DNA of 46,085 nt, taken from Myxococcota bacterium (GTDB lineage: Bacteria; Myxococcota_A; Polyangia; Polyangiales; Houyiibacteriaceae). Of the stretch, positions 1 through 46,085 are shown piece by piece. The stretch covers positions 1 to 46,085 of the forward strand of contig JAHDCI010000017.1 of the NCBI GenBank assembly GCA_020629955.1. Reading direction: 5' to 3'. The position numbers were made by a program, and so were the translations under genes. Each line of letters starts with the position of its first letter. The first letter of the stretch is position 1. The notes beneath the pieces are model-generated. The model saw only the letters and a program-made list of their open reading frames with translations, did not search any database and had not been told where the DNA came from.

Positions 1-215
1 GACTTTTGATAGATGGGGTTTGAGTAGGTCAATACGCCGCGCTGGATGCGCTAGCGGGGCTCAAATCGATGGAAGGGATGATCTTTCGTCAGGAGCGCCT
101 AGGCAACCTTCGATCGACGAACGAGATGCCGAGTAGTTCGAAGGAAGAGCGAAGCTCGGATCGGCGCTCCTTGGCGGAAGAGGGCCCTTCTATCGAATTG
201 AATCACGCACGAGTT
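1..215. other. Left-edge non-coding stretch downstream of cdaR
   Basis: No convincing gene is seen here. It follows the minus-strand operon ending with cdaR. glmM often comes next to cdaA-cdaR in other bacteria, but no glmM-like coding sequence is visible in this stretch; it could lie beyond the window. No clear terminator hairpin with a T-run was found. Confidence 0.4.
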
Positions 216-1151
216 CTACTCCGAAGCGGAAGTAGCATCGACATGGCTCGGCTCAATCGAGAGGACCTCAACACCCGCCGGAACGCCGCGCGCTACGAGA
301 GCGATGGATCCGCCGTCCTCAGGTAGACCGCTAACGTCCGCAATCGCAGCAAGCGAGGCGGGGTCGATCAAATCCACGCTCGATGGTGGGCCGCGAAGCG
401 TAAAGGTGACCGCGCCCGTCTCGGAAGTTGCTTCTCCCCCCTCGAACGTGACGCTCACTCCGGGGAGCGTGCGCTCAGTCAGGTCTTCGACGATATGCAG
501 CTCGACCGCGATGGGGGCGTTGTTCAACGCCCGAACATGCTCTGGCAAGCTCGCCAACGGAACGCGCCTCGTATGACGGCCGAGGTCAATATTGTCCAGA
601 GATACAGGCTGTGTCCGTGCGACACGTAACGAAGAAACGAGCTCCGCTGGCCCGACGAGGCGAACCTCTTGCGGCCGCACGCTCGGCGGCTCTGCGAGCA
701 CAGACCCCTCCGGTGGCTCGCCTTGGATATCTGCCTGAACTCGCAGCGTTCGCTCGATGCGCTCCGCCCACCGTAGCTGAATCGACGCGGGTGCAACCTG
801 GGTAATCTGAATGCCTGGCGGTACTTCGAACTCATCGTCGGCGAAGTAGTAGTAGGGCACGCTGGTATCGGTGAGGTCGATCTCAACAGAGGGCAAAAGC
901 TCCGGCTGAATCGCGTTTAGCTGAACGCGGCTGCCCTTAAATGTCAGGCGTACCCGATCGGGGAGCTCGCTGACGAGCATTCTTCCCGCCGAGGGTGGAG
1001 GAAGAATGGCGACGACGTCCACAAAGACCGAACGCTGCGCATCCTCCGCGCCCCGCACGACGGAGAACATCATGATCGCGCCGGCAATCGAGGTGAGTTT
1101 GAGCCCAAGGTTGTGGGTGACGAGGCTCTTGAGTCGCTCGCGAATCGTCAT
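216..1151 (-). CDS. cdaR: CdaR-like YbbR-domain protein (regulator of diadenylate cyclase)
   Basis: This 311-residue protein has one N-terminal membrane segment (about residues 14-33). A long extracytoplasmic region of repeated YbbR-type beta units follows, with recurring patterns such as P-x-x-V-x-L-x-G-P and repeated short blocks ending in L-x-V. In the family, CdaR is a membrane-anchored partner that modulates the c-di-AMP synthase CdaA. The ATG start overlaps the stop of the upstream cdaA gene by four bases, so the two are translationally coupled. The call rests mainly on this position plus the YbbR-like architecture; sequence similarity of YbbR domains is weak. What the domain senses cannot be read from the sequence. 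Confidence 0.85.
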   Translation of the reverse strand: MTIRERLKSLVTHNLGLKLTSIAGAIMMFSVVRGAEDAQRSVFVDVVAILPPPSAGRMLVSELPDRVRLTFKGSRVQLNAIQPELLPSVEIDLTDTSVPYYYFADDEFEVPPGIQITQVAPASIQLRWAERIERTLRVQADIQGEPPEGSVLAEPPSVRPQEVRLVGPAELVSSLRVARTQPVSLDNIDLGRHTRRVPLASLPEHVRALNNAPIAVELHIVEDLTERTLPGVSVTFEGGEATSETGAVTFTLRGPPSSVDLIDPASLAAIADVSGLPEDGGSIALVARGVPAGVEVLSIEPSHVDATSASE

Positions 1152-2140
1152 ACCATCGGCTCCTCGATCGAATCGAGCTCACTGGTGGGTTCCGCGGCCA
1201 GCTCTGGATCGTCTCCCGGCAACGTTACGCGTTCTTTGGGCTTCGGCTTCGGCTTCGGTTTTGCGACAGCCGCACTTGCGCTGCCGGGGCTCGTCGTTCG
1301 AGAGGACGTGGCGGGTTCCTTCGGCTTGTAGAACAGCCCAAAGAGCGCCTCCCGAAGCGAATCTCCATCGAGATTACGAACGATATTTCCGTTGAAGCAG
1401 AGGGAGACACTACCGCGCTCTTCGGAAACGACGACTGCGACGGCGTCCGTCTCCTCGGTGATGCCGATCGCCGCGCGATGCCGCGTCCCGAGGGAACGAT
1501 CGTGAGAGCCGCTGCTAAGCGGGAGCACGGCGCCCGCTTGCCAGACTCTCCCATCCCGAACGATCACCGCGCCATCGTGCATCGGGTTTTCAAAGCTCGG
1601 AATAAAAATGCTGTAGAGGAGCTCGCGAGTAACCTCCGCATCGAGCCCGGTGCCGGGTTCAATGAACTCTTCAAGAACAGCATCCCGTTCAAAAACGACC
1701 ATCGCACCGATGCGCTTTTGCGCGAGTTCCCCGGCAGCGCGAATGACCTCCTCGAGGACGGCGGTCTCTCGAGCGGTGCGAGAACGTTGGAAGAGCGACC
1801 CACGACCCATTCGCATCAAGGCACGGCGAATATCGGCTTGAAAGATCACCACGACGACAAGAACGAAGTTGGTGAGAAGTGAATCGTAAATCCGAAGGAC
1901 GCTGATGAGCCCGAGCTGCCGCGCGAAGAGATAGCCGACGACTCCGAGCCCTAGCCCGACGGCCATCTGCATCGCTCGGGTGCCCTTGAGCACGACGAGG
2001 CCCGCATAGATGAGCGCCGCGACAAGTCCAATATCGAGGCAGTCTCGGGCGATATCTCCTGCGCCGCGATCAAAGAACGCACCCATCCCGAGCGTGAGGG
2101 ACGACCACATCTCGACGAAGAACTCGATCACAGCATCCAC
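1148..2140 (-). CDS. cdaA: CdaA-type membrane diadenylate cyclase
   Basis: It makes c-di-AMP from two ATP. The 330-residue protein has three hydrophobic segments (about residues 35-51, 58-73 and 82-100) followed by a DisA_N cyclase domain. The two hallmark motifs are present: DGA at residues 189-191 (within H-D-G-A-V-I) and RHR at 220-222 (G-T-R-H-R-A-A). The start is GTG, one base inside the folP stop (TAGTG), and the stop overlaps cdaR. The family is usually about 270-280 residues; the extra length is a Pro/Lys repeat (KPKPKPKPK) and an acidic tail after about residue 272, probably disordered. No c-di-AMP phosphodiesterase is visible in the window. Confidence 0.95.
   Translation of the reverse strand: MDAVIEFFVEMWSSLTLGMGAFFDRGAGDIARDCLDIGLVAALIYAGLVVLKGTRAMQMAVGLGLGVVGYLFARQLGLISVLRIYDSLLTNFVLVVVVIFQADIRRALMRMGRGSLFQRSRTARETAVLEEVIRAAGELAQKRIGAMVVFERDAVLEEFIEPGTGLDAEVTRELLYSIFIPSFENPMHDGAVIVRDGRVWQAGAVLPLSSGSHDRSLGTRHRAAIGITEETDAVAVVVSEERGSVSLCFNGNIVRNLDGDSLREALFGLFYKPKEPATSSRTTSPGSASAAVAKPKPKPKPKERVTLPGDDPELAAEPTSELDSIEEPMV
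1239..1262. repeat. Short hexamer repeat coding the Pro-Lys run of CdaA
   Basis: About three perfect copies of the hexamer GGCTTC plus a partial copy lie inside cdaA. They encode the alternating Lys-Pro run in the C-terminal tail. Loss or gain of a unit would keep the frame. Confidence 0.7.
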
Positions 2141-2958
2141 TACGAAGCCTCCCCACAGGCGCCAAGCAGGGCAAGCGCTTGGGATGTCTCGAATACATCG
2201 TGAACCCGGACCGCAGCCGCGCCAGCTTGGGCCGCCAAAATCGCCGTCGCAAGACTGCCGCCAAGCCGCTCCGAAGGCGATGCAGGAACATGCAGATGCG
2301 AGATAAACGACTTTCGGGAGCTCCCAAAGAGCACCGGCAACCCTCCAGAGTACTCTGCGAGCGTGGAAACCAGCCGGGCGCTATCGCGTGGCTTCTTCGC
2401 GAATCCGATGCCGGGATCCACCCAAATGCGCCCCCGAGAAACCCCAGCATCCTCTGCCCGCTGAACAGCCTGCCGAAGTTCGAGACGCACCTCTTCGACG
2501 ACATCTTCATACGTCGTCTGCGCGCCTTCAATTTCCCCCCGACCACGGTTGTGCATGAGCACAAGGTCGCACTCGCCGTGCGCGGCGACAACTCTTAAGA
2601 GTTCAGGATCCGTACCGCCGGAGATATCGTTGATGATCGCCGCGCCCGCGTCGAGGCACGCAGCAGCAACCTCTGCGCGAACGGTATCGATGGAGAGACG
2701 CGCGGTCGCGGCGAGAGCCTTCACCACCGGGAGCACTCGCTGTATCTCCTCGTCGATCGAAACACGCTTCGCGCCATCCCCGTAGTCAGGGCCTTTCGGG
2801 CGGGAGCTTTCGCCTCCGATGTCCAGAACGTCGGCACCCTCCTCGAGCATCCGATGGGCGTGTCGCAACGCGTCGTCGAGCGCGTGATGCATTCCGCCAT
2901 CGCTAAAGGAATCGGGGGTGATATTGAGCACTCCCCATACTTCGCAAGGCCGATTCAT
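2140..2958 (-). CDS. folP: Dihydropteroate synthase
   Basis: It joins 6-hydroxymethyl-dihydropterin diphosphate with p-aminobenzoate in folate synthesis, in the cytosol. The TIM-barrel signatures are clear: VLNITPDSFSDGG near the N terminus, ADVLDIGGESSRP, INDISGG, LMHNRG, and the C-terminal RVHDV. I chose the ATG at 2958, which gives 272 residues, a usual family length. Upstream TTG (2985) and GTG (2970) in frame are alternatives, and no strong Shine-Dalgarno site decides between them. It lies 81 bases after ftsH and its stop overlaps the cdaA start, so it is the middle of the ftsH-folP-cdaA-cdaR run. ftsH next to folP is a known arrangement in many bacteria. Confidence 0.95.
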   Translation of the reverse strand: MNRPCEVWGVLNITPDSFSDGGMHHALDDALRHAHRMLEEGADVLDIGGESSRPKGPDYGDGAKRVSIDEEIQRVLPVVKALAATARLSIDTVRAEVAAACLDAGAAIINDISGGTDPELLRVVAAHGECDLVLMHNRGRGEIEGAQTTYEDVVEEVRLELRQAVQRAEDAGVSRGRIWVDPGIGFAKKPRDSARLVSTLAEYSGGLPVLFGSSRKSFISHLHVPASPSERLGGSLATAILAAQAGAAAVRVHDVFETSQALALLGACGEAS

Positions 2959-3039
2959 CCCGCGGCCCACGCAAAAGGGCGCCAACGCTCTCGCGCGGCA
3001 CCCTTCCCCGGATTGAATCGTCGTTCTTCGATCTTCTGG

Positions 3040-4965
3040 CTATCCCGCCGATGGCGCTTCACGAGGACGCGGCTGGAAGATGGCGCCGGAGCGCTTCTCT
3101 TTTGCTTCACGGCGCTTGTCCGCGTAGCTCGGAATATGAACTCGCTCGCGCGGGGGAAGCGGCTCACCTTTAAGGATCGCTTCAAGCTCTCCGCGGCCAA
3201 TTGTCTCCCGGTCGAGGAGCGCGTCGGCAATCGCATCGAGCTGTTCGCGATGTTCAGAAATGAGCGCATGCGTGCGATCGTACTGGGTTGAGATAATCTG
3301 GCGAACTTCTGCGTCGATTTGGTTCGCCGTCTTCTCGGAATAGTCCTTGTGGTAGGAGGCGCCAAGGAAGCCGCCTTCCTCGCGCTCAACGTACGCGAGC
3401 GGTCCGAGCTCCTTGCTCATTCCCCACTGCGTGACCATTGCGCGGGCGAGCTGAGTCGCCTTCTTAATATCGTCGGAGGCGCCGCTCGTGAGCTGGCCAA
3501 AGACGACCTCTTCGGCAATACGGCCACCGAGCGCCATCGCAATACGGTCGAGCGCCTCGACGCGAGAGACGTTCAGACGGTCTTCTTCCGGGAGCGCCAT
3601 CGTCACGCCGAGCGCGGGTCCGCGCGGAATGATCGTCACCTTATGGATCGGGTCGTGGTGCTCGAGAATCATCCCGGCAAGCGCGTGGCCTGCCTCGTGG
3701 TAGGCCGTTGTCCGCTTGTTCTCTTCCGAGATGACCATGGATCGCCGTTCGCTGCCCATGAGGACTTTGTCCTTCGCCATCTCGATGTCGATCATGCTGA
3801 CTTCGTTCTTGTCCTGACGCGCAGCCAGGAGCGCGCTTTCGTTGACGAGGTTCTCGAGGTCCGCGCCCGAGAAACCAGGCGTGCCACGAGCGATCACTTC
3901 GAGATCCACATCCGGAGAGAGCGGTACCTTTCGGGTGTGCACCTGAAGAATGCCCGTTCGGCCCTTGAGGTCCGGTCGCGGCACGACAATCCGTCGGTCG
4001 AATCGGCCAGGTCGCAAAATCGCCGGGTCGAGAACGTCTGGACGGTTGGTCGCAGCAATGATGATCACGCCGTCGGTGGATTCGAAGCCATCCATCTCGA
4101 CGAGGAGCTGATTGAGAGTCTGCTCGCGCTCATCGTGACCACCCCCCATGCCCGAGCCGCGATGGCGACCAACGGCATCGATCTCGTCGATGAAGATGAT
4201 GCACGGCGCGTGCTTCTTTCCCTGCTCAAAAAGGTCTCGCACGCGGCTCGCGCCAACGCCGACGAACATCTCGACAAAGTCGGAGCCTGAAATCGAGAAG
4301 AAGGGAACGCCGGCTTCTCCCGCGATCGCCTTCGCAAGCAAGGTTTTACCGGTCCCTGGCGCGCCCATCAAAAGCACGCCCTTCGGGATGCGTCCTCCGA
4401 GGCGCTGGAATTTTTTCGGAGCCTTGAGGAACTCGATGATTTCCTCACAGTCGTCCTTCGCTTCGTCGATCCCAGCGACATCGTTAAAGGTGACCTTGTT
4501 TTGCGACTCGTTCAGCAATCGCGCGCGGGACTTCCCGAAGCTCATCGCTTTCCCGCCAGAAGCCTGCAGGTGCCTCATGAAGACAAAGAAGATGACGAGG
4601 AGAAGCAGCATGGGAAGCCACATGAAAAGAAGGTTCGTCCAGAAGCCATTCTGATCTGCGGGCAGCCACTCCACCGATACGTTGTTGTCTTCAAGCATCT
4701 GGTCGACTCGGTCGCTCAAGCGTCCGATCGCCTCTTTTCGGACCTTCTGATTCGAATCAGGATCGGTCACCTCGTATCGGTACCGCGCGTTCTCATCCAT
4801 CGGCTGGATTTGAACCTCGGTGACTTCTCCCGCGCGTACTTGCTGGGAGAACTGACTAAAGGAGACAGTGGAGGCGTGCTCTTCACCCTTTAGGAGTGTC
4901 CAGATCATCACGAACACGAGGATGAGGAACACCCAGAGGAAGAGTGTCTTGTGGGCTTGTTTCAC
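3040..4965 (-). CDS. ftsH: ATP-dependent zinc metalloprotease FtsH
   Basis: A membrane AAA+ protease that unfolds and degrades membrane and short-lived proteins. With the GTG at 4965 it has 641 residues, the typical length. The N terminus has two membrane segments (about residues 8-26 and 110-131) flanking a periplasmic part. The AAA domain follows, with Walker A GAPGTGKT at 201-208, Walker B IIFIDE at 256-261 and the second region of homology around [20 protein letters not shown]. The zinc site HEAGH is at 423-427. The reading frame stays open upstream to a TTG at 5085, but those extra residues do not look like FtsH. The start region is odd: see the finding about the displaced Shine-Dalgarno site and the four-codon ORF. 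Confidence 0.96.
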
Positions 4966-5277
4966 GAGTTCACCATGGAAGTAACGCCGAAAAATAGACG
5001 TTCTTACTTTGGTAGACCTCCTTGCACCCCTACGCAAGACCCATCTGCGCCTTTCTGACGTCAACCTCAGGTCGGTGAAATTCAAACTTCACGAAAGCGC
5101 TCGCGTCCGGGGCACAGGGAGCGTCCGTCAACGTCTCATTTCGTTGGCGCCGAAGGCCGTGAGCAGATTGTTACCCAACCCTGAGATAGAACGACGCTGG
5201 CGGAGTGACCGCCGCCTTTAAGCGCGATTTTCGACAATCTTTTTCAATGTTTAAGCCGAACAAAACTCGGCCTCAAC
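4966..5277. other. tilS-ftsH intergenic region (ftsH leader)
   Basis: This 312-base gap separates tilS from ftsH on the minus strand. Just after tilS there is a weak hairpin (stem about 7 bp, near 5253-5275) with only a short T tract. A strong Shine-Dalgarno-like AAGGAGGT lies at 5023-5016 on the minus strand, but about 50 bases before the chosen ftsH GTG. A GC-rich inverted repeat (GGCGG/CCGCC) lies near 5200-5215. I could not identify a convincing promoter. Confidence 0.4.
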
Positions 5278-6240
5278 CTACTCCCGTTCGCTTCGACCCT
5301 TCGCTCCGCTCTCCAGAAAGACAAGTGTTCCGGCGTCGACGATGGCCCGCCATCCCCCGCCGAGGAGCACCTCTCCCCGAGAATTCCGCACGAGGTCCGC
5401 GAGCTGCGCTACGTGACGTTTTCCAAGGCTGCGGCCGGTGACTTCGGACGCCCAATCCCGAATCCGAAGCGATCGCGCTTCAGGACTGAGACGCTTCAAC
5501 TCCGACACATCTCCTCTCGAGGCTTCCACCATGTCGCCCCTTTCGAGGAGTTCCGCACAGCCTCGCGCTTCATCGGAAAGCTGAGCGAGATGGGCTCGGA
5601 TCCCCGGATGTTCTCCCTCAAGTGTCGCGAGGAGCCTCCGAAAGCGAACGCGCTCGAACCGCTCATCGGCATTGGAGGGGTCTTCCAGGAAACTCTGTTG
5701 CCAACCATCAAGCGCTCCTCTTGCGGCAGCTCGCGAAACATCGATCAGCGGCCGAACGACGCCATCTTCTCGGACGGGCGCGATGCTGCGCAGCGAGCGA
5801 ATTCCTCGGCCGCGAAAGACTCGGGAGAGAACCGTCTCCGCCTGGTCATCGAGCGTATGACCGGTCGCAATCACACTGGCGCCAGTCTCCTCGCGCACGG
5901 CGTGCAAGGCTCGATAGCGTGCCTCCCGCGCTTCCGCCTGAAGATTTCCGCTTCCCACTTCGATGCGGCGGCCAACAAATGGCAGTCCGAGTGATTCTGC
6001 GAGCCGCCCTACCCAACCCACCTCGTCGCTGGATGCTTCACGAAGGCCATGGTCGATCGACGCGACGAAAAGGCTCCAGCCGAAGGAATCTCGGAGAGCG
6101 ACAAGCGCCCGCAAGAGTGCGACCGAATCCCCCCCGCCGGAACAAGCCACAAGGATTGCGCTTCCCTCGGAGAGCATCTCTCGGCGAACGATCGTTTGCC
6201 GGACGGTTCGAACAAAGTCGGCGGAACGCGTTGCGCTCAT
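5278..6240 (-). CDS. tilS: tRNA(Ile)-lysidine synthase
   Basis: It adds lysine to C34 of the CAU-anticodon isoleucine tRNA so that it reads AUA. The PP-loop ATP motif SGGGDS is at residues 34-39, followed by SIDHGLR, the ATGHTLDDQAET block and FRGRGIRSL, all typical of TilS. At 320 residues it has the catalytic domain and the following helical domain but appears to lack the full C-terminal domain of the about 430-residue enterobacterial enzyme; shorter forms are known. The ATG at 6240 is 10 bases after the upstream lipoprotein gene, so the two are probably cotranscribed. An ftsH neighbour downstream of tilS is common in bacteria. Confidence 0.93.
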   Translation of the reverse strand: MSATRSADFVRTVRQTIVRREMLSEGSAILVACSGGGDSVALLRALVALRDSFGWSLFVASIDHGLREASSDEVGWVGRLAESLGLPFVGRRIEVGSGNLQAEAREARYRALHAVREETGASVIATGHTLDDQAETVLSRVFRGRGIRSLRSIAPVREDGVVRPLIDVSRAAARGALDGWQQSFLEDPSNADERFERVRFRRLLATLEGEHPGIRAHLAQLSDEARGCAELLERGDMVEASRGDVSELKRLSPEARSLRIRDWASEVTGRSLGKRHVAQLADLVRNSRGEVLLGGGWRAIVDAGTLVFLESGAKGRSERE

Positions 6241-6250
6241 CGGGAGGCGG

Positions 6251-7435
6251 CTATTCGCACTCCACGAGGAAACTTAGCTGCCAAGGACTCGAAGTGAGGG
6301 TCGCCGAGGCGCCGGCATCTCCCACAAAGTCGACGAACTGTCCGGTAACGATCCGCCGAGCAAAGCTCTCGAGCGGCGCTCCAGAGGTATTGAGAAGCAG
6401 CACTCGGTCGGAGAGGATGGCAGCGGGCGCCCCGTTCAGCTCGATCAATGTTCGAGTATCGGCGGGGAGAGGTTCTACCGAATCGATCCCATCTTGCGTA
6501 ATCCGATGAATCAATTGATCGGAATCCAGTGCGAGAACTGCGCCATCCCCCGAAGCCACCACACCTCGGGGGATCAGAGGCTCTGCGTCGATGGGCGACA
6601 CACTCGAGCTATTCAAGAAGAAGACACCGCCCTCAGCAACGATGAGCAATCCCGTCAGCGCACTCGCGATACCAAATTGGCCAAGCTCAGGGAGTTCGCG
6701 CGGTTCTCCGTCCAGCCCGTAGTGAGCGGCGGTCAGCCCTTCGAGTGACTGATAGACGATGCTCCAGCGACCGTCGAAATAAGCGGCATCGAACTGCGCA
6801 ACGGGCCCCAGTGTATTGACCGCGCCGTTGCTCCAAACCCCTGCCTCACGCCGCGCGTAGAGAAGCCCGCCGATATCGGTCTGTGCGACAACAAGAACGC
6901 TCTCTCGCCACTCGAACGAACGCAGCGAGACAAATGCGCTCCCGCGAGAGAGACGGAAGAGCTCTACCGGAGTCCGTGGGTTTCCCTCTTGATCATACGA
7001 CGTTCGGAACGCTGCGGTCCCGGTGACACTTGCCAGCCCGTAGCTCGAATCGCTCTCACGGAAGAGAGCAAACGTCGAGCCCGCGAGGCTGATGCGTTCT
7101 TCGACGCCGCGGGCATCTTCGTCAATGCGTCCATCGCAATCTTCGTCCACTCCGTCGCAACGTTCGATCTCGAGCGAGGAAACATTTGGATTCGTATCGT
7201 CGCAGTCCTGACCGCAACCCAGAACCGGATCGCCATCGTTGTCATCATCGCGCAGCTCGGAGGTCTGTACACATACGCCGGCGAGGCAATCCATCACGAC
7301 GCACATATCGTCAGAGGTACAGTCCGAAGCGCGATCGCAGGCTTCCCCTTGGTTGATCTGGACCTCGTCAGGGATATCGCGGCCGCATCGCGAGAAGGGA
7401 ACCAGTAGAGCAGCAATCAGAAGCGTTTTAAGCAC
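6251..7435 (-). CDS. Lipoprotein with MopE-like metal-binding motif
   Basis: A probable secreted lipoprotein of about 394 residues. I chose the GTG at 7435 because it opens directly on a signal sequence (LKTLLIAALLVPFS) ending in a lipobox-like S-R-C; an in-frame start at 7489 adds 18 residues with no such sense. After a Cys-rich part comes the pattern GCGQDCDDTNPNV...ERCDGVDEDCDGRIDED. This matches the putative metal-binding motif of MopE-type proteins, common in Myxococcota. The rest lacks Cys almost entirely and reads as beta-rich repeats (SFEWRESVLVVAQ, YFDGRWSIVYQ, LIVAEGGVFFLN), suggesting a beta-propeller-like fold; that is inference. It heads the tilS-ftsH run. Ligand and role are unknown. 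Confidence 0.75.
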   Translation of the reverse strand: MLKTLLIAALLVPFSRCGRDIPDEVQINQGEACDRASDCTSDDMCVVMDCLAGVCVQTSELRDDDNDGDPVLGCGQDCDDTNPNVSSLEIERCDGVDEDCDGRIDEDARGVEERISLAGSTFALFRESDSSYGLASVTGTAAFRTSYDQEGNPRTPVELFRLSRGSAFVSLRSFEWRESVLVVAQTDIGGLLYARREAGVWSNGAVNTLGPVAQFDAAYFDGRWSIVYQSLEGLTAAHYGLDGEPRELPELGQFGIASALTGLLIVAEGGVFFLNSSSVSPIDAEPLIPRGVVASGDGAVLALDSDQLIHRITQDGIDSVEPLPADTRTLIELNGAPAAILSDRVLLLNTSGAPLESFARRIVTGQFVDFVGDAGASATLTSSPWQLSFLVECE

Positions 7436-7491
7436 GGGCGCAGCATAGTCCAAGAGATAGCGAAGCACCCAACCCAATCGTCGCTCCAAAT

Positions 7492-7518
7492 AGAAAAGCG
7501 CCCCCGGAGGGACGCTTC
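7492..7518 (-). terminator. Rho-independent terminator after the 7539-8156 gene
   Basis: On the minus strand a 9-bp stem (AAGCGTCCC with GGGGCGCTT, one G-T wobble, loop TCC-type) is followed by TTTTCTATTT. It lies 20 bases after the stop of the upstream gene and separates it from the lipoprotein-tilS block. Confidence 0.75.
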
Positions 7519-7538
7519 GGCTCGGTCGAGCGGCAGGC

Positions 7539-8156
7539 TTAGAAGGCGCCGCTTACCAACGAAAGCTGGAACTGGGTGCCTCGGTCGACACCAAATCGCT
7601 GGGATTCAACCTGCGAATACAGAGGCGAGACGTTCACACCGGGCACACCCACTTGAACGTCACCGTAGCCGGTTCGGATCAGGCCACCACCCATGCTTGC
7701 AATGCGGCGAACCCGAGCCCTTGCGCTCTCTTCAGGTTCTTCTTCTCCATCCCCGGGTCCGGAATCTAAACTTTCGTCGTCCTCCATCTCATCCGCAGGG
7801 TCGTACGCCGTTAGCACCAAAGTGAGGAGAATGGTTGGGACGACGAGCGTCAGCCCAGTGACCAACATTCCAACAGAAGCTCCCGTCAGGTCGTTCTGAT
7901 CTAGAAGAAAATGCCCCGCGACCGCGCCACCAGCGCCACCGACAAGTGGGAAAACAATGTAGGGCCATGCGCCGTCCATTCCGGCAAGCGCAGGAACCAC
8001 GAACCCAAGTTCAGCTCCGATCAAACCGAGGCCGATCAGCCCCTTTGGTCCCGCGCTGATTTCGTTCGTCGCGGGTTCCTGAGCCATTGCCACGTCTGGG
8101 GTCGCGACCTGAAACGCGACCGCCATTGCGGCCACTAGTGCAAAACGCCTAAGCAT
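7539..8156 (-). CDS. Exported or membrane protein of unknown function
   Basis: I chose the ATG at 8156 because GGAGGAG stands seven bases before it and the product opens with a signal peptide (MLRRFALVAAMAVAF...AMAQ, cut after about residue 26). The 205-residue protein then has a glycine-rich hydrophobic stretch (GLIGLGLIGAELGFVVPALAG; GGAGGAVAGHFLL) and a strong membrane segment (MLVTGLTLVVPTILLTLVL). An acidic linker (residues about 120-145) and a C-terminal part ending in Phe follow. The ending FQLSLVSGAF has the alternating pattern of an outer-membrane strand, but one strand cannot make a barrel. No family recognised. It is a single transcription unit between two terminators. Confidence 0.75.
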   Translation of the reverse strand: MLRRFALVAAMAVAFQVATPDVAMAQEPATNEISAGPKGLIGLGLIGAELGFVVPALAGMDGAWPYIVFPLVGGAGGAVAGHFLLDQNDLTGASVGMLVTGLTLVVPTILLTLVLTAYDPADEMEDDESLDSGPGDGEEEPEESARARVRRIASMGGGLIRTGYGDVQVGVPGVNVSPLYSQVESQRFGVDRGTQFQLSLVSGAF

Positions 8157-8332
8157 TATTTCTCCTCCATGGGGGTCCGCGGACCTTACACGCAGCCGGA
8201 CACCCCGGCAACATCCCCATCGATTTTGAGCGCCCCGATAGAGGACGCGAACATCTTGAATTCCTTCATTGAGTTTGTTGCATGCTTTCGAGGCACTATT
8301 CAATGCAAAAATCCGCGTGCTCATGAAACGAG

Positions 8333-8368
8333 AAAAACGCCCAGAAACTTAAGTGTTTCCAGGCGTTT
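8333..8368 (-). terminator. Rho-independent terminator of ftsZ
   Basis: On the minus strand a 14-bp stem (AAACGCCTGGAAAC with GTTTCTGGGCGTTT, two G-T wobbles) closes a 6-base loop and runs into TTTTTC. It lies about 28 bases after the ftsZ stop and ends the ftsA-ftsZ unit. Confidence 0.88.
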
Positions 8369-8395
8369 AACCCTTAGCCGATTAGGCGCACTGCC

Positions 8396-9592
8396 CTACT
8401 CTAGGTGTGCGGCAGCGCCCTTTTTTCGGATGTAGGCCGGAATATCGAGAAGCGCTTCATCCTTCATCGCGGCTGCGCCGAATGCACGCGTCGCGGGCTC
8501 CGGTTGCGCGATTTGACGCGGCGCACGGGAATCGCGAGCGACCGGTCGCGTGGACGGCCGAACTGTCCGCTGGGTGCGAACCATCGGGATCGTCGCTCGC
8601 TCTTGGGTCGACTGAACCTGCTCGCGGACTTCGCCGTCAAAACCGGTCGCGATGACCGTGGCCTTCACCACATCTTCCATGTCCGGGTCAGTGACGAGAC
8701 CGAAAATGATCTCCGCATCTTCGTGCGCAGCTTCCTGAACGAGGGTCGCCGCCGCGTCGATCTCGGAGAGACGCATGTCTGGACCAGCGGTGAAGTTGAT
8801 CAGGATCCCCTGTGCGCCGTCGACCGAGATATCGTCGAGAAGCGGCGAGTTGATCGCTTGTTCCGCGGCTTCGAGCGTACGGCGCTCTCCACGCGCGTAG
8901 CCGGTGCCCATGAGCGCACGCCCACGATTGCTCATGATCGTGCGAACGTCTGCGAAGTCCACGTTGATCATCCCGTGCATCGTGATGAGGTCGCTGATGC
9001 CTTGAACGGCTTGAAGAAGAACATCATCGGCCCGCTGAAACGCATCGAGCATCGAGAGGTCGTCGCCCAGCGCGAGGAGCTTTTGGTTTGGAATCGTGAC
9101 GATGCTGTCGACCGCGTCGATCAGCTCCGCGATGCCAAAGTCGGCGTTCTTCGAGCGACGTCGGCCTTCGAACATGAAGGGACGCGTCACAACTCCGACC
9201 GTCAGCGCACCTTGGTCGCGAGCGACCTGCGCAATCACCGGCGCCGCACCAGTCCCGGTTCCGCCACCCATACCTGCAGTGACGAACACCATATCCGCGC
9301 CAGCGAGTGCATCCGCGATGCGCTGCACATCTTCGAGCGCCGCCTTCCGTCCCTGGTCCGGGTTGCCGCCCGCGCCGAGCCCCTTCGTAAGCTGGGGTCC
9401 AAGCTGAAGCTTCGTTGGCGCCAAGTTTCCGTCGAGCGCCTGCGCATCGGTGTTCGCTGCGATGAACTCCACGCCGGAAAGCCCGCTCGTGATCATCGTA
9501 TTCAGCGCGTTTCCGCCGCTACCTCCAACACCGATCACCTTGATCCGAGCCTGAAGGTCCGCTTCGTCCGCAAAATCAATCGAAATGCCCAT
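8396..9592 (-). CDS. ftsZ: Cell division GTPase FtsZ
   Basis: The tubulin-like protein that forms the division ring. It has 398 residues. The nucleotide-binding motifs are clear: IGVGGSGGNALN near the N terminus, AANTDAQAL, the tubulin signature GGGTGTGAAPVIA and the T7-type NVDFADV. After a Pro/Arg-rich linker (about residues 318-375) comes a C-terminal peptide LLDIPAYIRKKG, the usual docking site for FtsA and other partners, with a short AAAHLE extension. The ATG at 9592 follows GGGAGGA at good spacing. The 180-base gap to ftsA holds two hairpins directly before this site. Confidence 0.98.
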   Translation of the reverse strand: MGISIDFADEADLQARIKVIGVGGSGGNALNTMITSGLSGVEFIAANTDAQALDGNLAPTKLQLGPQLTKGLGAGGNPDQGRKAALEDVQRIADALAGADMVFVTAGMGGGTGTGAAPVIAQVARDQGALTVGVVTRPFMFEGRRRSKNADFGIAELIDAVDSIVTIPNQKLLALGDDLSMLDAFQRADDVLLQAVQGISDLITMHGMINVDFADVRTIMSNRGRALMGTGYARGERRTLEAAEQAINSPLLDDISVDGAQGILINFTAGPDMRLSEIDAAATLVQEAAHEDAEIIFGLVTDPDMEDVVKATVIATGFDGEVREQVQSTQERATIPMVRTQRTVRPSTRPVARDSRAPRQIAQPEPATRAFGAAAMKDEALLDIPAYIRKKGAAAHLE

Positions 9593-9600
9593 GATTCCTC

Positions 9601-9654
9601 CCAGGCGGCATCGCCGCCCTGGACCTATTCACAATTCGCCCTGTGAACAGGTCC
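9601..9654 (-). promoter_or_regulatory. Two-hairpin leader before ftsZ
   Basis: Read on the minus strand, a 13-bp stem (GGACCTGTTCACA with TGTGAATAGGTCC, one G-T wobble, 8-base loop) at 9654-9621 is followed almost at once by a GGCGGC/GCCGCC hairpin at 9618-9604. The GGGAGGA ribosome site and the ftsZ ATG come directly after. There is no T-run after either stem, so they are not plain terminators. A role in translation control, RNA processing or stability is inference. Confidence 0.6.
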
Positions 9655-9771
9655 TCTTTCTCATCTTAGTCGCCGTGTCTTTCTCAAGATTCTTATTACC
9701 GAAAGAAATCTATCGAAAGAGTTTTTTTGAAAGAACTCTGATGCGTAAACCGCGATCAGAAACGTGGTTTG

Positions 9772-11016
9772 CTAAAACACCTCGCGGAACCACGCCCCGA
9801 TCCGGCTTCCAAACCCGGATCGAATCGTCTGAACACCGGAATATTCGGGTTCTTCTACAAAATCAACTTCTTCGCCATCAATATGTGATTCCCCGTATTT
9901 TACGAGGCCGACTGCGGTCGCGTAACCAGGGCTACGCACCACGTCGATCAGTCCGCCAATGCCGCTCGGAGCGGCGCGACGCACTGGAAGTCCAAGGAGC
10001 GCTTCGGCATGCTCAGGCATACCGTCGAGAAGCGTTGTACCGCCGGTAACAACTACGCCTGAAGCCAACATATCGGAGAATCCAGTCTCGACGATCACGT
10101 GGCGAACAGCGTGAAAAATCTCTTCAACGCGCGGTTCAATGATATCGCAAAGAACGCGACGCGGCATCACCCTGGGAGGACGTCCGCCGACCGAGGGGAC
10201 CTCGATCGTCTCGTCTTCATCCACCATATGACTGGCCGAACATCCATATTTGATTTTAATGCGTTCTGCTTCGGCCATTGGGGTACGAAGCCCCTGCGCG
10301 ACGTCACTCGTAAGATTGATTCCGCCGATTGGAATCACGCTGGTATGAACCACCGCACCGTCTACATAGAGGATGAGGTCTGTTGTGCCGCCGCCAATAT
10401 CGACGAGCGCGACACCGATTTCTTTTTCGTCTTCGCTGAGAACAGCGTCCGCGCTTGCCAGTGGCTGCAAAACAACGTCTGAAACATGAAGACCACAGCG
10501 TTCGGCGCATTTGCGCAGATTCGCGACCGCCGTCGATGCCGCGGTGACCATGTGGACGCGCGCCTCGAGCCGGACACCACTCATGCCAACCGGCTCGCGG
10601 ATGCCATCCTGATCGTCGACAATGTATTCCTGCGGAAGCACGTGGAGCACCTGACGGTCTCCGGGAAGCGGCACCGCTTGCGCTTGCTCAAGAACGCGCT
10701 CGACATCTGCTTTGGTGACCTCGCGCGTTTGAATCGCGGCGACGCCATCTTTGTTCATCCCCGAAACATGGCTGCCGGCGACTCCCGCGTAGACCGAGTT
10801 GATCTCGACGCCCGCCATCGTCTCTGCCTGCTCCACCGCGGCGCGGATCGACTGCATCGTGGACTCGATGTTGACGACGACGCCTTTCTTCAGCCCCTTC
10901 GAAGGCACCGAACCGACACCGATGATATCAAGACCTTCAGGGGTCGACTCTGCGACGATGGCGCACACTTTCGTGGTGCCAAGATCCAAACCAGCGATGA
11001 TTTCGTTTTCTGCCAT
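9772..11016 (-). CDS. ftsA: Cell division protein FtsA
   Basis: An actin-like ATPase that ties FtsZ filaments to the membrane. With the ATG at 11016 it has 414 residues. It shows the actin-fold motifs GLDLGTTKVCAIVAE (phosphate 1), ALVDIGGGTTDLILY (phosphate 2) and VVVTGGTTLLDG (adenosine), and the SHTF-type inserted 1C domain region (YAGVAGSHVSG). The C terminus SRIGAWFREVF is a typical amphipathic membrane-targeting helix. An in-frame upstream start at 11061 would add 15 residues; the ATG at 11016 is preferred because MAENEIIAGLDLG is the normal opening. It precedes ftsZ on the same strand. No ftsQ or mur genes lie upstream; a tRNA gene does. Confidence 0.97.
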   Translation of the reverse strand: MAENEIIAGLDLGTTKVCAIVAESTPEGLDIIGVGSVPSKGLKKGVVVNIESTMQSIRAAVEQAETMAGVEINSVYAGVAGSHVSGMNKDGVAAIQTREVTKADVERVLEQAQAVPLPGDRQVLHVLPQEYIVDDQDGIREPVGMSGVRLEARVHMVTAASTAVANLRKCAERCGLHVSDVVLQPLASADAVLSEDEKEIGVALVDIGGGTTDLILYVDGAVVHTSVIPIGGINLTSDVAQGLRTPMAEAERIKIKYGCSASHMVDEDETIEVPSVGGRPPRVMPRRVLCDIIEPRVEEIFHAVRHVIVETGFSDMLASGVVVTGGTTLLDGMPEHAEALLGLPVRRAAPSGIGGLIDVVRSPGYATAVGLVKYGESHIDGEEVDFVEEPEYSGVQTIRSGFGSRIGAWFREVF

Positions 11017-11285
11017 GGTGCTTCCGTCCTCGGGAACAATCGACGTGTACACGGCGCGCACAGTGGCGACAAAAAAACTGCAAAATCTTGTTCAAAGAAT
11101 ACGGATTCATTCGAAATACCGTGAATTTGAACGGGTTTCGAAGACTGGGCTCGATACGAAGCGAACCGCAAATCCATCGACGAAGTCTTCCAAACCAAGG
11201 ATTCTCAGCGCCTGGCTTGCCAATGAATCACAGGCGACACGTTCGGACAATGGTCCCAACGGTTGTCACTGAATGAGAGGCATGT

Positions 11286-11362
11286 TGGCGGGCGCTAGAG
11301 GATTCGAACCTCTGACCTTCGGCTCCGGAGGCCGACGCTCTATCCAGCTGAGCTAAGCGCCC
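11286..11362 (-). tRNA. tRNA-Arg, anticodon CCG
   Basis: Read on the minus strand, the 77-base gene has a 7-bp acceptor stem (GGGCGCT with AGCGCCC), a D arm GCTC-AGCTGGATA-GAGC, an anticodon stem TCGGC/GCCGA with loop CTCCGGA (anticodon CCG, reading CGG), and a T arm with GTTCGAATC. Discriminator G and an encoded CCA end follow. All arms pair well. It stands alone between ftsA and the kinase gene. Confidence 0.96.
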
Positions 11363-11588
11363 TTTCGCTTCCGTGGTAAGTCAGCCTGCCGATGAGATCA
11401 AGTCCTTCCAGTTTCGAACGCGGCCTGTATTCGCATCTACAGGTAGCTCGTTTGCGGAGGGTTCCGCGAATCGATCCCTTGAATTTGATTCGCTTTTTTT
11501 CCAAAACAGATGCAGACACAGCCACGTCGCACATGGTACGGTCTCACTCAATCAGGGGATTCGTCCACCGCTAGCATTTGAGGGAGAG

Positions 11589-12497
11589 ATGCCAGCTTCA
11601 ACACCTTTGCCGCCACGAATTGGCACGCTTGGCGCGGTCATTCACGACCGATATCGTCTCGAAAAACCTATCGCCGTCGGGGGCATGAGTGTTGTCTATG
11701 AGGCTTCCGATGCGCAGCGCGACGATGGAAAGCGCTTTGCTCTTAAGCTCACGTTTTTGGGCGAGAACCCCGCAGCCCAATCTCGCTTTTTGCGAGAGGC
11801 CAGGCTCACAACTTCCCTTCAACACCCCAATATTGTCCAAATTCACGATGTCGGAGTGCTTGATGATGGTCACGGGTTCTTGGCGCTCGAGCTGCTGAGC
11901 GGGCAAACTCTTCACGACGCGATTCGTGAGGCAACGCTCTATGGCGGCGAAGTGAAAAACGCGCTGTGCATCCTCGACCGCCTTCTCGACGCGCTTCTGG
12001 CCTGCCATCTGGCCGGAATCATCCACCGGGATTTTACCCCAGCGAACGTGTTTCTCGATCGATCCGCTCCCGAAACACTGCGTCCGGTTCTGATCGACTT
12101 TGGCCTCGGCAAAGGGGTTCGCGATACCGAGCGGCTTACCGGCGATGGAGAGTTGCTCGGGGCGCCGGCATACGTCGCTCCAGAGCAGATCTTTCAGGAG
12201 GAGCTCGATGAACGCGTCGATGTGTATGGGTTCGGAATCACTGCGTACGAAACGCTCAGTCGAACCCGGCTTTTTCGGGGCGAAACGTTTGAAGAAACTG
12301 CAGAAAGAGTGCTGAACGAAACACCTCCTGCGCTGCATGAGTTCGGGGAAACCGAGCCTCAGATTTCGCGTATCGTCGCGCGATGCCTCTCGAAGAATCG
12401 CGAGCATCGCTATCGGACGGCGGAATCCCTTTTGGAGGCCTGGCGAGAAGCACGAAGTACCGAAAAGCCGGCCTCGCGTCGAACCACCCGTCCTTAG
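11589..12497 (+). CDS. Eukaryote-like Ser/Thr protein kinase, soluble
   Basis: The 302-residue protein is a kinase domain only, with no membrane segment or sensor part. I start at the ATG at 11589, just after GGGAGAG; the open frame runs back to 11373 but that part is not kinase-like. Seen: Gly-rich loop AVGGMSVVY (residues 29-37, first Gly replaced by Ala), beta-3 Lys53 in FALKLTF, catalytic loop HRDFTPAN (146-153) with Asp148 and Asn153, DFG at 170-172, and VAPEQ around 196-200. The Lys usual in HRDxKPxN is Thr150 here. Its partners may be the HEAT-like and TPR genes just downstream on the same strand, but the 115-base gap leaves cotranscription open. Confidence 0.9.
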   Translation: MPASTPLPPRIGTLGAVIHDRYRLEKPIAVGGMSVVYEASDAQRDDGKRFALKLTFLGENPAAQSRFLREARLTTSLQHPNIVQIHDVGVLDDGHGFLALELLSGQTLHDAIREATLYGGEVKNALCILDRLLDALLACHLAGIIHRDFTPANVFLDRSAPETLRPVLIDFGLGKGVRDTERLTGDGELLGAPAYVAPEQIFQEELDERVDVYGFGITAYETLSRTRLFRGETFEETAERVLNETPPALHEFGETEPQISRIVARCLSKNREHRYRTAESLLEAWREARSTEKPASRRTTRP

Positions 12498-12612
12498 AGT
12501 TCGTCCCCCCTTCGGATGTCTGAGGCTTTGGGCTCGCAGGCTGGCGAAAAACGTCCGAGATTTTCCACCTTTTCGGTCGACGTGGACGAGGGTCACAAGT
12601 TAGACGTCGTAT

Positions 12613-13725
12613 ATGAGCTTGGAGACCCTGCCGCTTCCCGCCGATATACTGCCGGCGTCGATTCAGCGCTTTGCAAATCCGGACGCGCCGAAGCCGGGTA
12701 AAATGATGGCTGCGCGAGGGATGGTGCCCGTCAAAGGGGCCGACCTCCTGACGTTGCTCGCCCAGCTCAGCGCCGATCCAGACCAGGACGTAAGCGCGGG
12801 AGCGAAAGCAACACTCCTCAAACTGCCAGAAAACGTTGTTCAAGCAGGATGCAGCGACCCACAGCTCCTTCCTCCGGTCGCCGACGCGCTCGCGGATCAC
12901 TTCGAAACGAACGACTCAATTCTCACCACCCTCATCGAAGCTGGAAAGGTGAGCGATCACAAACTGGCGAGCATTGCCCGTGGCTGCACCGAGCGGGTCT
13001 CTGAAGTCATCGCGCTGAACCAGAACCGCTTATTGGGTGCGCCTGAGATCGTCGAGGCACTCTACAAAAACCGAAACACCCGAATGTCCACCGCCGATCG
13101 CCTTGTGGAGCTGTGCGCGCGCAACGGCGTTCAACTCCAAGGCATCGCCTCATTTGAAGCGCACGTTCAGGCAATCTCCGGGCAGCTGATCCCTGAGCCG
13201 ACCGAGGAGCCGCTCCCCACCGACGAGATTTTCTCCGAGGTTCTCGAGTTCGACGAAGGCGAGGATGCGCTCGAGATCGACCGTGTCGACGGGAGCGAAG
13301 AACTCAAGGAGAAGTTCAAGCCGCTGAGCTTCCGCATTCGCAATATGACGAACGCCGAGAAGATTCGACTCTGCATCGTCGGGGATGCGGCCGCTCGCTC
13401 TATCCTTGTCCGCGACCCAAATAAGCTGATTTCGTACGCAGCGATCAGCTCCCCGAGCATGACCGAAAACGAAGCGGGCGCGATCGCGAAATCGAAGGAA
13501 ATCGGGGAAGATATCCTTCGCTATATCGGCAACAAGAAGGACTGGCTGGGAAGCTACGAAATCAAACGCGCGTTGGTGATGAATCCGAAAACCCCTGTCG
13601 GGATTTCGATGCGCTTTCTCGGACATCTACGCACCAACGACCTTAAGGCACTCTCGCGCAGCCGCGGTGTGCCCAACGCACTCAAGACCGCCGCCAAACA
13701 ACGGCTTCAGAAGAAGGGCATCTAA
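12613..13725 (+). CDS. Helical-repeat (HEAT-like) protein of unknown function
   Basis: A 370-residue cytosolic protein with no signal peptide. It reads as short amphipathic helices: ADLLTLLAQLSADPDQDVSA, residues 70-130 with LPPVADALADHF, and a C-terminal set with RILVRDPN-type units (AARSILVRDPNKLISYAAI; YEIKRALVMNPKTPVGISM). This resembles the variable helical repeats (DUF2336/HEAT-like) common in Myxococcota. An acidic linker (about residues 195-235) separates the two helical halves. The ATG at 12613 has no strong ribosome site; ATG at 12703 is an alternative. It ends two bases before the next gene, so they form an operon. No catalytic motif seen. Confidence 0.75.
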   Translation: MSLETLPLPADILPASIQRFANPDAPKPGKMMAARGMVPVKGADLLTLLAQLSADPDQDVSAGAKATLLKLPENVVQAGCSDPQLLPPVADALADHFETNDSILTTLIEAGKVSDHKLASIARGCTERVSEVIALNQNRLLGAPEIVEALYKNRNTRMSTADRLVELCARNGVQLQGIASFEAHVQAISGQLIPEPTEEPLPTDEIFSEVLEFDEGEDALEIDRVDGSEELKEKFKPLSFRIRNMTNAEKIRLCIVGDAAARSILVRDPNKLISYAAISSPSMTENEAGAIAKSKEIGEDILRYIGNKKDWLGSYEIKRALVMNPKTPVGISMRFLGHLRTNDLKALSRSRGVPNALKTAAKQRLQKKGI

Positions 13726-13726
13726 G

Positions 13727-15010
13727 ATGGGCTTTTTGTCGAAACTATTTGGCGGAAAGACCGTCGACGAACTCGTAGCGCGCGCCGAAGATGCAATCGC
13801 GCGGGGAGACCACGGCTCGGCGAAGATCGACTTCGAGCGAGCTGCTGAAAAGGCGGAGAAAAACAACGCCGGCGAAGATAGCGTCGCAGAGCTGATGCAG
13901 CGCGTCGATGATTGCTGCGATAAGATCGCCGAGGGCAGCGTGGCGGAGGCCGAACGTCTCCTTGCGGAAGGCAACGTGCCGCTCGCGCTTGAAGAGCTCT
14001 CCAACGCGAAAGAGGTCGCCCGGGGCATGGCCACGCACACCAAGATCCAGGAGGTGATCGACCGTCTTGAGCGGAGCGATGCCGAGGCCCGGGCGGAGGT
14101 CGAAGGCGAGCTTAGCGATAAGGAACGGTGGGAACTTGCGACAGGCTCGTGGGACGAGGCGCGCGTCGCCGAGCTCGAAAGTTATGGCGGCGAGGTCCAG
14201 ATGGCGATTTTGGATTCGCGGATGGAAAGCCCCAAAGACCTGAAGGCCGACAAGAAGGCTCTCGACGCGGCGCTCGAATCCGCGGACGAGGACGGCGTAT
14301 ATATCTACTACGAGGCAGGTCGAATCCATAGCCTCCTCGGTGAAAAACATGCCAAGCGGGCCGAGAAATATTTCAAGGAATTTATCGAACGGCTCGATGA
14401 AGATTCGGAGTCGATCATTCTGCTTGGCGCGTATCAAGAGCTCGCCCGACTTTCGATCGCGGGTGGTGATTTCGAACTCGGGATGGAGTATCTAGAACGC
14501 AGCGTCGAAGAGTTCCCGGAAGACCCGCGCTCGTACTTCGGCATGGGGGTTCACCTACTCGAATCCGATCTCCCGAAAGAGGCCGCAGAGGTTTTGCAGG
14601 CCGGATATTCAAAGGTCGACCCGCAGAACCCGGATTGGGTTCTCACGCAAGCCCTAGGCGTTGCCTACTACCGTGCTGGGAAGAAGAAACGCGCCATCCA
14701 CTACCTCGAAGATGTCGTGGCGATTTTCTCGGAGCGAGGTCAGACCGATATCCCGCCGCAGGTCGGCGAGATCCTCGCTGAGATCCACGAAAAAGACGGG
14801 AACCTTGCCCGAGCCGCCGATCTTTTCGCGATCCTTAGCCGCGGCGTAATGAAGGAGCGGCACGCTTTCTACCATCAGCAGGCCGGAAGGCTGCTCGCTG
14901 AACTTGGCGAAAAGGACGAGGCGCGTCGCATGCTGAAGCGAGGACTCGCGCTCGCGAAAGAGTCCAAGCTGAAGAAAGAAATCGAGAAGCAGCTCAGCGC
15001 GCTGAAGTAA
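13727..15010 (+). CDS. TPR-repeat protein
   Basis: A 427-residue soluble protein opening with MGFLSKLFGGKTVDELVARAEDA and built from helical pairs of tetratricopeptide type. Examples are AEKYFKEFIERLDEDSESIILLGAY, YLERSVEEFPEDPRSYFGMGVHLLE and ALGVAYYRAGKKKRAIHYLEDVV. Such repeats usually bind partner proteins. The N-terminal third is a charged alpha-helical stretch rich in Ala and Glu. The start is the ATG at 13727, one base after the previous stop codon (TAAGATG), and the stop overlaps the start of the next gene (TAATG). Codon use matches its neighbours. The specific partner is unknown. Confidence 0.85.
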   Translation: MGFLSKLFGGKTVDELVARAEDAIARGDHGSAKIDFERAAEKAEKNNAGEDSVAELMQRVDDCCDKIAEGSVAEAERLLAEGNVPLALEELSNAKEVARGMATHTKIQEVIDRLERSDAEARAEVEGELSDKERWELATGSWDEARVAELESYGGEVQMAILDSRMESPKDLKADKKALDAALESADEDGVYIYYEAGRIHSLLGEKHAKRAEKYFKEFIERLDEDSESIILLGAYQELARLSIAGGDFELGMEYLERSVEEFPEDPRSYFGMGVHLLESDLPKEAAEVLQAGYSKVDPQNPDWVLTQALGVAYYRAGKKKRAIHYLEDVVAIFSERGQTDIPPQVGEILAEIHEKDGNLARAADLFAILSRGVMKERHAFYHQQAGRLLAELGEKDEARRMLKRGLALAKESKLKKEIEKQLSALK

Positions 15011-15423
15011 TGTCGAAGTTACCCATCGCGATCATGTGCGCGGTGATGCTTGCCGCCGGCCTCGGTTTCTTTTTTGGAATGCTTCTCGTTCCTTGGTTGC
15101 TCGCGGCAGGTTCGGTCCTGGGCACCGTTGCTCTCACATATGGGGCGTACACCGCCTACGACGATCCCGTTGCCCGCGGCAGCCTCTATGCGATGAGCCT
15201 GGCGATCACGGTCTTTTGGGCGGTGAGCATTCCGACCACCGCCGCGGCGATCGGCGAAGTCCCTGAACATCTTTGGGAAACCGCCTTCGGAGAGATCGGT
15301 GCTCAGACCCCCGACGAAGCATTTTCCCGAATGATTTCAAGGTGGATCGCCGCACTTTGCGCGGTTCCTATCGGGCTCCTCGGTTCCGTTTTCGTCTGGC
15401 GGAAGAGCCGGCAAGCGTTATAG
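15010..15423 (+). CDS. Small multi-pass membrane protein of unknown function
   Basis: This 137-residue protein has about four hydrophobic segments (roughly residues 5-25, 28-48, 58-80, and 110-130) ending in a basic tail WRKSRQAL. Its ATG shares one base with the stop of the TPR gene (TAATG), so it is translated with it and probably acts with it. No family is recognised and no conserved motif is obvious. Confidence 0.8.
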
Positions 15424-15493
15424 TGCCACTATTCGAGCGAAAGGCGTGGACCGGGGATGTTCCCGTACGCGACCGGAACCTCAAAGGACAATC

Positions 15494-16414
15494 ATGAGCA
15501 AAGACGGCCGCCCTGCGCGCAAGCCTGTCACCGTGCCTCGCCTTCGGGCGATGAAGGATCGCGGTGAACGGATTACGATGGTCACCGCCTACGATGCGAC
15601 CTTCGCCCAAATGTTCGACGAAGCTGGAGTGGAAATGCTCCTCGTCGGCGATTCCCTCGGGATGGTTGTCCAGGGTCTCGACAACACCCTCCCCGTGACG
15701 GTCGACGAAGTGATCTATCACTGCCGTGCGGTCGCGCGAGGCACGAAGACGGCGCACATCGTTGGCGATATGCCCTTCCTCAGTCACCAGCTTTCTCCGG
15801 AGCAAGCGCTCCTTAACGCCGGAAGATTTCTTTCGGAAGGCGGCGCGCATTCGATCAAGCTCGAGGGAGGCCGGACGGCTGCGCCAACGATTCGCCGGAT
15901 TGTCGAGGCAGGGATTCCTGTCGTGGGTCATGTCGGCCTGACGCCCCAGAGCGTGCACGCGATGGGAGGATTCCGGGTGCAAGGCAAAGGAGAGGATGCC
16001 GCTGCCCGCGTGCTGGCGGACGCTCACGCCGTCGCCGCGGCCGGCGCGTTTGCGCTCGTGCTCGAGGGCATCCCCGTCAACCTCGCGAAGCAGATCACGG
16101 AAGAACTCGATATCCCGACGATTGGTATCGGAGCGGGCGTCGATTGCGACGGTCAAGTTCTGGTCAGCTACGACCTTCTTGGACTGACCCCGAACTTCAA
16201 GCCGAAGTTTGTGAAGCAATACGCGAACTTCTTCGCGGACGGCAAAGCCGCCGTAGAATCGTACTGCGCAGAGGTAAAATCTGGCGCTTTCCCAGAGCTG
16301 AAGCACTCGTTCGGGGTACCAAAGACCGCCGAGGAATCCGGAGAGCACCGGGCACTTCCGGCCTCTCCGAACGCGAAGCCAGGATACGGCCCGCAAGCCG
16401 ACGCGGCCGAGTAA
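15494..16414 (+). CDS. panB: 3-methyl-2-oxobutanoate hydroxymethyltransferase
   Basis: First step of pantothenate synthesis: it makes ketopantoate from alpha-ketoisovalerate with a folate one-carbon donor. With the ATG at 15494 (AAAGGA six bases before it) it has 306 residues. Family blocks seen: [59 protein letters not shown], and a catalytic-Glu region ALVLEGIP. The last about 40 residues (after about 265) are an extra Pro/Ala/Glu-rich tail. panC follows after 45 bases, so the two are an operon. Confidence 0.96.
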
Positions 16415-16459
16415 GGTTCGAATCGCACGGACATTGCGTCCGTAAAACACGGAGCGAAG

Positions 16460-17308
16460 ATGACCGAGTTGGTACACACGATCGCGGAGGTCCGCGAGCG
16501 TTGCGATGCTGCACGACGGGAGGGCAAACGAGTCGGTTTTGTCCCGACCATGGGCGCTCTTCACGACGGCCATCTAAGCCTCATGGACATCGCCAAAGAC
16601 AGCGGCGCCGACTACCGCGTCGTGAGCGTGTTCGTAAACCCCTTGCAGTTCGCCCCAGATGACGATCTCGACCGATATCCGCGTACCCTGCAGGCCGATG
16701 TTGCGGGGTGCGAAAAGCGGGACGTCGATTTGGTCTTCGCGCCCTCCCCGGAAGAAATGTACGGGAGCGGAACGATGACGGAGGTCCGGGTCGGAACCAT
16801 CACGGAACGCTGGGAGGGAGAGCACCGAAAGGGTCATTTCGAAGGCGTCGCGACCGTCGTCACAAAGCTCTTTCAAATCATCGGCCCTTCCATTTCGGTC
16901 TTCGGCCGAAAGGACTATCAGCAGTGGCGCCTGATCGACCGCATGGTTCGAGACCTCAGCATGCCCATCGAGGTGATCGGTGCCCCCATTGTACGGGAGC
17001 GAGACGGGCTCGCGCTGTCCTCGCGAAATCGATACCTCAGCTCGGAAGAACGCTCCCGAGCGCTCTGCATCAGCCGCGGGTTACGCGCTGCGAAGACGGC
17101 TTTCGAAAATGGGGAACAAAACGGGGAGGTGCTTCGCCGCATCGTCGAGGCAGAAGTTCGGCCCAATATGGATCGCGTGGATTACGTTGCCGCGGCTTCG
17201 CCGGAGACACTGCTGCCAATCGAATCCGAAGCGAATCATATCGTCCTTCTTGTCGCAGCCCATGTTGGAAAGACTCGCCTCATCGACAACCTGGAGCTCA
17301 GCGGCTGA
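16460..17308 (+). CDS. panC: Pantothenate synthetase (pantoate-beta-alanine ligase)
   Basis: It joins pantoate with beta-alanine using ATP, the last step of pantothenate synthesis. The 282-residue length is typical. Seen: VGFVPTMGALHDGHLSL with the HxGH motif, FVNPLQFAPDDDLDRYPR, FGRKDYQQ and the KMSKS-like RERDGLALSSRN. The ATG at 16460 follows GGAGCGA. A C homopolymer follows the stop at about 17311-17319. panD is not present in the window. Confidence 0.97.
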   Translation: MTELVHTIAEVRERCDAARREGKRVGFVPTMGALHDGHLSLMDIAKDSGADYRVVSVFVNPLQFAPDDDLDRYPRTLQADVAGCEKRDVDLVFAPSPEEMYGSGTMTEVRVGTITERWEGEHRKGHFEGVATVVTKLFQIIGPSISVFGRKDYQQWRLIDRMVRDLSMPIEVIGAPIVRERDGLALSSRNRYLSSEERSRALCISRGLRAAKTAFENGEQNGEVLRRIVEAEVRPNMDRVDYVAAASPETLLPIESEANHIVLLVAAHVGKTRLIDNLELSG

Positions 17309-17402
17309 AGCCCCCCCCCATATTCGGTAGGAAGTTTTGCTACTGATTTTCTCCCAGTCGGGGCCTTAATCTAGAGAGGTCTTGAAGAGAAGGAGCTCCA
17401 CC

Positions 17403-17690
17403 ATGACGAAGAAGAACATCCTACTGGGAACCCTCATTGCTGCTTTTGCCCTCGGAACGAGCGGAGTCGCAGAGGCCAAATGTTATGGCTTCCGCGGCAA
17501 CAACATTCGCGTCTGCGTCGAAGGCCACGACAACTCAGCACGTCGTCAGGCGACGAGCGTCTGTGAGGACGTCACGGGGAGTAGCTGCAGCATCAGTGGC
17601 GACAGCGGATCCACATGCCAGCGCTCTTCGAATATTCGCTGCTACGACGCGGACGGCGATGAGCAGCGACGCATCGAACTCGACGACTAG
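17403..17690 (+). CDS. Small secreted Cys-rich protein of unknown function
   Basis: A 95-residue protein with a clear signal peptide (MTKKNILLGTLIAAFALG...AEA, cut after about residue 25). The mature part of about 70 residues has six cysteines, which could form three disulfides, and an acidic end (DADGDEQRRIELDD). The ATG at 17403 is preferred over an in-frame upstream start because AAGGAG lies seven bases before it. It has its own terminator. No family is recognised. Confidence 0.75.
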   Translation: MTKKNILLGTLIAAFALGTSGVAEAKCYGFRGNNIRVCVEGHDNSARRQATSVCEDVTGSSCSISGDSGSTCQRSSNIRCYDADGDEQRRIELDD

Positions 17691-17719
17691 GATTTCGACA
17701 GGTCGCCGCTGACCGCCGA

Positions 17720-17751
17720 CGCCTGAGCTCGCAAAGCTCAGGCGTTTTTTT
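17720..17751 (+). terminator. Rho-independent terminator of the 17403-17690 gene
   Basis: A 10-bp GC-rich stem (CGCCTGAGCT with AGCTCAGGCG, loop CGCAA) is followed by seven T. It overlaps the 3' end and stop codon of the convergent flippase-like gene, whose TGA is at 17740-17738. Confidence 0.9.
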
Positions 17752-18757
17752 GTGCAGACTTCGCTCGATTGCGAAGAACTCGGCGCTGCCAGACGAGCGC
17801 AATCACGCCGAGTACAACCGCCCACCATAACGTGGCGAGGCGCACAAGGAGAGTCGCGGCGGTCGCCTTCGCGCGTGCGAGACCGCCAAGCTCCTCAAGC
17901 GCGCCGGCCATGCTGGCTTCGGTCGCGCCAAGGCCTCCCGGCAACATCGCCAGCGCGCCGACCAACGTGGGAACCGAATACGCAAAAATGGATTCGAGAA
18001 GTGTGAGGTCCACTTCCGCAAAGCCCATCGCGATCCAATAGAGCGAGATGCACTCGATAAACCAAGAGACGAACGCGAGCGCACTCGTCACCAGGAGGAG
18101 CCCCGGCTTCACCATTTCCTGCAGAGAATCATACGCTTCACGAAGTTTCGGTTCGAGCTTCGCTCCGGCGGGCAGCTTCTTCACCATCCTCAGCCCGAAT
18201 TCACCAACGGGTCGCCATGCGCAGGCGACCCAGATTCCGGTCACGAGTGCGCCGGCGCCAAGCGCGAGCAACATGCCTTCGGAGAGCGCGAGCGAACCGA
18301 TCGCGACCAACGCCACGAGCGCGATGAGGTCCGTCAAACGTTCGGCGACAACGATCGGCGCCGTCGTCGCAACCGGATGCCCATGCGACTCCGCGAGAAG
18401 GAGGGACTTAAAAACTTCCCCAACCTTGCCGGGCGTGATGCTCATCACGAAACCGGCGACAAATATCCGGAGGCTCTCGAGCTTCGGTACGTCACGAATG
18501 CCGATCGCGCGCAGGTAGATCTCCCAGCGCACATAGCGAAGCAAATAGTTCGCTGTCGCGCCCGCAAGACCAAGCGCGAACGCCGACCAGCGGTATCGGG
18601 CAAGCTCATCACCAAGCGCGGAGACATCTCCCCAAAGCATCATGCCCGCAGCGACGACCACCCCGAACACAGTCGCGACGACGACCGAGCGCAATATCCC
18701 CTTCTCGCGCGTCGCGACATCTTGACCATCGCTTTCTGGCGGCTTGGCTTCGCTCAT
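17738..18757 (-). CDS. Flippase-like membrane protein (LPG synthase TM-region / UPF0104 family)
   Basis: With the ATG at 18757 it has 339 residues and about eight membrane segments. Family signatures are present: an R-W-x-x-Y-L block after the second segment, SITPGKVGEVFKSLLL, VVAERLTDLIALV, and a C-terminal LPGGLGATEASM. This family (PF03706) includes the flippase half of lysyl-phosphatidylglycerol synthases and polyprenyl-glycan-related proteins; the aminoacyl-transfer domain is absent, so the substrate is unknown. The start overlaps the stop of the upstream 103-residue gene by four bases. The 3' end lies in the hairpin of a convergent terminator. Confidence 0.88.
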   Translation of the reverse strand: MSEAKPPESDGQDVATREKGILRSVVVATVFGVVVAAGMMLWGDVSALGDELARYRWSAFALGLAGATANYLLRYVRWEIYLRAIGIRDVPKLESLRIFVAGFVMSITPGKVGEVFKSLLLAESHGHPVATTAPIVVAERLTDLIALVALVAIGSLALSEGMLLALGAGALVTGIWVACAWRPVGEFGLRMVKKLPAGAKLEPKLREAYDSLQEMVKPGLLLVTSALAFVSWFIECISLYWIAMGFAEVDLTLLESIFAYSVPTLVGALAMLPGGLGATEASMAGALEELGGLARAKATAATLLVRLATLWWAVVLGVIALVWQRRVLRNRAKSAQKNA

Positions 18758-19065
18758 CGTTTTCTCAATCGCGTTCCAATGCCTGCGACTCCTGCCACGA
18801 GGACCAACCCGGCGAGCGACCAAACGATCCACGGCTCGACCCGATAGGGACCTTGCGCCAGCGGCTCTTCTGGCGAGATCTCGATGTAGCGTTCACCGGT
18901 CTCCGGATCGACGCGCGTCTCGCGAGATTCGGCAGGCTCAGTGGAGGACGGATCGGAGGCTTCCGGTCCGTTTTGCGCGAATGCAAACGACACGCAGAGC
19001 GAGAAGCATACGGCGCTCACCATTCGGAGCGCGTCCCTTCTCTTCCGCCAGCGATCTGAAGTCAT
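18754..19065 (-). CDS. Small protein with signal peptide and C-terminal membrane anchor
   Basis: This 103-residue protein has an N-terminal signal sequence (basic start, then MVSAVCFSLCVSFAFA), an extracytoplasmic stretch rich in Glu, Ser and Pro, and a C-terminal membrane segment (IVWSLAGLVLVAGVAGIG) ending in basic RLRKR. It is a short type-I membrane protein if the signal is cleaved. Its stop overlaps the start of the flippase-like gene (ATGA), which suggests that the two products work together. The family is not recognised. Confidence 0.7.
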   Translation of the reverse strand: MTSDRWRKRRDALRMVSAVCFSLCVSFAFAQNGPEASDPSSTEPAESRETRVDPETGERYIEISPEEPLAQGPYRVEPWIVWSLAGLVLVAGVAGIGTRLRKR

Positions 19066-19177
19066 GTTCGCAGCCTGTCACGCGGGTTCTTCGAGAGCTA
19101 CCTTCGCGTGAGCTTTTTGGGGTGTGAACACACGCGTAACCCTTGCGCTTCACGTTGATCACGCGCAGACCTTTTCG

Positions 19178-20197
19178 ATGGAAACCTGGACCGTGCGCAA
19201 GGTGCTGACATGGATGCAGCAAGACTTTGAAAAGAGAGGTCTTTCGAGCGCTCGCCTCGATGCGGAACTCCTGCTCGCAGAGGCGCTCGGGATCCAACGT
19301 GTCGGCTTGTACATGGATATGAACCGGCCAATGAGCGACGAGGAACGCGCCAAGGCGAGAGAGTTCGTGATGCGGCGGCGAGCGTATGAACCCGTCGCCT
19401 ATTTGCTCGGTCGACGGTCGTTTTACGGACGTGATTTCGAAGTAAACCCGAGTGTTCTCGTCCCGCGCCCCGATACCGAGACACTCGTAGAGGCCGCCCT
19501 TGGCTTTGAAGTGGAGATGCACGCTGCGGGCGAGTCGACATTGGAACTCGACGGGGCTCCCGATTTCGTCGACCCAGACGAGGCGGAGGGCGAATCCCGT
19601 CTCGAGCTCGACCCAGCAGAGGAGCAGGCGCTTTCCCCCGCTGAGGAAGAAGCCAGCCCAATCGCCGCGGACGTTTCGGTAACCGAACGAGAAATGACAC
19701 CGAGCAAACGGGTACTTGATATCGGCACAGGCAGCGGGTGTGTTGCGATATCGATCGCGGCAGAGCGTCCAACTTGGTTTGTGGAGGCAACCGATATCTC
19801 AAAGGATGCCCTCGCAGTAGCGCGACGGAACGCCGAGGCCCTCGATGTTCGAGTCGACTTTCATCAAGTGGATCTCTTCGGAGAGCTCACCGGGCCTTAC
19901 GACCTAATCGTTTCGAACCCTCCTTATATTGCGCCGGAGGAAGGGCCGAGCTTAATGCCGGATGTGCGCGATCATGAGCCTGGATTAGCGCTCTTCGCGG
20001 GGAATGATGGGTACGCGATTATCGACCGCATTCTGGTCGAGGCGATACCCCGTCTTTCGACAAGCGGCGGCCTCCTTATGGAGGTTGGCGAGACGCAGGC
20101 GAGAGAGGTCGCGCGGCGAGCGGAGAAGCTCGGTTACCGCGCGACCCTTACCAAGGATCTCGCAGGGATCGAACGTGTCGTCACCCTTCGAAGGTGA
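19178..20197 (+). CDS. prmC: Peptide chain release factor N5-glutamine methyltransferase with acidic insert
   Basis: It methylates the GGQ glutamine of release factors. Seen: the N-terminal helical domain (TVRKVLTWMQQDFEKRGL; ARLDAELLLAEAL; VAYLLGRRSFYGRDFEVNPSVLVPRPDTE), the SAM site LDIGTGSGCVAIS at about 180-192, and the catalytic SNPPYI. The family is about 280 residues; this one has 339 because about 60 acidic residues (about 112-172, rich in Glu, Asp, Pro, Ser) are inserted between the two domains. I use the ATG at 19178; an in-frame GTG at 19124 would add 18 residues. Neither start has a convincing ribosome site. No prfA lies next to it. Confidence 0.93.
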   Translation: METWTVRKVLTWMQQDFEKRGLSSARLDAELLLAEALGIQRVGLYMDMNRPMSDEERAKAREFVMRRRAYEPVAYLLGRRSFYGRDFEVNPSVLVPRPDTETLVEAALGFEVEMHAAGESTLELDGAPDFVDPDEAEGESRLELDPAEEQALSPAEEEASPIAADVSVTEREMTPSKRVLDIGTGSGCVAISIAAERPTWFVEATDISKDALAVARRNAEALDVRVDFHQVDLFGELTGPYDLIVSNPPYIAPEEGPSLMPDVRDHEPGLALFAGNDGYAIIDRILVEAIPRLSTSGGLLMEVGETQAREVARRAEKLGYRATLTKDLAGIERVVTLRR

Positions 20198-20210
20198 CGG
20201 GTCGATCACG

Positions 20211-20240
20211 AAAAGCGCTCCGGGAGCGCGATTCGTTTTT
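20211..20240. terminator. Bidirectional terminator between prmC and the TetR gene
   Basis: A 6-bp stem GCGCTC/GAGCGC with a 3-base loop lies between the two convergent genes. On the plus strand it is followed, after seven bases, by TTTTT; on the minus strand TTTT follows directly. It can serve both genes. Confidence 0.6.
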
Positions 20241-20265
20241 GCCCAAACATGGGGCGTTACAGTCT

Positions 20266-21033
20266 TTAGTTCTGTTCGACATCCCCGTCGCCGAGTCGAC
20301 GAAGAAGATCCGCTGAAAGCGGCAGGAAGGCTTCGACCTTTTCGCGCTTCGCGCCCCAGCCGATGAACATCGTCTTGTAGAGCGCGGTGACGTTGGCGCG
20401 GCCGGAGAAGCTCGCTTCAACGCGACCGATTTTCTGCGTCGACATCACGCCCTGGGTTGCCCCCCAAGCGACGGCGGCCCGCTCGGTGGGATCATCTTTG
20501 AAAAGCGCACCGGCAGAAGCTGCGTCCGCGATGGTCTTCGCCAGCGTTCCGAAGGCCTTTCGGAAGACAGGCAGGACACCAGCGTCGAGAAGCTCGTCCG
20601 TGATGAGCGGGCGGGGATCACCGATCGACATTGCCAAAAGTCGGGATTCTTCCGGGCGACGCCATGACAGTGACTCGAACGCACCCGCGGCGCACATCGC
20701 AGCGAGAAGACTGCTGTCCTCTTCGGAGAGCTTTTCCTCTTCGGAGTGGATCCGAGCAAGCTCCAAGACAGCCTCGATGTCGCAGTAAATCTGTTCGACA
20801 CAACGTACCTGAAGGGCTGCGAGGATCGCGTCTTTGCCACGGAAGTATCGGTAGAGCGCACCAACCGCGTAGTCGAGCTCATCAGCGAGTCGAGCGATGG
20901 TGAGATTCTCAAAACCATTGTCGTCGATGAGGCGCATGGCAGCGTCAAGGATGCGTTGGGTAGTTCTCTCGCGTCGGGTCATCTTCTTTGGGGTTTCGTC
21001 GAGAAGTCGGATTTCGGAAGAATGGGTCTGCAT
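20266..21033 (-). CDS. TetR-family transcriptional regulator
   Basis: With the ATG at 21033 (AAGGAG seven bases before it) it has 255 residues. The N-terminal DNA-binding domain is typical: RRERTTQRILDAAMRLIDDNGFENLTIARLADELDYAVGALYRYFRGKDAILAAL, with the helix-turn-helix ending in YRYF. The C-terminal ligand domain is all helical and not assignable. It is monocistronic and convergent with prmC. Its target is not obvious, because the upstream neighbour (DUF4332 gene) points the same way and lies 540 bases off; autoregulation is possible. Confidence 0.92.
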   Translation of the reverse strand: MQTHSSEIRLLDETPKKMTRRERTTQRILDAAMRLIDDNGFENLTIARLADELDYAVGALYRYFRGKDAILAALQVRCVEQIYCDIEAVLELARIHSEEEKLSEEDSSLLAAMCAAGAFESLSWRRPEESRLLAMSIGDPRPLITDELLDAGVLPVFRKAFGTLAKTIADAASAGALFKDDPTERAAVAWGATQGVMSTQKIGRVEASFSGRANVTALYKTMFIGWGAKREKVEAFLPLSADLLRRLGDGDVEQN

Positions 21034-21574
21034 GATTAGCTCCTTGGTAGGTTGCGGCGAACCGCTTGCCCTTGGACCTAAGCAAAAGTCGTGCACAGCT
21101 GTGAACCATCGCCACTTTGCGAACGACGTTGTCGACCTTTCCACTTCTTTTGCGGGATTTCCAGCGCTTGGCGACCAAACTTTGTCCGACTTCGCTGAAC
21201 AGTGAACTGACCGGCCGCTTCGACACATAGAACATTCCCTGTTCCGCTTTGGAGATTCTGACAGGACAACCCCGGAGCTGTTGCAAAAGCTCTATATTCA
21301 CGAACGTTCCTCACGTAGGACTCGTATGGCAATCACCCTCTACCTACAGACATGAGTCACCTCAGACCACATTCGCGGTGGTGCGAAAGCGTCGAGAGAA
21401 CATCATTTTTCCGGGTCTAATTCCGATCGAAACACTCGATTTTCGACGAGAAACACGTTCACTCAAATCGCGAATTTCGTTCGCACTCTCGAACGACAAA
21501 GGCCCACCGACAGGGTGGGCCTTTTGACCTCGGCGAGCGGGGTCTATTGAACCTCGCTCGTACGGTTCCGAGTA
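21034..21574. other. 541-base non-coding stretch upstream of the TetR gene
   Basis: It holds the promoter side of the TetR gene and the 3' end of the DUF4332 unit. A plus-strand open frame at 21249-21527 looks like chance: no ribosome site, no family pattern, and it runs through the hairpin at 21498. The section 21390-21480 is relatively AT-rich, but I found no clear promoter or palindromic operator. Confidence 0.45.
21498..21524 (-). terminator. Hairpin terminator after the DUF4332 gene
   Basis: An 11-bp perfect stem (AAAGGCCCACC with GGTGGGCCTTT, loop GACAG) lies about 50 bases after the stop. The T tract on the minus strand is short (TTTG), so the efficiency is uncertain. Confidence 0.65.
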
Positions 21575-21982
21575 CTAGTAGTGAACGCCGCGGGGCAGGT
21601 CTTTCGCCTGGGCAACCCAATCGGTGACCTGTTTCTCGCTCGGAAGCGCGCGAACGAGCTTCTTGTCTTCATTCACCTCCGCCATCTTCTTCGTGAGGTT
21701 CGCAGCGTTGCGAGTGGCCAACTCGACGACGGTGTCGACGCCGCTCGCCTCAAGAAGCTCGGCATATTCTTCCGCCACTCCCTTGATTCGGAAAAGGTCG
21801 GCCATATTGACCCACTTCAGAATCTGCTTTTCGGAAAGACCGCTCTTCTCCGCGATCGACTTTCGTCCACCAGGCTGCGCTCCCGCTTCGAGAAGCCCCT
21901 CCACTGTGGTTACGTCCGCGCCCTTGAGCTTTTCCGCGTAAGCGGGCCCAATCCCCTCAATTTCTTCAATCTTCTTGGCCAT
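21575..21982 (-). CDS. DUF4332-type helix-hairpin-helix protein
   Basis: A 135-residue protein with two related halves, each with a helix-hairpin-helix-like core. The first is IEEIEGIGPAYAEKLKGADV, followed by TVEGLLEAGA; the second is LFRIKGVAEEYAELLEASGV, followed by TVVELATRNA. Each half also has a lysine-rich helix and a W (ILKWVNMADLF; VTDWVAQA). This is the DUF4332 pattern, related to the HhH of RuvA and ribosomal S13-like DNA or RNA binders. The ATG follows AAAGGAG. DNA or RNA binding is inferred. It is divergent from the MarR-GNAT gene, with a 136-base AT-rich gap between them. Confidence 0.88.
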   Translation of the reverse strand: MAKKIEEIEGIGPAYAEKLKGADVTTVEGLLEAGAQPGGRKSIAEKSGLSEKQILKWVNMADLFRIKGVAEEYAELLEASGVDTVVELATRNAANLTKKMAEVNEDKKLVRALPSEKQVTDWVAQAKDLPRGVHY

Positions 21983-22091
21983 GACTGGCTCCTTTCAGAA
22001 TTTCTGAACGCTGGGACGATCCAGCGCGAGGAATATGCACCACTTTGGGGAGGGAAAATAGAGTTTTCTCTCCCCATTTTAGTTGCATGAC

Positions 22092-22107
22092 AAAACTATT
22101 TAGTTTT
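22092..22107. promoter_or_regulatory. Palindromic operator candidate before the MarR-GNAT gene
   Basis: A perfect 7-bp inverted repeat AAAACTA-TT-TAGTTTT ends 11 bases before the ATG of the MarR-GNAT gene. A further half-site TTTTAGTT lies at 22077-22084. MarR proteins usually bind palindromes of this size near their own start. There is no Shine-Dalgarno site before the ATG, so the mRNA may be leaderless with the site over the promoter. Binding itself is inferred. Confidence 0.55.
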
Positions 22108-22118
22108 AAGTTTCAACA

Positions 22119-23024
22119 ATGACGGTTCAGGAGATTCGAAACGCTTCCCGGCTTCTCGTTCGCGAGCTTGGGTTTCTGACCGGGCGGTTTGAAGGTGTGG
22201 AAGCCAGTCCGGCTGGGTGCCACGCGTTGGTCGAGCTTGGCAGAGCCGGCCGCTTGAGTGGGAAAGAGCTCGCCGCTGTCTTGCGACTCGACAAATCGAC
22301 CGTCTCTCGCTTGCTCAAATCCATGGAGAGGAAGGAGTGGGTGCGAATACGTCCGGACGAACGCGATCGTCGGGTTCGCTATGTAGAGCTGACCGCCAAA
22401 GGTGAGGCGGAGCTTGAGAGGATCAACATGCACGCCAATGGCGTCGTCGCGGAGGCGCTCTCATGCATGTCGGAAACGGACGCGCGACGCACCATCGAGG
22501 GCATCGATGCCTACGCCCGCGCGCTCGCAAAATCCCGGGCCAAACGCGCCTACCGCATTCGCGAGATGCGCGAGGAAGACTCGGCGCAAGTCTCGAAGAT
22601 TGTTCGGCGGAGTATCCGGGAGTTCGGCGCGCCCGGTCAGGGGTTCGCGATCGACGACGCGGAACTCGATGACCTCTATTCGGCGTACCAGTCGCGGGCC
22701 AAATATCTCGTCGTTGAGCGCGATGGGGAAGTCCTTGGCGGTGGGGGCTACGGTCCGCTTCGCGGGGCAGCGGACCATATCTGCGAACTTCGAAAGCTCT
22801 ACTTCACGCCAAGCCTTCGAGGCAGTGGTTTGGGACGCGATCTTGTGAAGCGCTTGCTTCCGCACGCAAAAGCCGACGGCTACACCACCTGCTATCTCGA
22901 AACCATCCCCGCACTCGCACGTGCCAACCGGCTCTACGAATCGCTCGGCTTCCAAAAACTCGATATGCCGATGGGCGAAACCGGCCACCACGCTTGTTCC
23001 TTATGGTACGCAAAGGCGCTGTGA
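22119..23024 (+). CDS. MarR-type regulator fused to a GNAT acetyltransferase
   Basis: A 301-residue two-domain protein. Residues about 1-140 form a MarR winged helix (ELAAVLRLDKSTVSRLLKSMERKEWVRIRPDERDRRVRYVELTAKGEAEL). Residues about 148-301 form a GNAT N-acetyltransferase with the acetyl-CoA motif LYFTPSLRGSGLGRDLVKRLL and a C-terminal YESLGFQKLDMPM. This fusion is known in other bacteria. Substrate unknown; small molecules, peptides or protein lysines are all possible. The end overlaps the next gene by four bases (GTGA). It is probably self-regulated through the palindrome at 22092. Confidence 0.93.
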   Translation: MTVQEIRNASRLLVRELGFLTGRFEGVEASPAGCHALVELGRAGRLSGKELAAVLRLDKSTVSRLLKSMERKEWVRIRPDERDRRVRYVELTAKGEAELERINMHANGVVAEALSCMSETDARRTIEGIDAYARALAKSRAKRAYRIREMREEDSAQVSKIVRRSIREFGAPGQGFAIDDAELDDLYSAYQSRAKYLVVERDGEVLGGGGYGPLRGAADHICELRKLYFTPSLRGSGLGRDLVKRLLPHAKADGYTTCYLETIPALARANRLYESLGFQKLDMPMGETGHHACSLWYAKAL

Positions 23025-23467
23025 CGTTCGAGGCGAGAGCAATACGAGACGACGACGAACGCAAGCTTGCATTCGAGATTCGGCGCCAAGTCTTCGTCGG
23101 TGAGCAGAACGTTCCCGAGGCGGTCGAGATCGACGGTCTGGATGAAACGGCCGTGCACTTTCTCTGCTTTGATGGAGAGCAAGCGGTGGGGGTTGGACGC
23201 CTTCGCCGACTCGGCACCAAGGCGAAGTTCGAACGTATCGCGACGCTCGCCTCGCATCGAGGTCGAGGCGTGGCGCGCCAAATCCTGGCGACCATGGAGG
23301 CGTACGCCGTCTCGGAATGGCAATGCTCGAAGGGCGCGTTAAACGCGCAGCTCTCTGCGCTCGCTCTCTACACCAAGACCGGCTGGCATGCGGAAGGCGA
23401 CATCTTCATGGAGGGCGGAATGGAGCACGTCGCGATGTCCAAACAGTTGAACCCGCCGCGTGAGTGA
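23021..23467 (+). CDS. GNAT-family N-acetyltransferase (YjcF/ElaA-like)
   Basis: A 148-residue enzyme of the short GNAT type that begins FEARAIRDDDERKLAFEIR and has RQVFVGEQNVPEAVEIDGLDE, a pattern of the YjcF-like group. The acetyl-CoA motif is FERIATLASHRGRGVARQIL. I use the GTG at 23021 because it overlaps the stop of the MarR-GNAT gene (GTGA); an ATG at 23003 is possible. The overlap suggests joint regulation by the MarR domain. Substrate unknown. Confidence 0.9.
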   Translation: MTFEARAIRDDDERKLAFEIRRQVFVGEQNVPEAVEIDGLDETAVHFLCFDGEQAVGVGRLRRLGTKAKFERIATLASHRGRGVARQILATMEAYAVSEWQCSKGALNAQLSALALYTKTGWHAEGDIFMEGGMEHVAMSKQLNPPRE

Positions 23468-23512
23468 CGTTTCCGGGAGGTTCTCCGAAGTGAATCGGCG
23501 TCCGCTGCGGCC

Positions 23513-24934
23513 TCAACCCACTGCGTCGAGGCGGTCTTCGACGAAGGGCTCGAACTCGGCGCCGAAGCGGTCGGCGAGTTCCTCCGCCGTTTCGCGACCG
23601 CCCTGCTGAAACGCCGTCTGCAAGATCGGCTCGACGCGTGGGTTTCGATACCAGTCCTCATCGAAGCGTTCGCGAAGGCCCGCGCGGAGTCGCAAGGATG
23701 CGATGCTCGCCCGTAGGATATGCGGAAAACGAGTTCCGAGGAGCAACGCTCCGTGAGCCGTCGCCGGCGGAAGCTCCGAGCCTGTTGCGCGGAGATAAAG
23801 GGTGGCGGAAACATCGCTCGCTGGTAGCGGGAGTTCTCCGAGTTCGCCGTACGCGTTCTCTTTCGGGGCCCGCGCCCACGCAAGCGTTGCGGCAGCCGCG
23901 AGGCGTCCCTGAATCAACGCAAAGGCTTCTGCGCCACCCGCCAAAAGGCGTGTGTTTCGCTGCGCATCGGAAAAGGGCTTCAGCCACTTCGCATCCGTGA
24001 AGCGAGCGAGCGCAAGCAGCCCACTCACGCGAGCGACGCTTCCGACCACGGGGAGCTGAAGGGCGGGATCGAGCGCGGGGTGTGCAGATGCAATGGCGGA
24101 CGCGTGTCCGGCGGCCTGCGCGAGCGAGAGTTCCCCGAGGAAGCCTCCCCCCCGCGACTGCCGAATCCGTGCGCTTCTCGGAGCGGCGACAAAAACATGC
24201 GAACGAAAATCGAGGTCGGGCGCACGCGTCTGTTCAATCCGGACCCGCTCGAGCCCCGCGCGCCACATCTGAAGCGCCTCGCCAACCCGCCGGCCGCGGC
24301 CTTCCGAGGCGAAAAAATCTGGTGGGGTAGAGACCAAAAAGGCCAAACGCCCCGGCTCACGCGCCCTGCCCTGTACCCGCTCATGCAGCGCTTCGAGTAG
24401 CGGCTGCGTGACGGTCAAAAGTCGCTCCGCTTCCGCGACCGGATCGTATGCCTCCGGAGGAATATCCGGGTGCCGAGAAGGAAAAGCCCGAACCACTTTG
24501 GAAGCCTCGATTCGGGCGTGACGAGCTGTGCGCAGAAGCCCGTCGAGGTGCTCTTCAAACACACTTTCGACCCGCTGAAGAACGTTTCCAGGTTCACTCT
24601 CCGGAAACCCGGCGAAGTACGCGTGAGCGCGTTCGTTCAAAAGGCTCTCGGTTGCCCCACCCGTTCGCATCCGCTGCCGAAACCCACTCCGAAAAGCTTC
24701 TCGGCTCGGAGCGACTTCGGAAAGAAACACAACACGCGCGGCATGCGCGACCAACGCCGAATGCGCCTGCGGCTCGGTCCCATCCAAAGCCTCCCCGAGC
24801 ATTTCACTGAGGCGGGAAGCAGAGAGATAAGGCGGAGTCTCTAGTTCTCCTCGGACAAACGCGAGCCAAAGCTCTCGAAATTGGAACACCACAGAGAGGA
24901 GACGTTCCGCGGCTCGGCTGGTCTTCGTTCCCAT
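23513..24934 (-). CDS. Protein of unknown function (473 residues)
   Basis: A soluble, Ala/Arg-rich, probably mostly helical protein. The start used is the ATG at 24934; open frame continues to 25054 but would give a Cys/Arg-rich N terminus unlike the rest. Seen: helical blocks SVVFQFRELWLAFVRGEL and HAARVVFLSEVAPSREAFRSG, and a C-terminal part LRERFDEDWYRNPRVEPILQTAFQQGG. The DEDWYRNPR-type motif looks conserved in style, but I cannot name the family. No HExxH, P-loop or other active-site motif is present. It is convergent with the GNAT gene and divergent from the Cys-repeat lipoprotein. Confidence 0.75.
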   Translation of the reverse strand: MGTKTSRAAERLLSVVFQFRELWLAFVRGELETPPYLSASRLSEMLGEALDGTEPQAHSALVAHAARVVFLSEVAPSREAFRSGFRQRMRTGGATESLLNERAHAYFAGFPESEPGNVLQRVESVFEEHLDGLLRTARHARIEASKVVRAFPSRHPDIPPEAYDPVAEAERLLTVTQPLLEALHERVQGRAREPGRLAFLVSTPPDFFASEGRGRRVGEALQMWRAGLERVRIEQTRAPDLDFRSHVFVAAPRSARIRQSRGGGFLGELSLAQAAGHASAIASAHPALDPALQLPVVGSVARVSGLLALARFTDAKWLKPFSDAQRNTRLLAGGAEAFALIQGRLAAAATLAWARAPKENAYGELGELPLPASDVSATLYLRATGSELPPATAHGALLLGTRFPHILRASIASLRLRAGLRERFDEDWYRNPRVEPILQTAFQQGGRETAEELADRFGAEFEPFVEDRLDAVG

Positions 24935-25110
24935 CGAAGTAGACTGTAGCAGCCCCGCACGTCGATACGCGTTTTTGAGCTCCACCGGCAAACAACCGCG
25001 ACATGGAGTTCGGAGACCACGATTCGCCCGTCTCAGCGCCCGATGACACGTCACCGTTACATCGCATTACATCTGCGAGCTTTCTTTTCTACAGAGCCCA
25101 GCTTCAATCG

Positions 25111-26175
25111 ATGAAGATCTCTCGCTCGCTCTCCGCGACGCCTCTGCGTTTGCTTGTCGTATTCCTCCTCACCGCGTGCGGCGACGATGCTCCGCCGCCG
25201 AACGATGCCGCCGCCGACGTTCGCTCGGACACCTCGACAGGTACGGATACGGGTCCATCCTGCGGAACGTCCGCAAGCGAGGTTCCATGCGACTTCGCAC
25301 CCTCCGGAACCTGTCCAGTCGGTCACTACTGCAACGCGGAGATGCTCACGTGCTCACTGGGCTGCATCACGGACGATTCTTGCCCGCCCTCAGACTACTG
25401 CCGGCGAAGCGGTTCCATCGGCGAATGCACCCCGTGCTCCACGTGCGGCGACGGAGAGTGCCAAGCATCGGAGACCGAATCATCCTGTCCTACCGATTGC
25501 GCCGCGCCTCGGTGTGGAGATGGAACGTGCGAGCCCTCAGAAACGCCTGCGACTTGTCCGACAGATTGTCCAAACGTTTCGTGCGGCAATGGGACGTGCG
25601 AGCCATCCGAATCCTCGACAAGCTGTCCCGAGGATTGTCCGGCGGTGCGATGCGGCGACGGAGCATGCGACGCGACGGAGGGACCGGAGAGCTGCCCAGC
25701 AGACTGCGATCGGACTCCCTTTCAGCGATGTGTCGAGACCTGCGAGCAGACTGGAATGTGCGGCATCGATGCCGGGATGGTGTCCTCCTGCCGAGCGACA
25801 TGCGGCGGGAGCCCAGTCGAAGACCAAGAGGCCATTGCGGCGTGCCGAGACGAAAACTGCACCCGAATGGCCAACTGCTTGGGCCTCGAGTGTTTCACCG
25901 ACGCGGAGTGCGCAGCTGGCACATGCGGAAACTCCTTTTGCTGTGGCAACGGTGTATGCACCGATTTGTATGAGTCCGCGGAGACCTGTCCGGCAGATTG
26001 CGCGAGCGACTATCTCGTCGAGTGCCTCGAGGAATGCGATGGCTTTGCGTTCTTTGGGTGCGGGACCGGTTGCTCGGAGGAGTGCCGGGAATCGTCCCCA
26101 GGAAACCGGGAACGATTTATCGAATGCTCAAACCCGGCGGCATGCAACTTCGAAGACTGTCGCTCACTGCTCTAG
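25111..26175 (+). CDS. Cys-rich repeat lipoprotein
   Basis: A 354-residue lipoprotein with a lipobox LLTAC (Cys23) and a disordered Asp/Ala/Thr/Pro linker after it. Four copies of CGxGxC-xxxE-xxxxCPxDC follow at residues 112-130, 135-153, 158-176 and 181-199, a strict 23-residue period. A fifth copy is at 278-297 (CGNGVCTDLYESAETCPADC). A separate set of Cys pairs (CVETCEQTGMCG; CLEECDGFAFFGCG) forms the second half. All cysteines are probably disulfide-bonded on the cell surface. Similar EGF-like or Dickkopf-like Cys repeats are common in Myxococcota surface proteins. The function is unknown. Confidence 0.85.
   Translation: MKISRSLSATPLRLLVVFLLTACGDDAPPPNDAAADVRSDTSTGTDTGPSCGTSASEVPCDFAPSGTCPVGHYCNAEMLTCSLGCITDDSCPPSDYCRRSGSIGECTPCSTCGDGECQASETESSCPTDCAAPRCGDGTCEPSETPATCPTDCPNVSCGNGTCEPSESSTSCPEDCPAVRCGDGACDATEGPESCPADCDRTPFQRCVETCEQTGMCGIDAGMVSSCRATCGGSPVEDQEAIAACRDENCTRMANCLGLECFTDAECAAGTCGNSFCCGNGVCTDLYESAETCPADCASDYLVECLEECDGFAFFGCGTGCSEECRESSPGNRERFIECSNPAACNFEDCRSLL
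25444..25707 (+). repeat. Four 69-base tandem repeat units coding Cys motifs
   Basis: Four units, 69 bases apart, encode the CGxGxC...CPxDC motif of the lipoprotein. The copies vary in sequence, more so at third codon positions, and match best between units two and three. In-frame gain or loss of units is possible. Confidence 0.75.
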
Positions 26176-26559
26176 CTCGCGAGCGCTTTCAAGAATTGGA
26201 CGGAGAGAACATGAGAACGCTTCAGACATGAACCAGCGATGTGGTAGGAGATTGTGAGGAGTTGCTTCCCGGAACAGAACTCCCGGTAATCCACGAGCGA
26301 ACACTGAATAGGCCGGATTCAACGTCGTCCTTCGTCCTATGCTGCTCCTCGCACAAACCCGCCGACGTTCTCGCATCATGCACCGAGTTTCTGACAAGCA
26401 AGTAGGAATTTCTCGCTCGCGATGCGGGGGTGGTTTCGGGACCGGGAGACTGCGCCGTATTCGTTCGTCCGATCTCCCTACCACAGAAGCCGGTTCGAAT
26501 CTGAGTGTTCAAACACACTACCGAATGGCGTCGAGCCGGATTCAGTCGGTTGTCTGAAA
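26176..26559. other. 384-base stretch before the ATPase/winged-helix gene
   Basis: Nothing convincing is seen here. If the next gene used an in-frame ATG at 26422, the last 138 bases would be coding, but the extra residues look non-coding in character (YSFVRSPYHRSRFESECSN). There is no clear promoter, and only a short palindrome AGCTCGCGAGC(T) near 26174. Confidence 0.4.
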
Positions 26560-28905
26560 ATGCTCCATCGGCAAGAGGAGCGCGCGTGGCTGGATCGCGT
26601 TTGCCAAGACCCCGACGTTCGCTGGATTGAAATCTGGGGACCCGCCGGCATGGGAAAAAGCTGGCTTGTCGAAAGGTACTTGCCGTCCGCCGCACGCGTT
26701 AATGCGGCCGACGTGATCGACGCCCGTCCCGCGGTCCAGCCGCCGAGCTGGATCGCGATCGATTTCGATCAAGAACCGATCGATCACAGCGTCGTTCGAG
26801 GATGGATGCAACTGGGCTACCGCGTCATCACGCTCGCGCGAGGGCAATCTCGCGAGTCACCGGACGCATCAAGGCGCATGGTGGGACTCTCGCGCGAAGA
26901 GAGCTTTCATCTATTCGGTCCGCTCGCAGACGACGAACGTGAGATTGTCGGGAGCTGGACAGACGAAGTCGGGGGGCACCCGGGCGCAATGCTTTCGATT
27001 CGTGCGGAGGTGCATGCGCTGGGCGTGAAAGCGGCTGAGGACGTGATCCGTGGACGTGGTCTCACTCATTTCCTCGGCCCCGACCTCTTGATGCGACTGT
27101 TTGAAACGCTCTGGGAGCAACTTGACGCGGAACCGATGAACGTGGCCATTGCGCTCTATCCCTTCCCATCGGGTCTGACCTGGGATGAGCTCAAAGGGCT
27201 CCTGAGCGCCCCGCAGATGTCGGAGCTGACCTCTCTGTTGCGGGCGGGGGTGCTTGAGCGTTGTGCCCCGCCCAGAAATGCTCGTTATCGCGTTCTTCCG
27301 CTGTTGAGGGTCGCGATTCCCTTTCTAATTCGCGAGGAGGCTCGGCAACGCGCCATCGAACGCGGCCAGCGCCTGGTCGAATCGCAACTCCGAGATTGGT
27401 GGCTCGAGCCTCCGTTTTGTCCTCAGCAAGACTCCGTCATCGTGCATCGCGATACCCTGGAGACCATCGCTACGCAGCACTTCGACTCAGTAGACCCAAC
27501 GTTGCAGGTCAGCGCGATCATGGCGGAGCTTGCGCTCGACACGCTCGTTCGCGCAGCCAAAGGTCGCGGACGCCTTTTGCGCTTGGCTTCTTCCGCCGAT
27601 CTTCACTCCGCGGTCAGCCCTGCGGAAAAAAGCCTCCTCCAAGCGTTCGTGTACCGAATCTCGGCGAACCTCGATCCAGGAGAGGAGCCAAGCGGAACGA
27701 AACAGCAAGCTGAAACTCGTTCGGAAGCGCATCGGGTCGACGATAGCGAACGACATGCACGTTTCCGTCTCCTGCTTCATCGGTGTCATCTGCAGGTCGA
27801 AGCGATGGAGCGAGAAGATGCGGAGCGCACGCTCGCTGAGCTTCGAGAGCTGCTCCCTCTCGTGGGGGCTCGCCCGCATCAAACCGGAGTCTACAAAGCT
27901 CTCGAGGCTCTCGCTCGGCGAGGGATCGAGCACGGCCAATGGGTCCTGTCTCGGCTGGAGGAAGCGATTCGAATCACGCGCCGCAGCCCAAGTTTTCAAC
28001 CGCAGACGCTTGGATGGCTTCTGAGCCGCGCAGCCGAGGTCGCGCTTGATTCCGACCTTCTCGATCGGGCGAGGACGGCCGCCGACGAGGCGATGACGCA
28101 TCTTTCCTCGGAGCATACGGTACACCTCTACGCTCTCTCCATTCGACTGCTCGCAGACATCCTACTCGGAGCGCCCCCGGCTGGGCTCGAAACCCTGGAG
28201 CAAGCGGCGGAGTCGGACTGGGTACCGCGAGCTTACCTGGCCATCGTGGAGACCGTGATGGCCTACAAAGAGAGGGACTGGTCTCGCGTCGTTTCTGGCC
28301 TCGAAGGGGCGCTCGCAGGAGACCAAGCGAAAGAGCAAGCAACGGGCGAGACGATGCGATTGCTCCTTGGCCTGACCCTTATCGCGGAAGGCTCGAGAGA
28401 ACTGGCAACGCCGTATCTCCAGGACGAGCCCTCCGATCCCGTTTTGGCAGAGGGCTATCTACTTGGGCAGAAGCTCTTGCGCGGGGAGCTCGATTTTAGG
28501 CAGAGCGAGATTTCGCTGACCGCTCCATCGAACCCGACAAGTCTTTCGTTCCAGGCCGTACTTCTCCGATCCGGATACCAAGCGCTTAGCGGCCAACAAA
28601 GGGTTCGAATCCGTCTTGGCCCCGACGCCGCATGGGCCGAACTTCCTTCGGGAAGAGTCTCGCTGACGCGGCGTCCCCTCGCGCGCCGACTCCTTCTGGG
28701 CCTACTAGAAGGCCCAGAAGACGGCCTCACGACCGACCAGCTTTTTGAGGTTGGATGGCCGGATGAGCAGATCTCGCATGAGAGCGCGCGAAATCGAGTG
28801 CGTGTCGCGCTGAGCCGGATGAGAGCCCTGGGCTTTCTCCTCGAGCGCGTCGACGGGAAGGTTCGGTTCGTTGAAGAGGTACGCTTTGACCGAACCGACT
28901 ATTGA
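26560..28905 (+). CDS. P-loop ATPase with C-terminal winged-helix (SARP-like) domain
   Basis: A 781-residue cytosolic protein. The N terminus MLHRQEERAWLDRVC and the Walker A GPAGMGKS (residues 27-34) resemble NB-ARC/STAND-type or MalT-like ATPases; a Walker B-like WIAIDFD follows. The middle (about 200-650) is a long helical region with TPR-like units. The C terminus (about 680-781) is a winged helix of the transcriptional-activator type: LTRRPLARRLLLGLLEG, LTTDQLFEVGWPDE, ARNRVRVALSRMRALGFL. Most SARP or LAL regulators have this helix at one end; ATPase first and winged helix last fits a signal-gated activator. It stands alone, with no adjacent target. Confidence 0.82.
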   Translation: MLHRQEERAWLDRVCQDPDVRWIEIWGPAGMGKSWLVERYLPSAARVNAADVIDARPAVQPPSWIAIDFDQEPIDHSVVRGWMQLGYRVITLARGQSRESPDASRRMVGLSREESFHLFGPLADDEREIVGSWTDEVGGHPGAMLSIRAEVHALGVKAAEDVIRGRGLTHFLGPDLLMRLFETLWEQLDAEPMNVAIALYPFPSGLTWDELKGLLSAPQMSELTSLLRAGVLERCAPPRNARYRVLPLLRVAIPFLIREEARQRAIERGQRLVESQLRDWWLEPPFCPQQDSVIVHRDTLETIATQHFDSVDPTLQVSAIMAELALDTLVRAAKGRGRLLRLASSADLHSAVSPAEKSLLQAFVYRISANLDPGEEPSGTKQQAETRSEAHRVDDSERHARFRLLLHRCHLQVEAMEREDAERTLAELRELLPLVGARPHQTGVYKALEALARRGIEHGQWVLSRLEEAIRITRRSPSFQPQTLGWLLSRAAEVALDSDLLDRARTAADEAMTHLSSEHTVHLYALSIRLLADILLGAPPAGLETLEQAAESDWVPRAYLAIVETVMAYKERDWSRVVSGLEGALAGDQAKEQATGETMRLLLGLTLIAEGSRELATPYLQDEPSDPVLAEGYLLGQKLLRGELDFRQSEISLTAPSNPTSLSFQAVLLRSGYQALSGQQRVRIRLGPDAAWAELPSGRVSLTRRPLARRLLLGLLEGPEDGLTTDQLFEVGWPDEQISHESARNRVRVALSRMRALGFLLERVDGKVRFVEEVRFDRTDY

Positions 28906-29001
28906 TAGGTCGGTTCCGCGGAAATCGTACGAAGCTGCGGACATCTTTCTTTCGCGGCGCGCCACGTGCCCTGCTGACCTATCCACGCTAAACCAGCGGC
29001 C

Positions 29002-29859
29002 ATGAGCGTATCGGAACTCTCGGGCAAACACGTTGGCTTCATTGGTTGTGGAAATATGGGCTCTTGCATCCTCCGAGGGATGCTCGCAGCCGGCTTTCCC
29101 AAAGATAGCGCTCACGTCGGGGAGGCTTCCTCCGCGTTGCGCGAATCCATCGCGGCAGAATTCGGCGTGCGCGTTACAGAGAACAACGCCGCGGTCGCGA
29201 AGGATTCCGATGTACTCATCCTCGCCATCAAGCCGCAAGTCTTCGCCGAGGTGCTCCCGGCCATCGCCGACGTTCGAAAAGCCAATGGCCTCATCATCAG
29301 CGTCGCCGCTGGCGTCTCCTGCGGCGCACTCGAGGAAGCCTTCCCTGGCGCCCGCGTCGTGCGCTGCATGCCGAACACCCCTGCGCTCCTCGGCGCCGGA
29401 GCGAGCGCCGTCGCCAAAGGAACGTACGCGTCGGATGAGGACATTCGGGTCGCCAAAGCAATTTTTGATCTCGTAGGCATCACCGAAGTGGTGAAGGAAA
29501 ACCTGCTCGAAGCGGTGACGGGAGTGAGCGGCTCAGGCCCGGCGTACTACTTCATGATCGCGGAAGCGTTCGCGGATGCGGGCGTGAAAGCCGGCCTCCC
29601 GAGAAAGACCGCGCGAATGCTCGCGGCGCAAACGATGCTTGGGGCCGCCCAGATGATCCTCGAAACAGGCGAGCATCCGCATGAACTAAAAGACCGAGTG
29701 TGCTCTCCGGGCGGGACGACAATCGCGGGCGTGTACGCGCTGATGAAGGGCGGCATGCACACGGCAATGGTCGATGCTGCAGAGGCCTCCATGAACACCG
29801 CGACGACGCTGGGACAGGCGATCGATACTCAGTTGCGTGATGCGCTCAAAGCCAAGTAA
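29002..29859 (+). CDS. proC: Pyrroline-5-carboxylate reductase
   Basis: The last step of proline synthesis: it reduces pyrroline-5-carboxylate with NAD(P)H. The 285-residue protein has [17 protein letters not shown] (nucleotide-binding), the VILAIKPQ-type block, [17 protein letters not shown], and the family signature [25 protein letters not shown] with a C-terminal [12 protein letters not shown] at 29002. A threonine aldolase gene begins 10 bases after its stop and is likely cotranscribed. Confidence 0.97.
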
Positions 29860-29869
29860 GCCCCAGACC

Positions 29870-30895
29870 ATGCACGACCTTCGAAGCGATACCTTTACGA
29901 AGCCGAGCCCAGCGATGCGCGAGGCGATGGCAAACGCGCCAGTCGGTGACGATGTCTACGGCGAAGACCCCACCATCAACGAGCTCGAAGAGCGGGTGGC
30001 CGCACTACTCGGAAAAGAGTCCGCGCTCTACGTCCCGGCGGGGACGATGGCCAATCAGATCGGCCTCGCCCTTCAAACCCGTCCTGGAGACGAGGTCCTG
30101 ACCGGCGTCGGCTCGCATATCTCTCTCTACGAATCCGGGGGGCCTGGCGCGAATAGCGGCATTCTTATCCGCGAAGTTCCGGGAGATGGGCGCTTCACGC
30201 TCGACGCCTTCGAAGCCGCAGTAAGGCCCGATGCGTTCTACCGCCCTCGCCTCTCGCTGGTCGAGTTTGAGAATACCCACAATCAGGGCGGCGGATTGGT
30301 GTGGGACCTGGAGGAACAGAAGGCCATCGCCGAACGGGCGCGAGAACTCGGCTTCGGAACTCACCTCGACGGCGCGCGTCTGTGGAACGCGGCGATCCAA
30401 AGTGGGCACTCTCTTGCGGCACTCGCCAGCGTCGCGGAAACGGTCAGCGTGTGCTTTTCGAAAGGCCTAGGCGCTCCCGTCGGATCGTGCGTCGCATTTC
30501 CCCAGGCGATGCGTCAGGATGCGCTGCGAATCCGGCACCGGCTCGGAGGAGCGATGCGTCAGGGCGGCATCATCGCAGCAGGAGCGCTCTTCGCGGTCAC
30601 GCACCACCTTTCAGACCTTGAGGTCGATCATCAGCGCGCGCAGGAGCTTGGAGAAAAGCTCACAGAGCTAGGCTTTGGAGTCATTCCTCCGCAGACCAAC
30701 ATCATTGCGTTCGATCTTCCTGCACCACTCGCGATGGATGGCGCGGCATTTTGCGATGTCATGAAGACGCACAATATCTTGCTCGCGCCGATCGCGGCTC
30801 GCCGGATTCGTGCAGTCTTCCACCGAGACCTCACCACCGATGCCGTGCAAGCGACCGTCGATGCCGCAGCCAAGGTGATCCAAGGCGCCGAGTAG
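29870..30895 (+). CDS. ltaE: Low-specificity threonine aldolase
   Basis: A PLP enzyme that splits threonine or allo-threonine to glycine and acetaldehyde. The 341-residue length is typical. Seen: [20 protein letters not shown] at the start, [26 protein letters not shown], the substrate-domain [12 protein letters not shown], and the PLP lysine in [12 protein letters not shown]. The ATG at 29870 matches the family start, and the upstream frame at 29837 lies inside proC. Close spacing with proC suggests a small amino-acid operon. Confidence 0.95.
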
Positions 30896-31015
30896 CGCTT
30901 CTGAATCTCGCTTCGCGATCCGACGCATTTCCGCACGCCAACATCCGGCGAATCGGAATCCGCCTGTTTCCCCAGACTGCGAGCGCTTGGATGACGCTCT
31001 CCCCACCTCGGGGAG

Positions 31016-33688
31016 ATGATTCTGTTGTACAACATTAAAAGGTTGTCCCGTTTCGTTCCCTTTCAAGTACGTCCCGCGTGCGTCGCCGCGTTCGCGTTCG
31101 CGCTCGTCCACTGCGCAAACCTTGCCCACGCTCAGGACGCGGCGTTGCGGGTTGAGTCGGTCGAAGTGCGTGCGAGCTTCTCGGACGCCGGAAATCGAAT
31201 CCACGGCCACGCTCGATACGTCGTTCACTCGGAAGGCGGAAGCGCGCGCGCGTGGGTGTATAGCGCGCGACTAAGCCATGCGCCGAGCGCGATGGACGAG
31301 CAAAGCGCGCGCTGGATTTTTCCGCAGGAGCTCGACCTTGAGGATACCGAAAGCCAGATCCGGATCGACGGTCGCGAAATCGATTTCTCCGCGGAGGAGC
31401 AAACGGCAGGCGAGCCGGGGGGGATCGACACCCGAGGAAGAGACCTACGTTTTGAGGTTCCTGCAGGGCGCCGCATCATCGCGATTGAGTTCGAATACGA
31501 CTTGCCTCAACGTTACGGGCGCCTCGGCTGCGTCGGTCTCGTGTGCAGCGCACAGGCCCCCTGGTACCCGCTCCTTCTCAGCCCCGGCGGCGCGCCGATT
31601 CAAGCCGCAAGCGAACATGACGTTCGCGTCCACTACGAAGGCGAACGCCGACTGACATCGCTCCGCCCTTCCCGTGAGTTCGTCGGCTTCAGCCTCTCTC
31701 CCGAGTGGTTTCGCTATCCGATCCACACCTCTCGGCTCGACGTTGTGGTGTGGTCACCGGAGCCGCTGTACGAGCGCCCCGGAGCAGAGGTCCCGGCCAT
31801 CCTCGGGCTTCGAGACCTCGCAGCGTCTGACGTCCTCGGGCAGATCGCACAGGTGGTGGAGCACGCGGGTGCGACGCTTCACGCGGCGGACATCGCGCCG
31901 CGTCGAGCCCCGCTTCGGATCATCATGGGCACCTCCCGAACAGAACTCGCGGGGAATGCGCCAGGTGCAGTCTTGCTGAGTGACCGCGCCTTTGAGGTTT
32001 CTCCCCTCGATGACGTTCAGGCATTTCACCAGCGAGCGCTTCTTCGCGCCGTTTTCCGAGACCGAATCCCGCGATTTCGCGAACCCACAGAAGACGCCGG
32101 ATGGGCTCGTGACCTGCGCGCCGTCCTCCTCACAGACCTCGATGGGATCCGTCGCGAAGGCGGGGTTCGCAGCGCGCAAGAACTCTTGGGCTGGGCGGCA
32201 TTCCACCCCGCGATCGACCAGCTCCTCTACGCTCCACAGGTCGCTTTCGTCGATGTCTTTTTCGGTGGTGTCTCCGAACCCGATCCGTATCAAGACTCCC
32301 CCGATCGTGCGCGGATCCCCATCGCGAGCGGACGAAGAATCCTCGAGGGCGTCCGCGATCTGCTGAGCGAAGAAGAGATGGAAGCGTGGTCGCGAAGGCT
32401 GCTCCATGCGAACGCACCCGCGCGCGCTTCTCTGCGAGCGGTTTCTCCGGAAATCGCCGGCCGTCTTGACGCCATCCTCACCGGCCCGCTTCGCTCGCTA
32501 AACTATCGTCTCGGGGAGGTTGAGACCCGCCGAGATGGCGATGGCTACGTCCATCGAGTGCATCTTCATCGCGATGGAGACGACGCCCACGAGCCCGTTG
32601 AAGTCCGCATTCGCGCCGGGGAAGATGAGCTTATTGAAACCTGGGATTCCTCCGGAGCCGAAGGGGTCGTCGAATTTCAGACCTCATCGCCGATCGATGA
32701 AATCCAAGTCGACCCGCGCCGTCGTCGAGTTCAAAGCGCGCGCGCCGCAAATGGTCATCCGTACCGGGACGATACTGACAGTCTTCCTTGGCGCCCGCCG
32801 CTTTTGCAATCCTTGAACCTCTCGACTTCACCGGTAGAGGGAGCGTTCCTAGGCTTCATCGACTTTGCGCTCGCTCGCCGCTACGACCTCGAAAACCGGG
32901 TCGCGTTTCAGCTCTACACCGGTCCTCGCGCAACAGGCGGAATTATCCGGTACACGCGCGGAGTCGGCCCCAAACGTGACAACAACAACCGCGTTGGAGC
33001 GGTTTCGACCGGGCTGATCTTCGACCGCCTACGGGCCGACTTTTCCGAAGACGATATCGGCGGATGGCGAACCCGTCTCTTCCTCGCCGGCACGTACAAT
33101 ACGCAGCGCTATTTCCTTGATCCGCGAGGAGGATTTCTGCTCCGAGGCTCTCTCGATGCGGGCGTGAATCGCCGCGACGACGGTCGTACAACCTTCACTC
33201 TCACCCCCGTCCTGCATGCCTCTCTGAACGTTCGCACGGGTTTGCGGGGTGCGCTTGTCCTCGTGGCCGACCTCTCATACGCGTTCGGCGACCCACTCGT
33301 CTCTGAACTGCCCGGATTGGGTGGACGCTCTCGCCTTCGGGCATATCCGAACAACGCGTTTCTCGGCCGCGGACGCGGGTTTGTCGTCGCGGAGCAGCGG
33401 TTTACACCGAGCGCTTTTTCCAATCTTTCGATCAACCTCTTCAACACCGTGTGGATTCGCGAGATTCAGCTCGCAGTCTTCGCCGGCGCGGGGCTGAGCG
33501 TTCAACCACTCAATCGCGACGTCGACTTCGCAGGGGCTGCAGAGGTCGGTGGAGGCATTCGGATCCACTTCGAATACGGGGGCATTCAGCCCGCGGTGAT
33601 CTCACTCGATTGGGGCGTACCACTCGTTCGGCAAGACGAGCAGCTCCCGCGCGTATCCTTCGTGCTCTCGTTTGATCAGTATATCTAA
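31016..33688 (+). CDS. Outer-membrane beta-barrel protein with M1-peptidase-like periplasmic part
   Basis: An 890-residue exported protein, signal peptide to about residue 40 (cut after AHA). The large first part shows the beta-rich N-terminal style of M1 aminopeptidases (IHGHARYVV; PWYPLLLSPGG; VRVHYEG). It then has a helical stretch with HQRALLRAVF where HExxH would stand, so it is not expected to be an active zinc peptidase. It ends with a C-terminal immunoglobulin-like piece (EPVEVRIRAG). The last about 300 residues are a beta barrel, with alternating strands, the BamA-like GGRSRLRAYPNNAFLGRG, and a C-terminal FVLSFDQYI. M1 homology is inferred from pattern. A TTG at 31025 is an alternative start better spaced from GGGGAG. 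Role unknown. Confidence 0.78.
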   Translation: MILLYNIKRLSRFVPFQVRPACVAAFAFALVHCANLAHAQDAALRVESVEVRASFSDAGNRIHGHARYVVHSEGGSARAWVYSARLSHAPSAMDEQSARWIFPQELDLEDTESQIRIDGREIDFSAEEQTAGEPGGIDTRGRDLRFEVPAGRRIIAIEFEYDLPQRYGRLGCVGLVCSAQAPWYPLLLSPGGAPIQAASEHDVRVHYEGERRLTSLRPSREFVGFSLSPEWFRYPIHTSRLDVVVWSPEPLYERPGAEVPAILGLRDLAASDVLGQIAQVVEHAGATLHAADIAPRRAPLRIIMGTSRTELAGNAPGAVLLSDRAFEVSPLDDVQAFHQRALLRAVFRDRIPRFREPTEDAGWARDLRAVLLTDLDGIRREGGVRSAQELLGWAAFHPAIDQLLYAPQVAFVDVFFGGVSEPDPYQDSPDRARIPIASGRRILEGVRDLLSEEEMEAWSRRLLHANAPARASLRAVSPEIAGRLDAILTGPLRSLNYRLGEVETRRDGDGYVHRVHLHRDGDDAHEPVEVRIRAGEDELIETWDSSGAEGVVEFQTSSPIDEIQVDPRRRRVQSARAANGHPYRDDTDSLPWRPPLLQSLNLSTSPVEGAFLGFIDFALARRYDLENRVAFQLYTGPRATGGIIRYTRGVGPKRDNNNRVGAVSTGLIFDRLRADFSEDDIGGWRTRLFLAGTYNTQRYFLDPRGGFLLRGSLDAGVNRRDDGRTTFTLTPVLHASLNVRTGLRGALVLVADLSYAFGDPLVSELPGLGGRSRLRAYPNNAFLGRGRGFVVAEQRFTPSAFSNLSINLFNTVWIREIQLAVFAGAGLSVQPLNRDVDFAGAAEVGGGIRIHFEYGGIQPAVISLDWGVPLVRQDEQLPRVSFVLSFDQYI

Positions 33689-33735
33689 GCGTCTTTGTGG
33701 CAGACAAAACGAAAAGATGACCGTATCTTTTCAGG

Positions 33736-34245
33736 GTGTCGGCCAAAACGTATCGAACCCCCGCATCGAGTGCGTTCGAAACGACGATTCCGCAGCGACG
33801 CGATGTTCTCATGATCCTGCGAGCACTCGGCCTCACGGCGCTGATCATTGGCATAAAGGTATACGAGGACATCTTTCCGGCCCCGGTGCTATTTCTGACG
33901 GTGCCCGCGAGCATCGGGATTTCGTACGTCGCTCTCGTTCGCGCGGCGAACCGAGTCACGATACGAATCGATGGCGGATGTCTCACCTCGGTTGTCGGGC
34001 CACTATGGAACCCATTTGAGCGACCGGTGGAACTCGACACTCAGATCATCGTTGACGTGGAGGTCGAGAAGTACGGCGAGTACCGAAACCCACTGCAACT
34101 CTACCGATGTATCGCCAAAACCGCGGACGAGTCCATCACGATTGCTTCCAGGTTGAGTGCCCCGAACTCGAATACGTTGCAGGAGGAGCTTCGCGAGCGT
34201 CTTGCGCTGCCCCGATCGGAACCCCAATCGAGCGACCCGCGCTAA
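33736..34245 (+). CDS. Membrane protein, first of a tandem paralogous pair
   Basis: A 169-residue protein with two hydrophobic segments (about residues 26-42 and 47-68) and a soluble C-terminal half. That half resembles the next gene: both have an NRV/NRT-x-(V/I)RI block, GPLW, ...(Y/Y)-x-NPL-x-x-Y-x-CIA, and a terminal RERLALP/SRRLARK region. This points to a duplication. The start is GTG at 33736. The soluble half has the length and beta-sheet pattern of a PH-like fold; that is only a suggestion. No family is recognised. Confidence 0.7.
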   Translation: MSAKTYRTPASSAFETTIPQRRDVLMILRALGLTALIIGIKVYEDIFPAPVLFLTVPASIGISYVALVRAANRVTIRIDGGCLTSVVGPLWNPFERPVELDTQIIVDVEVEKYGEYRNPLQLYRCIAKTADESITIASRLSAPNSNTLQEELRERLALPRSEPQSSDPR

Positions 34246-34297
34246 CGGCTGAGCGAAGCCGAGCGCGATCCGCGTCCCTGTGATTAGAGTGAGAGCG

Positions 34298-34798
34298 ATG
34301 GAACGCGGCTACAGGCACACCGGCGCGGAGGTCTTCAGCTCGGAGATTTACTGGCGAACCGATTGGCCCATGATCATCTACGCCGGGCTGATGAGTGTGC
34401 CCATGGTGACCTTACCTTTCGTGATGGCACCCGGAGTGGACAATGGGGAACTAGTGCTGCTTGCGCTCATGGTTCTGGTCAATCTCGGCGCCTGGTACGC
34501 GGCGATACGCAGCATGGTCAATCGGACGTCCGTGCGCATCGAATCGGGCCGCTTGCTTTCATCCTCAGGCCCGCTGTGGGGTGGCCACCGGAGAGTCGAG
34601 CTTGAGCTCGAGCTGGTGGAAAGCTTCGAAGTGGTCAAGGAGTACCGGCACAAGAATCCTTTGAGTTTCTATCAGTGCATCGCTGTTACGAATGAAAAAC
34701 GTATCGTCGTTGGACGATGCTTTGCGGAGGACGATGCGACAATTCTTCGCGACAAGCTCTCTCGTCGGCTGGCCCGCAAGGCTGACGTTTCCGCATAA
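34298..34798 (+). CDS. Membrane protein, second of a tandem paralogous pair
   Basis: A 166-residue protein with two membrane segments (about residues 25-47 and 52-69) and a soluble half paralogous to the upstream gene. ATG at 34298 is used (an in-frame GTG at 34280 would add six residues). The shared core VRIESGRLLSSSGPLWG...VVKEYRHKNPLSFYQCIAVT is clearest. It ends next to a strong bidirectional terminator. Function unknown. Confidence 0.7.
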   Translation: MERGYRHTGAEVFSSEIYWRTDWPMIIYAGLMSVPMVTLPFVMAPGVDNGELVLLALMVLVNLGAWYAAIRSMVNRTSVRIESGRLLSSSGPLWGGHRRVELELELVESFEVVKEYRHKNPLSFYQCIAVTNEKRIVVGRCFAEDDATILRDKLSRRLARKADVSA

Positions 34799-34829
34799 AA
34801 AAACGGCCACCCCCATGGTGGCCGTTTTT
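34799..34829. terminator. Bidirectional rho-independent terminator
   Basis: A 13-bp stem (AAAAACGGCCACC class, loop CCCAT, with GGTGGCCGTTTTT) with A-runs on one side and T-runs on the other lies between convergent genes ending at 34798 and 34871. Confidence 0.93.
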
Positions 34830-34870
34830 CGTGGCGCGATGCCACTTTGATTTCACATATTGGTCCTTCG

Positions 34871-35716
34871 TTAGTCGACCATGGTGGAGGGCTGCTGGGC
34901 AGGTCGAGGGTTCTCCTTTGAGAGCCCCACGAGGCGTTCTCGCTCCTCCAGCACACGCCGCGAGTAGCTCGTCTCCTGACAGACGCCCGTGTTGTACATA
35001 CCAAGTGCTTCGCGCACCGTCCCACACGTGTTCACTGAGCGTGCGATGAGCTCTGCGCCTTGGTGGAGCACCTCTCCCTGGCAGGCGTCCGTACGGCGAG
35101 CACATCGCTCTCGGTATTCATCGTTTCGAACAAAGCGGACCCGAGAGCCAACGCCGCGGGGGTGGAGCTGAACGATGCCTCGTTCGCCCGCGCCACCCTC
35201 GGCGAAGGGGTTCAGGCCACTCTCACGGAGCGCGATTCCCGCCAACAGAAATGGATCGATTCCGTTGGAGAGAGACGCTTCGGTGATGAGCTGAGCAAAT
35301 GCGACAAGGCGTTCGCGGCAATCCACCCGCGCGCGTCGACAATGCCAAACATAGACTCTTCGCCCACTGCGTTCGTTGCTCCAGACCGTCAACCGGTTCT
35401 CGAGCGCACGCAGAACCGCGACAGCAACCTGTCGCGATACCTGCGGATCCACCTCTCCAGATTCCTCTTCCGCCGGCTCGGCCGCGCGTTCTGGATTGGC
35501 GTTGGCTTCATGCGAAGCCTCCTCTTGGCTATCGTCCGCTGCGTTCTCACCGCGCGCGTCTTCTAGCGATTCGGGTTCCTCGTTTGCCGACGGCTCTTCG
35601 CGGTCGGCGCTTCGAGTTGGACCGGGGTCGTCGTCTCCTTCGAGATCCTGGGCCCCAGCGGTGCCTGCGCTACCTGCAGACAATGTCGCGATCAATAACA
35701 TTCCAATCGTTTTCAT
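34871..35716 (-). CDS. Exported lytic-transglycosylase-like protein (SLT fold)
   Basis: The ATG at 35716 follows GAAGGAG at good spacing and gives 281 residues with a signal peptide (cut after about residue 22, at AGA-QD). Residues about 24-90 are acidic and disordered. The C-terminal part has SLT-type motifs: AGIALRESGLNP with the catalytic Glu165, and GIVQLHPR, the counterpart of GLMQ-x-x-P. It also has four Cys for likely disulfides. It would cleave peptidoglycan glycan strands. Some family landmarks (the later Y-N-G block) appear only as MYNTGVC. It is a single gene, with terminators on both sides. Confidence 0.85.
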   Translation of the reverse strand: MKTIGMLLIATLSAGSAGTAGAQDLEGDDDPGPTRSADREEPSANEEPESLEDARGENAADDSQEEASHEANANPERAAEPAEEESGEVDPQVSRQVAVAVLRALENRLTVWSNERSGRRVYVWHCRRARVDCRERLVAFAQLITEASLSNGIDPFLLAGIALRESGLNPFAEGGAGERGIVQLHPRGVGSRVRFVRNDEYRERCARRTDACQGEVLHQGAELIARSVNTCGTVREALGMYNTGVCQETSYSRRVLEERERLVGLSKENPRPAQQPSTMVD

Positions 35717-35956
35717 TACCACTCCTTCGACCACGAGGGTCGAGCACACACGTTTAAGGAAAGCTCCCCACCCCGGAACGCTAGGACAAGAATGCAAGCC
35801 ACCGCAACACCGACATATTCATTTGTTCAGGTTGCGTTCCAACACAAAGGAGGCTTGCGCTCCGAGCGAATTTGATACAGCCACGGCGGATCGAAAGCTG
35901 CGTCAGAAGCGAAGGTCAATACGCGTCGCGTCAAACCGTTTCGCAAGTCGCGCGCA

Positions 35957-35992
35957 CGAAAAAGCGGGCCGCGACGATGCCGGACCCGCTTT
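35957..35992 (-). terminator. Rho-independent terminator of the HARE-HTH gene
   Basis: On the minus strand a stem AAAGCGGG/CCCGCTTT with an inner CCG/CGG pairing is followed by TTTTTC. It lies 28 bases after the stop. The rest of the 303-base gap to the transglycosylase start (35717-36019) shows no gene; a promoter for that gene must lie there but is not obvious. Confidence 0.8.
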
Positions 35993-36019
35993 AAGGTTTT
36001 GTTGAGGAATTGCTGGGCG

Positions 36020-37717
<1,698 letters not shown>

Positions 37718-38044
37718 GATGCCCCTTCCATTTCTTTTGGGGCCTCGCCGAGGGAGCGACTAATCGTGTTCTCGAAACTCGAGGGTTCACGAAGAAGATG
37801 TTTCGCCCGCATTCTCCTCGGTCGGAGGCGAGTCGTTGGGTAATCGCGTGGCGCGCACGCGGAAAATGGGTTGAGTTCTTGCTCTGCCTTCGTCGGGTCG
37901 CATCGAATCGAATGCGCTCCGGGCCACCGGAACTCGCGGGGAGTCCTAGTGCCGCGCTGGAGTGCGAATTTTGCGCCTCTGGAGGTGTGGTTAAGAACAT
38001 CGGTGGCGTAAAAGCCGATCGAGAGGTAACACCCTCAGGTCCCT
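37718..38044. other. 327-base divergent intergenic region
   Basis: Between the divergent HARE-HTH gene and the lipoprotein. I see GAGGTAAC about 15 bases before the lipoprotein ATG. No promoter or operator stands out. Confidence 0.4.
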
Positions 38045-38827
38045 ATGGCAATCAAGCCTCAGCACACCAAGGTCGATTTCGCCCTCATTGTCGCACTTTT
38101 GTCACTCGCCATCCCCGCGTTGACAAGTGGCTGTGGATCGGAAGAAGAGCTCGCAATCGCCCCACCCCCTGGCCATGTCGATTTGGAGACCTTGCCGGAG
38201 GAGGACGACGAGGCTCAGCTCGAACTCCTCAATCCGCGCGCCCTGCGCTTCGATTCGAATCTACTGGGCCGCACTCGGACGTGCCGACTTCTACACGTTG
38301 GGACGGTGGAAAACGTTCAGCGCCGCAGCGCGAGCTTCTACCGAATCCTCCCGAGTCGGCGAGCGACCGTTCGTTGCGCTACCGAGCGCTCATCGGGACT
38401 CGCCGAACTGACCATCTCGAAGGAACTTGTGGAAGAGCTCGACGACCTTGGTCCGGGAAGAGAGATCCTTGTCCGAGGAACCGGCGATCGCGGAGTGAGA
38501 GACCTGCCGGTCATCGAACTGGTCGGAATGCGCGGCGAATGGGAAGCACATCGACGCTCTTCTCCGATCTACGCGGCTGTCCCAAGCGGGGCCGACTTTG
38601 GCGACTCGAGCGTCGATTTCGGCGTCTGCGCGGTAGAACATGTCGCTCACCCAACGCGACTCGAAGAAGGCTTGCTCCTCCCTCTCGCCTGCCGCCACGC
38701 CGCCGGCAACTCGTGGATCACGTTGCGTCTCGAAGAACGCGACCTGAACCGGGCGCTGGATATCGAACGCGGCACGCAGGTTTCTGTCGAGCGTGCAAAC
38801 GGTCGCTTCCGCTTGCGGCACCTCTAA
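38045..38827 (+). CDS. Lipoprotein of unknown function
   Basis: A 260-residue lipoprotein with a signal segment and lipobox LTSGC (Cys30). An acidic Pro/Glu stretch (residues about 32-60) is followed by a beta-rich domain with four further Cys (TCRLL, VRCATE, GVCAVE, LACRH), which may pair in two disulfides. I recognise no family. The ATG at 38045 stands about 8 bases after AGGT. It is convergent with ddl. Confidence 0.72.
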   Translation: MAIKPQHTKVDFALIVALLSLAIPALTSGCGSEEELAIAPPPGHVDLETLPEEDDEAQLELLNPRALRFDSNLLGRTRTCRLLHVGTVENVQRRSASFYRILPSRRATVRCATERSSGLAELTISKELVEELDDLGPGREILVRGTGDRGVRDLPVIELVGMRGEWEAHRRSSPIYAAVPSGADFGDSSVDFGVCAVEHVAHPTRLEEGLLLPLACRHAAGNSWITLRLEERDLNRALDIERGTQVSVERANGRFRLRHL

Positions 38828-38856
38828 GCGACGCGGGAGCCGCACGTTCCTGCATC

Positions 38857-38887
38857 GAAAAAGCCCACGTCGAAAATGACGCGGGCT
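38857..38887 (-). terminator. Rho-independent terminator of ddl
   Basis: On the minus strand a 10-bp stem (AGCCCGCGTC with GACGTGGGCT, one G-T wobble, loop ATTTTC) is followed by TTTTTCG. It lies about 20 bases after the ddl stop. Confidence 0.85.
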
Positions 38888-38907
38888 CTCCAATCGTTCG
38901 CGTGTCC

Positions 38908-39903
38908 TCAGGCGTTCTTGGCGACGTCTGCGCCCGTCGTGCCGGCAGCGCCGACGACGCGCGGTCCGGCGTGCCCGAGGGTTGCCCGCTCGAGAATCGC
39001 ACCGACGAGAGCATCGAAGCTATAGCCCGCTCCTTGCGCGATCATCGGAAGGAGGGAGGTCTCCGTCATGCCCGGAAGCGTATTCACTTCAAGTACGTAT
39101 TCGTTGTGGCCCTCGGTCACAAGAAGGTCGACCCGAGCGGCCCCCGTCACACCAAGGCACTGCGCTGCGCGCTCGGCGATATTGAGAACGCCCTTGTATC
39201 GCGTCGGGCTGAGACGCGGGGGGAAGTAGTAGTCGCTCTGACCTTTGCTGTACTTCGACTTGTAGTCGTAGAATCGGCCCTTCGGAACGATCTCGACCGC
39301 ACCAAGTGCGCGTCCATCCAGAATTCCAACGGCGACTTCACTGCCCTGAACGAAACGCTCCACGAGGACGCTGCGGTCAAACTTCGCCGCTTCTTCGCAG
39401 CGGGCTTTGAGTTCGCCGAGGCTGGAAGCCTTCCCCGCACCAACGCTGCTGCCCGATCGACGTGGCTTCACAAACGCCGGGAATCCGAAGCTCCCGTGAA
39501 TCTCTTCCATTCGGTCAATTTTTGACCCATCGACGGCGTAGTACGGCGGAGTTGGAACATTGTGCAGGCGGAAAAGCTCCTTCGCTTTCACCTTATCGAA
39601 CGCAAGCGCGCTCTCGAGCACGCCCGAGCCGGTGTAGGGAATTCCGAGAAGCTCGAGCAGGCCTTGAACGCAGCCATCTTCGCCCTGCGTTCCATGCAGT
39701 GCAATAAATGCCACATCGATCGGATTTTGCCGAAGGACGCGATCCAAATCGCCATCGACGTAGATCTTCTCAGCGTTGACGCCAAGTCGGCAGAGCGCAC
39801 CGTAAATCGCTTCGCCCGTCTTCAGGGAGACCTCGCGCTCCGCGCTCGCACCACCGAGAAGAACGCCAACCTTTTGATTCTTACGTACGTCGTTCGTGTT
39901 CAT
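38908..39903 (-). CDS. ddl: D-alanine--D-alanine ligase
   Basis: An ATP-grasp enzyme of peptidoglycan synthesis. The 331-residue protein has VGVLLGGASAEREVSL, the ALHGTQGEDGCVQGLLELL block, FPAFVKPRRSGSSVGAGK and the ATP/Mg site EVNTLPGMTETSLLP. The D-Ala specificity landmarks (residues around KSKYSKGQSDYYFPPRL) are present. The ATG at 39903 overlaps nothing. In many bacteria ddl sits in the dcw cluster next to ftsQ, ftsA and ftsZ; here it is about 28 kb from ftsA. Confidence 0.97.
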   Translation of the reverse strand: MNTNDVRKNQKVGVLLGGASAEREVSLKTGEAIYGALCRLGVNAEKIYVDGDLDRVLRQNPIDVAFIALHGTQGEDGCVQGLLELLGIPYTGSGVLESALAFDKVKAKELFRLHNVPTPPYYAVDGSKIDRMEEIHGSFGFPAFVKPRRSGSSVGAGKASSLGELKARCEEAAKFDRSVLVERFVQGSEVAVGILDGRALGAVEIVPKGRFYDYKSKYSKGQSDYYFPPRLSPTRYKGVLNIAERAAQCLGVTGAARVDLLVTEGHNEYVLEVNTLPGMTETSLLPMIAQGAGYSFDALVGAILERATLGHAGPRVVGAAGTTGADVAKNA

Positions 39904-40293
39904 GTCTAAATCCTGGCCTAAATGAGGGAGCGTCGATTTGCTCCGGCTTGTGCTTAAACGGTCTATTCAAAAATGGGTCCGTAACCGGGAACCCCTGAAA
40001 ATCCGAATAAAAACAGATGCCTATAAATATCTCGATGGTTTGACTGAGGAACTCAAGCCGCGCCTACGTGTCGAATCACACGCACTACTTTCGGTACCAG
40101 AGCCGAAAACGCGGCGTCAAAAAAATGACAACGTCCCCCAAAAGGACGAGCCCGGGGCTTGCGCGCTCTGACGCGCAGCGTCAACCCGATTTGGGGGACA
40201 AACACGGTTTTTCCTCATGTTTTTCGAAGAAGCCAGGCGGTGAAAACGCGAAGGTCCCGATTTGCTCGGATCCACCCCATCGAAATTTCGTCG
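39904..40293. other. 390-base gap with a strong structured element
   Basis: No gene is convincing here; a 77-residue frame on the plus strand (39938-40171) has no ribosome site and no family pattern. The AT-rich part near 39990-40050 may hold the ddl promoter, but I could not assign boxes. The structure at 40119-40199 is described separately. Confidence 0.4.
40119..40199 (-). ncRNA. Structured inverted-repeat element, possible terminator or small RNA
   Basis: A perfect 10-bp inverted repeat, GTCCCCCAAA at 40133-40142 with TTTGGGGGAC at 40190-40199, encloses 47 bases with two further self-complementary segments: GACGC/GCGTC with a 3-base loop, and a palindromic AGCCCCGGGCT-like stretch. On the minus strand seven T follow after a 7-base spacer (40125-40119). 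This suggests a folded RNA end, either a complex terminator of the gene ending at 40294 or a small RNA. No match to SRP RNA, 6S or RNase P features was seen. Confidence 0.4.
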
Positions 40294-40818
40294 TTACTCG
40301 GAGCTACTTTCCTCCGCCGTCTCGTCAACGTCGGCCCCGGTCTCGGAACTGGCACCACAGGAGCTAGCGACCAACGCGGCGAGCCTCTGAACTTCAGAAT
40401 CTTGAAGATTCGAATCCCGAATCTCCGCAAAACGAGTCGCGAGGGACGGGCAGCCAGCATGCAGCTCTCGCCAGATATCTGGATCGACACTCTCTGAAGC
40501 GATGCTCCATGCCGAATACGCCGCCGCAACCCGTAAGTCCGGATCCGCCGACTCCGAAGCATCCGCAAGTGCCGTGAGCGCTTCGACCGGAATCCCAGCG
40601 GACGGCAACGCGCGAATCGCGGCCAGGCGCGTCCGATAGTTTGGGCTTTCGAGCGCTTCGAGCACCTCCGCCGGATCGTCGATGGCCATCTGACACTCGA
40701 GTGCATCGCCGATGAGCGCGGGCTCCACCCACGCGGGTTCGTCCTGTGCAGCAACAACACCAAGCGCGCAGAGCACAGAAAGTAGAGGAATCACAAAAGA
40801 GAGGGTCCGAGAGAGCAC
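40294..40818 (-). CDS. Secreted HEAT-like protein of unknown function
   Basis: About 174 residues with a signal peptide (LSRTLSFVIPLLSVLCALGVVAA, cut before QDEP). The mature part has HEAT-like helices: VLEALESPNYRTRLAAIRALPSAG and LTALADASESADPDLRVAAAYSAW. It ends in an acidic Ser/Glu tail. GTG at 40818 is preferred over an in-frame TTG at 40836 because it opens directly on the signal sequence. It is divergent from the DUF47 gene, with a 73-base gap. Confidence 0.7.
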   Translation of the reverse strand: MLSRTLSFVIPLLSVLCALGVVAAQDEPAWVEPALIGDALECQMAIDDPAEVLEALESPNYRTRLAAIRALPSAGIPVEALTALADASESADPDLRVAAAYSAWSIASESVDPDIWRELHAGCPSLATRFAEIRDSNLQDSEVQRLAALVASSCGASSETGADVDETAEESSSE

Positions 40819-40891
40819 GATATGACGCTGACACAAGGTCGGAACGAACGCGAATGCTCGCGGGGAGGCCCTGAATATGCTCTAAAGCACC

Positions 40892-41566
40892 ATGCGATTG
40901 CCGCTCGGAAATCTCTTCGGCCGAAGCCCCGTGCCAAACATCCAAAAGTTGATGGATGCCGTGGTCGCCACCACGGAGAAGCTTCCCATGCTGATCGCCC
41001 ACCTCCGTTCGGGAGATCAACCGAGCCTCGAACGTTTGGCCCGAGAGACCTCGATCCTCGAAGGTGAAGCAGACGCGCTCAAAAACCTTGTGCGAGATGA
41101 GATGCCGCATGGGGTTCGCCTGCCCTTCGATCGACGCGATATTCTCCGCACGGTCAGCGAAATCGACGCGATTGCCGACTGCGCTGAAGATGTCGGAGTG
41201 TTGCTGACGATTCGCCCACTCGAAGTGCCAGAGACGATGGACCCCGTGCTCGAACGTTTCGCCCAGCAGGTCATGGACACCGTCTCCGCGACCTCGGAGC
41301 TCGTGAAGCTGCTACCTGGGCTTGTCGACTCCGGGTTTTCGAGAAGCGGCTCGGAACGCGCGAAGGAACAGATCGATCTCATCTCCGCACGCGAACACGA
41401 AGCCGACAAACTCCAAGACCAATGTGCAAAAGCGCTCTTTGCGGCGGAAGATCAAATGCAACCTGTGGCGGTCTTTATGTGGACAAAAGTGCTGAATAAG
41501 ATCGGCGATGTCGCGAACCACGCAGAAAACGTCGGCGACCAGTTCCGGCTCTTTCTCGCCCGATAA
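40892..41566 (+). CDS. DUF47/PhoU-like protein (TIGR00153 type)
   Basis: A 224-residue all-helical protein typical of DUF47, often encoded beside PiT-type phosphate transporters. Seen: residues VVATTEKLPMLIAHLRSGD, ILEGEADALKNLVRDEM, DRRDILRTVSEIDAIADCAED and a repeat of the helix plan near REHEADKLQDQCAKALF. Each has the acidic E-x-x-x-D pattern that binds metal in PhoU-like folds. No Pit gene is next to it in this window, which is unusual. ATG at 40892. Confidence 0.88.
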   Translation: MRLPLGNLFGRSPVPNIQKLMDAVVATTEKLPMLIAHLRSGDQPSLERLARETSILEGEADALKNLVRDEMPHGVRLPFDRRDILRTVSEIDAIADCAEDVGVLLTIRPLEVPETMDPVLERFAQQVMDTVSATSELVKLLPGLVDSGFSRSGSERAKEQIDLISAREHEADKLQDQCAKALFAAEDQMQPVAVFMWTKVLNKIGDVANHAENVGDQFRLFLAR

Positions 41567-41610
41567 CCGAACGACAAGACACAAAGGGATCCAGCTGCTA
41601 AGCGCTCTTC

Positions 41611-42540
41611 ATGCTCCTCGAACTTGAGAACGTAGAGAAACGCTACGGCGATTTGCTCGCCCTGAAGAATTTCTCGCTCGAGCTTCCCGAGGGACGCATC
41701 GGCCTTCTCGGCCCAAACGGGGCCGGAAAGAGCACCTTGCTCAAATCGATGCTCGGTTTGATTCAGCACGATTCCGGCACCGTGAAGGTCTTCGGCAAAG
41801 ACGTTGCGCGAGATCCTTTTGGGGTCCGCGCGCTCATCGGATACATGCCGGAGGGCGATAACGTGATGCCCGAGCTCAACGCGCTCGAGTACACCCGATT
41901 TGCCGCGGAGCTTTGCGGGCTTCCTGCTGCCGAAGCGACTGCACGTGCACACCAGGTGCTCCACTACGTCGGGCTCGGGGAGGCTCGTTATCGGCGATTG
42001 GGATCGTTTTCGACGGGGATGAAGCAACGCGCGCGCTTGGCGCAGGCGTTGGTCGGCGACCCCAAACTCCTTTTGCTCGATGAACCCACGAGCGGGCTCG
42101 ACCCTCGCGGCCGCGATGAGATGCTTCAGCTCATCTGGGATATTCCCCAGCGCACCGGCGCGAGTGTGCTGCTTTCGACGCACATTCTTCCCGACGTGGA
42201 GAAGACATGCGATCAGGTGATTGTCATCGCCGAAGGTGAACTGCTTTATTCAGGAGAACTCGCACCACTCATCGCCCAGGAAAAGGGTGTCTTTGAAGTC
42301 CGCGCGAAAGGGGAGTTGCGCAACCTCAAGGAAGCGCTCGAACGACATCGCTGCGTGGTGACCATCGAACGCTCCTCGCTTGTCGTGAGGGTGCCGGCCG
42401 ATATCCCACCCGAATCTGCTGCACGCTACATTCTGAAAGGCGCAATCGAAGAGGGTCTCGAAGTTCGGCACCTGGCGCCACTCGTGAAGACCCTTGAACG
42501 AGCCTTCATGAAGACCCTTGAGGACGCTGGGAAGGCGTAG
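41611..42540 (+). CDS. ABC transporter ATP-binding protein
   Basis: A 309-residue ATPase subunit of the export type. Walker A GPNGAGKST, signature STGMKQRARLAQAL, Walker B LLLLDEPTSGLDP and the H-loop LSTHI are all present. After about residue 215 there is an extra C-terminal domain of about 90 residues, common in drug- and lipid-type exporters. The permease subunit is not in the window. The next genes point the other way or are unrelated, so it acts with a partner encoded elsewhere. ATG at 41611, no strong ribosome site. Confidence 0.9.
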   Translation: MLLELENVEKRYGDLLALKNFSLELPEGRIGLLGPNGAGKSTLLKSMLGLIQHDSGTVKVFGKDVARDPFGVRALIGYMPEGDNVMPELNALEYTRFAAELCGLPAAEATARAHQVLHYVGLGEARYRRLGSFSTGMKQRARLAQALVGDPKLLLLDEPTSGLDPRGRDEMLQLIWDIPQRTGASVLLSTHILPDVEKTCDQVIVIAEGELLYSGELAPLIAQEKGVFEVRAKGELRNLKEALERHRCVVTIERSSLVVRVPADIPPESAARYILKGAIEEGLEVRHLAPLVKTLERAFMKTLEDAGKA

Positions 42541-42563
42541 CGCTCTCCTCACGTGCGAGAGGG

Positions 42564-43508
42564 CTACTCGACCCGCTGGATCGCAAACCCTTCGAGAATC
42601 TTCCCTCCGCGCACCACCTCCGCGGCAACGCTGCCTCTTCGTCTCGTCTCTCCACCCGCGAAATCGTGACAAGCATCCGCAAGCCCGAGCGCGATTCGGT
42701 CGAGCTGTCGGCAAGCTTGCTCCTGACCAAGAATCCGAAGCCGAACTTCTTCGCCAATCTGAAGAATCGCTCCCGCGGGCAACGCTTCGAGATCGATTCC
42801 ACGCGTTAGGATGTTCTCTCCAAGAGATCCTTCGCGCAGGGAGAAGCCCTGAGCATTCAGCCGGTCCAAGAATTCGCGCCCCAGGAGATGCACGGTATCG
42901 AGACGCGGCATAGCGCGAAACTCGAGCTCACCTCGACCACACCAAAGCACTGGGCCCATAAGAAGATCCGGGTCGCGTTCGATGCCCGTTCCGACGTGAA
43001 GATCAAGCCTTCCAGCATTCTCTAAGACCCTGCGAGCCTCCTGCGTCTTGATCGACTCCACGCAAGCCTCCCCACGAAGGTGGCGGACAATGTACTGGCA
43101 CTGCCGCTTTGGATACCCATCGAAAATCGCTTCGACCAGCCCATCCGCTCCAACCAGAAGAGTCAGGAATGTCGCGTTTGCATAGGCTGGAAACACCGGT
43201 CCTCCTCTCGGCTCCACCAAGAAATTCCACGGATAGCCAACCTTCTCTTTCCAGATCGCGAGGTCACGAATCTCGTTTCGGCTGATCGCCAAAACCTCGA
43301 CTCCGCTCGCCGCAAAATCTGGCCTCGCGTCGCGGAACGAATTGATCATTTGCGACGCCATGAAGTGCATTGCGCCTTTTCCGAAAAGATAGATCGCGAC
43401 CCGCCTGCCCCGGTAGTCGTGAAGGGAGACCGTGTTGCCGGATTGCGTAAGTAGCGAGAAAGCAGGCGCGACATCCCCAACGCGCAATGGACAAGGCAGA
43501 GCACTCAC
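42564..43508 (-). CDS. Peroxiredoxin-like domain fused to a MOSC domain
   Basis: A 314-residue protein with GTG start. Residues about 1-150 read as an AhpC/TSA peroxiredoxin-like fold: VGDVAPAFSLLTQSGNTVSLHDYRGRRVAIYLFGKGA, GVEVLAISRN and WNFLVEPRG. Lined up with bacterioferritin comigratory protein, the peroxidatic Cys position is Met50 (KGAMHFM-A-S-Q). Residues about 195-314 fit a MOSC domain: HLLGREFLDRLNAQGFS, GSLGENILTRGIDLEALPAGAILQIG, and QEQACRQLD with Cys266. MOSC domains usually carry or transfer sulfur or bind the molybdenum cofactor. The fusion and the missing Cys are odd; the substrate is unknown. Confidence 0.8.
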   Translation of the reverse strand: MSALPCPLRVGDVAPAFSLLTQSGNTVSLHDYRGRRVAIYLFGKGAMHFMASQMINSFRDARPDFAASGVEVLAISRNEIRDLAIWKEKVGYPWNFLVEPRGGPVFPAYANATFLTLLVGADGLVEAIFDGYPKRQCQYIVRHLRGEACVESIKTQEARRVLENAGRLDLHVGTGIERDPDLLMGPVLWCGRGELEFRAMPRLDTVHLLGREFLDRLNAQGFSLREGSLGENILTRGIDLEALPAGAILQIGEEVRLRILGQEQACRQLDRIALGLADACHDFAGGETRRRGSVAAEVVRGGKILEGFAIQRVE

Positions 43509-43664
43509 ACGTTGAGGATACGTCCGCCGGGGTTGAAAAACATCTGCGTTTCTTAAGCCGAGGAAGGCAGAGGGGTGCTCGGGAGGTCCGTCGTTTCAAA
43601 ATCCATACCCCAGGCTGTGCGAGAGAACTTGAAACCGGACGGTTTTCGGGAGAAGTTCCAGGGC

Positions 43665-44021
43665 ATGGGATCGGAACGCAGAGAATACGAACGCCACCCG
43701 GTGAAATGGCCGGTCGATGTGCGCTCAGAGAATCACTTTCTCTACTCCATCATCACGAATATCAGCGAGATGGGGATGTTTGTCTCGACGCACGATCCGA
43801 TGCCGGTTGGTACGAAGGTCACCCTCTCCTTCGATGAGGCCGACCCCCCGCTATCGCTCGAAGCCACCGTGGCGTGGGTCAACCCTGTCCGAGATCCGGG
43901 TGAACCGAGCGACCCGGGGATGGGCGTTCGTTTTCGTTCCGTAAGCCCCGAGCAACGAGAGCAGCTCGTTCATATCATTCGCTCGATCGCGTACATCGAC
44001 GAAGAACTCGAAAACGGCTGA
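43665..44021 (+). CDS. PilZ-domain protein (c-di-GMP-binding type)
   Basis: A short protein of 118 residues with the PilZ motifs R-R-x-x-x-R (ERREYERHPVKW) and N-x-S-x-x-G (NISEMGMF), and the end GMGVRFRSVSPEQRE. This is the single-domain myxobacterial type (TIGR02266-like). It should bind c-di-GMP and act as a small receptor. The ATG at 43665 is used; the open frame starts at 43575 but the extra residues are not PilZ-like. Output partner unknown. Confidence 0.88.
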   Translation: MGSERREYERHPVKWPVDVRSENHFLYSIITNISEMGMFVSTHDPMPVGTKVTLSFDEADPPLSLEATVAWVNPVRDPGEPSDPGMGVRFRSVSPEQREQLVHIIRSIAYIDEELENG

Positions 44022-44036
44022 GCCTCATCCATCCGT

Positions 44037-44441
44037 TCAGCGCTCTCCGAAGTATACGAAACGGAAGAACTGCTCCGGTTCGCGACTCACGGAAATCGAA
44101 CGAACCAGCTCACCGCGAAGGTCTCCTTCCTCGGAATACGCCTCAAACGTACCGTCGATCACCGCTTCGCAGATCTCGTGTGAACCAAGTGGAACCCCCT
44201 CGCCGAGTTCCTCGAGCGAATACCCACTGAGGTCCACCATGCGAACGTCGTCGCCGATGCTGTAGAGCACGGGCCCATCGAACGCTTCGTAGGAGAGCAC
44301 GGACACATGAACCACGGGACACTCGCCCGAGAATGCTGTCGGTTCGCTCGAGACCGGCGTTAGCGAGGGGTCAACCTCGTACGAGCCATAGCAACCAAAC
44401 GTGCCCATTGAGAGCGCCAGAAGTGCGAAAAGATGCTTCAT
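44037..44441 (-). CDS. Small lipoprotein of unknown function
   Basis: A 134-residue lipoprotein: MKHLFALLALSMGTFGC with Cys17 as lipid site. The ATG at 44441 follows GGAGG with 5-base spacing; another ATG just before it is too near the ribosome site. The mature part is beta-rich with acidic loops and two further Cys (GECPV, EICEAV). No family recognised. It is convergent with the PilZ gene. Confidence 0.72.
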   Translation of the reverse strand: MKHLFALLALSMGTFGCYGSYEVDPSLTPVSSEPTAFSGECPVVHVSVLSYEAFDGPVLYSIGDDVRMVDLSGYSLEELGEGVPLGSHEICEAVIDGTFEAYSEEGDLRGELVRSISVSREPEQFFRFVYFGER

Positions 44442-44552
44442 CATATCCTCCGCTCTTGTGTCGACACGCGCGCCTTCGATTTCCAAGGCTCTGCCAACTT
44501 TCCTCAAAAGAACCTCTTGTCTGCATCGATCGTTCGCGCAGATAATCCGACA

Positions 44553-45350
44553 ATGTTCGCGTGGCTCCGACCGTCTATCCCCAGCGAAGAATCGATCGAG
44601 AGCCTCTTCGACGCGACGCGATGGTGGCTCCGAGAGGGAATGGACCTTCCCGCAACACAGCTCTTGCCGACACCATCCGACTTCGATATCGACGCGCGGC
44701 TTCGCGGTCGAGTGCTCGCGACCGAGATCTTCTGGCAGGTCGCCGAATACGCGAAGATGACGCCACCGGACTGGGATTTTCAGCTCGAAGAAACCGACGT
44801 TCTCGACCTCGACAAAGTTCTCGTGAACGTTCCGCACAATGGAATTCCAGCGACAGCCAATCCGGACGGCGAACAGATTCCACCCGGCGCGCCCTTACCT
44901 ATCCGATTCTCGAGTGAGCTAAGTGACTCTCCAGATATCCTGATCGCAGAGTTTTCGAGGGACCTTGCTCACTACTTGATGTGGACCGCGGAGAACGTGG
45001 ATGCGCTAGATGATATCGAGTGGTCGACGTGTCTCTGTGATGTTGGAGCCACGCTGCTCGGTTTCGGAGTCTTCACCGCCAACTCCATCTTTCAATTCGA
45101 GCAGGTGCAAAAGGGCAGTCTGGCGGGTTGGCAATCCCGGCGTAGCGGTTCGCTCGGTGAGATCGAGTCGGCTTACGCGCTCGCCATCTCCCTCCGCCTC
45201 GCAGACCTTCCGTCGAAACCGGTCCTGAAGCATCTCCGCGATAACCCGCGGGGATATCTCAAGGCAGCCTTAAAGGATCTTCGAAAGAACCGATCGGGCC
45301 CGATGCACGAACTAAAGTCCACGTGTGGGCATGGTCCCTACCGGCGCTGA
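44553..45350 (+). CDS. Protein of unknown function (265 residues)
   Basis: A soluble protein with no signal peptide: MFAWLRPSIPSEESIESLFDATRWWLREGMDLPATQLLPTP type opening, a region with PDILIAEFSRDLAHYLMW and the Cys-rich CLCDVGATLLGFGVF, and a C-terminal lysine/arginine-rich helical part. The alternation of helix and polar loops would suit a helical metal- or lipid-interacting fold, but I see no defining motif. The ATG at 44553 is chosen by its family-like opening; the open frame begins at 44433. The HYL..H-type region is not a complete HExxH. Confidence 0.65.
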   Translation: MFAWLRPSIPSEESIESLFDATRWWLREGMDLPATQLLPTPSDFDIDARLRGRVLATEIFWQVAEYAKMTPPDWDFQLEETDVLDLDKVLVNVPHNGIPATANPDGEQIPPGAPLPIRFSSELSDSPDILIAEFSRDLAHYLMWTAENVDALDDIEWSTCLCDVGATLLGFGVFTANSIFQFEQVQKGSLAGWQSRRSGSLGEIESAYALAISLRLADLPSKPVLKHLRDNPRGYLKAALKDLRKNRSGPMHELKSTCGHGPYRR

Positions 45351-45383
45351 GCAAATGATCGCTCATCGCGGTATAGAAGAACT

Positions 45384-45968
45384 GTGCGCCGCTCGGCCTT
45401 CTATCTCTTTGCCCTCTTGCTCTGCGCGTCCGTCGCAACGCTCGTATCCTCGGTCTACGCCAGCTCCGTCGCGCGCCGGACATGGCGTCAACTGCCGTCG
45501 CCGACTGCGAGCGAGTACGATGGTCAGCACTCAGACGCGCTCTATCGTCGCAGTCGAATCGCCCAACAACAGGCAGGGCGAGCCGCTCTCCTCACAAGTG
45601 CGCTCATCCCCCTTCTCGTTCTGCTCGGCGGTCCAAGAGAGAAGCCGGAGACGCACTTCAGCTCACGCGGGCGCCGAGAGACACTCGTTGAGGGGCTTCC
45701 ACTTCTCGCGAGCGGCGCACTCTTCCTGCTTCCCACCGAGATATCCGTGTGGGCATTTGTCGCGACTCGACTGGGTCCGCCGTTGGCATTTGGCCTAACC
45801 CTCGCCGGCTTCCGGCATGGACGGGGCCTTTCCGGACGATTGTTTGAAAAGAGATTTCGTCGGGTGTCCATTTGGGAAGCGATCACGATGACGCTTCTCG
45901 TACCTATCGCGACACTCGTGGTGTGGCGGTGGCCTGCCCTTCACGAATCTGCGCTCGGCAGCGAATAG
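45384..45968 (+). CDS. Multi-pass membrane protein of unknown function
   Basis: A 194-residue membrane protein with GTG start. It has an N-terminal hydrophobic segment (residues about 5-27), a Gln/Arg-rich loop, and three further segments (about 65-82, 103-140, and 168-183) that are not fully separated. It lies 33 bases after the previous gene on the same strand, so they may be cotranscribed. No family is recognised. Confidence 0.65.
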   Translation: MRRSAFYLFALLLCASVATLVSSVYASSVARRTWRQLPSPTASEYDGQHSDALYRRSRIAQQQAGRAALLTSALIPLLVLLGGPREKPETHFSSRGRRETLVEGLPLLASGALFLLPTEISVWAFVATRLGPPLAFGLTLAGFRHGRGLSGRLFEKRFRRVSIWEAITMTLLVPIATLVVWRWPALHESALGSE

Positions 45969-46011
45969 GCCGCGGAGGTGATTCTGCGAGCAACCAGTTC
46001 GCGAACTCTCG

Positions 46012-46085
46012 CTATCGTCTTCGGTTTTTGCCGCCGCCCGACTTACCGCCGCCCGACTTACCGCCGCGCCCGCCCGACTTGCCGC
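46012..46085 (-). CDS. 3' end of a gene with a Gly/Lys/Ser-rich tail (partial)
   Basis: On the minus strand the frame reads repeating G-G-K-S-G-G units ending in KNRR and a TAG stop at 46014-46012. The rest lies beyond the window. Such tails are common in DEAD-box RNA helicases and other RNA-binding proteins, but the core is not visible. A 15-base unit (CCGCCGCCCGACTTA) is repeated twice in tandem at 46031-46060. Confidence 0.45.
   Translation of the reverse strand, partial: GKSGGRGGKSGGGKSGGGKNRRR

Follow-up and report, generated by a model that had tools for sequence, protein, structure and literature searches.

An open reading frame in the window (the whole 46,085-nucleotide stretch of DNA analysed, from a Myxococcota bacterium) was initially annotated as a peroxiredoxin-like domain without its catalytic Cys, fused to a MOSC domain, and a new redox, sulfur-transfer or molybdenum cofactor (Moco) role was envisaged for its product. 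This raises the question of whether the two domains are correctly assigned, what each of them has lost, and which function such a protein could still perform.

The fusion gene and its genomic setting

Profile searches of the 314-aa protein supported both domain assignments, which had been made by reading sequence patterns: each half matched its Pfam family above the curated cut-off, i.e. AhpC-TSA at residues 10–102 (E 2.3e-14; 53.9 bits, cut-off 26) and MOSC at residues 206–307 (E 1.2e-8; 35.4 bits, cut-off 22.7). The features of the gene and its product are listed in Table 1.

Table 1. Features of the fusion gene and its product (positions in the window; residue numbers are those of the 314-aa protein)
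Feature	Position	Strand	Details and evidence
Prx-like/MOSC fusion gene	42564..43508	minus	GTG start, stop included; 314 aa
Peroxiredoxin-fold domain, PrxQ/BCP type, active site lost (residues ~8–147)	43068..43487	minus	Pfam AhpC-TSA, AlphaFold2, Foldseek, alignment
Former peroxidatic loop (residues 43–54; GKGAMHFMASQM)	43347..43382	minus	Pro replaced by Gly43, Thr by Met47, Cys by Met50; also His48, Met54
Phe114, replacing active-site Arg of PrxQ relatives	43167..43169	minus	Alignment A3, 100% Arg
MOSC domain (residues ~148–314), apparently lacking the first strand seen in stand-alone relatives	42567..43067	minus	Pfam MOSC, alignments, fold
12-residue insertion (residues ~187–198; VLWCGRGELEFR)	42915..42950	minus	Missing from other A4 rows; low model confidence
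Asp204, replacing near-universal MOSC Arg (E. coli YiiM R55)	42897..42899	minus	Alignment
Glu263, replacing family Arg 3 residues ahead of Cys (E. coli YiiM R117)	42720..42722	minus	Alignment
Cys266, invariant MOSC Cys	42711..42713	minus	Alignments; likely molybdenum ligand in studied members (PMC10637980)

The gene stands alone, since both its upstream and downstream neighbours lie on the plus strand: an ABC-transporter ATPase gene ends at 42540, near the stop codon of the fusion gene, and a PilZ-domain gene begins at 43575, beyond its start side. A scan for promoters and terminators around the fusion gene gave no signal above chance. The adjacent segment 40892–42540 (plus strand) carries a DUF47/PhoU-like gene followed by the ABC-transporter ATPase gene. 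Elsewhere in the window, positions 31016–33688 (plus strand) encode an 890-aa protein with zero Pfam matches at E 0.001, whose C-terminal half resembles an outer-membrane barrel.

The in-frame codon score of the fusion gene (0.125) was close to that of the adjoining PilZ gene (0.126), and the other two minus-strand frames scored −0.15 and −0.20; codon use falls inside the interval spanned by the neighbouring genes, towards the lower limit. The source assembly is fragmented (5.6 Mb, 82% complete, 355 contigs) and holds no second copy of the gene, as might be expected if two genes had been joined artificially during assembly. Such a chimaera is unlikely, and we assign it a very slim chance: a single open frame runs over both halves inside a 50-kb contig, the joint coincides with the domain border (MOSC homology begins at about residue 148, right after the last helix of the peroxiredoxin fold), both halves carry unusual losses, and their G+C contents by codon position are roughly alike.

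The N-terminal half: a peroxiredoxin fold without its active site

Residues 1–165 were modelled with AlphaFold2 (33 sequences; mean pLDDT 86.6, pTM 0.80), and a Foldseek search with this model retrieved Bcp1 (3drn; E 8e-13), BCP in 9a4d, 5enu and AhpE, which bears out the AhpC/TSA-like fold proposed for the first half. For comparison at the residue level we used alignment A3 (33 rows: the N-terminal half of the fusion protein and 32 PrxQ relatives). The initial annotation had placed Met50 at the position of the peroxidatic Cys, and this position was indeed occupied by Cys in all 32 other rows of A3. The loss of this Cys was thus correctly noted, but its extent was understated. The peroxiredoxin site consists of PxxxTxxC and an Arg (PMC5719442); these signature columns are 97–100% conserved among the A3 relatives, and the fusion protein carries Gly43, Met47, Met50 and Phe114 in place of Pro, Thr, Cys and Arg, respectively. 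With all four residues lost, the N-terminal half is no peroxiredoxin by known chemistry.

The substitutions extend beyond the active site. The fusion protein retains 14 of the 30 columns of A3 conserved at 85% or more (16 are changed), while the next lowest row retains 80% of them. The residues kept include G11, A14, P15, F17, G34, R59, D60, S76, T116 and G123, which we judge to be mostly residues of the fold. Identity to PrxQ/BCP proteins (e.g. 3drn, 5enu) over this half amounts to 21–31% and includes core structural residues; apart from the altered site, the fusion protein differs from them in carrying the MOSC domain. It also fell short of the NCBIfam PrxQ/BCP equivalog cut-offs (50.9 bits vs 140 for PRK09437.1, and 25.3 vs 260), although these are strict: the stand-alone relative L002 scores 137.6 and 168.3, respectively. 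The search for orthologues returned only stand-alone PrxQ relatives, in which the peroxidatic Cys is retained.

Cys residues of the 314-aa protein are located at positions 6, 137, 149, 190, 266 and 280, i.e. there are none between residues 7 and 136. It is scarcely credible that Cys6, Cys137 or Cys149, which do exist in the N-terminal half, has become the peroxidatic residue of a working peroxiredoxin: none of them sits in the pocket, their positions being the N terminus and the last helix of the fold or the stretch that follows it, and the Cys-activating Thr and Arg have been lost.

Thioredoxin-fold relays depend on thiols, and the fusion protein has no Cys pair, zero Cys in the loop, and neither the Thr nor the Arg. 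This makes it improbable that the peroxiredoxin part is a new electron-relay or peroxide site feeding the MOSC domain, by analogy with the flavin and 2Fe-2S domains of YcbX-type fusions. What speaks for such a relay is that MOSC enzymes use electron donors that are either fused or separate (PMC5818509, PMC10637980), and that human mARC is able to reduce H2O2 (PMC10489706).

The whole chain has only five internal Met residues, and three of these (Met47, Met50 and Met54) fall in the former peroxidatic loop. Random placement would put at least three Met within residues 43–54 with P ~4e-4, an uncorrected value for a feature chosen after inspection. Together with His48 these Met residues might form a new metal (e.g. 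Cu(I)) or Met-redox site that acts jointly with the Cys266 site of the MOSC domain, making the protein a new kind of two-site oxidoreductase or sensor; we consider this very improbable. The filling of an emptied pocket by hydrophobic residues explains the Met cluster as well as a metal site does.

Among 50 aligned relatives of the N-terminal half, one other row, outside A3, was without the peroxidatic Cys. This PrxQ-like protein (L068:1225–1968, minus strand) has Phe in place of the peroxidatic Cys (PKDDTPGFTVQA), retains the Pro, Thr and active-site Arg, and carries an apparent lipoprotein signal, recognized by eye. Judging from its sequence, it is a second Cys-less peroxiredoxin in the phylum, of another type than the N-terminal half of the fusion protein.

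The MOSC half: a conserved Cys in an altered pocket

In a joint alignment of both halves MAFFT misplaced the relatives of the N-terminal half, and the halves were consequently modelled with separate alignments. The full-chain model built with 57 MOSC relatives is confident over residues 205–314 (block-mean pLDDT ~76–95) and unreliable over residues 1–200; for these two reasons the models say nothing about the packing of the domains. The best PDB matches of the MOSC half in Foldseek were YiiM (5yhh; E 3e-4) and YuaD (1oru; E 0.015), both with probability 1.00; the TM values were low, as the model is confident over no more than part of its length. Structure prediction therefore recovered the expected fold in this half too, in line with its original description as MOSC-like.

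The MOSC relatives are small stand-alone proteins (~175–190 aa) found across Bacteria, with the motifs HRSRV...PNLRQVHL...GENI.TRGIDL...RNPC.QL...RKAGVM; their nearest solved structure by sequence is YuaD (1oru). The fusion protein shares up to 40–50% identity with them over the MOSC core. It retains (i) the D.H.G and TRGIDL..LP.G core, (ii) Asn232 (the Asn of GEN), Gln268, His171, Gly173 and Arg290, and (iii) Cys266, which aligns with a Cys present in all rows of alignment A4, in agreement with its initial identification as the MOSC Cys. In contrast to the stand-alone proteins, it has the 12-residue insertion, lacks the last segment (..LP..P...L..V) and, as far as the alignments tell, has a first strand that is missing or unrecognisable; moreover, HRSR (178–181), Asn202, Arg204 and Gln205, and Arg263-Asn-Pro of the relatives are replaced. 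Up to 38 of 76 family-conserved MOSC columns were changed; this is an upper figure, since at the start of the domain the alignment has slipped in columns 75 and 81 and at the Lys at 153. Columns near GEN and RNPC are over-conserved in loci L080–L159, as patterns placed on these columns were used to find the loci; alignment A2, whose 13 relatives were retrieved independently of patterns, gave the same picture of conservation.

Alignment with YiiM of E. coli MG1655 (6-hydroxyaminopurine reductase), with which the fusion protein shares the MOSC barrel, matched R55 with Asp204, A56 with Thr205, N87 with Asn232, R117 with Glu263 and C120 with Cys266. Apart from the fusion protein, 64 of 65 rows carry Arg in the R55 column; one of these 65 rows, that of the C331 gene, is to be disregarded, as it was translated in a wrong frame. 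In the model of YiiM with Moco, the phosphate is contacted by R55 and the pterin by N87 and R117, with C120 close to the molybdenum (PMC5818509). The contacts R55, A56, N87 and R117 of that model are not demanded of every MOSC protein. As acids now stand in place of R55 and R117, normal binding of Moco by the fusion protein is doubtful and its MOSC half may be inactive. Arg202 and Arg267, located two residues and one residue, respectively, from lost or key positions, could compensate for the lost Arg. The fusion protein also lacks the C-terminal three-helix bundle of YiiM, which in turn has no peroxiredoxin domain.

The loss of family-invariant residues of the cofactor pocket was missed by the initial annotation, which moreover described the MOSC domain as sulfur-carrying. 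This is an old label going back to a prediction of 2002; the MOSC proteins studied bind Moco, with the Cys as a likely molybdenum ligand (PMC10637980, PMC5818509), and their MOSC domain reduces N-hydroxylated compounds (PMC10637980). Moco should be available in the source organism, since its genome contains MoaA and MoeA genes. There are two other MOSC genes in this genome, one of which (L034/L163, G000:C1:15337–15675) retains the RNPC and NLRQ motifs and, with 70% of the conserved columns kept, diverges more than any member of the MOSC alignment except the fusion protein itself.

Distribution of the fusion

Among 159 loci, the only ones with both domains in one frame were the three that hold the fusion gene of the window itself. 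No second chain joining a peroxiredoxin to a MOSC domain was detected in ~580 Myxococcota genomes (relatives, the order, the class and an evenly drawn sample of the phylum), or among the viral contigs and plasmids searched. Two scans of 85,000 genomes gave no second fusion either: one used peptide patterns and is sensitive to close relatives only, and the other used the MOSC profile and is limited to the matches listed. No MOSC relative of the type seen in the fusion was detected in other genomes of the family, and none of the papers searched describes a peroxiredoxin–MOSC fusion. These results support the view that the peroxiredoxin–MOSC fusion is rare, and so far solitary.

Adjoining separate genes were considered as a source of the fusion. 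The only candidate, L033 of a same-order genome, comprises a small MOSC-like gene (1294–1848, plus strand) end to end with a gene for a Cys-keeping 1-Cys-type peroxiredoxin (1873–2781, minus strand); it was rejected as a precursor, the MOSC being of a different type and the two genes lying on opposite strands.

Possible role of the fusion protein

The protein combines, in one frame, a PrxQ/BCP-type fold devoid of the peroxidase site with a MOSC domain of the small stand-alone type. The explanation that we favour, to which we give a little short of an even chance, is a lineage-specific fusion in which the peroxiredoxin fold, itself non-catalytic, gives structural support or a docking surface to a divergent MOSC domain. 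Having lost Pro, Thr, Cys and Arg, the peroxiredoxin part no longer performs thiol-peroxide chemistry; by elimination, it would most likely contribute to structure, dimerisation or partner docking on the MOSC barrel. It might be likened to MOSC_N in YcbX and mARC; in mARC, the MOSC_N and MOSC domains pack together and Moco occupies the crevice that separates them (PMC10637980). With Cys266, Asn232, His171 and Arg290 in place, the MOSC half is the likelier site of any remaining chemistry, possibly as a reductase of divergent type that binds Moco or a pterin and would receive electrons from a separate partner. The new role initially envisaged is thus possible, but we saw no sign of a redox function in the N-terminal half and known peroxiredoxin chemistry is excluded there.

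The main rival to this explanation is that both halves are chemically dead, the product acting in binding or regulation (e.g. as a sensor of pterin or of the redox state, or as a scaffold) or the gene being on its way to loss. We regard this as doubtful, albeit with a substantial chance of being correct. It would agree with the loss of roughly every second family-conserved residue from each half (retention in the relatives has medians of ~0.97), with the charge reversal at two Arg of the YiiM–Moco model and the disappearance of HRSR, and with the branch of the fusion protein in the MOSC tree, which is extreme (length 10) and unreliably placed. The lack of a fusion orthologue in the searches made points the same way, and also counts against the explanation that we favour. 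On the other hand, Cys266, Asn232, Gln268, His171 and Arg290 are retained, the two nearby Arg residues could make up for those lost, codon use is neighbour-like and the frame is intact, with zero stop codons despite the many changes at family-conserved sites. Unconstrained change of 54 to 160 residues would be expected to produce ~2–8 stop codons (P of none ~0.1 to 5e-4), a rough estimate in which the share of change that followed the loss of constraint is assumed. Gene decay is possible.

As regards the docking-module explanation, no partner is known for most small MOSC domains. Other fusions resemble the present one in having a second domain in the chain, as in YcbX (MOSC_N and 2Fe-2S), Moco sulfurase (NifS-like) and the fusions with MoaB, MoaC and XdhC. 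Their partners, unlike the one described here, are catalytic, electron-carrying or MOSC_N, and a peroxiredoxin fold is absent from the architectures given in PMC10637980; such a fold would be a new partner for MOSC, and one with no evident electron-carrying group. Its retention after loss of the whole active site would be a clear case of a pseudoenzyme. As a single sequence, the fusion counts as a curiosity that poses a testable question, and not yet as a system. If orthologues were found to share its losses, it would reveal which parts of the MOSC pocket can be dispensed with and to what use a dead peroxiredoxin fold can be put.
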